From Candidatus Thalassarchaeaceae archaeon (GTDB lineage: Archaea > Thermoplasmatota > Poseidoniia > Poseidoniales > Thalassarchaeaceae), in assembly GCA_030748775.1 (NCBI GenBank), contig JASMLH010000007.1, positions 1-56,435 on the forward strand: DNA of 56,435 bases, read 5' to 3'. Shown here one piece after another: positions 1 to 56,435 of this stretch. Each line of letters begins with the position of its first letter. The first letter of the stretch is position 1. Position numbers and translations under genes: made by a program. Under the pieces are notes generated by a model. It had not been told where the DNA came from. It was given only the letters and a program-made list of their open reading frames with translations, and made no database searches.

Positions 1-37
1 AGTTGGATGTCACAGACTGAACTCTTTCGAAAAGAGA

Positions 38-850
38 CTACTCTGTAGGTTCAGCTGACTCCGTGCCTTCGGAGTCCTTCCACCAGCCCCTCTCCTCGGA
101 GTAGTCTCCAAGCTGCTCGAGTCTCTTCAGCCATCCCTTTGCTTCGGCGGTCTTGGTTGTCCTCACTAGCCAGACACCACCATACAATGTGTCCCAAAGG
201 CCCAGGTTATCCCTCTTGAACCTGTAAAACAGATAGTCCAATAATGGGGGCAGGAGAATCACAGCCCCCACCCCGAGAAGAATCTGCCCGCTGCTCTTGT
301 CGAGGTCCTGAAGCGATGTCGCCACCATCAGAATACCGACAAGTGTGACTGCGAACGTCAGGCCCTTGAACAAAAGATATGACTGGTGAGGCTGTTTGCT
401 CCCCGAGGTAATGTATGTAGTTCGGCTAATCCAGTTACCCACTGTCCTATTGGTGGTCCGTGGCATAAATACGAGATTGAAGCCCATCAGACCTAGCCCT
501 ATCAGAACGAAGTATGTCGGATCGAAGTACGAGCCCCAGGCATTCAGTAGTACGAGAGGCACGCACCAGCCCCAGGAAACCGCGAAATCGGAGGCTCGGC
601 GGATGAACTTCTGTCCTGTAGATGCCTCCTCGTAGCCCTCTGGCAGGACCTTCGCCGCACGGACCCGCTTCTTGCGGGGGGTCTTCTGGCGTTTAGAACG
701 CCTACCACGAGGCTTCTTCTCTGGCTTGGGTTCGACTGGGGCGGGTGATACTGGGACTGGTTCGGGAGTAACTTCGTTAGTGGCTGGCGCCGGTTCTGGC
801 GAGGGTGCGTCTGACTTTATCTGGTCTGCCTTCTCCAATAAGCCCATCAT
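38..850 (-). CDS. Multi-pass membrane protein with Pro-rich, basic N-terminus
   Basis: I do not recognise this 270-residue protein with certainty. Residues 1-45 are Pro/Glu/Ala-rich, followed by a strongly basic stretch (RGRRSKRQK and on to about residue 68). Then come about four hydrophobic segments, around residues 93-110, 112-130, 160-180 and 190-210, and an acidic C-terminus. The RRASDF motif before the first segment and TVGNWISR after the second faintly resemble the RDD membrane family, but this is weak. Its ATG overlaps the stop of the upstream EF-hand gene (ATGA), so the two are probably translated together. The basic tail should lie in the cytoplasm. Confidence 0.75.
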   Translation of the reverse strand: MMGLLEKADQIKSDAPSPEPAPATNEVTPEPVPVSPAPVEPKPEKKPRGRRSKRQKTPRKKRVRAAKVLPEGYEEASTGQKFIRRASDFAVSWGWCVPLVLLNAWGSYFDPTYFVLIGLGLMGFNLVFMPRTTNRTVGNWISRTTYITSGSKQPHQSYLLFKGLTFAVTLVGILMVATSLQDLDKSSGQILLGVGAVILLPPLLDYLFYRFKRDNLGLWDTLYGGVWLVRTTKTAEAKGWLKRLEQLGDYSEERGWWKDSEGTESAEPTE

Positions 851-1830
851 GAATCACCGTACCTTTCAGCAATTTGTTTGTAAAGATCGAAATCAGGCGA
901 GTTGATGAACGACTGCATAACTGGCTCGGGGAGGTCTACAAGCAGTTCATTAACCATCTTGAAGAACTCGCTTCTTGTCGCGGATTCTACATTCTCTGGA
1001 TTATCACCGACCTTCTTGAACAACTCGAAGCCAGCTGATGAGATGAAGGAGTTCGTCTTATCCTCGGGAAGTTCCCCAAGAAGGTTGTTGATGACCCCGA
1101 AGAAGTGGCTGAAGTCCTCATCGAAGCTCCTGAAGCTCTGGATGATGCCATTTACGAACTCGTCGAAGTCCAGCGCCCCAGATCCATCTTGGTCCGCTTC
1201 TGAGAAGAATGCCTTCAGGGAGTCGATGTCCAATTCGCTCAACTTCTCGCTGGACACGCCGGTCTTCTCTGAGACCATCTCAACGAAACCCGAGTCGCCC
1301 ATTGCTTCTATTAGTTCGTCAAATGACATATCTGTGGCCTTGGTGGGGGCCGAAATCAGCTCCACTGTAGGCTTGATTGAAGCCAGTTCGTCCTGTTCCT
1401 TCTTCCGCATCACAATTATCTCCCTGTCGAGATCGCTGCCGAACCGGTCGGAGTATCGTTCCATCAGGCTGCCGCTCTTTCCAGACGATATTCGATTAAT
1501 GCGATTGTATATGCTATCTCTATCACTCGACGTGATGGCTGGGTCGGAAGTCTTCCGGCGTTCCCAAACGGACTTGAAGTCACTAGGTCCATTGGAATCG
1601 GAATCTATCGGAGGAAGAGGTAGGGAATTTGCTGCATCTAGGAGATCAGAGTCATTTCCAGACTCAGGGGTGAAGCCGAACTGCGGCGAAGGAGGGGATG
1701 GAGGGGGGATGTCGAGATCCGTAGGGATATCGAACACCGGCGGGGGCATGACAATCCCCGGAGGGGGCGGTGGGAGGCCTCCAGAATGCTCGTCTGAGTC
1801 CTCGTCCAACGGATCTAATGGGTCTACCAC
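847..1830 (-). CDS. EF-hand domain protein with Pro-rich N-terminus
   Basis: This 327-residue protein has no signal peptide or membrane segment. Residues 1-80 are Pro/Asp/Ser-rich and probably disordered, and a basic, charged central region follows. One canonical EF-hand calcium loop lies at residues 213-224 (DQDGSGALDFDE), with acidic residues at positions 1, 3, 9 and 12 and Gly at 6. I see no clear second loop. The remainder is helical and acidic. Translation starts at a GTG. It sits between priS and a membrane protein whose start overlaps its stop. Calcium sensing is a family-based inference; the partner is unknown. Confidence 0.75.
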   Translation of the reverse strand: MVDPLDPLDEDSDEHSGGLPPPPPGIVMPPPVFDIPTDLDIPPPSPPSPQFGFTPESGNDSDLLDAANSLPLPPIDSDSNGPSDFKSVWERRKTSDPAITSSDRDSIYNRINRISSGKSGSLMERYSDRFGSDLDREIIVMRKKEQDELASIKPTVELISAPTKATDMSFDELIEAMGDSGFVEMVSEKTGVSSEKLSELDIDSLKAFFSEADQDGSGALDFDEFVNGIIQSFRSFDEDFSHFFGVINNLLGELPEDKTNSFISSAGFELFKKVGDNPENVESATRSEFFKMVNELLVDLPEPVMQSFINSPDFDLYKQIAERYGDS

Positions 1831-1916
1831 GTATTACTTCCGTCGTTCACCACTATTCAATATTCTGTGGATGTGGGAAACCTATGATTCATTTGTGGGC
1901 CATTTGCAATCCACCG

Positions 1917-3119
1917 CTATATTGCCAACTCCGCCCAGCCCTTCAGGCAAAGGAACATTGCCAGAGACTCGCCGACCTCCTTCATGTCTCCCTCGGATAA
2001 TGTGACATTTTCACCATTAATCTCAGCCACAACGTCATCTCTGAGGGCCCTGATCATGGTACTCTCTGAGCCGAAGGCGACAGCTTCTGTCAGCGGGTTA
2101 AACGGATCGTCTCCCTCCGGATCTAGTCTCGATAGAGGAAATTCCGTAACCCGGAGGCCAGATTTGCCGTGTAGGCTGCCCACCCAGCGAATTACCCTCT
2201 TGGTATCAACAGTTACAGCCTCGTCGGTCTCGCCAGCTGTTCCCATTACCACAGAGGAGTCTCCTTTTACCAGTTCCCAGAATATCGGTGTGCAAACGTC
2301 CCCGAACACAGATAGCTTGTGATCAGCTCTAAGCCTATTGACCCTGTCATCTGAATCGGCAAGTTCAGCAAGTTCGGATATTCTGGCCTTTGCCGTAGAC
2401 TTCAATTGGACCCTTGGCGACTTGGCCCTAGTAGTCAAGATACCATGAAGCTCATCGATTATTGCAGTCTTTCCAGCCTCGCCGCTGGATATTGAATTTA
2501 GTTTGTTCAAGACTGCGTCCATACCGGAGATTGCGCGGGACCCCCACGAGGAGTTGCTCGTCAACGCCGACTGGATGTCTATACCGTCTCCTCGGATGTA
2601 ATTCACAATCTCACGTCGTGCATTCGAGTCAAGGTGCATGAGATTGGGATCGCGGACGTGAATGTGGAATCCCCTATGGCCGGAAAATGTGGTCTGCACG
2701 TACTCCTGTTTGAATCCAAATTCTGGCTCAAGGAACTCGGACCAAAGCCTCCATGCCTGGCCCTGGATGGTTTCTATCATAGTAGGAAAGTCTGTATCAG
2801 AAACTCCGGGAAGGTGATCGCCGTCGAGATCGAAAATCAAGTCGGCCCCTAGCCACCCCTTCTCTGACATCTTCCTGTTCTGTGGTTCGGTGTAGTATGC
2901 AGTGCTGTGGAAGCATGAGTGTGGGGAGCGGCTAGTCAGGTATGAGTGGAGCTCGGGCTTATCCAGGAAGGCACGGTGCCTATCTGGTGCGGCTCCACCC
3001 CATGGAACGAACATCCACTCCCTGTTCTTCAGTCGTGGAGGAACCCAAATCTGCTCCGGAGTTGTGGACCCATAGAATTCTGAGAACCGCAATGCAAACC
3101 GGCTCCAACCCCCTGCCAT
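1917..3119 (-). CDS. priS: DNA primase small (catalytic) subunit PriS
   Basis: Archaeo-eukaryotic primase catalytic subunit, which makes RNA/DNA primers at replication forks together with PriL. The active-site acidic pair is visible in LIFDLDGDHLPG (about residues 94-105), and the nucleotide-binding motif is SGHRGFHIHV. The N-terminal SEFYGS and 400-residue length fit the family. I chose the ATG at 3119; an in-frame TTG at 3125 would add two residues. It lies 36 bases behind a zinc-finger microprotein and ahead of the EF-hand gene on the same strand. PriL is not in the window. Confidence 0.93.
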   Translation of the reverse strand: MAGGWSRFALRFSEFYGSTTPEQIWVPPRLKNREWMFVPWGGAAPDRHRAFLDKPELHSYLTSRSPHSCFHSTAYYTEPQNRKMSEKGWLGADLIFDLDGDHLPGVSDTDFPTMIETIQGQAWRLWSEFLEPEFGFKQEYVQTTFSGHRGFHIHVRDPNLMHLDSNARREIVNYIRGDGIDIQSALTSNSSWGSRAISGMDAVLNKLNSISSGEAGKTAIIDELHGILTTRAKSPRVQLKSTAKARISELAELADSDDRVNRLRADHKLSVFGDVCTPIFWELVKGDSSVVMGTAGETDEAVTVDTKRVIRWVGSLHGKSGLRVTEFPLSRLDPEGDDPFNPLTEAVAFGSESTMIRALRDDVVAEINGENVTLSEGDMKEVGESLAMFLCLKGWAELAI

Positions 3120-3155
3120 GAGCAATCATATGGCAGGTGGGACATAAGTTTTCAA

Positions 3156-3350
3156 TCACTCAAGTCGGAGTCCGCCGACCTCCTTGGGTTCTGACGAACT
3201 ACTAGAGCCCGAAATGCTCTCATAGCATGCATGGCAGTGATATCTATCGTCAATTACCAAGGCTTCGGCAAAAATCAGTGCACAGTCGCATCCTGCACAC
3301 TTTGGCCCAAGTTGACCTGAGGCGGTTGTCAACTTGCTAGGGTCGGGCAC
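3156..3350 (-). CDS. Small zinc-finger protein (LIM-like cysteine pattern)
   Basis: A 64-residue protein starting at GTG. It has a CxxC pair (CAGCDC, about residues 19-24) and a later HCHAC motif, so one or two structural zinc sites are likely in a pattern resembling half a LIM domain. The C-terminus is Ser/Glu-rich. It is the first gene of a probable minus-strand unit with priS and is divergent from mqnD. No specific function can be assigned. It is short, but the cysteine spacing and tight position before priS support a real gene. Confidence 0.6.
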   Translation of the reverse strand: MPDPSKLTTASGQLGPKCAGCDCALIFAEALVIDDRYHCHACYESISGSSSSSEPKEVGGLRLE

Positions 3351-3438
3351 ATAACACCCTCTATCGTAATGCTCTTCATTATTGCGAAGGAGTGGTCCCT
3401 ATGAAAAGCCATTTCAACTGATTCACAGGCCAGTTAGC

Positions 3439-4293
3439 ATGAATGGCGGCCCTCTTGGAGTTAGAATAGGCCACTCGCCGGATCCAGATGACGCGTTCAT
3501 GTTCTATGCCCTTACATCCGAGGCAATAGATACTGGGGGAAGGGCTTACGAACATGTGCTAGTGGACATCGACACACTCAACTCTGAGGCGAAGGAAGGC
3601 ACATACGAAGTTTCGGCAGTTAGCATCCGGTCGTTTCCTGAAATCTCTGAAAGATACGCACTGATGAACTGCGGTGCTTCTATGGGAGAGGGATACGGGC
3701 CAATGGTCATTTCACGCGGTGCGATGTCGCTGGATGAAGTCAAGGATGTGGTGATCGCCATTCCGGGGATGAGTACTAGCGCGTATATGACACTAAGATT
3801 GGCATTGGGGGATGTTGAAGTCCAAGAAGTCCCATTCGATGAGATATTGCCAGGGGTTCTCTCTGGCGAATTTGAGGCTGGAGTGATTATTCACGAGGGT
3901 CAATTGACTTGGAAGATAGAGGGGGCTAATCTGGTAATCGATCTAGGACTATGGTGGAACGAGAGGACTGGGCTCCCGCTGCCCTTGGGTGGTAACGTAG
4001 TACGTCGGGATGTTGGAATGAAAGAGTGCGAGGAAATTACGGATGACGTCAGAAGGAGCATCGAGCATGCCTTGGAGAATCCCGGACTGGCATTGGAGTT
4101 TGCTAGGAAGTGGGGAAGAGGGATTGACGCGGATACGAACGAGAGGTTCGTAAAGATGTACGTAAACCAACGTACTGTGGACTATGGTTCCGATGGGAGG
4201 GAGGCAGTCAGACTCTTCCTAAGAATGGGCCAAGAGATTGGAATGATTAGGGAAGACTTCGATGTCGAGTCAATTGACTTCGTAGGAGCGTGA
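3439..4293 (+). CDS. mqnD: 1,4-dihydroxy-6-naphthoate synthase MqnD
   Basis: Last dedicated step in making the naphthoate ring in the futalosine route to menaquinone: cyclic dehypoxanthinyl futalosine is converted to 1,4-dihydroxy-6-naphthoate. Family hallmarks are GHSPDPDDAFMFYAL near the N-terminus, GPMVISR, IIHEGQLTW, and the GLPLPLGG motif of periplasmic-binding-protein-like Mqn enzymes. I chose the ATG at 3439 (284 residues), directly before the conserved VRIGHSP start; a TTG at 3382 would add 19 unconserved residues. It ends one base before the half-DOHH gene. mqnA and mqnE lie just downstream on the other strand. Confidence 0.88.
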   Translation: MNGGPLGVRIGHSPDPDDAFMFYALTSEAIDTGGRAYEHVLVDIDTLNSEAKEGTYEVSAVSIRSFPEISERYALMNCGASMGEGYGPMVISRGAMSLDEVKDVVIAIPGMSTSAYMTLRLALGDVEVQEVPFDEILPGVLSGEFEAGVIIHEGQLTWKIEGANLVIDLGLWWNERTGLPLPLGGNVVRRDVGMKECEEITDDVRRSIEHALENPGLALEFARKWGRGIDADTNERFVKMYVNQRTVDYGSDGREAVRLFLRMGQEIGMIREDFDVESIDFVGA

Positions 4294-4294
4294 T

Positions 4295-4771
4295 ATGTTG
4301 GATGAAGGAAGGCCAGAAGTGAGTGAGTTCGGATCTGTTGACCCTGCCCCTGCGAGCGATGGGAATAGCGTGGCTGACCTTAGGACTACCATTTGCGACG
4401 AAGACGAGAAGATGTTCCAGAGAATGAGGGCCCTGTTCGCACTTAGAAATATTGGCGGCGAGGACTCGGTCGAAGCACTCGCCGCTGCCTTCGGCTCAGC
4501 CTCGGCCCTATTGAAGCACGAGATCGCTTATGTCCTAGGGCAAATGCAAGATGATCATGCAGTTCCGCATTTGATCGAAAGGCTCGAGGATTTAGACGAG
4601 GACGTAATGGTTCGTCATGAGGCAGCAGAGGCCCTCGGAGCTATTGGCAATAGGAGTGCTATGGTCACTCTGGAGAAATTTGTCAATGACGAAGAGATAG
4701 TGGTCGCAGAATCATGCGAGGTCGCGATAGACCTTCTCAACTGGGTTTCTAGCAAGAGGTTGGATTACTAG
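4295..4771 (+). CDS. Half-length deoxyhypusine hydroxylase-like HEAT-repeat protein
   Basis: A 158-residue HEAT/PBS-lyase-type repeat protein that closely resembles one half of eukaryotic deoxyhypusine hydroxylase (DOHH), the di-iron enzyme that completes hypusine on eIF5A. The two iron-ligand HE motifs are at residues 75-76 (LLKHEIAYVLGQ) and 108-109 (MVRHEAAEALGAI). The N-terminus carries SVDPAPA (residues 14-20), which in eukaryotic DOHH is the linker just before the C-terminal half, and RALFALRNIGG and ESCEVA also match that half. Eukaryotic DOHH has four HE motifs in two halves; this protein has two. An in-frame TAG at 4283-4285 excludes an upstream first half. A GGAG precedes the ATG, and the gene starts one base after mqnD. 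Substrate candidate aIF5A is at 54.3 kb. Confidence 0.82.
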   Translation: MLDEGRPEVSEFGSVDPAPASDGNSVADLRTTICDEDEKMFQRMRALFALRNIGGEDSVEALAAAFGSASALLKHEIAYVLGQMQDDHAVPHLIERLEDLDEDVMVRHEAAEALGAIGNRSAMVTLEKFVNDEEIVVAESCEVAIDLLNWVSSKRLDY

Positions 4772-4776
4772 GCCAC

Positions 4777-5571
4777 CTAGATATCGAACCACTGCGGCGG
4801 TTCGGCGACATTGCACACCTCGTCCAAGAAGTATTCCAAACCCCTGATTCCTTCAGCATCCAGAATGTTCCCAACTTCTTCGTCGAAGTATCGTTCGACG
4901 CGTGATTCATCGTACTGCATCCTTCTCGCAACGTCGGACACTACCTTTTTGCGGACATTTGGTTCGTTGATGAATATCTCGTACTGATTCAACATTAGCT
5001 CATGCGCTTCCCGAATTGGACCAATTGGAGAGTCGGCCAGTGCAGCGAACACACCGAAAACCATTGGTAGACCGGTTATCCTGGTCCATTCAAACCCGAG
5101 ATCCATTACGATCGAGTCCGGGTCGTCCCTTGCGACGTCAAGTGCTCGATCGCCTATCAATAGAGCACCGTCGCACTTCTCGAGCATAGAGTCTATGTCT
5201 GGGCCCATCTCTATTAGCCTCGGATCGTTTCCGTTCCTTTCCAAAAGCCACTTCAGAAGGGCCGTCGAGGTGGACGAATCGGAAGGGATTGCAATGTCCC
5301 GCATTGACTCTATTGTCCTGTGTCCAAAGAGCAGAACGGAGCCAACCTGTCCCTTACTCACTATTCCGATGTCGGGAATAAGTCGAAATTCAGATTGGAA
5401 TTTCCCATAATCCGCAGTAGGAATCGGCGCAGTGAGGCAGTCCCTTCGGAGAAGGTGGCCGGTCAACCAAGAGGGTGGTGCCGCTAGAACATTCCATTCT
5501 GACCCGATGGAGTGGAATACCGGATCGCAATTGATGAACGAGACCCTGCCGAGCACTTCCTTCCATGACAT
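4777..5571 (-). CDS. mqnA: Chorismate dehydratase MqnA
   Basis: First committed enzyme of the futalosine menaquinone pathway, dehydrating chorismate to 3-[(1-carboxyvinyl)oxy]benzoate. Visible hallmarks are VSFINCDPVFHSI at the N-terminus, the TAPIPTADYGKF segment that parallels the family's S/T-rich binding loop, STSTALLKWLL, and LLIGDRALD. The length of 264 residues is normal. It follows mqnE with an 8-base gap and is convergent with mqnD and the half-DOHH gene, whose stop lies 5 bases away. MqnA and MqnD are distant homologues; the N-terminal and IGDRAL motifs favour MqnA here. Confidence 0.87.
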   Translation of the reverse strand: MSWKEVLGRVSFINCDPVFHSIGSEWNVLAAPPSWLTGHLLRRDCLTAPIPTADYGKFQSEFRLIPDIGIVSKGQVGSVLLFGHRTIESMRDIAIPSDSSTSTALLKWLLERNGNDPRLIEMGPDIDSMLEKCDGALLIGDRALDVARDDPDSIVMDLGFEWTRITGLPMVFGVFAALADSPIGPIREAHELMLNQYEIFINEPNVRKKVVSDVARRMQYDESRVERYFDEEVGNILDAEGIRGLEYFLDEVCNVAEPPQWFDI

Positions 5572-5579
5572 ACGGGCAC

Positions 5580-6842
5580 CTATCCCTGCTCGACGATTGG
5601 TAGTTCTAGTCGATGAATCTGTCCATTCGACCTGTAAACATCGGCAGAGGTGTAATCGGTGTTCCTCCTCACTGCCGTTTGCCCGGTAGACTCGACTAGT
5701 CTGGCTAGCTCATCTCGATTGTAGTCAGTCCTCGTCATGCTCCCTGCTTCGTGCATGATCTCCTCGTGGCCGACCGTGCCATCGATATCGTCTGCCCCCG
5801 ATTTAATGGCAATAGTCGCCATATCGTCTCCTATATTCATCCTATATGCCTTTACATGGGGGATGTTGTCTAGCATTATTCGGGAAATTGAAATTACACG
5901 AATAATTTCCTCTGGCGATGAGAGAGACGCCTCGGGGAGTCTGGTTCTATCAGGAAGAAACGGGTAGGGAACAAAGCACTGGAATCCTCCCGACTTGTCC
6001 TGTTGCTGCCTAAGTAAGTCTAGGTGAATCATCCTTTCTCTCACGGTCTCTATTGTTCCGAAGAGCATAGTGCAATTTGTAGGAATGCCCAATTCATGGG
6101 CTTCCCCATGAATTGCTAGATATTCCTGTGACAGTTCCTTGCCTCTACAAATCCTATCCCTGACAGAATCAACAAGAATCTCAGCTCCTCCGCCAGGTAG
6201 AGAGTCGAGGCCAGACCCAAGAAGGGTCCGTAGCGCCTCCTTGGTAGAAATTCCCGATCTTCTGGCAATGTGCTTGACCTCGACAGCTGTAAGTGATTTG
6301 ATACTGATTCCAGGGAAGCTGAGTTTGACATCGCGGAATAATTTGGCGTAGTCATCGACCTTCCACTCAGGGTGCAAGCCACCGACAGCATGAACTTCGT
6401 CAATTGAGTTGGAAAATGGCTCTATACGTGATATGAATTCCTCGGGGCTGAGCGCATAAGCTTCTTCATGCCGTGAGCCCCTTCTGAATGCACAGAATCG
6501 ACATGCCAAGGTGCAAATGTTTGTAGTATTTACATGTAGGTTTTCATTAAAAAACACGTTATCCCCAAATCTCGATCGCTTGACCATGTCAGCTAGTGCA
6601 GCGAGGCCTGAGATTGTGGTTTCATTGTGCATCCTAATGCCCTGCTCCACTGAAATTCTACGGTGGTTCTTCAGTTCCTCCAGTGCTTCTGCCAAAACAG
6701 GTTGATTGGAGACCGAGAGGGGGGTTCTCATGGTATTCAGTCGAGATACCCAATCCTGTTCGATGGGAGGAACTGCCAGCATCAATATCGTGGAATGAAC
6801 CATATGATTTGAATAGCTCTGAGAGGAGGTTTCTTCAATCAT
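5580..6842 (-). CDS. mqnE: Aminofutalosine synthase MqnE (radical SAM)
   Basis: Radical SAM enzyme joining the MqnA product to SAM to form aminofutalosine. The iron-sulfur motif CTLACRFC (CxxxCxxC) is present, followed by the MqnE signatures VHAVGGLHPEW, GLDSLPGGGAEIL, AHELGIPTNCTMLFG, and SGGFQCFVPYPF. CofH and MqnC are relatives, but these motifs favour MqnE. The ORF gives 420 residues from the ATG at 6842; an ATG at 6731 would give about 383, closer to the family norm, so the start is uncertain. It is cotranscribed with mqnA. MqnB and MqnC are not in the window. Confidence 0.87.
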   Translation of the reverse strand: MIEETSSQSYSNHMVHSTILMLAVPPIEQDWVSRLNTMRTPLSVSNQPVLAEALEELKNHRRISVEQGIRMHNETTISGLAALADMVKRSRFGDNVFFNENLHVNTTNICTLACRFCAFRRGSRHEEAYALSPEEFISRIEPFSNSIDEVHAVGGLHPEWKVDDYAKLFRDVKLSFPGISIKSLTAVEVKHIARRSGISTKEALRTLLGSGLDSLPGGGAEILVDSVRDRICRGKELSQEYLAIHGEAHELGIPTNCTMLFGTIETVRERMIHLDLLRQQQDKSGGFQCFVPYPFLPDRTRLPEASLSSPEEIIRVISISRIMLDNIPHVKAYRMNIGDDMATIAIKSGADDIDGTVGHEEIMHEAGSMTRTDYNRDELARLVESTGQTAVRRNTDYTSADVYRSNGQIHRLELPIVEQG

Positions 6843-6894
6843 TGAAAACTATCAATAGCCCGCGTGACAGGAAAACGTCGTGGGCGAACCGCAG

Positions 6895-7707
6895 ATGATG
6901 AGTCTTGACCAACTCATCGAGATGTCTAGGAACTGTAGAATCGACATACTGAGGATGACTCACGCGGCTGGAGCTGGCCACCCAGGAGGGTCGCTCTCTG
7001 CAATCGATGCTATGGTTGCACTATATGGGAGAGTACTGAGATTTGACCCAAACAACACGGAATGGGAAGACAGGGACAGGTTCGTGATGAGTAAGGGGCA
7101 TGCTAGTCCAGCAATGTACTCGTTACTACATCAATTCGGAATCCTAGATGAAAGTGAGATAATGAGCTTCAGGAGAATGGGCTCGCCCTGCCAGGGACAT
7201 GTCGATATGAGTTGGACTGAGGGAGTAGATTTCTCGGCAGGAAGCCTGGGAATGGGGATTTCATTTGGCCTGGGGTGCGCTATCGCTGCTAGAATGGATG
7301 GTAGCGACAGGAAGGTCTGGGTAATGATCGGAGATGGTGAAACTCAAGAGGGTCAAGTTTGGGAAGCGGCTATGGCAGCCAGTTTCCACAATGCCACGAA
7401 TCTGAAAGTTATCGTGGACAGGAACAGGATTCAGAATGACGACTTCGTTGACATACAGATGGAAATCGGAGATATTGCAGGGAAGTTCAACTCTTTTGAT
7501 TGGAATACTAGGGAATTAGATGGGCATGACATGGGGGAACTGGTGGATGCAATTGAATGGGCGAACCAAGAATCTTCGGGCCCTGTCGCACTAATTGCTC
7601 ACACAACCAAGGGAAAGGGCATTTCATTCATGGAGAACAACCCTGCCTTCCACGGTAAGGCTCCTGATGATGAGGAGCTCTCCAAGGCATTGGAGGAGTT
7701 GTCATGA
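6895..7707 (+). CDS. tktA: Transketolase, N-terminal (TPP-binding) subunit
   Basis: N-terminal half of a split transketolase, as in many archaea. It binds the diphosphate of thiamine diphosphate and transfers two-carbon units between sugar phosphates. The early motif AGAGHPGGSLSAIDAM and the TPP/Mg motif starting GDGETQEGQVWEAAM and ending in NRIQND are clear. I chose the ATG at 6895; a GTG at 6880 is possible. Its stop overlaps the ATG of the C-terminal subunit, so the pair is translationally coupled. It is divergent from mqnE. Confidence 0.92.
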   Translation: MMSLDQLIEMSRNCRIDILRMTHAAGAGHPGGSLSAIDAMVALYGRVLRFDPNNTEWEDRDRFVMSKGHASPAMYSLLHQFGILDESEIMSFRRMGSPCQGHVDMSWTEGVDFSAGSLGMGISFGLGCAIAARMDGSDRKVWVMIGDGETQEGQVWEAAMAASFHNATNLKVIVDRNRIQNDDFVDIQMEIGDIAGKFNSFDWNTRELDGHDMGELVDAIEWANQESSGPVALIAHTTKGKGISFMENNPAFHGKAPDDEELSKALEELS

Positions 7708-8657
7708 GTGCCCCGTCATCGGGTGGAGCATCGAGGGACGGGTACGGCAAAGGATTGCTCAGGGCATCTAAGGATTCCAGGGTGGTTGTTCTAGAGGCAG
7801 ACCTGGGTAAGTCTACCAAGTCCTGTAATTTCAGAGCTAAGTTTCCGGAGAGAACCGTATCGTTGGGCATTGCGGAGCAGAATATGATGCTAGTCGCAGC
7901 CGGAATGGCCTCATCCGGAAAGATCCCTTTTGCCAGTACATTTGCAATATTCTCAGAGAGGGGGTTCGAACAAGTAAGGAATGGAATTGCTCGACCGGGT
8001 CTTTCCGTACACATTTGTGGTAGTCACGGAGGTATCCATACAGGTACCGATGGCAGCAGTGCTCAGTCAATAGAAGACTTGGCAATTTATCGCTCAATTC
8101 CGAAGATGACTGTTATTCACCCCTGTGACGATGTTTCTGCAGAAGAGCTGACTGTACAACTGGTTGGCCTTGATGGCCCCTCATACATGCGTACTGCACG
8201 AAATAAAACGCCCAGGATATACAACGATGGGGCCAAATCGATACAGATTGGGGCAGGGAGCGTTCTCAGAGAAGGTGTTGATGTTGCAATAATTGCATGT
8301 GGGGTTATGGTTGAGCAGGCCCTAATTGCAGCTGATTCCCTATCTGATGCCGGGATAAATGCAACAGTAGTTGACATGCACACAATCAAACCTCTCGATA
8401 CAGGACTCGTTTCCAGATTAGCAGAGTCATGCGGGTGCTTCGTTTCTGCTGAGGACCACTCGGTAATTGGAGGGCTTGGTGGTTCTATCGCAGAGTGGTT
8501 ATCATCAAACAATCCATGTCATCTCGAGATGGTTGGTGTGCAGGATAGATTTGGGGAGAGCGGTGAGAGCGATGAGTTGATGGGTGCCCTGAAAATTACA
8601 TCAGTTGAGATTGTGGCTGCTGCGCAAAGGGTGATTGGCAGGAAAAACACACCTTGA
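7704..8657 (+). CDS. tktB: Transketolase, C-terminal (pyrimidine-binding) subunit
   Basis: Partner subunit of the split transketolase, with the pyrimidine-binding domain followed by the transketolase C-terminal domain. The catalytic glutamate lies in LGIAEQNMM. SHGGIHTGTDGSSAQSIEDL is the typical substrate loop, and the C-terminal VEDHS-like segment appears as SAEDHSVIGGLGG. The length of 317 residues is usual for an archaeal C-terminal subunit. It starts inside the stop of the N-terminal subunit (ATGA overlap) and is followed directly by a membrane protein. It is likely to supply ribose-5-phosphate and erythrose-4-phosphate. Confidence 0.92.
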   Translation: MSAPSSGGASRDGYGKGLLRASKDSRVVVLEADLGKSTKSCNFRAKFPERTVSLGIAEQNMMLVAAGMASSGKIPFASTFAIFSERGFEQVRNGIARPGLSVHICGSHGGIHTGTDGSSAQSIEDLAIYRSIPKMTVIHPCDDVSAEELTVQLVGLDGPSYMRTARNKTPRIYNDGAKSIQIGAGSVLREGVDVAIIACGVMVEQALIAADSLSDAGINATVVDMHTIKPLDTGLVSRLAESCGCFVSAEDHSVIGGLGGSIAEWLSSNNPCHLEMVGVQDRFGESGESDELMGALKITSVEIVAAAQRVIGRKNTP

Positions 8658-8710
8658 CATTGCATTTCTGGGTTCATTTGATAGGGGTCGCGACGGCGAG
8701 AATCAACAGT

Positions 8711-9301
8711 ATGGTCGACTCAGACGCAGTAAAGCGTCTACTCGAAGGCGATATTGAACCATCCGAAATTGAGGGTGATCCCTCACTATACTCAATGGCA
8801 GAGAGGATTTACGGAAGGGAGGCACTGGAAGAGATGGGTGTTTTTGCCCCGGAGGTAGAGACTCCTGAAATTCAGCCTGATTTTGGTGAGATATCCGATG
8901 ATGTCAGCCTTCCGGACTTCCAACCGGAAATTTCGGATTCGAAAACCTATGATAAACCCCCAAAGGGCAAGAGGCGAATATTCACCCTTTTCATAGGAGT
9001 CTGTGGTTTGTTCGGAACCTTGCTCAACATGGTTGTTGGGGGTGGGGCGGTTCTATGTTCGATTGGGCTAGCAGACATGAGGCAAATCTGCGATGACGAT
9101 TACGGGCAGACGAAATTGGTTTGGACAAAGGGCTACTCATGGGATCGCTTGCACGAAATTGAAACGTGGGTTGAGCCGATGACAAAACCACTGGCAGGGG
9201 ACGTGTTTCTTCTGGCAATCTTCGCTACATTTGTATTGGTGGGCCTTTTTTGGAGGAAGAAGTCAGTACATTCTAGCGACATGGTTCCTCTTGGTGGTTA
9301 G
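8711..9301 (+). CDS. Hypothetical two-TM membrane protein
   Basis: I do not recognise this protein. From the ATG at 8711 it has about 196 residues: an acidic N-terminal cytoplasmic half (about 90 residues, starting VDSDAVKRLLEGD) and two hydrophobic segments (GVCGLFGTLLNMVVGGGAVL and VFLLAIFATFVLVGLFW). Between them lies an extracellular-type loop with Cys, Trp and acidic residues. A TTG at 8654 inside the transketolase stop is another possible start. The last 39 bases overlap, tail to tail, the end of the ProRS gene. Confidence 0.65.
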   Translation: MVDSDAVKRLLEGDIEPSEIEGDPSLYSMAERIYGREALEEMGVFAPEVETPEIQPDFGEISDDVSLPDFQPEISDSKTYDKPPKGKRRIFTLFIGVCGLFGTLLNMVVGGGAVLCSIGLADMRQICDDDYGQTKLVWTKGYSWDRLHEIETWVEPMTKPLAGDVFLLAIFATFVLVGLFWRKKSVHSSDMVPLGG

Positions 9302-10813
9302 CTTTCCTGAGATTGCACAGGGGGCTTCATGGGGCAGTGGTGTGTCGCACTCCCCCAGTAACGTCAAACCAGTGAGTTTCTCGAGGGATTCTGCATCCGA
9401 GTCGTTTCCATCGAATGCCAACTCGTATACGACGCCATCCTCAATCTCATCACTGCTAATTGCTCTCCCATCACTGGGATCTACCGGGAGGGGCTTCACC
9501 AACGATTTGTTTAGTTCCTGGGCCCTCTTTCTGAGAGTCTCAGAAACAGAATCGAGTAGTTTAGCAATGGTTTCGGAAATACCTTCTATCGATTCTTCTG
9601 ACTTCCCCCCCGTGCGTAGCGAGACCACGCACTTCCCGGATGAAATATCCCTTGGACCGACTTCTACACGAATGGGGGCCCCACGAATTTCCCAGTCGTA
9701 GTGTTTCACTCCGGGCCTAACGTCCCTGTCATCTATCTTGGTGCGGATTCCGGCGGAAGTGAGCTGAGTCGAAATCTGCTCAACAGTGAGAGAGACCCTA
9801 TCGTCGGAGTGTGCTGCAATTGGCATCAGAATTACCTGGTAGGGGGCTACCGATGGGGGCATGATTAGGCCATTATCGTCCCCATGCATCCCAACTACTG
9901 CACCGAGGAGCCTCTCAGACATTCCGAATGTTGTCTGGTGGCACATCTTAGAGCTCCCATCAGAGTCTTCGTATGAAAGGTCGAAGGCCTCGGCCCACTG
10001 GTCCCTGTAATGGTGGTATGTTGCCACTTGCAGTGTTCTCCCATTAGGCATCACAACGTCAGCAGCCTTCGTGTACCATGCTCCAGGGAAGGTGTCCCAG
10101 ACGGGGCGCTTCGATACTATGGATGGCAGGCAGAGATCGTGTAGAATACGCCTGACCATCTCAGCATCCTCTTCTATCTGGTCGTCGGCACCCTGCTGAT
10201 CACGATGCACCGTATGGGCTTCGAAGAAGTGAATCTCCCTTACTCGGATGAAGGAACGCGTCTGCTTTGTCTCGTACCTGAAGGTGTTTACAATCTGGAA
10301 TGTCTTCAGTGGCAGGTCTGCATGGCTCCTGACCCACAAGGAGAACATTGTGTACATTGGGGTCTCTGAGGTTGGCCTGAGGAACATCGGGACCTCGAGT
10401 TTGTTCTCGCCGCCATGTGTGACCCAGTATACTTCCTTCTTGAAGCCAGACGGCTCTTCCTCGTCCCTCATCTCCGAGGGGTCAATTCCTGCGTCTCTGG
10501 CGGCCTTGAGCCTTGAAACGAGCATATTCTCCTTGTCCAAAAGTTCCTCCGGGACGAGCAGAGGGAAAGAGAACTCAGAATGGTCTGTTCGAGACATCTC
10601 ACGACGTGCTAGTTGGTCTATGAGGTTCATTGAGAGGAGCCCATATGGCATCCAGACGTCCATTCCCTTGATTGGGTACCTCTTATCCACCAGTTCGGCA
10701 ATTTCTACTATTGAGGGGTACCAGGAGTTAAAGTCCGATTTTGGGGGAATCCCACGCTTGGCCTTGCCTGGTCCTCCCATGTTGCTATCCCGGGGGGATA
10801 TGGCTTGAATCAT
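9263..10813 (-). CDS. proS: Prolyl-tRNA synthetase, archaeal/eukaryotic type
   Basis: Class II aminoacyl-tRNA synthetase charging tRNA-Pro. Motif 2 and surroundings read FLRPTSETPMYTMFSLW and FRYETKQTRSFIRVREIHFFEAH. An anticodon-binding domain follows (VILMPIAAHSDD, IKTKIDDRD-like segment), then a C-terminal domain ending in tyrosine (ARMY), which is characteristic of the archaeal/eukaryotic ProRS group. The length of 516 residues is normal. Its ATG overlaps the coaBC stop (ATGA), making it the last gene of the thiolase-CoaBC-ProRS unit. An internal Met at residue 12 is an alternative start. Confidence 0.95.
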   Translation of the reverse strand: MIQAISPRDSNMGGPGKAKRGIPPKSDFNSWYPSIVEIAELVDKRYPIKGMDVWMPYGLLSMNLIDQLARREMSRTDHSEFSFPLLVPEELLDKENMLVSRLKAARDAGIDPSEMRDEEEPSGFKKEVYWVTHGGENKLEVPMFLRPTSETPMYTMFSLWVRSHADLPLKTFQIVNTFRYETKQTRSFIRVREIHFFEAHTVHRDQQGADDQIEEDAEMVRRILHDLCLPSIVSKRPVWDTFPGAWYTKAADVVMPNGRTLQVATYHHYRDQWAEAFDLSYEDSDGSSKMCHQTTFGMSERLLGAVVGMHGDDNGLIMPPSVAPYQVILMPIAAHSDDRVSLTVEQISTQLTSAGIRTKIDDRDVRPGVKHYDWEIRGAPIRVEVGPRDISSGKCVVSLRTGGKSEESIEGISETIAKLLDSVSETLRKRAQELNKSLVKPLPVDPSDGRAISSDEIEDGVVYELAFDGNDSDAESLEKLTGLTLLGECDTPLPHEAPCAISGKLTTKRNHVARMY

Positions 10814-12021
10814 TCGTTGGAGTTAGGCACAATCGTTGAGATTAGGCATTCAATGGACTCGCACATCTCGATCTGGGTCTTTATGTCAGTGGATTTCCCA
10901 TCCGGAGTAATCAAACGGCATCTGATAGGCGAATTCCCACGTGCCTCGCGCAATAGGTTTGCAATGACTGCATCAAGTTCGTATTTTTCCAACAGCTTTT
11001 GGGCACTTTTCTCTAATTCCTCGTAATCCGTTCCAACTTCCAACTTGAAGCCTATCTGGGTGCTTCCATTGACGGAAGAGGCGAGCCTTTCCAGGTGCTT
11101 AGGTCCTGGGTGCAGGGATATCTCCCACTTTCCCTTGCCACTAGGTCGCTTACCAACGGAGCTCTCAGGGATGTAATCAAGGATAGCGGCAGAGTGAACC
11201 CATGCATGGGGCCCATCGGATGAACCCGCCAATTCCAAGGATATCTCAAGCATGCCCTCTGAAGAATGGTCAACCCTTACGTCCGGTAGTTGGAATGAAG
11301 GCTGCGAAGATGTGTGTCCCACGATGCATGTGACCTGGTGGCCCATTCGATGGAGGTGCTCGGCTATCGCCCACCCAGTTCTTCCACTTGATGTGTTGTG
11401 AACCGCGCGAACCGAGTCAATTGGCTCCCTGTTCGAACCTAGTGTGACCACTACCCTCTTCCTGCCATTCATTGCTCTGTTGATGAAATTGCTAAAATGA
11501 GCCACGAGACTGACTGGATCTGGTTGCTTTCTTTTTCCTTCCTCTGAATCAGACAATAATACCCCATGGCCTAATTTTTCTAGATCGCCTATCAAATCAA
11601 TTGTCACTTGGCTATCGAAGAGATCCTCATGCATAGAAGGAACGAAGAGGATTGGGGTCCCATTTCCAGATGCGGCCGCTAATGCCATCATCACGGGAGA
11701 GTCGGTTATTCCATTCACATGCTTTGCAATGGAGTTGCGAGTAGCGGGAGCAACCAACACCCCATCGAATTGGCCAAGCTGAGACATCTCTGGTTTCCAT
11801 TCCGTGAGGACATCGGAACCCGAACCCCATGATACTGCCAATGGTGATATCACTTTCTGAGCACTGCGGGTCATCATGGCCGAAACGTGTGCACCATGCC
11901 TGCGAAGCTCTCGGGAGATTTTGACTGACTCCGTTGCAGCGATCCCACCAGAAACTGCCAGCAAGATATGTTTGTCCTGCAATGTACGGCTATGGGATGC
12001 CACTCCGGTGTCTCCACCCAT
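10810..12021 (-). CDS. coaBC: Bifunctional phosphopantothenoylcysteine decarboxylase/synthase CoaBC
   Basis: Fused enzyme for two steps of coenzyme A synthesis: condensation of phosphopantothenate with cysteine (CoaB, C-terminal), then decarboxylation (CoaC, N-terminal). The flavoprotein CoaC half begins ILLAVSGGIAATESVKISREL and includes VAPATRNSIAKH. The CoaB half starts near VVVTLGSNREPIDSVRAVHNTSSGRTG, the usual nucleotide-binding signature. The length of 403 residues fits. The canonical PAMN segment is replaced by PSMHED, a modest variation. It sits between thiolase and ProRS on the same strand. Confidence 0.93.
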   Translation of the reverse strand: MGGDTGVASHSRTLQDKHILLAVSGGIAATESVKISRELRRHGAHVSAMMTRSAQKVISPLAVSWGSGSDVLTEWKPEMSQLGQFDGVLVAPATRNSIAKHVNGITDSPVMMALAAASGNGTPILFVPSMHEDLFDSQVTIDLIGDLEKLGHGVLLSDSEEGKRKQPDPVSLVAHFSNFINRAMNGRKRVVVTLGSNREPIDSVRAVHNTSSGRTGWAIAEHLHRMGHQVTCIVGHTSSQPSFQLPDVRVDHSSEGMLEISLELAGSSDGPHAWVHSAAILDYIPESSVGKRPSGKGKWEISLHPGPKHLERLASSVNGSTQIGFKLEVGTDYEELEKSAQKLLEKYELDAVIANLLREARGNSPIRCRLITPDGKSTDIKTQIEMCESIECLISTIVPNSNE

Positions 12022-12071
12022 GCTACTGCTGGGTATCGCTTATTCAAGAGGTCGTCGGCGAGGAATTAATC

Positions 12072-13205
12072 TCACAATGACTCGAGAGCGATTGCGATTC
12101 CCATACCGCCTCCGATGCACATTGTTGCAACCGCGCGTTTTCCTCCATTGCGGGAGAGGAGGCTGGCCGCCTTACATGTAATCCTGGCACCAGACGCACC
12201 TAGCGGATGTCCTATGGCCAATGCACCCCCGTCTAGATTGACGAGATCTTCCTGGATCCCAAGCTCAGAAATGCATGCAATGCTCTGTGATGAGAATGCT
12301 TCATTCAACTCAAACAGATCTATGTCGCCAATAGTCCATCCTACCCTATCGAGGAGGAGTTTTGTTGCTGAAACGGGGCCAAGTCCCATTAGTTCGGGGG
12401 GGCATCCTGTTACTGCACCACCTTCTATTGATGCTATCGGCTCCAGCGAATTGGAACTTGCAAACTCCTCACTACAGACAATGGCCATTACTGCACCATC
12501 GGTTAGGGGGGAGGAGGTTGCAGCAGTAACTGAGCCTCCCTCGATGAATGCTGGAGGGAGTTTTGCCATAGATTCCAGAGATGTGGAGGGCCTAATACAG
12601 CCATCTTTACTAGTAACTGTCGCATTCCCGGTAATATTGACCAGTTCTTCGTCAAAGTACCCTGCCGCAAGGGCTGATGTTGCCTTCTTGTGCGATTCGA
12701 GGGCGAACCTTTCCTGCTCGGCTCTAGGAATTGAGAATAGGCTTGCGACATTCTCGGCAGTAATGCCCATGTTAACGTAAGCTTGCGGATAATCTGACTC
12801 TAATCCTGGGTGCGGGCTCCAGTTGAAACCGCGCCTCTGTATCCTCGTCATCGACTCAATGCCCCCACAAAGGAAGCAGTCCCCCCAACCATTACGAATA
12901 TTTGCAGTGGCTGTCAGAATTGCCTGCATGGAAGAGCCGCATAGTCGATTTATGGTATGTCCGGGAACGGAGTCAGGAAGGCCTCCAAGATATGATACAA
13001 TTCGGCCAATGTTGTATCCTTGCTCTCCTTCCGGATATGCGCAACCTATGATTACATCATCAATTTCACTGGGTTCTATCCCAGTGAATTGTATCAATTC
13101 GCGAGCAACCTGACCAGCCATCTCATCGGGGCGTATTTGCTGAAGATTGCCCTTGTGCGCTCTGTCAAATGGCGAGCGTCGCCAGCCAGCAATTACCGCC
13201 TTCAC
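12072..13205 (-). CDS. Acetyl-CoA acetyltransferase / thiolase
   Basis: Thiolase of the AtoB/FadA type, 377 residues. The nucleophilic cysteine is in NRLCGSSMQAI; the C-terminal active-site motifs are NEAFSSQS, GGALAIGHPLGASGARI and the second catalytic cysteine in ATMCIGGGMGIA. It could condense acetyl-CoA (first step toward mevalonate) or cleave 3-ketoacyl-CoA in beta-oxidation; the sequence alone does not decide. No HMG-CoA synthase or beta-oxidation partner is adjacent. Translation starts at GTG. The gene lies 50 bases upstream of coaBC and is divergent from kptA. Confidence 0.92.
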   Translation of the reverse strand: MKAVIAGWRRSPFDRAHKGNLQQIRPDEMAGQVARELIQFTGIEPSEIDDVIIGCAYPEGEQGYNIGRIVSYLGGLPDSVPGHTINRLCGSSMQAILTATANIRNGWGDCFLCGGIESMTRIQRRGFNWSPHPGLESDYPQAYVNMGITAENVASLFSIPRAEQERFALESHKKATSALAAGYFDEELVNITGNATVTSKDGCIRPSTSLESMAKLPPAFIEGGSVTAATSSPLTDGAVMAIVCSEEFASSNSLEPIASIEGGAVTGCPPELMGLGPVSATKLLLDRVGWTIGDIDLFELNEAFSSQSIACISELGIQEDLVNLDGGALAIGHPLGASGARITCKAASLLSRNGGKRAVATMCIGGGMGIAIALESL

Positions 13206-13300
13206 GATGTCTCGTCCCGTATTGCGCCCATAACGGTTGCCAGTATGACTGAAAATATTGCACCGAGGGGTTCTTGAGTAAGGCTCGACGAGGAGTTCTC

Positions 13301-13984
13301 ATGATTAGAGAATGCTCGATACACGGATATTTTTCCGATGATGACCTATGTCCGGCGTGTAACTCCGAAGGAAAATTCATCATGAGTACAAGAGAGAGGG
13401 ATAGCATGGCAAGAAAGCTGGCACTAGTTCTGAGACATGCTCCTGAGAAGTTTGATCTTGAAATGGACATTAATGGTTGGATTGATGTCCGAGATATAGT
13501 GAGGAAATTCAAGGAGTCCCGCAGAGGACAACATTGGCTTCGTCCACATCACCTCAGAGCCATAACTGAAACTGATCCAAAGGGAAGGTACGAGATTAAG
13601 GGGAACATGATGAGGGCGACATACGGGCACACGGTTGAAATTGAGTTGGACCTTCCGTCCTCGGACATTCCAGATTCGCTATATTACCCGTGTGACCCTG
13701 CTGAGTCGGAAAATCTCCTAGAGGTAGGAATAAGCCCAGGCGATAGGGCTCACGTACACCTTTCCGCCAGCATTCGAGCTGCAGCAGAGGCCGGCAGATT
13801 TCACCACAATAACCCTGACATCATCGAAGTAGACACTGCAAGAATGGTGGCTTCAGGAGAGACTATCTGGCATGCGGGAGTTACTGTTTACCTCTCTGAG
13901 AGTGTTTCTGGAGAATACCTGAATATCATTGGAGACGAGGACCCGGAGTTATCACTTCTAAGGGAGTCCTGGGAAGAAGAGTAG
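13301..13984 (+). CDS. kptA: RNA 2'-phosphotransferase (Tpt1/KptA family)
   Basis: Tpt1/KptA enzyme, which moves a 2'-phosphate from RNA to NAD+. The N-terminal catalytic lobe shows KLALVLRHAPEKF (RHAPE at residues 45-49) and INGWIDV, followed by RPHHLRAI; the C-terminal lobe includes HVHLSASI, HAGVTVYLSE and a hydrophobic end. The first 25 residues add a probable zinc site (C5, H8, C17, C20), as in other archaeal homologues. I chose the ATG at 13301 over a TTG at 13274. The role in archaea is not settled; tRNA-splicing ligation chemistry is the usual suggestion. Confidence 0.9.
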   Translation: MIRECSIHGYFSDDDLCPACNSEGKFIMSTRERDSMARKLALVLRHAPEKFDLEMDINGWIDVRDIVRKFKESRRGQHWLRPHHLRAITETDPKGRYEIKGNMMRATYGHTVEIELDLPSSDIPDSLYYPCDPAESENLLEVGISPGDRAHVHLSASIRAAAEAGRFHHNNPDIIEVDTARMVASGETIWHAGVTVYLSESVSGEYLNIIGDEDPELSLLRESWEEE

Positions 13985-14305
13985 TCAGAATTCGCCACAG
14001 ACAGGGCAGAAATCTAGATCTCCAGTCATCTTTGCACCGCATGAATGGCATTCTCCCATGGTAGAAGAGGGTTTTACTTCCGAATTGCTAGTTTCCCTTA
14101 CCGGCGATTCTCTTTCAACAAATGGGGAAGCCACGGACCCTCCAAGATTGTTGACAATCTCACGATAGCGGACGATCTCAGAAATTGAAATCTCGAGTTG
14201 GATCAAGCGTCTTTCCCTTTCTGCTGGATCCTCAATATTTGATGCAATTGCCATTTCTGACTGAAGCCATCTTTGAAATCTTTCAATCTCTAATTTCCCC
14301 TCCAT
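13985..14305 (-). CDS. Small coiled-coil protein with C-terminal zinc ribbon
   Basis: A 106-residue protein from the ATG at 14305. Residues 1-55 are charged and helical (EIERFQRWLQSEM, AERERRLIQLEIS), a Ser/Glu-rich linker follows, and the C-terminus is a rubredoxin-like zinc ribbon: CHSCGAKMTGDLDFCPVCGEF. The open frame extends upstream to 14539 but that part overlaps the divergent IPK gene and is probably not translated. A TATA-like TATC/AATT element lies about 28 bases upstream of the chosen start. Its stop abuts kptA tail to tail. Function unknown. Confidence 0.65.
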   Translation of the reverse strand: MEGKLEIERFQRWLQSEMAIASNIEDPAERERRLIQLEISISEIVRYREIVNNLGGSVASPFVERESPVRETSNSEVKPSSTMGECHSCGAKMTGDLDFCPVCGEF

Positions 14306-14328
14306 GGGGCTACCAAATCGCACATATG

Positions 14329-14336
14329 GATAAATT
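14329..14336 (-). promoter_or_regulatory. Possible TATA box for the zinc-ribbon gene
   Basis: On the minus strand the sequence reads AATTTATC, 24-31 bases upstream of the ATG at 14305. That spacing suits an archaeal promoter giving a nearly leaderless transcript. It was found by eye only. Confidence 0.3.
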
Positions 14337-14392
14337 CTACTAAGGGTTTTGAAAATGTTAGAATACATGGGACAATAGCAATTTTCAGCAAT

Positions 14393-15187
14393 ATGTCTCG
14401 GAAGGTAGTGATTAAGCTGGGTGGAGGGCTGATTACTGACAAAGGCAGAGAGAAGACGGTGGACGCAGATGCAGTTAGAAGCGTAGCGAAATTCATCGCA
14501 GAAATTACAGATATAGGATACGCGGTTATTCTGGTTCATGGTGCTGGCTCATATGGTCACATTCTAGCAAAGAAATGGTCGATTGCCAGTGGTTCCAATA
14601 GTAGCATTATAGAAAATCAACGCAAAGCCGTATCCCAGATCCGAAAAGACATGGTTGAGCTGAATACAATAGTAATTGATAGCCTAGAATTGCACGGATT
14701 GCAATGCGAATGTCTTCCTCCCTCGGATTGGGCAATTGGTACTGGCAAGGAGTTCTCAGGTGACATCTCAATTTTCGAGAACGAGAATGGAGTAATCCCC
14801 ATCACTTTTGGGGACGTTGTTGACACCAATGACAGCAAGGAATTTGGAATTCTCTCTGGGGACGATATTATGCTAAGGCTTTCAACCGAAATTGACGGTG
14901 TTAGCCATGCAGTTTTCCTCATCGGAGACGCACCCGGAATAATGGATAGGCCTCCGAACCAAGATGGTGCAATATTACTAGAGAGCTGGGGCCCGAACGA
15001 CGTAGTCAATTCGGAGCACTACGAAGAAATTGATGTAACTGGGGGAATCAGATTGAAGATGGATAGGGCCAGAGAAATCTCCAGGAATGTTGAGAATGTG
15101 TGGATTATTGATGGGAGGGAGCCATCTAGGCTTCTAGAACTGCTTACCAGAGGGCAAACGATTGGAACTAGGATTATGCCAAGTTGA
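14393..15187 (+). CDS. ipk: Isopentenyl phosphate kinase (IPK)
   Basis: Amino-acid-kinase-fold enzyme that phosphorylates isopentenyl phosphate to isopentenyl diphosphate, the last step of the archaeal mevalonate pathway. The N-terminal nucleotide/phosphate loop is VVIKLGGGLITDKG; the catalytic histidine region is LVHGAGSYGH (His in the family motif GxGSxGH); GILSGDDIMLRLS and DVTGGIRLKM close the fold. The length of 264 residues is typical. The next gene, carrying IPP isomerase and prenyl synthase, starts within or just after its stop, so three successive isoprenoid activities are co-encoded. Confidence 0.93.
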   Translation: MSRKVVIKLGGGLITDKGREKTVDADAVRSVAKFIAEITDIGYAVILVHGAGSYGHILAKKWSIASGSNSSIIENQRKAVSQIRKDMVELNTIVIDSLELHGLQCECLPPSDWAIGTGKEFSGDISIFENENGVIPITFGDVVDTNDSKEFGILSGDDIMLRLSTEIDGVSHAVFLIGDAPGIMDRPPNQDGAILLESWGPNDVVNSEHYEEIDVTGGIRLKMDRAREISRNVENVWIIDGREPSRLLELLTRGQTIGTRIMPS

Positions 15188-15224
15188 GGTTCATATAGGA
15201 ATCACAGTGCCCGGTGGATTAGAA

Positions 15225-16916
15225 ATGAAGAGTGAAGATAGCCCATTGGTCGAGCATGACCCTTCGCAGTCTGACATGATGCAAGAGATGTGCCTGGTTG
15301 TGGATAGCAGGGACAATATGACTGGAGCCCAGTCTAAATTGGCGTGCCATTATGGCAAAGGATCCAGGCATAGAGCATTCAGCGTTTTGCTTTTTGATGA
15401 GTCCGATAGACTGCTGATTCAGAAGAGGGCATCTGAGAAAATCACATTTCCAGGGGTTTGGGCAAATTCCTGTTGTAGTCACCCTCTGGACATTGAGGGC
15501 GAAAATGGCGACCCCATCATGGGAGTGGTTACTGCTGCTAGGAGGAAGTTAGAACAAGAGCTCGGAATCCCCTACTCAATCACTGAAGACTGGAGCTTTC
15601 ACCACATGGGGAGAATGGAATATTCCTGCAGATGGGACGATGAATGGGTAGAGAGAGAGATCGACCATGTACTGTTAGCACGTGCAGACGCGGTGGTGAA
15701 TCCCAATGAAAATGAGATCTCAGACGTAATTTGGTCTGATCACTCGCAAATTCAGAGAATGATGGATGGCGAGGGAGAATGGGAAAATGAATTGGTTAGT
15801 CCCTGGTTCAGGCTCTTGTGGATGAATTTCATCGAACCAAATGGTTCTGATCCCTCACTCATGGCCAATTTTGTCAATGAAGAAATTGTCTACTGCGGGG
15901 AAGTCGACTTAAGAGGAAATCCCGTTTCTCCGGGAAAAAATCTCCTTACTGCACTTTCGACCCACCGGGATAGAGTTGAGGAAGAGATAATGGAGAGCCT
16001 ATCGAAGATGAGCCAGGAGAGGCTCCATGGTGCAATGACGCATTTGTTTAAGGGAGGGGGGAAGAGACTCAGAGCCATCCTTCCCCGTTTGGTGGGTGAG
16101 GCTATTGGAAACGAGAACGATGGTCACTACACCCTAGGTGCCTCGATTGAGATCATTCACAACTTCACCCTAATCCATGACGACATTATTGACCAGGACC
16201 CGATTAGGAGAGGGCTTGATGCAGTGCATGTAGCCTATGATGACGCTACTGCAATTAACGCGGGAGATGCGATGCTTGCAATCGGTTTCGAGATTCTAGC
16301 CGAGTCGGAAAATATTCCCAAAGAAAGCCTCGGTCTATTGATTTCTGCAATTGGAGAGATGGTCAGAAAGGTTGCAGACGGGCAACAAGAAGATATCGAA
16401 TTCGAAGATAGGGAGGCCGTTACTGAAGAGGATTACATTGCAATGATTGCGGGGAAGACCAGTGCAATGTTTGAGACATGTGCTAGGACGGGTGCAATTC
16501 TGGCTAATGCTGATCCAGGAACAATTGAAAATATGGCAAACTGGGGATTGAACCTAGGACTTTGCTTCCAGCTGATGGATGACCTCATTGACGCCACTGG
16601 TGACACGGAGACATTAGGCAAGCCCGCTGGTTCCGACATACTTCAGGGTAAGAGGACTCTGATTGCCATTCATGCTCTGGAAAGTGGAATTGAGATGCCG
16701 AGCTTTTCCAAGGTTTACGGTTCTGGAAAGTGTAGTGCAGGAGAGTTAGAAAATGCAGTAGCGGAACTGCACGACTCTGGCTCAATAGAATATGCCAGAA
16801 ATAGGGCAATGAAGCACCATTCACTTGCTCATGAGTATCTCGGAACTCTAGAAGAAAGCAAAGCTGTGGGTGTTCTGAGAGAGTTGACGGACTTCCAATT
16901 AATCAGGATTAACTGA
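15225..16916 (+). CDS. Fused type I IPP isomerase + polyprenyl (likely GGPP) synthase
   Basis: One 563-residue protein combines two consecutive isoprenoid enzymes. Residues about 20-205 are a Nudix-fold type I IPP:DMAPP isomerase, with the catalytic cysteine in ANSCCSHPL (Cys83/84), Nudix-like RRKLEQELG and acidic WVEREIDHVL. Residues about 240-563 are a trans-prenyltransferase with GGGKRLR, first Asp-rich motif DDIID (319-323) and second DDLID (452-456). Phe314, five residues before the first motif, is the size-control position that favours a C20 product in archaeal GGPP synthases. I chose the ATG at 15225; a TTG at 15162 would overlap IPK. The frame is open throughout, so it is a true fusion rather than adjacent genes. 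Confidence 0.9.
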   Translation: MKSEDSPLVEHDPSQSDMMQEMCLVVDSRDNMTGAQSKLACHYGKGSRHRAFSVLLFDESDRLLIQKRASEKITFPGVWANSCCSHPLDIEGENGDPIMGVVTAARRKLEQELGIPYSITEDWSFHHMGRMEYSCRWDDEWVEREIDHVLLARADAVVNPNENEISDVIWSDHSQIQRMMDGEGEWENELVSPWFRLLWMNFIEPNGSDPSLMANFVNEEIVYCGEVDLRGNPVSPGKNLLTALSTHRDRVEEEIMESLSKMSQERLHGAMTHLFKGGGKRLRAILPRLVGEAIGNENDGHYTLGASIEIIHNFTLIHDDIIDQDPIRRGLDAVHVAYDDATAINAGDAMLAIGFEILAESENIPKESLGLLISAIGEMVRKVADGQQEDIEFEDREAVTEEDYIAMIAGKTSAMFETCARTGAILANADPGTIENMANWGLNLGLCFQLMDDLIDATGDTETLGKPAGSDILQGKRTLIAIHALESGIEMPSFSKVYGSGKCSAGELENAVAELHDSGSIEYARNRAMKHHSLAHEYLGTLEESKAVGVLRELTDFQLIRIN

Positions 16917-16919
16917 AGG

Positions 16920-19127
16920 TCAATCCGTATAATTGGCTTCTCCGGGGATTTCCTCCTTCAGACCCTTCCTCTGCCTAATCTCGGCAACAATCTTGTGGAA
17001 CAAGTTAGGAGGGACCTGCTGGTAGCCTGCGTTCTCTGTATTCCATACTGCCCTTCCCTGCGTGGCTGCCCTAATATCGTTAGAGAATCCGAATGACTCT
17101 GCAACTGGCATCTTTCCAAGAACACTGGTAACGTCTCCTTCCACAGGCATGTCCTCAATAACGCCCCTCCTGGTGTTGAGTTGCCTGGTTATTCCACCGG
17201 CCCACTCAGTTGGTGCATCTATCCTGATCTTCTGTATTGGCTCGAATAGGACTGAATTTGCCCTTATCAGTGCACCTTTGATTGAGTTCCTCACTGCAGG
17301 TATGGTCTGAGCAGGACCGCGATGAATTGCATCTTCGTGTAGCTTTGCATCTACAAGGCGGGCCATCACGCCAGTCAATGGCTCTTCGGCAATGGGTCCC
17401 TTCTTGCATACGTCATTGAAGGCCTCGATAATTAGTTCCCTGGTCTCGTGCAGATTCTGGATTCCCTTAGTATCGTTAACCAAGACAGATGTGCCATTAA
17501 TTGCGTATATCTTACGCATCAGATCTTTGTCCATTCCATATTCGGCAAATTTGTTGCCAGTCTCCTTTGCATCCTTGGTCCGGACAGGACCATCACCGAA
17601 GTGCCCCTCACGCAGTGCGGTGACTACTTCCTCTGGGAGTTGCTCGACCTCGACATAAAACCGATTATGCCTGTTGGGGGACTTGCCCTCAAATGAACGG
17701 CCTTTGTTATCGTCAGATATTGACTCCCTATAAACTACGATTGGATTGCTCTGATTTACCTTGATTCCCTGTTCCTCCTCGAGTCGGTAAATCGTTATCT
17801 CAAGATGAAGTTCCCCCATTCCGGCTAGTAACGCTTCGCCAGTTTCTTGATTCGTAGTTACTTGAAGAGAAGCATCGGCCTTGCCTAGGCTACGAAGTGC
17901 GTCGACGAACTTAGGCAAGTCCTTCAGTGACTTTGGCTCGATAGCTATCGTAACAACTGGTTCCGAATAGTGCCTAATGGCCTCAAATGGCGTTGAGTCC
18001 TGTTCACGGGATAGCGTCACTCCAGCAGCGGCACTTCTTACCCCAGTTAGTGCAGCAATGTTCCCAGCAGAAACTCCTGGCACCGGAATTCGGTCCCCTC
18101 CAACCATCATGCTGACTTGCTGAACTCGTTCGGCTTTCGCCCCGCCAATTGACCAAACAGACTCTCCCTGCTTTATCGTTCCAGAGTAAACCCTTCCTAC
18201 TGCAACCTCTCCAGCATGGGGATCCATCCAAATTTTTGTTATCATCAGCGATAGGGGCCCATCAGAGTCACACCCAATCATTGCCTTGCCAGTAGTGGAA
18301 TCTAAGTCACCCTGCCAAATATTCGGGATTCTGTACTCTTGGGCAATGAGGGGAGAAGGTAGCTTCTCTACTGCCATATCAAGTAGAACCTCGTGAACGG
18401 GGGCCTTTCCAGCTAGCTCTTTCTGTTGCTCGTTGTGGCAGTGCTCAAATATGTCCTTGAATGAAATCCCTGACTTTGCCATATACGGGACCGTGATGCC
18501 CCAATTGTGGTATGCCGAGCCGAATGCAACTGTGCCGTCCTGAACGCTAACCTGCCAGTCACTCTTGTGCTCTTCCGGAGCGAAGGAGCGAATCAGCTTG
18601 TTGACCTTAGTAATCTGAGTCATAAATCTCTCTTGCATGTCCTCGGGGGTTACCTGTAATTCGTTGATCAATCTGTCGACCTTATTGATGAATAGGACAG
18701 GCTTCACTTTCTCCTTCAGTGCCTGCCTGACCACGGTCTCTGTCTGTGGCATCGCACCCTCAACTGCGCATGTCAGGATTATGCACCCATCCACAGCGCG
18801 CATTGCTCTTGTCACATCCCCGCCGAAATCCACGTGGCCAGGAGTATCGATCAGGTTGATCAGGTAGTCTTCGCCATTTACACTGTGAACCATGGATGCG
18901 CTGGCAGCGTTAATCGTGATTCCGCGAGCGCTTTCCTGGTCGTCGAAATCGAGAACGCGGGACTTCCCAGCAAGATCCTCGGACATCATCCCTGCACCTG
19001 CAATTAGGTTGTCGGATAGAGTAGTCTTACCATGGTCGATATGCGCAGCAATAGCAAGGTTGCGGATTCTTTCACGGTTGTGCATTACTTCGGTTGCACG
19101 CTTGATATTGTCTTCCTTACGACCCAT
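16920..19127 (-). CDS. fusA: Translation elongation factor 2 (aEF-2)
   Basis: Translocase GTPase of the ribosome, 735 residues. G1 is AHIDHGKTT, G3 is DTPGHVDFGG, G4 is NKVD. Domain IV carries the diphthamide site: His602 in DAIHRGPAQ, the residue modified by the Dph pathway; dph6 is in this window at 28.6 kb. The C-terminus (RQRKGLKEEIP) is typical. It follows S7 by 99 bases, with a GGTGA ribosome-binding-type sequence just before the ATG. EF-1alpha and S10, usual followers, are not downstream; the convergent isomerase/prenyl synthase gene ends 3 bases away. Confidence 0.97.
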   Translation of the reverse strand: MGRKEDNIKRATEVMHNRERIRNLAIAAHIDHGKTTLSDNLIAGAGMMSEDLAGKSRVLDFDDQESARGITINAASASMVHSVNGEDYLINLIDTPGHVDFGGDVTRAMRAVDGCIILTCAVEGAMPQTETVVRQALKEKVKPVLFINKVDRLINELQVTPEDMQERFMTQITKVNKLIRSFAPEEHKSDWQVSVQDGTVAFGSAYHNWGITVPYMAKSGISFKDIFEHCHNEQQKELAGKAPVHEVLLDMAVEKLPSPLIAQEYRIPNIWQGDLDSTTGKAMIGCDSDGPLSLMITKIWMDPHAGEVAVGRVYSGTIKQGESVWSIGGAKAERVQQVSMMVGGDRIPVPGVSAGNIAALTGVRSAAAGVTLSREQDSTPFEAIRHYSEPVVTIAIEPKSLKDLPKFVDALRSLGKADASLQVTTNQETGEALLAGMGELHLEITIYRLEEEQGIKVNQSNPIVVYRESISDDNKGRSFEGKSPNRHNRFYVEVEQLPEEVVTALREGHFGDGPVRTKDAKETGNKFAEYGMDKDLMRKIYAINGTSVLVNDTKGIQNLHETRELIIEAFNDVCKKGPIAEEPLTGVMARLVDAKLHEDAIHRGPAQTIPAVRNSIKGALIRANSVLFEPIQKIRIDAPTEWAGGITRQLNTRRGVIEDMPVEGDVTSVLGKMPVAESFGFSNDIRAATQGRAVWNTENAGYQQVPPNLFHKIVAEIRQRKGLKEEIPGEANYTD

Positions 19128-19162
19128 TGTCTCACCTTATTGAGCCGCCGACCTGAAATCGG

Positions 19163-19173
19163 TTCATAAATGC
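19163..19173 (-). promoter_or_regulatory. Possible TATA box upstream of aEF-2
   Basis: In the 99-base gap between S7 and EF-2 the minus strand reads GCATTTATGAA about 40 bases before the EF-2 ATG. It could give EF-2 its own promoter in addition to read-through from S12-S7. By eye only. Confidence 0.25.
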
Positions 19174-19226
19174 AATTGGCCCCAAATGAGAAAGTGTTGC
19201 AGAACGCATTACTGGGAGCCCCCGCA

Positions 19227-19847
19227 TCATCTTGCAGATGCGGCTATCCTTTCGACCTCGTGCCGCTTTCCCACGGCATATGAGTTAACATCCCCTTCTG
19301 CAGCCTTGCTTAGCTCAGAGATGATTCCCTCAGTAAGAGATTTCTTACTCTTCATTGTCGCAGATGCAGAGCCAACTGCCAAGTTCCTAAGTGCGACATC
19401 AAGCCTCCTGCTAGGGGAGGAGTCTACGGCCTTTGGCTGACTAACAGCACCTATTCTGACCCTTGTAGTCTCTTCACATGGGGCTGCTTCGGTAATTGCA
19501 TCGATGAATTTCTGTAGTGGGTTTTGGCCGCTTCTTTCGTAAATTCTATCAAAAGCCGATTCAAGTGACTTGGCGCAGTACTGCTTCTTGCCGCTGTATT
19601 TACCTGAACGCATCAGGTTATTGATGAAGCGCTCGGTTACGGAGAGTCCTTGCTTCCCGAACCAAGCATTGGCATGTCTGCCTCCCGTATGAGGGGCTCC
19701 TATCATCTTGAGGTTCACGTACGGGGAAATCCCTGGATCTGCACAGATTACCTCGGTGGCATCCCACTTGCCGAACACCATCGTGCCGATTCCGGCAATG
19801 GGTTCCTCCTCGGGACTCTCTACTAATGTTTCATTTTCATCGACCAT
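19227..19847 (-). CDS. rps7: 30S ribosomal protein S7 (uS7)
   Basis: Small-subunit protein nucleating assembly of the 16S rRNA 3' domain. The 206-residue length with an acidic N-terminal extension is archaeal. Conserved parts include ERFINNLMRSGKYSGKK, the Arg-rich VRIGAVSQPKAVDSSPSRRLDVALRNL and the C-terminal SYAVGKRHEVERIAASAR. It follows S12 by 10 bases and precedes EF-2, the conserved str-type gene order. Confidence 0.96.
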   Translation of the reverse strand: MVDENETLVESPEEEPIAGIGTMVFGKWDATEVICADPGISPYVNLKMIGAPHTGGRHANAWFGKQGLSVTERFINNLMRSGKYSGKKQYCAKSLESAFDRIYERSGQNPLQKFIDAITEAAPCEETTRVRIGAVSQPKAVDSSPSRRLDVALRNLAVGSASATMKSKKSLTEGIISELSKAAEGDVNSYAVGKRHEVERIAASAR

Positions 19848-19857
19848 GGGGGCAACC

Positions 19858-20298
19858 TCACCTTACTGGCTTCTCCTTTCTGCCACGTACCATCTCGTCT
19901 AGAGAGACGCCGTTGACCTTGATTACCTTGTATCTAACACCCGGAAGGTCCCCGTATGACCTCCCCTTGCTTCCGCCGATTCCCTCTACCATGACCTCAT
20001 CGTGCTCATCGATGAATGAGATTGCACCATCGCCAGGTGCAAATGCCGTGAGTCTGTTACCAGTTCTGATTAGGCTGATCTTTACTGCCTTTCTGATTGC
20101 GGAGTTTGGCTGCTTGGCCTCGAAACCAACCTTCTCAATGACAATTCCTTTTGCTTGGGGGCTTCCTCTTAGGGGGTCATGCTTGAGGACTCCTCCCTGC
20201 TTTCGCTTGGCCTGGCGGTTCCGGAATTGCCTTTCCTTCCAGCGATACCTTTTACGGTCAGATTTCATTTTCGAACCCGAGAATAGCCCCCGACCCAA
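19858..20298 (-). CDS. rps12: 30S ribosomal protein S12 (uS12)
   Basis: Decoding-centre ribosomal protein, 146 residues, the usual archaeal length. Key features are [21 protein letters not shown], the [13 protein letters not shown] loop and the basic C-terminus GRKEKPVR. It begins the S12-S7-EF-2 unit and is divergent from the UbiD-family gene, so the RNA polymerase, L30e and NusA-like genes that often precede it in Euryarchaeota are not here. Confidence 0.97.
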
Positions 20299-20378
20299 GT
20301 ATTCACCTCAAAATGACGCCACGGCGACCTGACCTCCGTTTATGAGACTGACGGGAGGGTTTCCCTCTAGTTGAGCAT

Positions 20379-20390
20379 GAAAATATGTAA
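20379..20390 (+). promoter_or_regulatory. Possible promoter element for the UbiD-family gene
   Basis: The AT-rich stretch AAAATATGTAAT lies about 45 bases before the ATG at 20433, in the 134-base intergenic region divergent from S12. It is the best TATA candidate on the plus strand there; found by eye. Confidence 0.25.
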
Positions 20391-20432
20391 TAATGGCCAA
20401 CATTGAAGCAGCATATTCGGCCGGTTGCAGTC

Positions 20433-21704
20433 ATGGCGTTCCGTGAACTACTCGAAGGAGCAAGTGTTGTGGACGATTGCCTGAGTGTAAAATTCTCAAT
20501 TCTCGAAAAATCGATTGCTACGGGTCACGCGCCGATGGTATTCAGCAATCTGGAAGAGTCTCCAGGGCACAAGGCGGCGATAAACATCCTAACTAGGAAT
20601 AGGCTATGCGAATATTTTGGAGTCGCTCCGGGTGATCTGATTGACATATTGGCTTGGGCAATGGAAAATCCCACAGATCCAGTAATTGTTCCTAGGGAGG
20701 AGTCCCCAGTAATGGATAACACGATGGAGGGTGTTGATTTGGGAAGTCTACCGATTCCATGGCACTACCCAGAAGACGGGGGAAGGTATCAGTCGGCATC
20801 AATCATAATTGCAGAATATGGAGGTGAAAGGAATACCTCGTTCCACAGGCAACTTCTGAAAGACGAATGCCATACGACAACAAGGCTTGTTCCTCGGCAC
20901 CTTAGGACAATGGCCGAATCTGCAGAGGATGCTGGGGAGGAGATTCCTATTGTGGTGGTTAATGGTCCGGATCCAGTAGTTCTACTTGCTGGAGCGATGT
21001 CTTTTGATGAGCCACTAGACGAGTTGTCGGTTGCGGCGGCCCTCCATGAACGCCTGTATGACTCCCCGCTAAGGGTCGTAGAAATGTCAAATGGGCTAGT
21101 GGCTCCAGCAGATGCAGAATACGCAATGGAAGCCAGAATAACTCTTGAAAGAAGCTCTGAGGGGCCCTATGTCGACATCACCGGAACAGTGGATGATGTG
21201 AGGATGGAGCCTGTTATCGAGTATGATATGATCCACCATAGGGACAATCCAGTATTCCATGCACTAATTCCTGCTGGAATAGAACACATGACTTTGATGG
21301 GAATGCCCAGGGCACCGACCATAAAGCAGGCAGTATCAAGCGTGGTAGATTGTACTGATGTCCATCTTACCGAGGGGGGTTGTGGATGGTTGTCGTCTGT
21401 GGTTCAAATTACTCCTGCAGAGGTTGGAGATGGGGTTAAAGCAATTCATGCTGCTTTGGATGGCCATAGATCAATGAAGCAGGTCATTATTGTTGACAAG
21501 GACATTGACGTAGCGAGTTCTTCGCGGGTGGAGTGGGCTTTGATGACTAGATGGCAACCCGATAAGGATACGGTTATTCTGTCCGGACAGAAGGGTTCGA
21601 GTTTGGACCCAAGTCGCTCTGAAGACGGGACTACGAGTAAAATCGGCATGGATGCGACGCTTGAACCTGGAGTTGACTGGGGGCCATACGAATCTGTACT
21701 GTGA
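20433..21704 (+). CDS. UbiD-family prFMN-dependent decarboxylase
   Basis: About 423 residues from the ATG at 20433 (a TTG at 20403 is alternative). UbiD family features include LPIPWHYPEDGGRYQSASIII, MGMPRAPTIKQAV and EARITLERSSEGPYVDITG, the region of the catalytic Arg/Glu network. The family uses prenylated FMN. Two roles fit the window. One is anhydromevalonate-phosphate decarboxylase, which makes isopentenyl phosphate for IPK in the archaeal mevalonate pathway. The other is a menaquinone-pathway decarboxylase acting after MqnD. The relatively short length favours the first, but I cannot decide without phylogeny. It is followed by a helical-repeat gene 9 bases downstream. Confidence 0.85.
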   Translation: MAFRELLEGASVVDDCLSVKFSILEKSIATGHAPMVFSNLEESPGHKAAINILTRNRLCEYFGVAPGDLIDILAWAMENPTDPVIVPREESPVMDNTMEGVDLGSLPIPWHYPEDGGRYQSASIIIAEYGGERNTSFHRQLLKDECHTTTRLVPRHLRTMAESAEDAGEEIPIVVVNGPDPVVLLAGAMSFDEPLDELSVAAALHERLYDSPLRVVEMSNGLVAPADAEYAMEARITLERSSEGPYVDITGTVDDVRMEPVIEYDMIHHRDNPVFHALIPAGIEHMTLMGMPRAPTIKQAVSSVVDCTDVHLTEGGCGWLSSVVQITPAEVGDGVKAIHAALDGHRSMKQVIIVDKDIDVASSSRVEWALMTRWQPDKDTVILSGQKGSSLDPSRSEDGTTSKIGMDATLEPGVDWGPYESVL

Positions 21705-21713
21705 GAATTCGAT

Positions 21714-22697
21714 ATGTCTGAGAAGGGTGTGCTTTCGGAGTCATTGCAGCATCCTAGGAGAAGCTTGGGAAATCGCTACAGAAGCCAGGCCGAGAAGTTC
21801 CTAGAGCTTTCTGAAGGTAATGACGAAAACTTGTCTTGGGCAGAACAGAACGCTAGACAGAGCATTTTGTACGACTTTACGAACGGCGACAACTGGAAGA
21901 CATTAGTTCGAATAAAGGTCATTATTGGGGACTCTTTAGGGATCAGAGCAGTTCTAGAGGATCTCTTTGCAGTACTTGGAAGGGATCCAGAAAATATGTC
22001 GCAGTTGGAAGGAATAGACATGTTGAATTCCTCATTTGGCCTATTGGAAGCAGCATTAGCCGCTGACCCTCTAGACCCCGATATATGGTGGGAAAATGTG
22101 GGAGCGCATGAGGATAAATTGGCTGATTTCGCCACGAGGCTCAGGGGATTGGACATCTCTGACCCTAGGGCAAACATCCTCTTCTCCAGAAGGGTCGAGA
22201 GGATTGGTAAGAATGGAGATGAGGCACTATTCATCGAGCTCACCAGGTTCTTGCTGGCACAGCGTCCCGACAATCATGAGGTATGGGAGGAGATTGGGAG
22301 GCTTTACGAGAGGAGGTGTGAATACGATCAGGCTTGGCTGTGCTACGACCAAGCTAGAATCCACTTTCCAGGCTCTAACGCGAGAGAACGATTCAAAGAA
22401 AGAATGGGTGGAATGGTGGAGGGAGAAGGAAAAACGCCTTGGAAGGCCCCTGGGATTTCTGATAGAGTGCAATTCTTGGAGAGAATGCGACAATTGTCAT
22501 CAAAGAGAGGGGCTGAAGCGGTTTCTGGCACTATAGAGGAAAAGATGGATGATGACCCATTTTGGGAAATTGACGCACTAGTGAACGATGGGAAGGCCAA
22601 CGAGGCCTTTTTCCTGGCAAGAAGGATGGCGGCAGAGGGAATAGAGGGCGCTGAGGCAAAGGTCAACGAACTCCTGGAGGAAATGAGAATTGACTGA
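21714..22697 (+). CDS. TPR-like helical-repeat protein
   Basis: A 327-residue soluble protein with repeated amphipathic helices. The clearest TPR-like unit is HEVWEEIGRLYERRCEYDQAWLCYDQARIHFP (about residues 187-218), and degenerate units lie before it (LLEAALAADPLDPDIWWENVG). No catalytic motif is visible. It starts 9 bases after the UbiD gene and its last codons overlap the TTG start of the Nudix gene, so these three are probably one transcript. A scaffold role is likely, with unknown partner. Confidence 0.72.
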   Translation: MSEKGVLSESLQHPRRSLGNRYRSQAEKFLELSEGNDENLSWAEQNARQSILYDFTNGDNWKTLVRIKVIIGDSLGIRAVLEDLFAVLGRDPENMSQLEGIDMLNSSFGLLEAALAADPLDPDIWWENVGAHEDKLADFATRLRGLDISDPRANILFSRRVERIGKNGDEALFIELTRFLLAQRPDNHEVWEEIGRLYERRCEYDQAWLCYDQARIHFPGSNARERFKERMGGMVEGEGKTPWKAPGISDRVQFLERMRQLSSKRGAEAVSGTIEEKMDDDPFWEIDALVNDGKANEAFFLARRMAAEGIEGAEAKVNELLEEMRID

Positions 22698-23088
22698 TGA
22701 ATTCGTAGTAGTTTGGACCGTACCCTCCGAAGGAATCGAAGAAGATTGCTGGTTGATGGTCAAACATAAGAATAGAGGGTGGGAATTTCCTGGAGGAGCT
22801 GTCAATGATGGCGAGGGTGCAGATATTGCTGCTTTGAGGGAGTTATACGAGGAGGCTGGTCTCCTTGGAGTAGCAAAGGCACTAGATTTCAGCCTTATCG
22901 AGGGCGGATGTGTGGCACTTGTCGAAGTCTCGCAATCACCCAGTCCAATTTCATGGAAATCCGAGGATGAGTCCATAGAAGAAGTAGGGTGGTGCTTAGA
23001 AATCCCTGAAGATACTGCTTGGGGGATTGATGAGATTGAGAGGGTCCGAAATCATGACTGGAGCACATCGATTATTCTTGGGTCCTGA
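22690..23088 (+). CDS. Nudix hydrolase
   Basis: A 132-residue pyrophosphohydrolase with a complete Nudix box at about residues 37-59: Gx5Ex7REUxEExGU is fulfilled by GAVNDGEGADIAALRELYEEAGL, here quoted only in its pattern positions (G38, E44, RELYEEAGL from residue 52). The substrate cannot be told. The start is a TTG within the end of the TPR gene (8-base overlap), which indicates translational coupling. Its final 37 bases overlap the convergent helical protein gene. Confidence 0.85.
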   Translation: MTDEFVVVWTVPSEGIEEDCWLMVKHKNRGWEFPGGAVNDGEGADIAALRELYEEAGLLGVAKALDFSLIEGGCVALVEVSQSPSPISWKSEDESIEEVGWCLEIPEDTAWGIDEIERVRNHDWSTSIILGS

Positions 23089-23942
23089 ATCTCTGAGAGG
23101 CGTACCTTTAGCTCTTCACTCCAAGATTGCTCGTCAATAATTTCACCAGCATCAATGACAATTCCAAGGTCATCTCTCGAGGGGCCCGAAAGATCTCGAG
23201 TTAGAATTGGAAGGATGGTTTCCACGGCTTCCTTTACATCAGCGGGGTTCGATGATATCCTGGTTTCCCCCCTGGTTTCCCTGGGCTTTGCCTCACTGAT
23301 TATTTCGGCCATCCTAGATGAAGAAGGGTCCACGTCATCCAAGGCTATGTCTAGCCACTCCATTGCACAAACCAGTGACTCGGCAGACAATTCACTGCCA
23401 GAAAGGCGTTTCATTGCTATCCATAAGTGCCTCATCGCAGACTCGAAATCCCCCATCTCTGCATGAATCCGGCCAGTCTCTAAACGGGATAGTCCGATTA
23501 CGTCGTTTGGATAACCGGCAGAAGAAGAAATGTCTGAAAAGGTGACAAGTGCCATCATTGTCTGGCCTTGATTCCTGTGCCATGAGCCAAGGTTCAGCAA
23601 TGAAATCCCATGCAATGGCGAACCGGGGGCTACCGCCGAAAGCCTTTCCGCACACCATGTCAACTCTTCCCCAATGGATTCTTCACCCTGTGTGCCAAGC
23701 AAGGCCCGCTCCATACGAATCCATGCTTCTGTCTCATGGTTGCGCTCTTCGAGACTGCGTGAACGCTGGAGTATTACCTCGCTAAGTTTGATGGCCTGGT
23801 CTTTGTTTCCCTCTGAAAGTAGAGTCTTGAATAGAATAGCATCGATTGCCAGGTCGGCGGGTGCATTCGTTTCGATTGACTCCAAGCAATCACGCGTCCT
23901 CGAAATCTTCCACCATTTGTTCGTACTGCTTTCGAAGCCCAT
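23052..23942 (-). CDS. Helical-repeat (TPR-like) protein
   Basis: A 296-residue protein made almost wholly of charged and hydrophobic helices; I do not recognise a specific family. Segments such as AIKLSEVILQRSRSLEERNHETEAWIRMERAL and GISLLNLGSWHRNQGQTMMALVTFSDIS have TPR-like spacing. The ATG at 23942 overlaps the prefoldin gene by 53 bases; a TTG at 23885, 5 bases after the prefoldin stop, gives a 277-residue protein and may be the true start. It is the last gene of the proteasome-exosome-prefoldin run. Confidence 0.65.
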   Translation of the reverse strand: MGFESSTNKWWKISRTRDCLESIETNAPADLAIDAILFKTLLSEGNKDQAIKLSEVILQRSRSLEERNHETEAWIRMERALLGTQGEESIGEELTWCAERLSAVAPGSPLHGISLLNLGSWHRNQGQTMMALVTFSDISSSAGYPNDVIGLSRLETGRIHAEMGDFESAMRHLWIAMKRLSGSELSAESLVCAMEWLDIALDDVDPSSSRMAEIISEAKPRETRGETRISSNPADVKEAVETILPILTRDLSGPSRDDLGIVIDAGEIIDEQSWSEELKVRLSEIQDPRIIDVLQS

Positions 23943-24210
23943 CTTCTCTGTCTATGAGCCTCTTCAGGTGCTCCTCGACAGCATCTCTTGAGGACTCTAA
24001 CTCCTTGAGTAGCTTCTCCCTGTCCTCTACTTCCAGGAGAAGGTTTCCCAATGACCTATAGACTGGTCTGTCTGGATGCTGCTTTCCAAGTGCCTCAATG
24101 GTGATTCCAAATTCAGAAACTTGTGATGAGATTGTCTGAATCTGGCTTCTTACTAGCTGAAGTTCTCGGGCGATAGCCTGAATCTCCTCAGTTGATACGC
24201 CGTCTGCCAT
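23890..24210 (-). CDS. pfdB: Prefoldin beta subunit
   Basis: Subunit of the hexameric archaeal prefoldin chaperone. From the ATG at 24210 the protein is 106 residues, with two long coiled-coil helices (residues about 8-45 and 68-104) flanking a short beta region with HPDRPVYRSLGNLLLEV, the typical beta-prefoldin layout. A strong GGAGG lies just before this ATG, which decides the start over a TTG at 24237. It begins one base after the Pcc1 stop, the conserved neighbour order. Confidence 0.88.
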   Translation of the reverse strand: MADGVSTEEIQAIARELQLVRSQIQTISSQVSEFGITIEALGKQHPDRPVYRSLGNLLLEVEDREKLLKELESSRDAVEEHLKRLIDREDGLRKQYEQMVEDFEDA

Positions 24211-24211
24211 G

Positions 24212-24448
24212 TCATCCCCTCCTTGCTGTAGCCTCAAGGGACTGTTCGGAGGCGATTAAAGCTCTCATGACCGTATTCCACCTGGCTCTTAGATCGGTGA
24301 AGCTCTCGGAACGTAAGGAGACTTGGACAGATTCGTCACTGCATATGTAGTCGGCCTCTGTCGTTAAGGAAGAGCCCAAAGCCTCTGGTTGGTCATTTTC
24401 CAATGACAAAAGGAGTTCGATTATGTCATTCCTCTTCTGAGGCTTCAT
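24212..24448 (-). CDS. KEOPS complex subunit Pcc1-like protein
   Basis: A 78-residue protein matching the small Pcc1 dimerization subunit of KEOPS, the complex that makes t6A in tRNA. The best match is the C-terminal helix SFTDLRARWNTVMRALIASEQSL, equivalent to the SLRDLRAA helix of Pcc1. N-terminal LLLSLENDQPEA fits the family start. The gene order L37Ae-Pcc1-prefoldin beta is conserved in Euryarchaeota, which strongly supports the call. It overlaps the L37Ae stop by 23 bases. Confidence 0.75.
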   Translation of the reverse strand: MKPQKRNDIIELLLSLENDQPEALGSSLTTEADYICSDESVQVSLRSESFTDLRARWNTVMRALIASEQSLEATARRG

Positions 24449-24794
24449 CCGAGTCCCTCTGAGATAGTTTTCTCTCGTAGTCTAGTGCTGCCTGCTGAGC
24501 GATTACGGTCATGTCCGTTGCCGTAGCACCCTCCATAGATCTCCTTACAATTCGCTTATTGGCATCTGATGCTCTGGTGTAGGGTTCCCAGACGCCACCT
24601 GAAAAGGTATGCTGGCACTTCTTGCACTCCCATATCCCGGCAGCACGTCGCCTTACCTTGGGATACTGGCAATTAGGGCATGTGTAGTTTCGGGACTTCT
24701 TAGCAATAGCTGACCCGGCTCTGCGCCTTACGCTAACACCGTATCTTGGACCATAACGAGCTGTGGCTCCTGCTTTCTGTGTCCTCTTGGCCAT
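24426..24794 (-). CDS. rpl37ae: 50S ribosomal protein L37Ae (eL43)
   Basis: Zinc-binding large-subunit protein. It has the basic N-terminus MAKRTQKAGATARYG, the four-cysteine ribbon CPNC and CKKC (about residues 39-42 and 57-60) and HTFSGGVWEP. The family is usually about 75-95 residues; here an extra 45-residue acidic tail (DYERKLSQRDSDEASEEE) extends the protein to 122. The tail overlaps the Pcc1 start. Confidence 0.93.
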   Translation of the reverse strand: MAKRTQKAGATARYGPRYGVSVRRRAGSAIAKKSRNYTCPNCQYPKVRRRAAGIWECKKCQHTFSGGVWEPYTRASDANKRIVRRSMEGATATDMTVIAQQAALDYERKLSQRDSDEASEEE

Positions 24795-24809
24795 TCAAAC
24801 CACCACTAT

Positions 24810-25583
24810 TCAATTGATGAGTTCCCTCAATTCCTTTGTCCTATCACAGGCGTGGCCCATGATTTCTGCGAATTCATCCGCCGTGAAAATTCCCTTTAGA
24901 CCCTTCTGTAGTGAGTGGACATTGTCATCGTCGCCCAGTGTAATATGTATCCTCTCATCGCCACCAAGCTCTTCCCTTCCACTGGCGTCATAGACGAATC
25001 GTCCACCGACCCTGTGGTATGAGCACATAATTGGCGTCTTGGACAACGTCAATGGCTCGTCCTCGCCAACCTCGAACCTCTCTGCAGGAATTGTTGCATT
25101 TCTCAGAGCGGTTATTCCCGCCAGTGCGAAGGCGTCGAATAGATTACCATCATCGGAGATTGCAAAAAGATCGAGAATTACCTGCCATGCCTTTTCACCG
25201 GGGATAATGCATAGAGAATCGACATCGATGCATCCCGATTCACGGATTCCTCTATCGACAACCCTTCCCAATTCAATTGACTCGGGACTCGGGGGTCCGG
25301 CTTCCCAATGCCTGCCTGCAATTGGACGGACCTCGGCGGAGCACATTAGTCCACCTTGGTTGGGCCTGTCTGGATATGGTTGCATGATCTGGAACTTTAC
25401 ACCTGCAAATACAATCGTATCGCCCATCCTAACCCTTGCTGAACCCTCGGCCCTTGGCAATACTGAGTGCTTGACATCTAATTCCCTTCCTTCCCATTGC
25501 TTTCTTCCGTCTATCCTTCCATCATTAGCGGCTAGTTCTCCGAGATGGGCTCGCAGCAGTTTAGGAACAATTGGGATTGTCAT
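24810..25583 (-). CDS. rrp42: Exosome core subunit Rrp42
   Basis: Non-catalytic RNase PH-like subunit of the archaeal exosome ring, pairing with Rrp41. From the ATG at 25583 it has 257 residues beginning TIPIVPKLLRAHLGELAANDG, with DGRKQWEGRELDV, SARVRMGDTIVFAGVKF and ESGCIDVDSLCIIPGEKAW as family landmarks. The ATG overlaps the rrp41 stop (ATGA), so the longer open frame to 25658 is not needed. L37Ae follows 15 bases downstream. Confidence 0.94.
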   Translation of the reverse strand: MTIPIVPKLLRAHLGELAANDGRIDGRKQWEGRELDVKHSVLPRAEGSARVRMGDTIVFAGVKFQIMQPYPDRPNQGGLMCSAEVRPIAGRHWEAGPPSPESIELGRVVDRGIRESGCIDVDSLCIIPGEKAWQVILDLFAISDDGNLFDAFALAGITALRNATIPAERFEVGEDEPLTLSKTPIMCSYHRVGGRFVYDASGREELGGDERIHITLGDDDNVHSLQKGLKGIFTADEFAEIMGHACDRTKELRELIN

Positions 25584-26299
25584 TGTGACCCACCTCCCTT
25601 TAGTGCCTCTACCATCATTTCGTGTACCGCCTGAGCGGCGTCCATGTTGTAATCCCATGCCTGCTTGAATTCTTCTTGGGATAGGTCCCCATCCATCTGG
25701 AGGAATACCAGTTCGCCGGAGTTTGGCAGTATCCCCATTGGCAGGTCTGCCTCACCGTAGTTGTCCTCTTCCTTATTGAGGTCACAAACGACGATGTCGT
25801 TGATCTTTCCACTGGCAACGCTGACTACCATGTCGGTCATTGGGATGCCTGCATCTGCCAGGGCAACTGACGCTGCAGTAAGGCCGACGCATCTGGTTCC
25901 TGCCTCTGCGGAGACAATCTCTATGCTGATCCTGATTTTTGATCTAGGATATAGTTCGAGCAAAACTACGCTTTCAAGTGCGTCTTTTGTTACCTTGCTA
26001 ATTTCCCTGCTTCTTCGATTGAAGCCAGGCCTCATTCTGTCGGTAGTTGAAAATGGTGCCATGTTGTATGCAACATCAAGAACAGCCCTATCCTGTCTCT
26101 GGATTTTCCTTGGATGGGCCTCCATTGGGCCGTATACGGCGACAATTGCCTCGTTGGTTCCCCATGTCATCCTGCAAGAGCCGTCTGCCACGGGTACTAC
26201 CCCCGTTTCGATGGTAATTTCCCTAAGGTCACCAGGACCCCGGCCATCCACCCTAAGGCCATTTTCGTCGATCATCTGAACGTCTCCGTATCCACCCAT
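25580..26299 (-). CDS. rrp41: Exosome catalytic subunit Rrp41
   Basis: Phosphorolytic 3'-5' exoribonuclease subunit of the exosome. RNase PH fold with GLRVDGRGPGDLREI, FNRRSREISKVTKDALESVV, SAEAGTRCVGLTAASVALADAGIPM and the active-site region CDLNKEEDNYGEADLPMGIL. The length of 239 residues is usual. It overlaps rrp4 upstream by one base and rrp42 downstream by four, a tightly coupled operon. Confidence 0.96.
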   Translation of the reverse strand: MGGYGDVQMIDENGLRVDGRGPGDLREITIETGVVPVADGSCRMTWGTNEAIVAVYGPMEAHPRKIQRQDRAVLDVAYNMAPFSTTDRMRPGFNRRSREISKVTKDALESVVLLELYPRSKIRISIEIVSAEAGTRCVGLTAASVALADAGIPMTDMVVSVASGKINDIVVCDLNKEEDNYGEADLPMGILPNSGELVFLQMDGDLSQEEFKQAWDYNMDAAQAVHEMMVEALKGGGSQ

Positions 26300-26955
26300 C
26301 AGAAACCACCGTCCTCAGAAATTTGCTGGAGACGATTCCTTACTGCTAGAATCCCATCTAGTTCGCCATCAATCCACATCCGACCATTGTCTGCAACAAC
26401 AATCCTGCATTCCGTCTCTTCCTTTAGTCTCCTAAGGGATTCTCCTCCCTTCCCAATTAGTCTACCGAGAAGGTGAGGGTCAATCTCCTCCACGACTCCA
26501 GAACGAATTTTCCTTAGTCCCATCCCCTTCATCGTAACAACGCTGGAGTGAGTTTCCTCGACTTCCTGGACGCGGCATAGAATGGTGTCCCCTATATCCA
26601 TAATTGACCTCGTGCCGCCGAATTCTACCTTACCTGGGCCTAAGCTCATGGGAAGAATGGCATTGAATGGAGCTCCCAATTCGACGAACCAAATGTTATT
26701 TGTGCATCCTTCTATGTATCCGATTACTAAATCGCTAGGCCTTGGGATGTAGCGAGTATGCACCGGCTCTACCGAAACTGTGCCGCCATGTCTCCTAACC
26801 TTTCCTTGTTTTACTGCCCTAATTCGCCCTGAGATGGATATGACGCCATGTCCAGCGTCCACACCATCCGACTCTCCCAGATCTTCACCCGGGATGACGA
26901 GCGATTGGGCTCGTCCATTCACCCGCGGTCCTCCCGCGTCATTCTTCTTACTCAT
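26299..26955 (-). CDS. rrp4: Exosome RNA-binding cap subunit Rrp4
   Basis: Cap subunit that recruits RNA and protein partners to the exosome. From the ATG at 26955 there are 218 residues: an N-terminal domain, an S1 domain (about residues 55-130, DLVIGYIEGCTNNIWFVELGAPFNAILP) and a KH domain with LIGKGGESLRRLKEETECRI. A longer start at 26988 is possible. It is the first of the rrp4-rrp41-rrp42 series, downstream of SBDS. Confidence 0.94.
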   Translation of the reverse strand: MSKKNDAGGPRVNGRAQSLVIPGEDLGESDGVDAGHGVISISGRIRAVKQGKVRRHGGTVSVEPVHTRYIPRPSDLVIGYIEGCTNNIWFVELGAPFNAILPMSLGPGKVEFGGTRSIMDIGDTILCRVQEVEETHSSVVTMKGMGLRKIRSGVVEEIDPHLLGRLIGKGGESLRRLKEETECRIVVADNGRMWIDGELDGILAVRNRLQQISEDGGF

Positions 26956-27018
26956 ATTATCGGGCCGCGCGACCGGCCTGATGTTCATAACCGTTGATGC
27001 TGCGAGGATTATTGCAAA

Positions 27019-27750
27019 TCAGTCCAATTCCCTTACTTCGACGTCCGAAGAACGTTCTGCGACCTTGCCAATCAGGTCGTTTTTCATCCCACCCGGAACA
27101 GAGACTACGCAGACCCATGTGCCGTCACTGAGCCATTCTTCCTTCTGAATGGAGTCGCGGAGCATCTGACTAACTCCTCCATAGTCACGTCCTTGGACCT
27201 TGAATGCCAGACGAACGGTGATGAACTGTAGAGGAATATGGGGTCTGAGGGCCTTGATTGCTTCTTGGACTTGGCTCTCCGTGGATTTGAAAGGGTCGAT
27301 TGGGAATCGGATTTCCTCAAGTGCATTTTCTATTCTGGTTCTAGGATGGGGCAGTTTTGTCTTTGGATCTGTCGCAGTACTTGCTATCTCATTGACGATC
27401 TGAAGTTTTTTCTCGCTTACCATCCGCTTTCTCTGAATTGTGGTCAACTGAATCGAGCCCTCTCTGAGAATCTTTGAAACGCAGGCAGACAAATCGCTTG
27501 ACCCGAAAACCCTCTCCAATGATTCGCTGGTTGGTCTCTCGCCCCCCTTGGCATCGGACCAAACCTCTTCTGTTGCAAGTAAATCGTCCAATCTCACAGA
27601 ATTGGGGTCGTCCTTCCAAGCATCGACCAAATCAGGGTCTACGAGTATCTCATACCTTTTCCCGCCCTTCTCAAGACGGGCCAGGACCGCGTCATCTAGG
27701 CTTACCACGGTTATCCTAGGGGGACTTTGTCTTAGATGGTGGGGTCTCAA
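27019..27750 (-). CDS. sbds: Ribosome maturation protein SBDS (Sdo1)
   Basis: Archaeal SBDS orthologue, implicated in 60S/50S subunit maturation. Landmarks are VSLDDAVLARLEKGGKRYEILVDPD at the N-terminus, the VWSDAKGGERPTSESLERVFG segment, and a ferredoxin-like C-terminal domain. The full frame starts with a TTG at 27750 overlapping the psmA stop; a GTG at 27718 just before the conserved VSLDDAV gives a more typical 233 residues and may be the real start. It is between psmA and rrp4, its conserved place. Confidence 0.94.
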   Translation of the reverse strand: MRPHHLRQSPPRITVVSLDDAVLARLEKGGKRYEILVDPDLVDAWKDDPNSVRLDDLLATEEVWSDAKGGERPTSESLERVFGSSDLSACVSKILREGSIQLTTIQRKRMVSEKKLQIVNEIASTATDPKTKLPHPRTRIENALEEIRFPIDPFKSTESQVQEAIKALRPHIPLQFITVRLAFKVQGRDYGGVSQMLRDSIQKEEWLSDGTWVCVVSVPGGMKNDLIGKVAERSSDVEVRELD

Positions 27751-28457
27751 GAGAGCTTGGCTAGATGCTTCAGAGTAGTTTCTGTGTCTAGTTTACTGTA
27801 TCCACTACTGTCCACATTCGCAATTTCAACTGTTTCTGCATTCAAATCGTCCTCTAGTGAGTCCCTGAGAGCTTCCAATCCTAGCTTTATTGCAGCATTC
27901 TGAGTCATTCCAGACTTCCATTTGTCTTCGAAGTAGTCGATAACTGCCGAGCGCCCCCTACCGATTGCACCTGCGTGATACGACTGGTAGGCGCCTGAGG
28001 GGTCTGTCTCGAATAGATGGACGCCTTCCTCATCAATTCCTGCAATTAACAATGCTGTCCCAAAGGGTCGGGCTCCGCCATACTGAGTGAATGATTGCTT
28101 ATGATCGCACATCTTCTTGACCAAGGTGGGTACGGGGATACTATCCCCATAGGTCATCCTGTTTATCTGGCATTGAACGCGTGCCCGATCGACCAGTTGC
28201 CTGGCATCTGCAACTAGTCCCGATGTGGTAATTCCAATGTGGTCATCAATCTTGTACATCTTCTCTATCGAGTCGGTGATTACTAGCTTGCTCTGGATTC
28301 TTTTGTCGACAATAAGCACTACTCCGCCCTTGTAAATCAATCCCACAGTGGTTGTCCCTCTTTTGACAGACTCCCTGGCATACTCAACCTGGTAGAGCCT
28401 GCCATCTGGGGAAAATGTTGAGACGCCGTGATCGTATCCTCTTCCGCTTGGCTGCAT
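27747..28457 (-). CDS. psmA: Proteasome alpha subunit PsmA
   Basis: Outer-ring subunit of the 20S proteasome, 236 residues. The alpha signature GYDHGVSTFSPDGRLYQVEYARE gates the channel and lies at the N-terminus; YGDSIPVPTLVKKMCDHKQSFTQYGGARPFG and DPSGAYQSYHAGAIGRG are conserved. It heads the exosome superoperon. The beta subunit is not in the window. A TATA-like TTGATAAG occurs about 28 bases before the ATG on the minus strand. Confidence 0.96.
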   Translation of the reverse strand: MQPSGRGYDHGVSTFSPDGRLYQVEYARESVKRGTTTVGLIYKGGVVLIVDKRIQSKLVITDSIEKMYKIDDHIGITTSGLVADARQLVDRARVQCQINRMTYGDSIPVPTLVKKMCDHKQSFTQYGGARPFGTALLIAGIDEEGVHLFETDPSGAYQSYHAGAIGRGRSAVIDYFEDKWKSGMTQNAAIKLGLEALRDSLEDDLNAETVEIANVDSSGYSKLDTETTLKHLAKLS

Positions 28458-28556
28458 CGTAATCGACCCGATGCCTCAATGGACTCTTATCAACATTGGT
28501 CGTCTGAATACTCCATCGGGGAGCCATTGATGAGCAAATACTCGTGGGGAGATTCA

Positions 28557-29306
28557 ATGAGGGTAGCCGTGTTGACATCTGGGGGAAAGGATTCCACGTA
28601 TTCTGCATGGTGGGCAACACTCCAAGGCTGGGACGTGGTGGCTATGATTACCGTAGGAGTAAGTGGCGGTGATTCGATGATGTTCCAAATACCAAACACA
28701 GCAATTGCGGGGATGCATGCTGCATCAATGGGAGTTCCGTGGCTGCCTGTGATTACACAAGGAGAAGAAGATTTGGAGGTTCTCGACCTAGAGCGGGCAA
28801 TTGCAGGTAAAGTATCAACTACCGGGTCATTCCATGAAATGTGGCCTAAATCATTCGAAATTCCTGAAGAGATGGCTATTCATGATGGAGTGTTAGACGT
28901 TGATGGAATTGTTACTGGAGCTCTTAGGTCTGACTATCAAAAAACCAGGATCGAGAGGATGTGTGAAAGGCTTGGAATTAGGTCATTTAGCCCACTTTGG
29001 CATAAGGACCCCTTGAACCACATGAGTTCATTGATTGAGCATGGATTTGAGGTAATAATTACGTCCGTTTCTTGTGAGGGCCTGGAAGAGAAGTGGTTAG
29101 GAACAAAGTTGGATATAGTTTCTCTTAAAGAATTGGAGAGGCTAGCAACAGAAAACAGATTCAATCTAGACGGAGAAGGCGGGGAGTTCGAAACTCTGGT
29201 TATTGACGCACCGCACTTTAGTAAGCGTATTTTGGTCAAAGGCAGGTCCAGTTGGAACGGTAGTCGTGGAGAGTGGAAGGCAGAAACCAGCGCCCTTGAT
29301 GCGTAG
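28557..29306 (+). CDS. dph6: Diphthine-ammonia ligase Dph6
   Basis: ATP-dependent amidation of diphthine to diphthamide on EF-2, the last diphthamide step. The PP-loop ATP-pyrophosphatase motif VLTSGGKDSTYSAWW begins the protein. The Dph6 signature GALRSDYQKTRIERMCERLGI, then SPLWHKDP, and GEGGEFETLVIDAPHF follow. The ATG at 28557 gives 249 residues, the usual archaeal length; the open frame extends upstream over the psmA promoter. Its substrate EF-2 is encoded at 16.9-19.1 kb. Confidence 0.93.
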   Translation: MRVAVLTSGGKDSTYSAWWATLQGWDVVAMITVGVSGGDSMMFQIPNTAIAGMHAASMGVPWLPVITQGEEDLEVLDLERAIAGKVSTTGSFHEMWPKSFEIPEEMAIHDGVLDVDGIVTGALRSDYQKTRIERMCERLGIRSFSPLWHKDPLNHMSSLIEHGFEVIITSVSCEGLEEKWLGTKLDIVSLKELERLATENRFNLDGEGGEFETLVIDAPHFSKRILVKGRSSWNGSRGEWKAETSALDA

Positions 29307-29350
29307 CGCTATGCTCAAACAGGAGACCATGGTCGGCGGAACCGAAGTCA

Positions 29351-30706
29351 ATGCCAATTTCACCCCTTGACTACAGATATGGGCGTGACGAGGCTAAGGA
29401 GATTTGGTCTCGGGAGGGGCGTCATGCTAGGTTGCTAGAGGTCGAAAGGGCACTGATTTGGGCCCATAGCAAAATGGGTAGGGTATCTCCAGAAGACTAT
29501 GATGCAATTGCCGATATTGCGGATCCAGGTATCGTCACCGCAGACAGGGTTGACGAACTAGAAAGGGAGACAAGGCACGACATCATGGCCCTGACCAAGG
29601 CAATGGCGGAGGCTGCCGGGGACTCAGGATGGTGTATCCACCTTGGTGCCACGAGCAACGACATTGTGGATTCTGCAGTTGCTCTACAAATTAGAGACAG
29701 CATCATATTGCAGAGATCCTCTATTTGCAGCCTTATTCTATCACTCTGTGAAATTTCAGAAAGGGAGAAATCTACTGTGATGCTTGGAAGAACGCATGGG
29801 CAGGCTGCGGTTCCAATTACCTTTGGCCTGAAGGTTGCAGTCTGGGTAGATGAGTTCCGGAGGCATCTAGAAAGGCTTGATGAGGTTACTCCTAGATGCA
29901 TTACTGGGAAATTTCTGGGTGCAGTGGGTACTGGTGCAGCACAAGGAGACAGGGCTCTGGAGCTGCAGGGACTAATATTGAGAGATTTGGGTCTAGAAGT
30001 CCCAGTGGCCACCACACAAGTTGTTGGGAGGGACAGGTACATTGAGTGGGTATCCTGGATGGCGAACGTTGCGACTAGCATTGAGAAGGTGCTGCAGGAA
30101 GTGAGGAACCTGCAGAGGACCGAAATCTCAGAGGTGGCAGAGGCGTTCGACTCAGAGAAGCAAGTTGGCTCATCGACTATGGCCCATAAGAAAAACCCGA
30201 TTACTGCAGAGAATGCCTGTGGCCTAGCTAGGATTGTGCGTTCGATGATAATTCCCTCGTACGAAAATGCCCTATTGTGGCACGAGCGGGATCTTGCAAA
30301 CTCATCTAGCGAGAGGTTCACACTTTCTCACTCAATGATTCTTCTGGATGACATCATCTCAAAATGCGAAAGGGTAGTCACTGGAATGACCATTGACTCT
30401 GAAAGGATGATGGCAAACATCGATTCACAGGGTGGCCTAATCATGGCAGAGAAGATTATGCTCGAACTGGTGGACAGAGGGATGCCAAGGGATCAAGCCC
30501 ACGAAGAGCTAAGGAAAGCATCAATAAATGCCATTGAGGGGTCAATAGGGCTCCATGAAGCCTGTAAAGATGTTCCAGCAATTACAAAGTTAATTGACGA
30601 AGATGGGTTGAGGGCAATGTTTGATCCAAGGAGTCACTTGGGTTCATCTGAAGAAATTGTAGAGTCGGCGGTGTCTATAGCCAGAGAAAGATGCTCTCTG
30701 TCCTGA
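29351..30706 (+). CDS. purB: Adenylosuccinate lyase PurB
   Basis: Fumarase-superfamily lyase acting twice in purine synthesis (SAICAR to AICAR, adenylosuccinate to AMP). The 451 residues include LGATSNDIVDSA, the histidine-bearing MLGRTHGQAAVPITFG, and the flexible signature loop GSSTMAHKKNPITAEN with the catalytic serine. It stands alone, 44 bases after dph6, and is convergent with a membrane microprotein. Confidence 0.96.
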   Translation: MPISPLDYRYGRDEAKEIWSREGRHARLLEVERALIWAHSKMGRVSPEDYDAIADIADPGIVTADRVDELERETRHDIMALTKAMAEAAGDSGWCIHLGATSNDIVDSAVALQIRDSIILQRSSICSLILSLCEISEREKSTVMLGRTHGQAAVPITFGLKVAVWVDEFRRHLERLDEVTPRCITGKFLGAVGTGAAQGDRALELQGLILRDLGLEVPVATTQVVGRDRYIEWVSWMANVATSIEKVLQEVRNLQRTEISEVAEAFDSEKQVGSSTMAHKKNPITAENACGLARIVRSMIIPSYENALLWHERDLANSSSERFTLSHSMILLDDIISKCERVVTGMTIDSERMMANIDSQGGLIMAEKIMLELVDRGMPRDQAHEELRKASINAIEGSIGLHEACKDVPAITKLIDEDGLRAMFDPRSHLGSSEEIVESAVSIARERCSLS

Positions 30707-30721
30707 ACACGAATATCGGGA

Positions 30722-30937
30722 CTATAGAAGAGACTCCCCTATCATTAGGACCAGGGCAGTAGCAGTTGCAAAGGCGAAAAGTAGCATTATCATTGCATGG
30801 GGTCCGTACTGATTGACATCATCCAATGCGACACTGAATATTCCGTCGGACAGTACGCCGTTCATGAAGGACTCCTCCGACTCCTCAAAATTCGGTGGTG
30901 GCCTCCTAGGAATCCTCTCAGTATTCTTTCCAACCAC
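30722..30937 (-). CDS. Small single-TM protein
   Basis: A 71-residue protein starting at GTG: a Pro/Glu-rich soluble N-terminus (RIPRRPPPNFEESEES) followed by one C-terminal membrane segment of about 20 residues (MIMLLFAFATATALVLMIG). The topology recalls tail-anchored translocon subunits such as Sec61 beta, but I see no convincing sequence match. It lies between convergent purB and the divergent P-loop-like gene. Confidence 0.5.
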   Translation of the reverse strand: MVGKNTERIPRRPPPNFEESEESFMNGVLSDGIFSVALDDVNQYGPHAMIMLLFAFATATALVLMIGESLL

Positions 30938-31021
30938 GATTACCGCAGAAGGTCACAATGATTATCCTTCTTGCAAGAAATTTTTGAAAACCATCATTCA
31001 CCATCGTCTACTCGATTAGCC

Positions 31022-31603
31022 ATGCTCGAACTAGGGTTAGGTCCTGTGCACCTATGCTTTGGCCCTGGGGCAGGGGCAACCACCCTATGCCTGAGCATTT
31101 CATCAACTGTATTGGAATGCGGAAACAGGGTACTATGGATTGCAAGGGATATGCCGGATCCGGAAAGAACGTCTCAAATTCTAGGTCACCTGGATGAAGA
31201 GGCACTGAAGCGGCTTACTGTTTTTGAGATCAGAGGTGGCCTTTCAACAAGCATTACCGCCACCAAATCCCTCGTAGAAAGGTTAGGGGAGCAGGACTTG
31301 TTGGTCATTGACGATTGGTGTGATAGGTATGGAAGGGCCGGAGCAGATGATATCAGAGCGGTTAGAGAACTGTTAGGTAGGGCTCCAATATGTAGAGTGG
31401 TTATCACCTCGGCTTATGTTTCTGAACCAGTTTCCAAAGGCAGCATCAGGAGCTTTGTTCCTAGAGGAGGAAGAAGCATCAATGAAGTGATCAGGTTGGT
31501 ATTTCTGTATGATGATGGGGAAAAAATGGGTTACAGGATAATTGAGGATGATGGGGAATATTCGAAGGTATTGTTGACGGAGAAGGGTTTCGTCCCCGCA
31601 TAG
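31022..31603 (+). CDS. RecA/KaiC-like P-loop protein with altered Walker A
   Basis: A 193-residue RecA-fold-like protein from the ATG at 31022. The P-loop position reads GPGAGATT (residues 14-21), where the Walker A lysine is replaced by Ala19. The Walker B strand is present as LLVIDDW, and the core order (P-loop, ILGH and FEIRGG strands, Walker B, VVITSAY) resembles RadB/KaiC relatives without the N-terminal DNA-binding domain. Nucleotide hydrolysis may be lost or altered. It is divergent from a microprotein and followed tail to tail by another. Function unknown. Confidence 0.7.
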   Translation: MLELGLGPVHLCFGPGAGATTLCLSISSTVLECGNRVLWIARDMPDPERTSQILGHLDEEALKRLTVFEIRGGLSTSITATKSLVERLGEQDLLVIDDWCDRYGRAGADDIRAVRELLGRAPICRVVITSAYVSEPVSKGSIRSFVPRGGRSINEVIRLVFLYDDGEKMGYRIIEDDGEYSKVLLTEKGFVPA

Positions 31604-31604
31604 C

Positions 31605-31820
31605 CTACTCTTCCTGTTCTGTGTCCCAGTCCAGAAGCCTACTCATTTGCTCCAGAGCTGCATCATCTGGCTCGAGAAGGTTTGCTGGCTCCCTGGCCTT
31701 CCCATCGTAGCTTTGATTTCCAAACGACCTTCGTTGCCTAAACCTGAGGATTACCCAAATCAATAATGCTGATGTAAGCACGAGGATAGCCGATAATATT
31801 GACTCTGGCCCAATTGCCAT
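31605..31820 (-). CDS. Small membrane protein
   Basis: A 71-residue protein: one N-terminal membrane segment (ILSAILVLTSALLIWVILRF), a basic patch (RQRRS) marking the cytoplasmic side, then an acidic cytoplasmic tail ending DWDTEQEE. It follows tiaS by 34 bases on the same strand and may be the last gene of the gmhA-gmhB-tiaS unit. I do not recognise it. Confidence 0.55.
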   Translation of the reverse strand: MAIGPESILSAILVLTSALLIWVILRFRQRRSFGNQSYDGKAREPANLLEPDDAALEQMSRLLDWDTEQEE

Positions 31821-31854
31821 GGACTCGGGAATACTGTGTAGTTTTAGTCAGTGC

Positions 31855-33117
31855 TCATTGCATGAGCGAAACCGGCCTGGCTAGGTGTCTTCGATTGGAA
31901 GGAGATGGTTCCACCCACCTCCCTATGGGGGCCACATAATTCCCTTCCATCCCATTGCATAGCCAGTATTTGTGACGCATCCGCCCGCATGAATTGCACT
32001 TCATGCCCTGGCCCTTCCCCTTACTTCTCATGGTCTTAGAACAGCAGATTGGTCGGCCGGTAATCCGGGGACTGGTTTTGTCGGCCCGTAATTTCTCCAG
32101 GTGAAATGAACCATCAGGCGATGCGAGTCCCGTCCAGCTGATCTGATCACCTGGGATTAGGGACCTAAGTAACCTGTTTACTGGTCCACCCTCTGAGAAT
32201 GCAACGAGATTGAATCGCCCGTCTGGGGTAATGGCCCCGATCATTGCATGCCCTCCCTTGGTAGTCTCTGGAGTGGAGATTACCGTACCGCTGGAGGAAG
32301 ACTCGATATGATCGTCGCTTAGTTGGTTTGTTCTGTGGATGGCAGAGCAAGAGCACTGTTCAATGTCCGTCCTTTTCTGCAACCACTCATGTGCACGCTC
32401 TACGTCCTCACTGCAACTTCCCCTAATCCCATATAGGACGGGGCATGGGGTCCTTGGTGCAATCAATCCCCTTCCCTTGGTAGGATCGCGATTTACGAAA
32501 GCACCGGGATGTAAGCTGCCCATGCATGAAACAGCAGTCTCGCTTACTTGGCGTTCTGTTCCGATTTTCTCTTCACTACGCCATGCAATCAACTCCCAAG
32601 AAGAGAATGTCCCTGGAACCCATGAAATTGCTGCACTGGCTCCCACGACACCCCAATGGGATTCGCCAACTAGAACAGTGCAACCGGCATCTTGGACATC
32701 GAGCATCCGCTTGTCGCAGTCGACCTCTCCGCGTACCGAAGTCCAGTACCACTCATCGGAAACCTCTGATTCTGAGATTACTAGACAGGGAGAGGGGTCG
32801 AACTCTGTTTCGGGGTACCTTTCTATCTCTTCGCAGAGTTCTGAAAACCAACCGGAGCATATAGAATATAGTTCTTCGATTTCCCCCATGTGGATCATGA
32901 AAATGGCACCAAGTGCCCCGTTCCCTCTAGTCCTTCGTGTTGCGAATGGCCAGAGTCTTACGAGCCTCCTCTCGATCAATTCTGAGTCAATTCTTGAGAG
33001 AATAATGTCAACAAGTTCATTCATCCTCTCTGTCGTGCATCCAATTTCGGGATGATCGGTATCGTCTAGGCCGAGCCTAATTATGACTGATTGTTCTTTT
33101 CGGGGCATCTCATTCAC
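31855..33117 (-). CDS. tiaS: tRNA(Ile2) 2-agmatinylcytidine synthetase TiaS
   Basis: ATP-dependent enzyme attaching agmatine to C34 of tRNA-Ile(CAU), allowing it to read AUA. The N-terminal signature is LGLDDTDHPEIGCTTERM with the catalytic aspartates; PFATRRTRGNGALG follows, an OB-like domain lies around residues 270-345, and a C-terminal zinc ribbon includes CNSCGRMRHKYWLC. The 420 residues fit the family. Its start overlaps the gmhB stop by four bases, an unexpected coupling with sugar metabolism. Confidence 0.92.
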   Translation of the reverse strand: MNEMPRKEQSVIIRLGLDDTDHPEIGCTTERMNELVDIILSRIDSELIERRLVRLWPFATRRTRGNGALGAIFMIHMGEIEELYSICSGWFSELCEEIERYPETEFDPSPCLVISESEVSDEWYWTSVRGEVDCDKRMLDVQDAGCTVLVGESHWGVVGASAAISWVPGTFSSWELIAWRSEEKIGTERQVSETAVSCMGSLHPGAFVNRDPTKGRGLIAPRTPCPVLYGIRGSCSEDVERAHEWLQKRTDIEQCSCSAIHRTNQLSDDHIESSSSGTVISTPETTKGGHAMIGAITPDGRFNLVAFSEGGPVNRLLRSLIPGDQISWTGLASPDGSFHLEKLRADKTSPRITGRPICCSKTMRSKGKGQGMKCNSCGRMRHKYWLCNGMEGNYVAPIGRWVEPSPSNRRHLARPVSLMQ

Positions 33118-33755
33118 CCAATTATTTGTTCGAGTACCTCTGGAAGTCCAGCTTCAGGATTACATAATAGCGAACGAACACCATGAGAATGGCCTGCCGA
33201 AATATCCGAGTCCCTATCCCCAACGAGCACAGAACCAGATTCGCTAGGCCGTTCCGACCAATCTTCGCCAAAATATATCTCAATGGGTCCGGATTTGTCA
33301 TGTGATGACTGGAGCAATTGCCTCCCTGCCTCGAGCATGCCAGGATTAGGCTTCCTCGCCCAAGAGCCCTCCCAAGGGGCATAGGGGCTATACAACAGCA
33401 AATCGATTACTGCATCACTGTCCTCTACTAGTAGCAGTTCCCTCAGTCTTTCGTGAATCTCCCCTAGCCTATTGTGGTCCCACAATCCCCTTCCTATGGG
33501 GGATTGGTTTGTTACAACGCAGATTCGGAATCCAGACCGTCGTAGTTCTGCCATTGCTTTCGCCGCACCGGGAAGTAGGGAGACCTCATCGGGATGATTG
33601 ATGTAATCTGGTGATCCCCTGTTCAGTACCCCGTCCCGATCTAGGTATGCGATTTCCCCTTCCCATGCCAATCCGTTTGGAAGGGCCCCCAGTTCGAGAG
33701 GTTCTTCGAGGCCAGAGTCGTCTCTACAGGGGGGAAGCATTGGCTCACAGACCAT
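33114..33755 (-). CDS. gmhB: HAD-family phosphatase, GmhB-like
   Basis: Histidinol-phosphatase/GmhB subfamily HAD phosphatase, 213 residues. The nucleophile motif is AYLDRDGVLNRGSPDYI; motif II is VVTNQSPIGRGLW; the KPNPGMLEAG lysine loop and GDRDSDISAG acidic motif IV complete the site. GmhB removes the C7 phosphate of D-glycero-D-manno-heptose 1,7-bisphosphate. Partnership with GmhA upstream (11-base overlap) supports a heptose pathway rather than histidine synthesis. The HldE-like kinase/nucleotidyltransferase is not in the window. Confidence 0.85.
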   Translation of the reverse strand: MVCEPMLPPCRDDSGLEEPLELGALPNGLAWEGEIAYLDRDGVLNRGSPDYINHPDEVSLLPGAAKAMAELRRSGFRICVVTNQSPIGRGLWDHNRLGEIHERLRELLLVEDSDAVIDLLLYSPYAPWEGSWARKPNPGMLEAGRQLLQSSHDKSGPIEIYFGEDWSERPSESGSVLVGDRDSDISAGHSHGVRSLLCNPEAGLPEVLEQIIG

Positions 33756-34314
33756 TGTTTGACTTTATTGCCTCTTTAACAATGTGATTAATCACTAGCT
33801 GAACATCCTCAATCCTCTCCATGGATTTGGATGGTACAACTATAGAAATATCTGCCAAATCGGCCAATTTTCCACCACCCATTCCTCGGTAGTTACCAGT
33901 CACTGCGACAGTGGAGCAGCCCCTATCCTTAGCCAGTTCTATTCCTCTAAGAACATTCTCTGAATTCCCGGAGCCACTGAATCCTACTACTATATCGCCT
34001 TCCCTGATGAATGTGGAAAGTTGTCCCGCGAATACGTTCTGGTACTCTGTGTCGTTGGCCCAAGCAGTGAGTGAGGGGGTGTTGTCAGCATGAGAAATCG
34101 TTCGAAGTGCTAACTCCTTGGACCAGTCTCCAGCGCTGTGTGACGGGGTACCTGCACTGCCTCCGTTTCCTATGAAGTGGACCGTGGCTCCAGAATCACG
34201 AGCCGATTCAACCAATCTCCAGAAGTCAGCCAATTCGGAGTAAGGCATTTCAGTTAGTGTTTTGACCAGCGAGCCGACGTATGATTCAGCGAATTCCTCG
34301 AAGTCAAATGCCAT
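33745..34314 (-). CDS. gmhA: SIS-domain phosphoheptose isomerase, GmhA-like
   Basis: Sedoheptulose-7-phosphate isomerase family protein, 189 residues. The SIS-fold phosphate loop is FIGNGGSAGTPSHSAGDWSKEL, followed by DIVVGFSGSGNSENVLRGIELAKDRG. The substrate could come from the transketolase encoded at 6.9-8.7 kb. It leads a unit with gmhB and tiaS and is divergent from the archaeosortase gene, consistent with a role in surface glycan precursors, though that is inference. Confidence 0.87.
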   Translation of the reverse strand: MAFDFEEFAESYVGSLVKTLTEMPYSELADFWRLVESARDSGATVHFIGNGGSAGTPSHSAGDWSKELALRTISHADNTPSLTAWANDTEYQNVFAGQLSTFIREGDIVVGFSGSGNSENVLRGIELAKDRGCSTVAVTGNYRGMGGGKLADLADISIVVPSKSMERIEDVQLVINHIVKEAIKSNNGL

Positions 34315-34340
34315 TGTATCGTTAGGGCGGGAGGGGGCAT

Positions 34341-34348
34341 CATATTTA
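34341..34348 (-). promoter_or_regulatory. Probable TATA box for the gmhA-gmhB-tiaS unit
   Basis: The minus strand reads TAAATATG centred about 31 bases upstream of the gmhA ATG (34314). The spacing predicts a very short 5' leader. Because it lies in the 57-base gap divergent from artA, the same stretch may also affect artA. By eye only. Confidence 0.35.
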
Positions 34349-34371
34349 CGGGTTAATGAGGGGAAGGGGGC

Positions 34372-35343
34372 ATGAGGGACCCAGTTGTTGCCGCAGTGGG
34401 TTCTCTTTCGGAAAACTTTGGCATTACGGAAATTTCAATGCAGCTATTTATCGGCGCTTTGGGGCTGGCCCTACTAGGTATTGCATTTCATAGTAAATCG
34501 GAGGACAAATCTAGAGTCGTGTCGGTAATTGGCTGGCCACTAATTGGCCTGTTCTTCTATCTGTATTCGAGTCACTATGTGGAGATTGCCGATCCCGTAC
34601 TTATTCTGATGACTGCGGGGGCACTTCCAGCTGGCTTCGCAATGGCATATTGGGAATGGAGGACATTGGATGGAGCCTCAGACACGCTTGTTTGGCTCAG
34701 GGGTTGCGTCGTATGGTCGATGGTTCCATACTACCTTGTTTATGGAGTTCCCAACCTGAACATGGCGTTCGTCCAATTCACAGCAATAAGCGCAGAATGG
34801 ATGCTTGAATTCGCTGGATTGGGTGGATATGAAATCGGCACCATGATGATTGAGAAGGGAAGCGGGGCGGAAATTCCTGTTTCGGAATGGGAAGGAAACA
34901 GGTGGGTTCTTAGTGAGCCACTGGGGGAAGGAGGATTCTATGCACCAATGATCAGCGATGATGGTAATGAGGTCGTGTATTTCGTGCTGGCATGTTCGGC
35001 ATTGCAATCTATGGCAGTTTTCATCGGTGCGATAGTTGCCCTAAACTCAGTTCATTGGAAGAGGCGGGCACGAGCCCTGTTAATTGCCATCCCCACCATC
35101 CACATCCTCAACGTTTTCAGGAATGCAGGGATTGTTTGGCTTACTGACACCTACCGGGAGTGGGCCCTTTTCGGAATTGGAATGTTTGACTTTGCACACA
35201 GCTACGCTGCCAAAGCAGTCAGCTTGTTCGCCATGTTCCTCATGGCCATAGCACTATTCGACCTCCTTCCCGAGCTACATAGGCACATAATGAATGTCCT
35301 GAATCCGATTATGGGGAAGAAGCGGCAGTCCTCTGAAGGTTAA
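34372..35343 (+). CDS. artA: Archaeosortase (ArtA-like)
   Basis: Membrane transpeptidase-like enzyme of the exosortase/archaeosortase family, which processes PGF-CTERM proteins at the cell surface. The 323 residues form about eight membrane segments. The Cys-Arg-His catalytic set is visible: Cys208 in VLACSALQS, Arg250 in LNVFRNAG, His276 in DFAHSYAAK. The GGGG-purine-rich GGGGAAGGGGG before the ATG may be its ribosome-binding site. A matching PGF-CTERM protein lies at 54.8 kb. Its TAA and the Lhr stop share the palindrome TTAA. Confidence 0.9.
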   Translation: MRDPVVAAVGSLSENFGITEISMQLFIGALGLALLGIAFHSKSEDKSRVVSVIGWPLIGLFFYLYSSHYVEIADPVLILMTAGALPAGFAMAYWEWRTLDGASDTLVWLRGCVVWSMVPYYLVYGVPNLNMAFVQFTAISAEWMLEFAGLGGYEIGTMMIEKGSGAEIPVSEWEGNRWVLSEPLGEGGFYAPMISDDGNEVVYFVLACSALQSMAVFIGAIVALNSVHWKRRARALLIAIPTIHILNVFRNAGIVWLTDTYREWALFGIGMFDFAHSYAAKAVSLFAMFLMAIALFDLLPELHRHIMNVLNPIMGKKRQSSEG

Positions 35344-38300
35344 ATCATCCTAGATCTGATTCTGTCGTAGAGTTTTCCGGTCAATGGCATGTCGTGCTCC
35401 CAGGCAAACTCTTTCATTACACGAATTGCCTCCTTCTCAAGCTCAGAGTCCCCCACGAAGTCAGTGATCTCAATGGTGTCATTCCTAGTGTTTGCCTTGA
35501 ATGCCGCAATTGGCTCCTCCCTGTGAAAAACCAAGTATGCAGACCCGAAGCCGAATCTCTCCCTGAGTAGGCTTCCGAAATAGTGAATGAGTGGATCAGA
35601 GGGAGGAATGACAAGGTCTCTTGAGGTCTTTAGTGTCCCCAGACTCTCTAGCATGTCCAGCCTCCCCCAACAAATGTCCTGAAGATCGTCAACTAGGAAG
35701 CCCTTGATTAGAGTCCCGTCCTCTTCAAACTCGTGCATCACGTCACTTATCTCTTCGGGAGAAAATGAGGAGCCTGCAAGCCTCTCCAACTGCCTCAGAG
35801 AGATGACTGGATAGTCCTGAACCAACTCCCTCAGGTAGTCTCGCTTGATGTCCCACAAATCCACCTTGGGAAGTGGCTCAACAGTCTTGAACCCACCTCT
35901 GTAGTCCTGAATCAGGTGACCGCTCCTAACCAGGGGCGAGATTAATTTCCTAAACTCGGATCTCTTCATGGCATTCCTCTCCATGTATAGGTCAGGATCG
36001 TTATTATCCCTGAAGAACTGGAGAATCTCCTCGTCCTCTGATTCGGTTGGGACGTTCCTTATAGACAGGAGCCTCTGGAAATGGGGATATCTGGCCCAAA
36101 CTAGGTGACCTCGTAGATTGGAGCCCTGGTGAAGTTGGTGTGCGGCAACCATTGAGCTTAGGTTCACCCTGAACATCTCGCATCGGCCCCTGAGGGCGAA
36201 ATCGTCCCTCAACTCGATGGTGTGGTCCAGGGCCATTGTCTCGTTTTCCCATCTGCTGTTTTGATGGAGGAAGTGATGGAAGAATAGCATCCTGTTTACT
36301 TGTTTCCTTGTTCTAGGCTCGACCACACCGCCTCTGATATACCTCTCACCATCGCCCATTGAAACGAATCCAAGGTCTGAGAGGATTTTCTGGATGTTGT
36401 CATCGCAATCATGAACGGGGACTCCATTGAATGCATGGAGGACTGAAACATCTACTAGGCGGTCCCTGTAGTTCTCCAGCAGCTCCCCGAATGTTTCCTT
36501 GAAGTCGTCGAGGTAGGAGTGAGGGATATTGATGTCCTTTATCTCCAGATAGTCGTTAACTACGAACATCAAGACTCGGCCTATGGGATCGACGCCCTTG
36601 AAGACCGGGTAATACCATCCTTGTTTCAGCAGTAGCCTGACTTCCTGGATGAAGCGGCTGCTGAAGGGATCAGACTGAGAGAGGATCCGCATCTCTCTGT
36701 CTTCCTCCAATGGAGATAGGAGCCTCTCGGCGTCTTCTGGGGATGAGTAGTAGTCAGTAGGATCTGGTTGTAGGGTCACTACCCGTGCAATCTCCCCGCT
36801 TCTCTCGAGTTCTCTGAGGGATTCAGCGAGTTCCTCCACAGGTCTTGCTACGAAGAATCTGAGGGTATGGAGCCTGACTGGCCCAATTTTGGAAATTAGC
36901 TTAGATAGTGCTTCGTCGAAGGAGAGGGGCTTGACCTTTCCATGAAGCCGCCGGAATATTGCAATTGAGCGCTTCCTGTTTGGTATGTCCAAGTATTGCT
37001 TTGCCACTGCCAACTGCCTCTCGAGATTTGATAGGGCTGACTTGATACTCCGCTGGATGTGAGCGTTCTCCTTGCCCTTTGGATAGTCTGCGAAAAGGTC
37101 CGCCCTTGAGGTCCCATCATCAGATATCTTAGCAAGTAGCTCCTCCTCCAGGGGCCCAAACCATGGGTCACTCCGGAGTCCCATCAACATTGGAAGTTCC
37201 TCGCCAAGTGTGTATCCAACTCGGTTGTGTAGCAGTCTGCCATTGTAAACGTCGGAATCGTGCTTGATGTCCTTCCAGTCTCGGAATCGGTAGTTATCGA
37301 CCCTATGAAGTAGCTCTTCCCTTCTTTGGACAAGCCCGAGATTTCTAATAACGTCGGACGGTTCTTCAAAGGACTCGAATGATTTGTTCAGTATTAGTGT
37401 CTGGAGAGTCCTGTAGTCGATGACGTTTACCTGCCCCCCAGTAATTCGATATTCATCGACTCGGAGGATGAACTCGCCCTCATCGGTCTGAGTGAAGAAG
37501 CCAATTGAGACCAGGTTTCGCATTTCCATTTCCTGAAGGATGGCTTCTACCTGAGCAGACGGGAATGGAAGTCTGGAGCTCAGTGCTTCAGCAGTCTGGG
37601 GACCCTCGGAGCCAAGCATATCAAGTAGTTTTAGACGCAGGCAGTCCAATGGATCAGAAAGCCCTCTCTTCCTCCATTCCGATGCTTCTCCTCTAACGAA
37701 AGATTCACCGATCTCGTAGCTTAGGCCACCCGTGTATAGTTCTCTCAAGTCATCCATTTCTGCTGCTCCGGCAACTGCCAGGCAGCCGAGCGTCCCATGA
37801 ACCTCGGTCATTCTCATCGAGAACCATTTTCCGTCAATCTTCTCGTGACCAGTCCCTCGAACCTTGGTGATCAGCCCTCTCTCGGCTAGATCATGGACCC
37901 ATTCACGGAGAGTCTCGAATTCGATTTCCTTGAGTTTCTCGCTGTATAGCGGATGAGTAAGCTGCCTCTCCAGTCCACCTCCCATGTCCATCAAACGAAG
38001 TAGCTCATTCGCACTAGTGGGTACTGAGACCTTTGACTGGTAGTATTCACTCAGCTTCTCCTCATCCAGTTCGGTGGCTAGAGACCTGGCCCCAAGGAGG
38101 CGTCGTAGAATCTCTGGATCGACGTCCTTAATCAGGTATGCCCGGGTCCTCAGAGAAAGTAAATCCTCGAATGAAGAGATGAATAGCGTCATCCCCAATG
38201 GCGAAGGCATCTTCACTCTTCGATGAACTATCCTAACATCCTCTGTCTGCATTCTAGAGATGAAGTCTCTGAGTTGATTCATATCTAGATCCGTTGTCAG

Positions 38301-40637
38301 AATCTCGCTCATTGCCTCCCTGACAACTACGGAATCGTCCATTTTCCTATGGCGATTCATAATTTGCTCTGCCTTTTGCTGGAACTGCTTTGGACTAACC
38401 TCCTCAGCCCCAATCCTACGGGGATTAAGCATACTTCTCGATGCTACCTCTCTGAATCTCTTAGCGAATAATTGTGATTCCAACAGGTACTTGTTCAGGC
38501 TATCTTGGCTGCTGCTACTCCTGAAAACTGCCGGAATTGCAGACACTTCAATTTCATGGCTGAGCTTTGCCATGAAACCGTTCTCGTCGAATGAAAGCTC
38601 ATGAATGGCGATGTTGTCCTTCGACGCCATACCGGCGAACAAGTATCCCAAGGCTAAGTTGAATGCCCGGCCCCTGCATGTTGTCACGACATAGGTTGGC
38701 AATGGGGCCTCAACCTGCTCGACTAGGATGCAATCCTCGGAAGGTACCTGGAATGTGGTTGCAGAGTGCTCATCGAGGAACTGGGTCAACGCGTTGGCTA
38801 CTGGCTTGTTCAGGCCCAGCGCATCAGTGAGGAAAGATGTGATTCCGTGCCCAGTCCTATACTGAATCGCCAGAATCCCGAGCAATCCCATTACCTCGGC
38901 GCTCAACTCACTTGTTCTGCTCATTGCCTCGCCTGTCCATGACGGTATAGTCGGCCTGTATCCCGTAGCCGAGGTAACGTTGACCCTAGTTCCAATTACG
39001 CTTGAAACCCTGTAAGTAGAGCCCCCGAGAAGGAAAACGTCTCCATTCCTAAGGCTCGAAACGAATGATGAAGAGAGTTGTCCAACTAGAGTTCCGTCTG
39101 ATGTGAAGACCAGGTAGTTATTGTCGGGAGCGATTGTTCCGATATTGGTATAGTATATCATCTGGGCATAGCCGCGCTTTCCGAATCTATTTTCTTCCCA
39201 ATCAACCCAAATCCTCCTCTCTTCCTCCAGTAGATCCAATACTTCGATGTAGTCATCGTAAGGGAGAGCCCGGTATGGCCACGAGGCCGAAACCAGCTCG
39301 TATGCCTCATCTATATCCCACTCTCGAATAATGGTCAGGCCGATTAGAAACTGCGCTAGAACATCCAAGCAGTTTTCAGGAAATTTTAGCAGGTCCATTT
39401 TCCCCGATAGTATTCCATTCTGAAGGGCTACCACTTCGAGCAAGTCGTGTGGAGAAGTAGGCAAGAATCTAGCTCTGGGGAGTCCCCCAACCTGGTGTCC
39501 AGCACGGCCGATTCGCTGGAGAGCTGTGGCTATCGAACCCGGTGAGCCAACCTGGATTACAAGGTCGACGGACCCGATGTCTATGCCCATCTCAAGGCTG
39601 GAAGATGAGACTACACATCTCAGAAGTCCGTTCTTCAACCTCTGCTCGACATCCAATCTGATTGTCTTGTCCATCGAACCATGATGCCCCTCGACTCCGG
39701 CCAGTCCGGCAACCTTGAGCCTTTGAACGAACGTCTCTGTCATGTTCCTAGTATTTACGAAAACAAGAGTTGTAGTATGGGCCTCGACTAGTTCCTTTAT
39801 TCGATCTATGTTATGGTCAAGGATTTCCTTTACGGGAATCGATGTGAATCTCGGTGTAGGCAATATGATGTCAAGATCCAACTCCCTAGATCCAGAAATC
39901 TTTGCGATGGAGACTTTCTGTGGCTCACTATTCGACTCACGGGAATCACTGGCAACTAGGAACTCGGCGACATCCTCCAGAGGCTCCATAGTCGCGCTGA
40001 TCCCTATTCTCTGGACATCCGAGTCAACCACGGAGTCCATTAGAGCTAGGCTCAGTGATAGATGGGTCCCCCTCTTCGTAGGCACCAGAGAGTGCAGCTC
40101 GTCGACAATTAGCCACTTAAGATCGTTCAGAATTGGCCGGAATCGCTTCGAAGCAAGTGCGAGGCCTAGAGACTCGGGCGTTGTTATCAGAATGTGAGGT
40201 GGCTTTCTGAGCATCCTCTCTCTTTCCTTCTGAGGCGTATCCCCAGTCCTGAGTCCCACACTGATATCCTGGGCCCTACCAGGGAGGAATCTCTCCTTGA
40301 TTTCGTTCAGTGGACCTATCAGATTCTTCTGGATGTCATTTGCTAGTGCCTTAATCGGAGAGATGTAGACACAGTGAATAGTATCCTCAAGATTCCCTGA
40401 AATGGACTTTCTGACCAGATCGTCAATTATTGTCAAGAATGCCGTCAGAGTCTTTCCTGAACCGGTTGGAGAGCAAAGTAGTAGATGATCCCCGTCCAGA
40501 ATCCTAGGAATAGCAACCTTCTGTGGGTCGGTGAAATCTGAAAACTTGTCTATGAACCAGTTCCTAACCGGTGGAGAAAGTTTGCTTAGGATGTCCTCAG
40601 TTTCGGAGAACTCCGTAGCGTATGTTATTTCTGGCAT
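35340..40637 (-). CDS. lhr: Very large Lhr-type superfamily 2 helicase
   Basis: A 1765-residue helicase. The N-terminal half is Lhr-type: Walker A PTGSGKT (57-63), DELH (179-182), motif III SATME, motif VI RIGRAGHQVGG, then a winged helix and Lhr core domain to about residue 870. Typical archaeal Lhr proteins are about 850-950 residues; this carries about 850 further residues. They contain several winged-helix-like stretches and, near the C-terminus (VISLRQLERLAGS, IPPSDPLIHYFGSLLRERFGF), a weak resemblance to the HTH_42/YcaQ-type region of long bacterial Lhr. Lhr is linked to DNA repair. No frameshift is visible. Confidence 0.92.
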   Translation of the reverse strand: MPEITYATEFSETEDILSKLSPPVRNWFIDKFSDFTDPQKVAIPRILDGDHLLLCSPTGSGKTLTAFLTIIDDLVRKSISGNLEDTIHCVYISPIKALANDIQKNLIGPLNEIKERFLPGRAQDISVGLRTGDTPQKERERMLRKPPHILITTPESLGLALASKRFRPILNDLKWLIVDELHSLVPTKRGTHLSLSLALMDSVVDSDVQRIGISATMEPLEDVAEFLVASDSRESNSEPQKVSIAKISGSRELDLDIILPTPRFTSIPVKEILDHNIDRIKELVEAHTTTLVFVNTRNMTETFVQRLKVAGLAGVEGHHGSMDKTIRLDVEQRLKNGLLRCVVSSSSLEMGIDIGSVDLVIQVGSPGSIATALQRIGRAGHQVGGLPRARFLPTSPHDLLEVVALQNGILSGKMDLLKFPENCLDVLAQFLIGLTIIREWDIDEAYELVSASWPYRALPYDDYIEVLDLLEEERRIWVDWEENRFGKRGYAQMIYYTNIGTIAPDNNYLVFTSDGTLVGQLSSSFVSSLRNGDVFLLGGSTYRVSSVIGTRVNVTSATGYRPTIPSWTGEAMSRTSELSAEVMGLLGILAIQYRTGHGITSFLTDALGLNKPVANALTQFLDEHSATTFQVPSEDCILVEQVEAPLPTYVVTTCRGRAFNLALGYLFAGMASKDNIAIHELSFDENGFMAKLSHEIEVSAIPAVFRSSSSQDSLNKYLLESQLFAKRFREVASRSMLNPRRIGAEEVSPKQFQQKAEQIMNRHRKMDDSVVVREAMSEILTTDLDMNQLRDFISRMQTEDVRIVHRRVKMPSPLGMTLFISSFEDLLSLRTRAYLIKDVDPEILRRLLGARSLATELDEEKLSEYYQSKVSVPTSANELLRLMDMGGGLERQLTHPLYSEKLKEIEFETLREWVHDLAERGLITKVRGTGHEKIDGKWFSMRMTEVHGTLGCLAVAGAAEMDDLRELYTGGLSYEIGESFVRGEASEWRKRGLSDPLDCLRLKLLDMLGSEGPQTAEALSSRLPFPSAQVEAILQEMEMRNLVSIGFFTQTDEGEFILRVDEYRITGGQVNVIDYRTLQTLILNKSFESFEEPSDVIRNLGLVQRREELLHRVDNYRFRDWKDIKHDSDVYNGRLLHNRVGYTLGEELPMLMGLRSDPWFGPLEEELLAKISDDGTSRADLFADYPKGKENAHIQRSIKSALSNLERQLAVAKQYLDIPNRKRSIAIFRRLHGKVKPLSFDEALSKLISKIGPVRLHTLRFFVARPVEELAESLRELERSGEIARVVTLQPDPTDYYSSPEDAERLLSPLEEDREMRILSQSDPFSSRFIQEVRLLLKQGWYYPVFKGVDPIGRVLMFVVNDYLEIKDINIPHSYLDDFKETFGELLENYRDRLVDVSVLHAFNGVPVHDCDDNIQKILSDLGFVSMGDGERYIRGGVVEPRTRKQVNRMLFFHHFLHQNSRWENETMALDHTIELRDDFALRGRCEMFRVNLSSMVAAHQLHQGSNLRGHLVWARYPHFQRLLSIRNVPTESEDEEILQFFRDNNDPDLYMERNAMKRSEFRKLISPLVRSGHLIQDYRGGFKTVEPLPKVDLWDIKRDYLRELVQDYPVISLRQLERLAGSSFSPEEISDVMHEFEEDGTLIKGFLVDDLQDICWGRLDMLESLGTLKTSRDLVIPPSDPLIHYFGSLLRERFGFGSAYLVFHREEPIAAFKANTRNDTIEITDFVGDSELEKEAIRVMKEFAWEHDMPLTGKLYDRIRSRMI

Positions 40638-40809
40638 TTTTTTGGCACACCTTCGCGCTGCAGGGAATTGATGGAATAAATGAATCCTTCTCTGAAATTA
40701 TCTCTGGATTGGCCTAGTGAGTACCGTTTTGGCAATCTGGTTACTCAAATGGTCATTTCAAAGTTCAGCCTAGGATGGCTTGAAAACCACAATTGAATGT
40801 CGATGGGCG

Positions 40810-42528
40810 ATGGCCAACGAAGGTCGAATGACCAGATTAGCTTCAATGCTAAGACGCAGGGGGGTCATTCTCCCATCATTCGAGATTTATGGGGGAGTCT
40901 CTGGGCTTGTTGATTATGGCCCAGTTGGGGCGAGTATCAAAAGACGAGTAATCGATTGCTGGATAGAGCATTGGACCGGAATCCCAAATGTGAGGGAAGT
41001 TGACTCCCCTACTATCACTCCAGAACCAGTATTGGTGGCCAGCGGACATGTGGGCGAGTTCAACGACCATATGTCGGAATGCGGGGATTGTGGGGGTGTT
41101 TTCAGAAGCGATCATCTATTGTCCGGCAGTCACGATTTTCCCGATTCCCTCGATGCCTCTCAACTGGACAGCGAAATTGAAAATAATGGTGTTTGCTGTC
41201 CTAGTTGCGGTTCTAAAGAATGGAAGGGCGCAAGTCCAATGAATCTAATGTTCAGGACCAGCATAGGGGCAATGGGGAAGGCTAGACAGGCCTACATGAG
41301 GCCTGAGACTGCTCAAGGAATGTTCATGCTATACCCGGCCCTCTTCAGGCATTTCAGGCAGAAGTTGCCATTCGGGGCGGTTCAAACAGGAAGGGGTTAC
41401 AGAAACGAGATTAGCCCACGTCAGGGGATGATTAGACTACGGGAGTTCAACATGGCTGAGATGGAGTACTTCATAGATCCAGAAAGCCCACCAGAGGTTG
41501 ACTTGGGAAGTTGGGATTCCCGGGTTGTCCTAATCCCCGATCCAGAGGGTTCGTTCGCTGGAGAAAAGAAAATATCATTCGCAGAAGCATTCGATTCAGG
41601 AATCGTTAGACATCCAACCGTGGCATGGTTCCTTGCCATGACGTTGGAGTTCCTAGAAAAGGTAGGCATAGACACTGGAAAAGTCAGGTTCAGGCAGCAT
41701 GCTAGTACTGAGATGGCTCACTACGCATCGGACTGTTGGGACTGCGAATTAGCAGGGGAGCATGGTTGGGTGGAGTGTGTTGGAATAGCAAACAGGACAT
41801 GCCATGACCTAATTGCTCACCAAGAACACTCGGGGTCAAGCCAACTGAGGGGGTGGAGGGAATACGAGACGCCTCGCCAGGAAATTAGGGATACCCTTGC
41901 TCCCATAGGATCGGTGATTGGGCCGAAATTCAAAGAAAGGGCTAATGAAGTCACAAAACTGCTAGGGGATATTGTTGAGATACCTGATGAATTGCCTTTC
42001 AAACTTGAGCTTGAAGACGGTTCGATCATTGAAATTGGAGAGGATATGGTAACGAGGAGAACCGAGGAGGTGACTATTAGGGGAGAGTACTTTACCCCTC
42101 ATGTTATCGAGCCTGCATTTGGAATTGACCGGATAATTTGGCACATTCTTGACCATAACTTCAATGAGATTGAGAAGGAGGGCGAGATGTACACCATTCT
42201 ATCTCTCGAACAGTCTGTTGCACCATTCGACGTCGCAGTGCTGCCACTCTTTGATAAGGATGGGATGGGAGAAATGGCAAGGGAAATCGCTAGTGAGGTG
42301 AATTCCATCATGGGGATAACTGCAGACTTGGACACTAGCCGTTCAATTGGCAGAAGATATGCTAGGTGCGATGAGATAGGGGTCCCATGGGCCATCACCG
42401 TTGATCACACATCCCTCGAGGACGGGAGCGTGACAATCAGGAGGAGGGATGACCAGGCTCAGGTTCGAGTAGATGTGGGGGCCCTTCTAACTCATCTATC
42501 CGCTGGAGCAGTTCCAGAACTATTCTAG
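40810..42528 (+). CDS. glyS: Glycyl-tRNA synthetase, archaeal/eukaryotic type
   Basis: Class II alpha2 GlyRS. From the ATG at 40810 it is 572 residues. Motif 1 region: RRRGVILPSFEIYGGVSGLVDYGPVG. The insertion contains zinc-type cysteines (CGDCGG, CCPSCGS); motif 2 is GYRNEISPRQGMIRLREFNMAEMEYF; the C-terminal anticodon-binding domain begins VAPFDVAVLPL. An upstream TTG at 40780 adds ten residues without support. It is followed 38 bases later by rfcL. Confidence 0.95.
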   Translation: MANEGRMTRLASMLRRRGVILPSFEIYGGVSGLVDYGPVGASIKRRVIDCWIEHWTGIPNVREVDSPTITPEPVLVASGHVGEFNDHMSECGDCGGVFRSDHLLSGSHDFPDSLDASQLDSEIENNGVCCPSCGSKEWKGASPMNLMFRTSIGAMGKARQAYMRPETAQGMFMLYPALFRHFRQKLPFGAVQTGRGYRNEISPRQGMIRLREFNMAEMEYFIDPESPPEVDLGSWDSRVVLIPDPEGSFAGEKKISFAEAFDSGIVRHPTVAWFLAMTLEFLEKVGIDTGKVRFRQHASTEMAHYASDCWDCELAGEHGWVECVGIANRTCHDLIAHQEHSGSSQLRGWREYETPRQEIRDTLAPIGSVIGPKFKERANEVTKLLGDIVEIPDELPFKLELEDGSIIEIGEDMVTRRTEEVTIRGEYFTPHVIEPAFGIDRIIWHILDHNFNEIEKEGEMYTILSLEQSVAPFDVAVLPLFDKDGMGEMAREIASEVNSIMGITADLDTSRSIGRRYARCDEIGVPWAITVDHTSLEDGSVTIRRRDDQAQVRVDVGALLTHLSAGAVPELF

Positions 42529-42566
42529 GTGCCAATCTTCAAGAGTCTCCAATTCAGGTAATCGTC

Positions 42567-44060
42567 GTGGACGACTGGACTGAACGCTATCGGCCAGATT
42601 CCCTAGTCGATATCGAAGGAAACGAAGATCGGATCAGGAGGGTACGAAGCTGGATTGGGAAATGGGATTCGAGGAAGAAGCCTGCAAAGAGGGGTTTGCT
42701 CCTATCTGGGCCACCGGGTGTGGGGAAAACAACTCTGGCCCATGCTGTTGCAAAGGAAAGGGAATGGGGCGTGATCGAGCTGAATGCTTCGGAGCAGCGG
42801 AATGCTGCTGCCATCAGATCTTCCGCAACCAGGGGTTCCCAGCACATTTCATTAGGGATGTTCACAGGCGATTCTGCAAGCAATGGAAGAACCTTGATTC
42901 TTCTTGACGAAATAGACCACCTGAGCGGGGGATTTGCGAAGATCTCCGAAGAAAGAATCGATAAGAGCCTGGAAGAAAGTGGTGAATCTGGAGCCATTCT
43001 TAAGGGAGACTCGGGCGGGAAGGCTGAGTTGCTGAATCTCTTGAAAACAACCCAACAACCCGTGATAATGACATGCAACGACCCAATGAGGCTGTGGGGG
43101 AGTGGGAGTAGCTGGAGGGCTAACAGGGACAGAGTCCTTCGCCTGGCTGAGAACGTGATTTTTGACAGGGTTAGCAGCGGAGACCTCAGAAGGGTCGCGA
43201 GAAAGGTCCTGGATTCAGAAGGAATTGGAATTGACCCCTCAAGCTTGGAGGCTCTGGTCGAGGAAAACCCAGGAGATATCAGAGCCCTGGTTAAGGACCT
43301 ACAATCCCTCTCTTCTATCGAGAGTGGGCACATCGACATGAATGCGGTGAGGGCACTATCTGATGTTGCGGTGAGGGACTCGCAGATCAACGTTTTCAAT
43401 GCCCTCAGGGATGTTTATGGGAGCTCGACGGGGGCAAATGCATCTAGGATAATGATGGCTTCAGACAAGGATCCCGATGAAATGCTAGCATGGTTCGCCT
43501 GGAACAACCAATCTGCTATTGAGTCTCGCAATCTACCAAAGATTAGCCCTGCCATGTGCATGTCGGACAACGCACTGGCAACAAAATTCACCAACAGGGC
43601 ATTCAGATCCTGGTACTGGGGCTCATCACTTACTGCTCAGGCAGCAGTTGCATACTCAGAACAGCCCGGTCGGAAGGAAGCATACATCGGATACCCTGAT
43701 TTTCTGAGAAGAGGCAGTGAGTCTTGGAGGACGGGGCAGTTGGTGAGTAGGCTGGCGGAAGTCCTAGGCTCAAGCAAATCATCCGTCAGGGAAGACCTCT
43801 GGCCAAATCTGCTGGCAGTTCACGACAGAGACCTTGGGGGGAACCCGGAAAACTTTGTTGTTTCGAAGAAGATGGGTTTTGCAGCCGAAGACCACCTTTC
43901 ACTGCACGGAATTCCCAAGTCTAGTAAATCTGCGTCTTCAATCATTGAGGCGTATGAGGGAAGGCTAGAGGAAGAGGTAATTCTTTCAAAAACAGAGGAC
44001 CAGGAGAATATTGAAGATGGCTTGGGCGGGTCTCAATCGACACTCGATGGTTTCAACTAG
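42567..44060 (+). CDS. rfcL: Replication factor C large subunit
   Basis: Clamp loader subunit that opens PCNA. AAA+ ATPase with WTERYRPDSLVDIEGNE, Walker A GPPGVGKTT and Walker B LILLDEIDHL, then a lid and RFC-specific helical domain. The C-terminus QSTLDGFN is a PCNA-interacting (PIP) motif. A charged loop with Gly/Ser (EESGESGAILKGDSGGK) sits after Walker B. The start is GTG. The small subunit is not in the window. Its TAG shares the palindrome CTAG with the trkH stop on the other strand. Confidence 0.95.
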   Translation: MDDWTERYRPDSLVDIEGNEDRIRRVRSWIGKWDSRKKPAKRGLLLSGPPGVGKTTLAHAVAKEREWGVIELNASEQRNAAAIRSSATRGSQHISLGMFTGDSASNGRTLILLDEIDHLSGGFAKISEERIDKSLEESGESGAILKGDSGGKAELLNLLKTTQQPVIMTCNDPMRLWGSGSSWRANRDRVLRLAENVIFDRVSSGDLRRVARKVLDSEGIGIDPSSLEALVEENPGDIRALVKDLQSLSSIESGHIDMNAVRALSDVAVRDSQINVFNALRDVYGSSTGANASRIMMASDKDPDEMLAWFAWNNQSAIESRNLPKISPAMCMSDNALATKFTNRAFRSWYWGSSLTAQAAVAYSEQPGRKEAYIGYPDFLRRGSESWRTGQLVSRLAEVLGSSKSSVREDLWPNLLAVHDRDLGGNPENFVVSKKMGFAAEDHLSLHGIPKSSKSASSIIEAYEGRLEEEVILSKTEDQENIEDGLGGSQSTLDGFN

Positions 44061-45631
44061 TCGGACTCCCAAGTCCTAGGGTGAAGAAGAACCAGGACGG
44101 TGAGTAACTCGAGACGTCCTAGCCACATCAGGACGGTTGTGGCAAGAAGCGATGGTACGCTGAGGTTTGCCCAGGTAGCTGCGGCATCCGCTGGTCCGAA
44201 TGACCCCAATGCAGGGCCGGTATTACCCAGCAGGGATATTGATACAGAGAGTACGTCGGTGATTTCCAAATAAGGTTCCAGGAATGAGATAGTTAGCATA
44301 GAAGCCGTGACAAGTACCATCCAGGAACTAACCATCCCCACGATAATCCAAACCTTGTCCTCATCAACGACCGCTTTGTTGAACCTAATAGCGACTACCT
44401 TCCTAGGATGAATAATCCTGATTACCTCCCTCTTCGCAAGCTCGAAGGCAATTCTAATCCTGAGAACCTTGAGGCCACCACCTGTAGAACCGGCACTGGC
44501 TCCGATGATCATCAGGAGAAGAAGTACGAACTGGCTGAAAACCGGCCATTCGGAGAAGTCCGCACTAGAGTATCCTGTGCTTGAGATTGAGATTGACTGG
44601 AATATAGCGTGCCTAACTGACTCCATGACCCCGTATTCACTAGACTGGGCAAGATTGAATGCCATAGCCATCCATGCGATGAAGATAATCAGCAGATAGG
44701 TTCGAAGCTCCTCGTCGTCCCACATTTCCCTCGTCCTTCCAGCAAAAGCGAAGTAGAGAAGACTGAAGTTGATGCAAGTAAGAAGCATGAAAACCATAAT
44801 GATCGTCTCTACCATTGTATCGTCAAAATCCATTATTCCCCCATCGGTTGTTCCGAATCCCCCTGACGGCATCGTGGTTAGTGAGTAGTTTACTGAGTCA
44901 AAGAGCCCCATCTCGGTGAAGTTGAACAGAAGCAGCATCTCTATTGCGGTCAAACCGACATAAATACCCCAAAGTCGCCTAGCAGTGCTCTCCAGAGTAG
45001 TACCAAGATTGGAGACAGATGGACCTGTCAATTCGGCCCTTGCTAGTGCCATCCCCCCTCCCAATGCTCTCGAGAAAATAAGCAAACCAAGCATGATAAC
45101 CCCCATCCCGCCCAACCACTGGGACATAGAACGCCAAAGAATCAGACTCTGTCGCTGGCTGGAGACACAGTCTCCCTCGAAGTCAGCGCAGACAGGACTA
45201 GTGGAGGAGTCGATCAGCGAGGCCCCGGTAGTGGTGAAGCCGGACATAGACTCGAACCAAGAGTGCAGCAGACCAAGCAATACCTCAGAAATGGAATAGT
45301 CGCCACCCGATGACCAGTGAGCGCCAAACGGCCCGTAAAACATCCCACCGAACCAGAATGGCAGGGCACCGACGATGACCACTGGAATCCATCCCAGGGC
45401 AACCGAAGCGAATGCCTCCCGATCCCTGACTCTAGCAGAAGCGTCATCAACTCCGGAGAGTGATACTAGTGCGTAGCCAGAGGCTATTGAAACAATAAGA
45501 GGGATTGCAAACGTCCTCATGGCATCCTCAAAGCCCTCGGTAATGAAACTGAAAATTGCAATCAGAACCAGTGGAAGAGCAACCAAACCGATTGTCCACC
45601 CCAGTACGAGACAGACTATTTCCCAGCGCAT
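44057..45631 (-). CDS. trkH: Trk-type potassium transporter membrane subunit TrkH
   Basis: Ion-conducting subunit of the Trk system. From the ATG at 45631 it is 524 residues with about ten membrane segments arranged as four pore repeats; the filter-like motifs are SGFTTTGAS, SGGFGTTDG, SSTGYSSAD and LGNTGPALGS. A TTG/ATG-extended start at 45658 overlapping trkA is possible. It follows trkA and forms a complete transporter with it. Confidence 0.94.
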   Translation of the reverse strand: MRWEIVCLVLGWTIGLVALPLVLIAIFSFITEGFEDAMRTFAIPLIVSIASGYALVSLSGVDDASARVRDREAFASVALGWIPVVIVGALPFWFGGMFYGPFGAHWSSGGDYSISEVLLGLLHSWFESMSGFTTTGASLIDSSTSPVCADFEGDCVSSQRQSLILWRSMSQWLGGMGVIMLGLLIFSRALGGGMALARAELTGPSVSNLGTTLESTARRLWGIYVGLTAIEMLLLFNFTEMGLFDSVNYSLTTMPSGGFGTTDGGIMDFDDTMVETIIMVFMLLTCINFSLLYFAFAGRTREMWDDEELRTYLLIIFIAWMAMAFNLAQSSEYGVMESVRHAIFQSISISSTGYSSADFSEWPVFSQFVLLLLMIIGASAGSTGGGLKVLRIRIAFELAKREVIRIIHPRKVVAIRFNKAVVDEDKVWIIVGMVSSWMVLVTASMLTISFLEPYLEITDVLSVSISLLGNTGPALGSFGPADAAATWANLSVPSLLATTVLMWLGRLELLTVLVLLHPRTWESD

Positions 45632-45632
45632 A

Positions 45633-47057
45633 TTAGCTCCGTAGTGAGTTTTCGACATCCCCTACGTCATCGATCTCTAGGACTAGGTAAATCCTATCGC
45701 CGGACTGTAGAGGGCCGACTTCGCTATCCGGAATTGCGCTCATCTCGCCACTGGAGTCGGGCCTTTCGACCATTACCAAATGGGCGTCAATTGTCGATTG
45801 CACTTGGTGAATCTCCTTCCCTAGAAGGCTGCCTTCCGCCGAAATCTCCGCAGTCATCGTAACGAGTGAAGGGATTCGGGGTATAGGCTCGTACAGTCCC
45901 GGGACGTGCATATGTATCGCCTTGAGAACTGACTTTATCGCCACCCTCCTCTTGCTTACAGGTCGAAGGCCAATTCTCTGGATGGCCTCGACTAGTGCCC
46001 GATCCTTCAGAATCAAGCCGGTTCGAGAGACTCCCTTGTCAAAGGCACGCATAGATATCGAGATGTTCAAATTGTCATCTCCCAGAGTCGCGATTGCGAT
46101 ATCGTGGTCCTCAATGGCTAGTTCGCGAAGGAGATCCTCATCCTGCGGATCTCCGTGAATGACGTCGAGCCTCTTGTTGATCCCGATTCTAGAGCCAACT
46201 ATTGAGTTTGCAGCGTCCAAATCAGGCTCGATAATTACCACGCTGGAACCCATTTCAAGATAGTAACTTGCGAGGCTGCTACCAAAGTCAGTAGCACCAA
46301 AAATAGCAACTGAGGGTTTTTCGGGCATATCTGAACTGGAATCGCCGACGAACCTAGCAATTTCCCCAAAGAATTTTGTTGAGCCAGTGACGAAAACCAG
46401 CATGTCACCCTCCTGAATTATCTCGCTTCCAGAAACTATGCGCCCCTTTCCTCCACGACCCTTGATTGCAATTATTCTTGGATAGTCTGGATCATCGATG
46501 CCTGCCTCTGTGCTCTCATCTGCAGTCATCCCAACAATTGGGGATGCGCTCGTAACAGTGGATTGGACAATCCAAGCATTCTCCCCAAGAGGGATAATGT
46601 CTGCCAGGGAAGGGGCAACCAGGCCCGAAATGAGTTGGTTGACAACTTCCTTCGAAGGGGAAACCTCGAAGTTGGTTCTTGCCCAGTTCTGCAGGGGACC
46701 GGCACCGCGGGTTGGGTCGATAATCCTGGAGTCCCTGATATTTGCAATTGTGATTAGCCCAGAAGCGGTCCTATCGGCCACCTTCTCACTGTAGACCCTC
46801 TTGGCAAATGCGCAACCTAGGATGTTAACATGGTCGTCGTTAGTTGCGAAGACAATAATCTCTGCATCGCTGATTCCTGCCCGAATCAATGACTCCCTAG
46901 ATAGGGCGCTTCCCGTAACGAGGAGGCAATCCAAGGACTGAGATTCACTGATTGCATTTGGGTCTGGATCGATAAGGGCTACGCCCCTCCTCTCCCCTCT
47001 CAGGGCAGCGGCAACCCCACGGCCGACCTCGCCGGCTCCTGCGATAATTACTCGCAT
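45633..47057 (-). CDS. trkA: Trk potassium uptake regulatory subunit TrkA
   Basis: Cytoplasmic gating subunit of the Trk system. The 474 residues are two RCK units: Rossmann domain 1 begins VIIAGAGEVGRGVAAAL (residues 3-19), then a TrkA_C domain, then Rossmann domain 2 begins VAIFGATDFGSSLASYY at about residue 250, with a second TrkA_C domain at the C-terminus. The acidic end of each second beta strand (LIDPD, IIEPD) fits NAD(H) binding. A TATA-like element lies 28 bases upstream of the ATG. Confidence 0.95.
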   Translation of the reverse strand: MRVIIAGAGEVGRGVAAALRGERRGVALIDPDPNAISESQSLDCLLVTGSALSRESLIRAGISDAEIIVFATNDDHVNILGCAFAKRVYSEKVADRTASGLITIANIRDSRIIDPTRGAGPLQNWARTNFEVSPSKEVVNQLISGLVAPSLADIIPLGENAWIVQSTVTSASPIVGMTADESTEAGIDDPDYPRIIAIKGRGGKGRIVSGSEIIQEGDMLVFVTGSTKFFGEIARFVGDSSSDMPEKPSVAIFGATDFGSSLASYYLEMGSSVVIIEPDLDAANSIVGSRIGINKRLDVIHGDPQDEDLLRELAIEDHDIAIATLGDDNLNISISMRAFDKGVSRTGLILKDRALVEAIQRIGLRPVSKRRVAIKSVLKAIHMHVPGLYEPIPRIPSLVTMTAEISAEGSLLGKEIHQVQSTIDAHLVMVERPDSSGEMSAIPDSEVGPLQSGDRIYLVLEIDDVGDVENSLRS

Positions 47058-47081
47058 TCATAACGATGAATAGATAGATTG

Positions 47082-47089
47082 GATATAAT
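47082..47089 (-). promoter_or_regulatory. Probable TATA box for trkA-trkH
   Basis: The minus strand reads ATTATATC centred about 28 bases upstream of the trkA ATG at 47057, within an AT-rich intergenic stretch. The spacing fits an archaeal promoter with a near-leaderless transcript. Confidence 0.4.
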
Positions 47090-47135
47090 CATGCGCCAAG
47101 TATGGAATGGCCACAGAAATGCGCTAAATACCACT

Positions 47136-47951
47136 TTACTCGTCGAAATCGGCCATTTCTCCTTTAATTCGTTCCTCAGCCCTCTGCTTATGAATCGAGG
47201 CCTGCCGAATGGTCCTCCTGTAGGCCTGCCTGGCCGCAGGAGTAAGTCCCGAGGGGAGCCATTCCTCCTGAGCCTTGAACCAAGCTAAAACGACAAAGGG
47301 GACCACACCGAAAAGGAATATCGGGTTGATTATTCCCAATACTAGGCAAATATACAGAGCGGCCCTAACGATTGTAGAGACGACCAAATGGACTATTCTT
47401 GAGCCTGTGATTATGCCATATCCCTGCCATGTGGATGGAAGAGAGTGCCCTAGATTGGAAAGAATCGAAATGGCCAGTGCCAAGGATACTGAGGTCATAT
47501 CGAAACCAGAAAAACTCGATATTTCGAGAGCAGGATCGAAAAGTCGGACTATGAGATAAGCTGCCTGCATTGACCCCAACCCCAACCCCAGGGCCCAACC
47601 GAATGGGGGAGATGCACGGATTGAGGAAACTCCAGGCCTTCCTAATAGGAATAGGACAAACGATGACTCTAGGGCGCCAATTAACAATGATAGGGGAATC
47701 AGGTTGGCTAGTGGTACCAATACAGCGCTTGAATCCGACTCCATGATTATGGTCTTGAGTAACAGTTCATCCACTGCGAGAGCAAGGAGGACTCCTGCAA
47801 CGATGCCATATAGAAGGTAACGAACTGCACCAGAAAGGTCGTAGAATCCAGTCATCCTCGTTAAAACCCCCCTCCACCCGACTACTACACCGATTAGTGC
47901 AACAGCGAAGGCAAACTGCATCTGGAGAATGGGGATGGTGCCCACTGCCAT
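47136..47951 (-). CDS. Multi-pass membrane protein, possibly PrsW-like
   Basis: About 271 residues from the ATG at 47951, with seven or eight hydrophobic segments and a basic cytoplasmic tail (AARQAYRRTIRQASIHKQRAEERIKGE). The layout, with an early VDELLLK and later LGHSLPSTWQG, recalls membrane proteases of the CAAX/PrsW type only loosely; the expected EExxxR motif is not evident. An upstream start at 48002 would overlap the SRP54 start region. It is divergent from SRP54. Confidence 0.65.
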   Translation of the reverse strand: MAVGTIPILQMQFAFAVALIGVVVGWRGVLTRMTGFYDLSGAVRYLLYGIVAGVLLALAVDELLLKTIIMESDSSAVLVPLANLIPLSLLIGALESSFVLFLLGRPGVSSIRASPPFGWALGLGLGSMQAAYLIVRLFDPALEISSFSGFDMTSVSLALAISILSNLGHSLPSTWQGYGIITGSRIVHLVVSTIVRAALYICLVLGIINPIFLFGVVPFVVLAWFKAQEEWLPSGLTPAARQAYRRTIRQASIHKQRAEERIKGEMADFDE

Positions 47952-47954
47952 GCA

Positions 47955-49382
47955 ATGCCATGGCACACTGGATATGAGGACAGCGCCCCGGAGAACGTTC
48001 AAACGACACGATTGGAGCGGATACTCGTGGCGCTCGAGGGTTTCAAGAGGAGAGTGCTCGGCTCAATAGGCCTCCTGAAGGGTAAGAGGAAGGTCGATGA
48101 GGACACTGTCAAGGAATTGAGCAAGTCCCTTAGGAGGGCACTATTGGAGGCCGACTTCAACGTAAGGCAGGCAAAAGAGCTCACTGAGAGGATTGAGAGG
48201 AGGCTCCTAGAGGAAGAGCCGAGGCCAGGTATCAGGCTGGAAACACATGCCATGAACCTAATCTACTCCGAACTAGTTAGAATCCTTGGGTCACCTAGGG
48301 AAATTAGACCTCACAACCAGACTGTTCTGATGGTTGGGCTGTACGGCCAAGGAAAGACTACAACAACGGCGAAACTTGCAGAGTGGTGGAGAAAGAAACA
48401 CAGTGCAAAGGTAGCAGTGATCGAGGCAGACGTTCACAGGCCGGGAGCCTACCAACAGCTCAGCCAGATGCTTGATGGGACTGGGATAGAGGTATACGGT
48501 GAGCCGGAATCCAGTGAAGCAGCCAAGATAGTCAGGAAGGGGCTCAAGCAAGTTGGAACTGCAGATGTTGTGATCATCGACACTGCCGGTAGAGACAGCC
48601 TGGACGGGGATCTTAAGGAAGAGCTACTGGAGATTGCCGAAGTTGCAAACGCTTCTGAGAGATTCCTGGTTATTGACGCCCAGGTTGGACAGGCTGCCGG
48701 TCCGATGGCATCGACCTTCCACGAACTAGTCGGTGTCACTGGAACCATCGTTACCAAGTTGGATGGAACCGCAAGAGGGGGTGGTGCCCTAAGCGCCGTT
48801 TCGACTACTGGTGCACCGATTGTTTTCGTTGGCGAAGGGGAGAAGATTGGCGATTTTGAGAAATTCGAATCCGACCGATTCATCTCAAGGCTTCTTGGAA
48901 TGGGAGACATCAAGGGACTCATCGACCTGGCTCCTGATGACCTCGACGAACAGGAGGCAATGAGGCTTACACAGAGGCTAATGTCTGGTAGGTTCACACT
49001 GACGGACATGTATGCCCAGATGGAGATGATGAGCAAAATAGGGACTCTGGATAAGGTCCTCTCCCATCTTCCAGATACCATGTTCGGGGGAATGGGGAAC
49101 ATGAGTGTTGGTCAGAAGCGTCAGATGCAATCAAACCTGGAGAGATTCAGGGTCATCATGGATTCCATGACCCAAGAAGAAAAGGATGAGCCATTGTTGC
49201 TAAAATCAAGCAGAATCAGGAGGATTGCCCATGGATCCGGATGCAGTGAGAAGGACGTGAAGGAACTGCTCGCTCAATGGAACAAAAGCAAGAAGATGAT
49301 GCGTGGAATCAGGGGAGATAGGAAGATGAGAAGGCAGATGCAATCCATGATGGGGATCGATGACGAGCTCGGTCTGGGGTGA
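47955..49382 (+). CDS. srp54: Signal recognition particle 54 kDa protein (SRP54/Ffh)
   Basis: GTPase that binds signal sequences and 7S RNA for membrane targeting. N domain about residues 20-110; G domain with GLYGQGKTTTTAKLAEW, DTAGRDSLDGDL and TKLDGTARGGG; methionine-rich M domain at about residues 335-465 (MYAQMEMMSK, RRQMQSMMGID). The ATG at 47955 is used, but the family usually begins about 20 residues later; TTG 48012 or GTG 48027 are candidates for the true start. TrmY begins 23 bases before its end. Confidence 0.95.
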   Translation: MPWHTGYEDSAPENVQTTRLERILVALEGFKRRVLGSIGLLKGKRKVDEDTVKELSKSLRRALLEADFNVRQAKELTERIERRLLEEEPRPGIRLETHAMNLIYSELVRILGSPREIRPHNQTVLMVGLYGQGKTTTTAKLAEWWRKKHSAKVAVIEADVHRPGAYQQLSQMLDGTGIEVYGEPESSEAAKIVRKGLKQVGTADVVIIDTAGRDSLDGDLKEELLEIAEVANASERFLVIDAQVGQAAGPMASTFHELVGVTGTIVTKLDGTARGGGALSAVSTTGAPIVFVGEGEKIGDFEKFESDRFISRLLGMGDIKGLIDLAPDDLDEQEAMRLTQRLMSGRFTLTDMYAQMEMMSKIGTLDKVLSHLPDTMFGGMGNMSVGQKRQMQSNLERFRVIMDSMTQEEKDEPLLLKSSRIRRIAHGSGCSEKDVKELLAQWNKSKKMMRGIRGDRKMRRQMQSMMGIDDELGLG

Positions 49383-49977
49383 TCATTTGGAAAGATGGTT
49401 CGCCGTCATCGGCCATAGGGCACCTAGTTCAGGGACTCTGAATCTGAATGACCTCGCTGGTTCTGGAGGAAGGATGGACGTCCTAGCTAGGGCGGTAAAT
49501 TCTGCACTATTCGTCTCACATGGGATTAGGGAAGATAGTCACGTTTTGCTCCATCTGATGGGAGGTGACGGCCCAAGCAGGAGGATTTGGTTCAACGGTT
49601 CCTCCCTTGGGGGGGTTAGGCCTGACGAGAGGTCGATCTCTGGCCAGATTAAGGCGGTTTTGAAGGAGGCAGTCCCTCCCAGAGGGCAATTCAGAGAGTA
49701 CACCAGTGGAATTCTGCACTCAGGGGGCGATATTCGACATACGATCGAAGAATGGTCAGATAGGGGCGTTTACCCCGTTATACTGGATGCTGATGGTGGT
49801 GATTTCTCCGATGTCCCCCCTTCGGTGGATTTGGGTTTCATCATCTCCGATGACAGGCCATTGACAAAACAGGACACGGGATCAATCCAGGCTCCGGTTT
49901 CTCTCTCACTAGGCGATAGATGGCTTCAGGGCCACTCGTGCATAGCAATTCTGCACTATCTTCTTGATGGGCTATAG
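49360..49977 (+). CDS. trmY: tRNA pseudouridine-54 N1-methyltransferase TrmY
   Basis: SPOUT-family methyltransferase converting pseudouridine 54 to m1-pseudouridine in archaeal tRNA. The signature LNDLAGSGGRMDVLARAVNSALFVSHGIR is quoted here by its core GRMDVLARAVNSALFVSHG; the PDERSISGQIKAVL segment and a C-terminal SAM-binding knot follow. The start overlaps srp54 by 23 bases, and the last 22 bases overlap surE tail to tail. The first 15 residues may be part of an upstream-start artefact. Confidence 0.88.
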   Translation: MTSSVWGDHLERWFAVIGHRAPSSGTLNLNDLAGSGGRMDVLARAVNSALFVSHGIREDSHVLLHLMGGDGPSRRIWFNGSSLGGVRPDERSISGQIKAVLKEAVPPRGQFREYTSGILHSGGDIRHTIEEWSDRGVYPVILDADGGDFSDVPPSVDLGFIISDDRPLTKQDTGSIQAPVSLSLGDRWLQGHSCIAILHYLLDGL

Positions 49978-50903
49978 AACCATTCTGGCATCCCGTCTTC
50001 ACCCATATTGTTTGACGCATCCATCACTGACTGGGGCACTCCAAGAGGGTGGTTCTGAGGCCAGCTTGCTAGAGGGGTTAGTGCTGCCTTTCCAGAAATC
50101 ACGGCGTTGCAGTCAGTCATTTCTATGTCCTCATCCACAATTCGGGCTGCCCCGACCTCGAAAGCAACCCCCATTGCATCCTTTTGCAGCATGTCTGTTG
50201 CATTGTGATACCACCTAGCGCCAAGGGGGACTGTCTGGAAGGAGCCGTCCCATGTCTCCGGGACATTCAGGTTCAGAAACAGGTTGCCCTGGAGAAACCA
50301 TTCCCTAATGGGGCCGGGTTCGAGTCCTTCTGGTGGCTTTTTCTTGGAACCATGTGGTCTGAGCAGGTTCTCTGGCTTGTTCGTCAGTATTCCGGAAAGA
50401 CCTTCGATTACATCCAGTGTTGCACCTATGGAATCGGAGTAGTCCTCGTGCGAGTATGTCGCTAGGCTAACAGATAGTGATGGCAAGCCGTACAGAGCGG
50501 ATTCGCGAGCCGCGGAGACCGTCCCGGAATGAAGGACGTCGACGGACAGGTTCGGCCCCCTGTTGATGCCAGAAATGCACATCCACGGCTCGATCTCTGG
50601 GGCCCATGCCCTGAGTCCCCCGTCTATTGCGACGATCACGCAATCGCATGGGGATCCGTCCAGAGAGAAGACTCGGAGTGGGGCTTCGTCATTTACCCTG
50701 ATCTTATCGGCAATGTCGGTGTGCTCCTGGAATGCCATATCGTCACGAAGGGTCAGTTTCATGCCGACAGCCGATTGTTCAGTAAGCGGAGCTAGGACGA
50801 CTAATGGGTGGCCCCTCTCATTCAGGGATGAAGCAAGCTCCTGTAGTCCGGGGGAGTTGATGCCATCGTCATTTGTCAGGAGCAGGGGGAATGTCATCGC
50901 CAT
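49956..50903 (-). CDS. surE: 5'/3'-nucleotidase SurE
   Basis: Metal-dependent nucleoside monophosphate phosphatase, 315 residues. The metal site motif LLTNDDGINSPGLQEL opens the protein and SGINRGPNLSVDVLHSGTVSAARESALYGLPSLSVSL follows, here reduced to its core SGINRGPN and HSGTVSAA. Residues about 180-315 are longer than usual and include a C-terminal PRR-type end. It follows the DMT transporter by 17 bases on the same strand. Confidence 0.93.
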   Translation of the reverse strand: MAMTFPLLLTNDDGINSPGLQELASSLNERGHPLVVLAPLTEQSAVGMKLTLRDDMAFQEHTDIADKIRVNDEAPLRVFSLDGSPCDCVIVAIDGGLRAWAPEIEPWMCISGINRGPNLSVDVLHSGTVSAARESALYGLPSLSVSLATYSHEDYSDSIGATLDVIEGLSGILTNKPENLLRPHGSKKKPPEGLEPGPIREWFLQGNLFLNLNVPETWDGSFQTVPLGARWYHNATDMLQKDAMGVAFEVGAARIVDEDIEMTDCNAVISGKAALTPLASWPQNHPLGVPQSVMDASNNMGEDGMPEWFYSPSRR

Positions 50904-50920
50904 CCCGTGCGGAAATCGTG

Positions 50921-51871
50921 TTATGAAACCGATTCACCAGAGTTCTGACTCTTCTCCTGCAGGGTTACCGTGATTGCCCCGGCTATCATCATCAGGCCAC
51001 CGATGAAGGTAGGTAGACCTATCAGGACCTCTTCGGTCCACAGCCACCCAATTATTGCGCCGAGTACTGGCTCCATCAGTAATGCGATAGAAACAGTGAT
51101 CGGCGAAATCCACCGGAGTACAGTGTTAACCCCTGTGTGACCGCATAGGCCGGGTCCAAGTGAGAGAAATGCGACCCATGCTATCCAGATTGGATCGGAC
51201 CATCCGAACAGCGAGTCCGATGCCTCGAGTGACGACAACGAAGATCCCTCGAAGGATGCCGTCGCGATAGATAGCCAGATGCCCGCTGCTAGGGTTACTG
51301 GGAATGCGTAAATGAAAATCGGCATGCCTCTCTGGGACCTGAGGTGCCTGCCAACCAGAATGTACCCCACCACTGTGACTGCCCCTATGAATGCTGCAAA
51401 GTCTCCGGCCAGCGAAACCTGACCGCCGTCGCCCAGGTCCATCAGAGAGACAGTGGCACCGCCGAAACCCAATGCCACTCCCATGATGTGTCCTCTGCGG
51501 ACAGCTTCTCCCAAGAATGGCATTATTGCGACCACCACCAATGGGTGAGTGTTTACGAAAAGGAGGCTGTGGACTAGGCTTGTGTTGTCCAGAGACCAAA
51601 CCCAACTGCCGAAGTGAGCGGCTAGGAAAAGGCTCGAGACGAGGATTAGTAGGGCGTCATTACGATTGAGTTCGAAGTCGTTTGATCGTAATGACTGGTA
51701 GAGGAACCCCGGTAGCAGGACCAGTGCCGTGCCTTGCATCCTCCAAGACGCCCGTAGGAGCGGGGGGACCTCGGACATCTCCTGAAGAACTATGCCCGCG
51801 CTTGAGACAGCGAGGACTGCGACGGAGAGTGTCAGCCATGCCGTCGCAGGTGGGGAGTTGGGAGCCTCCAT
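50921..51871 (-). CDS. EamA/DMT-family transporter
   Basis: Ten-segment drug/metabolite transporter family protein, 316 residues from the ATG at 51871, with two EamA repeats (about residues 10-140 and 150-305). Features include LLRASWRMQGTALVLLPGFL and GWLWTEEVLIGLPTFIGGLMMIAGAI, the usual end of EamA proteins. The substrate is unknown; amino acids or nucleosides are common. A TTG at 51877 overlapping the OPT stop is an alternative start. Confidence 0.87.
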   Translation of the reverse strand: MEAPNSPPATAWLTLSVAVLAVSSAGIVLQEMSEVPPLLRASWRMQGTALVLLPGFLYQSLRSNDFELNRNDALLILVSSLFLAAHFGSWVWSLDNTSLVHSLLFVNTHPLVVVAIMPFLGEAVRRGHIMGVALGFGGATVSLMDLGDGGQVSLAGDFAAFIGAVTVVGYILVGRHLRSQRGMPIFIYAFPVTLAAGIWLSIATASFEGSSLSSLEASDSLFGWSDPIWIAWVAFLSLGPGLCGHTGVNTVLRWISPITVSIALLMEPVLGAIIGWLWTEEVLIGLPTFIGGLMMIAGAITVTLQEKSQNSGESVS

Positions 51872-51873
51872 GG

Positions 51874-54252
51874 TCAATCCGCCAGCTCGGCATCCATCAC
51901 AGCGGGCCTAGCCACCTTCCCCGGGGGTCTTGATCCAGACTGCCCGATGATTCCTGCCTTTCTGAAGAGCACGTAGATGATTGCTCCAAGGAAGACGTTG
52001 ATCAGGACGAATCCAGCGAGCCTAGCGTACGGCCACCACGAATTGGCGCCCATCGAGTCGTCCAGGACTGCGAGTATGGCTGATTCCACTCCGTAGAACG
52101 CCTCGCCCGTCAGGGCTCCAGCCGCGATCATGAACGTGAAGAGGAGCATCTGCGCGCTCTTCTTCTCTGCGGCTGCGCTGCCCTCATCGGCCCTGGTCGA
52201 GTCGACCAGGGGCTTCATCCTCCTCTCTTCCCACCAAGACCGGTACGCGCCCCCGATCAGCATGGGGAAGGTGGCTGGCGTTGGCAGGTACATGCCGAGC
52301 CCGAACGATGTGCCCATTCCAGTTGCCCATTCGGCGAACGCCCCCAATGCCATCCCCATCAGCAGTGCACTCCAGTTGCCCTGTCCCTCGGCCAGGATTG
52401 TGGTGAAGTATGCGAAGGCGTTTGCCTGAGGGGCAAGCAGGTCTATCTTCCCCTCAGCGAGGAGCTTGGAGAGGAAGATTGCAACGCCTGCACCCAGGAT
52501 AGCACCTGGTACCACTCCCATGATGTTGCCTTTTGAGATGTGATATGGCCTGTTGCCGATGTAAAGGCTGTTCTTGTAGTCGCCGATGACGGTGCCGCTC
52601 ATGCTGATGGCAGAGCCGAATACCGTCGTCCCGACCAGTGCCATGAGGACGGATTCCTCCTTGGTTAGCCCCACATCCAGGTTCAAGAATACCAGAAGGA
52701 GCATTAGCAGTACTATGAATGAGGTGCCGGAAACCGGCTCAATCCCCGTCTCCCCCATCACACGCACGGCTATCGCTCCGAGCAGGAAGGTCGTGGACAG
52801 CAGCACTATGGAGAAAATCAGAGATGGGACTAGCGGGTATCCGCCCACTACGAATATCAGGGTTATCGAGAAGAACGAGAGCAGCATGAATATCGGGATG
52901 TGGTAAAGGGGCCACTCGTACCACCCCTTTCCCTCGACGAACTCATCGCCCTTCTCACCTGTGAAGGCCTGGGCTATGTCTCCGAAAATCCCTGCGAACG
53001 TGGGAGTCATCTTCAGCAGCCCGAGCAGCCCGCCCCCCAGGATGGCCCCTATCGCTACCGTGCGGACTATCGAACCGAAGGCCTTCCACTGGACTATAGG
53101 GTAGAAGGGGGAGGTGGAGGAGTCACCGTACTCGGTGATGTTGACGTATGCACCCAGCTCGGGGTCGTAGACCGGGACGTCCTGGAGTATTGCGAGGGGG
53201 ATCAGCCAGAACCATGCTAGGATAGCTCCGAGGTTAACTAGCAGTGCTGCACGGAACTTCATGAACCACCCGATGGCGAACAGGGTCGGGCTGAGCTCTA
53301 TCCCCAGGAAGGTGTATGACATCGGGTTTCCTGGCTCGTAGGGGGTTATCCCCCCGTAGGGGGCATGTCCGATGGATTCCCCCGATGAGTCTAGCAGCTT
53401 GCTCGGCTGGTGGAACCATCGCTCGGTGTAGATGGATGCGAGGCCCCACTTCTCCCCAGACAGGGCCATTGCTATCCAGTCCGCTATGCTGCTGGGGACA
53501 CCAGCTACCTTCTTCGACCACCTAATCGGGTAGTCTATTACGAACATGAAGCCCATCGTAAGTACGGTCCAGACACCCACGGTCTTGAGGGAGTCCCTCG
53601 CGGCCTCGGCGGAACCAGTGCTAACGTCCGAGGCTATGTCTAGCATCTTTAGCGTGGCCTCGAAACCCGGCATCGGGAGAGGGTCCTCGACCAGCCAGAC
53701 CCTCCTGAAAATGATGAAGTACATCACCCCGAGGAATCCGGCGAACATCGAGGCCACTATGCCGATGAATGCGAGGTTCAGGGTATCTACGGAGGAGAGC
53801 AGGTGACCATCCCCCACCTTGTAGTCGTCGGAGTAGGCGAGTAGGAAGATCGCCGGGAATGTGAAGATGAAGCCCGTGGAGGCGTGGGTCGCCCCCGTGG
53901 TGGCGCTAGTGGCGATGTTGACCTCGGATGGGGACCACTGGAGGGCCATTCCCAGGAGGTAGGCAACGTACCATGCCGCAGAGACAGCGAGGCCTATCTT
54001 CAGTCCGATGTAGGCGGTGACGCCGCTGAATACCGCACCGATAAGTATGCCAATTAGCACCTTACGGGTGTCCCAGTGGCTTATCTCGAATGAGTCCTCC
54101 AGGTTCTTCTCCTCTAGGTACTGCTCGAGGAGGCCCGTGTTGAGGTTGTTGTACATGTCCTCGTCGAGCCAGGTCAGAGTACCCTCCTCCATGGCCTTCA
54201 GGCCCGAAGCGGTTACCGGCTGGCGATAGGCCGAGCGTTCTACGTCCGTCAT
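51874..54252 (-). CDS. OPT-family oligopeptide transporter
   Basis: Large membrane carrier of about 792 residues from the ATG at 54252 (a start at 54294 would give 806). It has about 14-16 hydrophobic segments; the first after an acidic cytoplasmic N-terminus is ILIGAVFSGVTAYIGLKIGL, a typical OPT start, and later GMALGAFAEWATGMGTSFGLGMYLP. OPT carriers take up peptides or metal chelates using proton gradients; the substrate is not evident. Its third codon positions are more G/C-rich than the genes at 20-40 kb, which may reflect high expression. Confidence 0.92.
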   Translation of the reverse strand: MTDVERSAYRQPVTASGLKAMEEGTLTWLDEDMYNNLNTGLLEQYLEEKNLEDSFEISHWDTRKVLIGILIGAVFSGVTAYIGLKIGLAVSAAWYVAYLLGMALQWSPSEVNIATSATTGATHASTGFIFTFPAIFLLAYSDDYKVGDGHLLSSVDTLNLAFIGIVASMFAGFLGVMYFIIFRRVWLVEDPLPMPGFEATLKMLDIASDVSTGSAEAARDSLKTVGVWTVLTMGFMFVIDYPIRWSKKVAGVPSSIADWIAMALSGEKWGLASIYTERWFHQPSKLLDSSGESIGHAPYGGITPYEPGNPMSYTFLGIELSPTLFAIGWFMKFRAALLVNLGAILAWFWLIPLAILQDVPVYDPELGAYVNITEYGDSSTSPFYPIVQWKAFGSIVRTVAIGAILGGGLLGLLKMTPTFAGIFGDIAQAFTGEKGDEFVEGKGWYEWPLYHIPIFMLLSFFSITLIFVVGGYPLVPSLIFSIVLLSTTFLLGAIAVRVMGETGIEPVSGTSFIVLLMLLLVFLNLDVGLTKEESVLMALVGTTVFGSAISMSGTVIGDYKNSLYIGNRPYHISKGNIMGVVPGAILGAGVAIFLSKLLAEGKIDLLAPQANAFAYFTTILAEGQGNWSALLMGMALGAFAEWATGMGTSFGLGMYLPTPATFPMLIGGAYRSWWEERRMKPLVDSTRADEGSAAAEKKSAQMLLFTFMIAAGALTGEAFYGVESAILAVLDDSMGANSWWPYARLAGFVLINVFLGAIIYVLFRKAGIIGQSGSRPPGKVARPAVMDAELAD

Positions 54253-54327
54253 TCCCCTCGTTCTAAGGGCTGGTAATAGACGCTTATACTTCACTCGGTC
54301 GCCAGAGTGTCACCCAGCGAAAAGAGG

Positions 54328-54729
54328 CTAGTGGTCGCGGGTGATCTTGTACCTTCCCAGTGCTTCCATCCACTGGATCTCCCCGCCGGACTGTAGGTTC
54401 ATGCTGTCGTCCTTGGGCAGAGTCAGCTCCTGGTACGTCTTGTTGTCGAGGGCCTTGACCCATTCTCCCTCGAAGTGGGTCACTATGGCGGAGCCCTTCT
54501 CGATGATCGGGATGTTGATCGTGTCTGTAACCGTGCCCACGTGTGACCTCTTCTGGCCGGTGAAGATGTCCTCTAGCTCAATCCTTGCCTTGGCAGAGCC
54601 GTGCTTGCCGGGCTTGGACTTGGTCATGCTGAGGATCTTGAAGGCGGACATGGAGCCGTTGGGCTCCTCGACCGCGACGTATCTCCCAACCTTGAGGGTC
54701 CTGATTTCAGCACGAGTGGTACCTGGCAC
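54328..54729 (-). CDS. aif5A: Translation factor aIF5A (hypusine-containing)
   Basis: Archaeal homologue of eIF5A, which relieves ribosome stalling. The 133 residues include the hypusination loop SKPGKHGSAKARIE, with Lys42 as the modified residue by alignment to the GKHG motif, then the OB-fold domain (residues about 66-133). A deoxyhypusine synthase gene is not in the window, but a DOHH-like half enzyme is at 4.3 kb. It lies upstream of the OPT transporter on the same strand, with a GC-rich hairpin 43 bases ahead of its ATG. Confidence 0.94.
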   Translation of the reverse strand: MPGTTRAEIRTLKVGRYVAVEEPNGSMSAFKILSMTKSKPGKHGSAKARIELEDIFTGQKRSHVGTVTDTINIPIIEKGSAIVTHFEGEWVKALDNKTYQELTLPKDDSMNLQSGGEIQWMEALGRYKITRDH

Positions 54730-54771
54730 GGCCCCTTGTCAGACTGGGGACTTATCAGCGTTGGGTTGTGG

Positions 54772-54807
54772 CCCCGAGCCGGGTGCCGGGTGGTCCCCGG
54801 CCCGGGG
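54772..54807 (-). other. GC-rich 12-bp hairpin between the PGF-CTERM gene and aIF5A
   Basis: Arms at 54772-54783 and 54796-54807 pair over 12 positions with a 12-base loop. The single A/C mismatch on the plus strand becomes a G-U wobble in minus-strand RNA, so it folds completely there. No T-run follows, so it does not look like a classic terminator. It may stabilise or attenuate transcript between the two genes. Confidence 0.45.
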
Positions 54808-54829
54808 TTACGTTTGACCGAGTTTGTGC

Positions 54830-56435
54830 TCAGTCGTCCTTTCGGCGTCCCAGCACGGCAGCGCCGAGCAGGGAGATCGCAGCTAGTACGGCCGGGAACC
54901 CTGGAGTGAATCCAGGCGTCTCCTGACCACCCACAGCTTCGCTTCGGTCACCGACAGGAGTCGGGTCCGTAGCATCGCACTCGCCGTCGCCATCGTAGTC
55001 GGATGGCGTCGAGTTGGGGTTCTTCTCGTCAGTGCCGCAGTCGTACTCGTTGGTGTCCGAGTAGCCGTCGTCGTCGTCGTCTTCGTCGGCGTTGTCGCCG
55101 GTCCCGTCTCCGTCCGTGTCTGCCCACTCGGTCTTGTCCATTGGAGCCCAGTCGTCGTCGTTGGGCACGTCGTCGCCGTCGATGTCTGAGTCAGAGTTGT
55201 CTCCGATGTTGTCTCCGTCGGTGTCAGTGTCCTCGGCTGGGTTCAGTGGCCACCTGTCGTCGGCGTCTGGAACTCCGTCGCCGTCGTCGTCGTCGTCGGC
55301 GTTGTCGCCGACGCTGTCGCCGTCAGTGTCCCTCGACTCTGTGGGGTCGTAGGGGAACGCGTCCAGTCCGTCAGGCACGCCGTCGTTGTCGTCGTCGGGG
55401 TCGGCGTTGTCGCCGACGCTGTCGCCGTCGTTGTTCGAGATCTCGAGGGGGTCCAGTGGGAACGCGTCCTCGAAGTCTAGCTCGCCGTCGTTGTCGTCGT
55501 CAGGGTCTTCGTTGTCCCCGATTCCGTCGCCGTCAGTGTCGTACTGCTCGTTGGGGTCCATTGGGGCCCAGTCAGAGACGTCAGGCACGCCGTCGTTGTC
55601 GTCGTCGGCATCGCTGTCGTCGTCGGCTCCGTCGCCGTCGTTGTCGGCGCTGGTCGTCGGGTCCTGGTCGAACTGGTCGAACTCGTTGTCGATTCCGTCG
55701 CCGTCGGTGTCGTTGTCGGAGTTGTCTCCGATTCCGTCGCCGTCGAGGTCGTCCCACTCGCTCGGGTCGTACGGGAACGCATCCAGTCCGTCCGTGACGC
55801 CGTCGTTGTCGTCGTCAGGGTCTTCGTTGTCCCCGATTCCGTCACCGTCGCTGTCGACGTGCTCGCTCGCGTCCATTGGGAATTGATCCCACTCTGTGTC
55901 ATCGCCGTCCCATCCGGGGTTCACAAGTCCTAGTTCGTCGAGGTTCCCGTTCTCGCATCCTGGCATATCGCAGTTGTTCAGCTCCCAGTACTCATCGAAG
56001 TTGATGGTGCTGCTGTTGTCGGCATCGAACATGAGCAGGTAACCCCATGTGGAGTTGAACTCCTCCTCGGAGATGCCTGAGCTGTACTCGTCTTCGTGGT
56101 ACTCGTCCTCGCCTCCTATGCAGTCGTCTACGCCGTCGTTGACCTGGTCCATCCATATCGTGGTGCCTTCGAAGCAGTCGAACCAGTTGGTCTTGTTACC
56201 ATCCTCGTCGTACTGCTGCTCGTCGGCGCCCAACGGGCAGTCGTCTACGCCATCGTTAACCCACTCGAAGGGTATCTCAGAGCCGTCGCCGCAGATGTAG
56301 GTGATCCCATCACCGCCATCGCCGACACCGAAGTAGATAGCCAACTCGAATTGGTCAACTTCGCCATCGTCACTGGAGTCAGCTCCGTTGAAGTTGTCCA
56401 CCAGGCAGTCTAAGAACCCGTCAAGGTCCTCACTG
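54830..56435 (-). CDS. PGF-CTERM surface protein with Asp-rich calcium-type repeats (5' end cut by window)
   Basis: The frame is open to the window edge, so the N-terminus and any signal peptide are missing; at least 534 codons are seen. In order: an acidic N-terminal part, two LDL-receptor-A-like modules (56102-56302), an EF-hand-like segment FDADNSSTINFDEY, eight full and one partial Asp-rich repeats of 34-35 residues (54947-55855), and a C-terminal sorting signal. The repeats (DTDGDGIGDN...DDDNDGV) match thrombospondin type 3/EF-hand-like calcium modules. An extracellular, calcium-stabilised, archaeosortase-anchored protein is the likely reading. Confidence 0.9.
   Translation of the reverse strand, partial: SEDLDGFLDCLVDNFNGADSSDDGEVDQFELAIYFGVGDGGDGITYICGDGSEIPFEWVNDGVDDCPLGADEQQYDEDGNKTNWFDCFEGTTIWMDQVNDGVDDCIGGEDEYHEDEYSSGISEEEFNSTWGYLLMFDADNSSTINFDEYWELNNCDMPGCENGNLDELGLVNPGWDGDDTEWDQFPMDASEHVDSDGDGIGDNEDPDDDNDGVTDGLDAFPYDPSEWDDLDGDGIGDNSDNDTDGDGIDNEFDQFDQDPTTSADNDGDGADDDSDADDDNDGVPDVSDWAPMDPNEQYDTDGDGIGDNEDPDDDNDGELDFEDAFPLDPLEISNNDGDSVGDNADPDDDNDGVPDGLDAFPYDPTESRDTDGDSVGDNADDDDDGDGVPDADDRWPLNPAEDTDTDGDNIGDNSDSDIDGDDVPNDDDWAPMDKTEWADTDGDGTGDNADEDDDDDGYSDTNEYDCGTDEKNPNSTPSDYDGDGECDATDPTPVGDRSEAVGGQETPGFTPGFPAVLAAISLLGAAVLGRRKDD
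54833..54916 (-). other. PGF-CTERM sorting signal
   Basis: The last 28 residues are tripartite: PGFTPGFP, a hydrophobic stretch (AVLAAISLLGAAVLG) and a basic end (RRKDD). This is the established recognition signal of archaeosortase A; artA is at 34.4 kb. Confidence 0.88.
54947..55855 (-). repeat. Tandem Asp-rich protein repeats, about 102-105 bp each
   Basis: Eight full and one partial copies of a 34-35 residue unit of pattern DxDGDGxGDNxDxDDDNDGVxDxxDxFPxDPxE. At DNA level the Asp codons are nearly all GAC, giving runs of GTC on the plus strand (for example near 55071 and 55280), which could promote slippage or recombination between copies. Confidence 0.88.
56102..56302 (-). other. Two degenerate LDL-receptor class A-like modules
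   Basis: The minus-strand protein reads CGDGSEIPFEWVNDGVDDC then CFEGTTIWMDQVNDGVDDC, each followed by an acidic GADE/GEDE. The spacing of CxDGxxI, NDGxxDC and xDE is that of LDL-A calcium-binding modules, but each keeps only two cysteines rather than six. Confidence 0.55.

Follow-up and report, generated by a model that had tools for sequence, protein, structure and literature searches.

Hypusine is present in some archaea, and papers published in 2012, 2016, 2018 and 2020 state that no archaeal homologue of deoxyhypusine hydroxylase (DOHH) is known (PMC3306375, PMC5178350, PMC6105217, PMC7773846). These statements agree with the initial annotation of the DNA analysed here, which held that clear DOHH genes are not generally reported from archaea. 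Our literature search on DOHH and Asgard found no report within its coverage, which left out bioRxiv preprints and most subscription papers; an earlier report of an archaeal DOHH may exist. The locus described here, on a 56,435-nucleotide stretch of DNA from a Candidatus Thalassarchaeaceae archaeon (the window), raises the question of whether archaea have a DOHH made of half the eukaryotic protein.

The open reading frame in question begins with ATG and has 158 codons. The features of the window that bear on its function are:

4295..4771, + strand: DOHH-like gene of one module (158 aa; four HEAT hairpins)
4334..4351, + strand: SVDPAP segment, residues 14-19, aligning with the linker that precedes the human DOHH C-half
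4517..4522, + strand: His75-Glu76 motif, aligned to human H56-E57 and H207-E208
4616..4621, + strand: His108-Glu109 motif, aligned to human H89-E90 and H240-E241
4284..4287, + strand: GGAG, a candidate ribosome-binding-like site by sequence reading, 7 bases 5’ of the ATG
3439..4293, + strand: mqnD-like futalosine-pathway gene (Pfam PF02621, E=4.8e-69), directly upstream
54328..54729, - strand: aIF5A, the presumed substrate (TIGR00037 above cut-off), its hypusine loop, KSKPGKHGSAK, being intact

The positions first given for the two HE motifs of this 158-residue HEAT protein (75-76 and 108-109) were confirmed on re-reading; RALFALRN occupies residues 45-52 and MVRHEAAEALGAI residues 105-117. 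An in-frame TAG stop at 4283-4285 lies 5’ of the ATG, so that at most three extra upstream residues are possible. With this stop in place and no second half upstream in the window, the claim that none precedes the gene also holds.

Human DOHH (4d4z) is the best match of the protein in a phmmer search of the PDB (E=3.8e-70, 238 bits), which rules out a chance resemblance, and it is the sole close natural relative with a solved structure in the PDB sequence comparison. The two human halves are matched separately, with i-Evalues of 2.8e-30 and 2.2e-36. The initial annotation had assigned the resemblance to the linker and C-terminal half; that match is slightly the stronger (128 vs 109 bits), but both halves match and not the C-half alone. 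A profile of 29 Poseidoniales sequences retrieved human DOHH from the PDB with E=3.1e-91. A family profile built from 70 archaeal sequences gave human DOHH 297 bits and its single halves 140-161 bits, whereas generic HEAT_2 proteins from eleven related Thermoplasmatota genomes reached at most 26 bits, as would be anticipated from the original reading of the protein as kin of DOHH rather than of generic PBS-lyase HEAT proteins. Scores are much lower for the remaining natural HEAT proteins of the PDB (MTH187, for example, 26.8 bits). Nothing in these comparisons put the protein among generic PBS-lyase HEAT proteins, a result that the initial annotation had named as refuting.

An AF2 model of the monomer (pLDDT 90) has eight helices forming four hairpins, with low confidence in the N-terminal arm that contains SVDPAP (residues 1-20, pLDDT about 55). 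When this model was used in a Foldseek search, 4d4z ranked first (E=2.7e-10, TM 0.81) and the next match was about 1e5 weaker. Sequence, profile and fold comparisons all place the homology to DOHH beyond what generic HEAT repeats share. The second-best sequence and fold matches are alphaReps, designed proteins of consensus HEAT-like repeats, as expected from those consensus repeats; they differ from half-DOHH in being artificial and having no metal site.

The archaeal module and eukaryotic DOHH (human DOHH, PDB 4D4Z; yeast Lia1; EC 1.14.99.29) share the SVDPAP linker, the S-A-L-x-x-H-E and M-V-R-H-E motifs and a four-hairpin module fold. Identity of the module to the two human halves is 45% and 48%, and identity between those halves is 40%. 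The eukaryotic enzyme has two modules and four HE motifs, whereas the archaeal protein has one module and two HE motifs and, unlike eukaryotic DOHH, must dimerise if its predicted activity is to have the same mode of action.

The gene, first described from a single archaeon, belongs to a family that extends across the phylum, mostly in Poseidoniales. With matches at E<=1e-15, the gene was found in 72 of 293 Thermoplasmatota genomes. By manual tally from the genome tables, carriers make up 63/82 Poseidoniales (29/40 in the window's own family and 34/42 in a second family) and 9/211 Thermoplasmatota outside that order, these nine being distributed over six families. All of the intact copies that were inspected consist of one module and carry an SVDPAP-type arm; none of them has two tandem modules (eight HEAT hairpins). 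The half length seen in the window is therefore a genuine, conserved state, and the linker is retained, as had been proposed. Two copies from GC-rich genomes lie in long surrounding open frames and have one module match apiece. Equal length at all compared loci, including the non-Poseidoniales copies, rules out truncation or an assembly artefact. Relatives are absent from the plasmids, phages and viral contigs searched, and human DOHH halves used as queries found no relative among the viral contigs, which discounts a mobile-element or viral origin.

Family members diverge down to about 40% identity. Across 89 aligned archaeal sequences, His75, Glu76, Gly82, His108 and Glu109 are nevertheless 100% identical and DPAP is near-invariant. 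Of the near-invariant columns in this alignment, 36/39 equal the human C-half and 29/35 alignable ones equal the N-half. The human DOHH ligands of the di-iron centre and of the deoxyhypusine side chain are H56/E57/G63/H89/E90 and H207/E208/G214/H240/E241 (PMC9117371). Gly82 aligns to human G63/G214, where that review prints G65; the chain numbering of human DOHH in our alignment is the published residue number plus 5. The dN/dS of 0.05 against the closest relative places the gene under purifying selection.

The reading that we consider probable is that the gene encodes an archaeal DOHH whose homodimer rebuilds the four His-Glu, two-iron site. Human DOHH consists of two symmetrical four-hairpin domains (PMC3306375). 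Each archaeal chain has two invariant His-Glu motifs, and a dimer would have four. Because a chain holds half of the ligands and human DOHH is symmetrical, a homodimer is the simplest completion of the site. A heterodimer partner is unlikely, since no second DOHH-like gene was found in a nearly complete one-contig genome (G015), and a separate N-half is likewise missing upstream in the window. The archaeal enzyme would thus be one four-hairpin module and not two, and two copies would associate like both halves of eukaryotic DOHH, so that four His-Glu pairs, two per chain, would make the di-iron site. DHS would first put the deoxyhypusine side chain on the aIF5A loop lysine, and the di-iron site would then hydroxylate it using O2. 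The homodimer, the iron, the O2 chemistry and the substrate are what we infer; the four-HE homodimer is consistent with all results.

The pathway that would supply the substrate, an IF5A lysine loop together with DHS, is present, canonical DHS being taken from related genomes. aIF5A was found in 18/20 related genomes, with the K-P-G-K-H-G loop in 18/18, and a DHS-family gene (PF01916, about 290-340 bits) in 20/20; the SWGK active-site motif occurs in 4/4 canonical DHS genes read. Most of the 20 genomes have a second PF01916 gene, scoring about 125-145 bits in Poseidoniales. For this divergent paralogue (e.g. L082:1441-2409) the nearest model is the homospermidine biosynthesis model PRK00770, and it falls under all curated cut-offs. 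The 58%-complete genome from which the window comes yielded the divergent paralogue but no canonical DHS, a point against the DOHH reading.

Carriers outside Poseidoniales all have a heme-copper oxidase, as expected for an enzyme that uses O2: COX1 is present in 9/9 of them vs 54/211 overall (Fisher p=2.8e-6 with genomes treated as unrelated, and about 4e-4 by a rough family-level count). Many aerobic Thermoplasmatota are without half-DOHH, which counts against the DOHH reading.

In its own family, none of the genomes sampled from two genera (four each) has the gene, and it is also missing from several in the sister family. In Poseidoniales genera that lost it, DHS persists and so does aIF5A, its loop unchanged; genomes without the gene also keep the mqnD-like gene. 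Three of the genomes that have no intact copy carry short, decayed remnants of half-DOHH (L134, L135, L136) next to the mqnD-like gene; two of these remnants have broken frames and one is the first 26 codons only. The two Poseidoniales families separate in the gene tree, which fits vertical inheritance followed by several losses. As aIF5A and DHS stay where the gene is lost, half-DOHH is dispensable; this is no argument against a DOHH function, because DOHH is non-essential in S. cerevisiae, which survives without it (PMC3306375).

The mqnD-like stop ends 1 base 5’ of the half-DOHH ATG, and the two genes are probably co-transcribed. This order is kept in Poseidoniales, where half-DOHH directly follows the mqnD-like gene and lies beside a primase-like or mqnA-like gene. 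In the window, 3439-6842 holds the futalosine-type menaquinone genes mqnD-like, mqnA-like and MqnE/MqnC/CofH-like, the last a radical SAM gene scoring under equivalog cut-offs, and the gene at 1917-3125 (-), a conserved neighbour of half-DOHH, codes for a DNA primase small-subunit domain (PF01896). At the other end of the window, 54830-56401 (-) encodes a long, acidic, repetitive protein with many DxDxDG motifs and a hydrophobic C-terminal tail, probably a calcium-binding protein secreted to the surface. That half-DOHH is linked to the mqnD-like gene and not to aIF5A or DHS counts against the DOHH reading.

This linkage speaks for an explanation in which the protein is a DOHH-family homodimeric di-iron hydroxylase acting on another substrate, for example in the menaquinone pathway: nearly all Poseidoniales loci have the gene directly 3’ of mqnD-like, with mqnA- and mqnE/C-like genes close by. 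We regard this as unlikely, as the mqnD-like gene is kept where half-DOHH is lost, none of the nine copies outside Poseidoniales has an mqn gene in the flanking sequence retrieved, and the glutamates and glycine that bind deoxyhypusine do not vary. The half length would also suit a DOHH derivative without catalytic activity, a monomeric HEAT scaffold for aIF5A or the ribosome, and HEAT proteins are mostly non-enzymatic (PMC9040561); such a scaffold would have no need of ligand positions that are all invariant despite the divergence of the family, and we give it a still smaller chance than a change of substrate.

Going by database labels, the protein would be a generic HEAT protein of the PBS-lyase or CpcE/NblB type, Pfam and NCBIfam giving just HEAT_PBS, HEAT_2 and sub-threshold NblB/CpcE. 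PBS-lyase HEAT proteins (CpcE/CpcF, NblB, YibA, MTH187) do have the HEAT_PBS fold in common with half-DOHH, but their scores against it are weak and far under their own curated cut-offs (NblB 41.7 of 300 bits, CpcE 28 of 330 bits), compared with 238 bits for human DOHH, and YibA is described as being without the DOHH active-site residues (PMC3306375). Together with the low scores of generic HEAT proteins against the family profile, this refutes a generic HEAT protein or lyase at the sequence level and makes that assignment extremely improbable. The reading that we retain as probable is a homodimeric archaeal DOHH.

Its origin is less clear-cut. When the end of the module (LLEWV) is followed by its start (PExSxFxSVDPAP), the result is similar to the linker between the human halves (LEWL ... 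GEPAAGPYLSVDPAPP). A tandem fusion would produce such a sequence, which fits a single-module ancestor. The ancestral DOHH may have been an archaeal one-module homodimeric di-iron oxygenase whose duplication and fusion gave the eukaryotic enzyme, with the second module's N-terminal arm as the linker; we put this at slightly short of an even chance. Truncation of an acquired eukaryotic gene is possible. In a tree whose only eukaryotic sequence is human DOHH, the two human halves have long branches, a single clade of these halves has a p-AU of 0.13, and the tree does not root them.

Hypusine in Sulfolobus stays unexplained by half-DOHH, because a HEAT_2-family search of the S. acidocaldarius control genome gave no match. 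If our reading is true, a half-size DOHH widespread in abundant marine archaea (Marine Group II) would be one answer to the question of the archaeal hydroxylase, and would represent a minimal di-iron oxygenase consisting of two copies of one chain. The origin of eukaryotic DOHH would then become testable.
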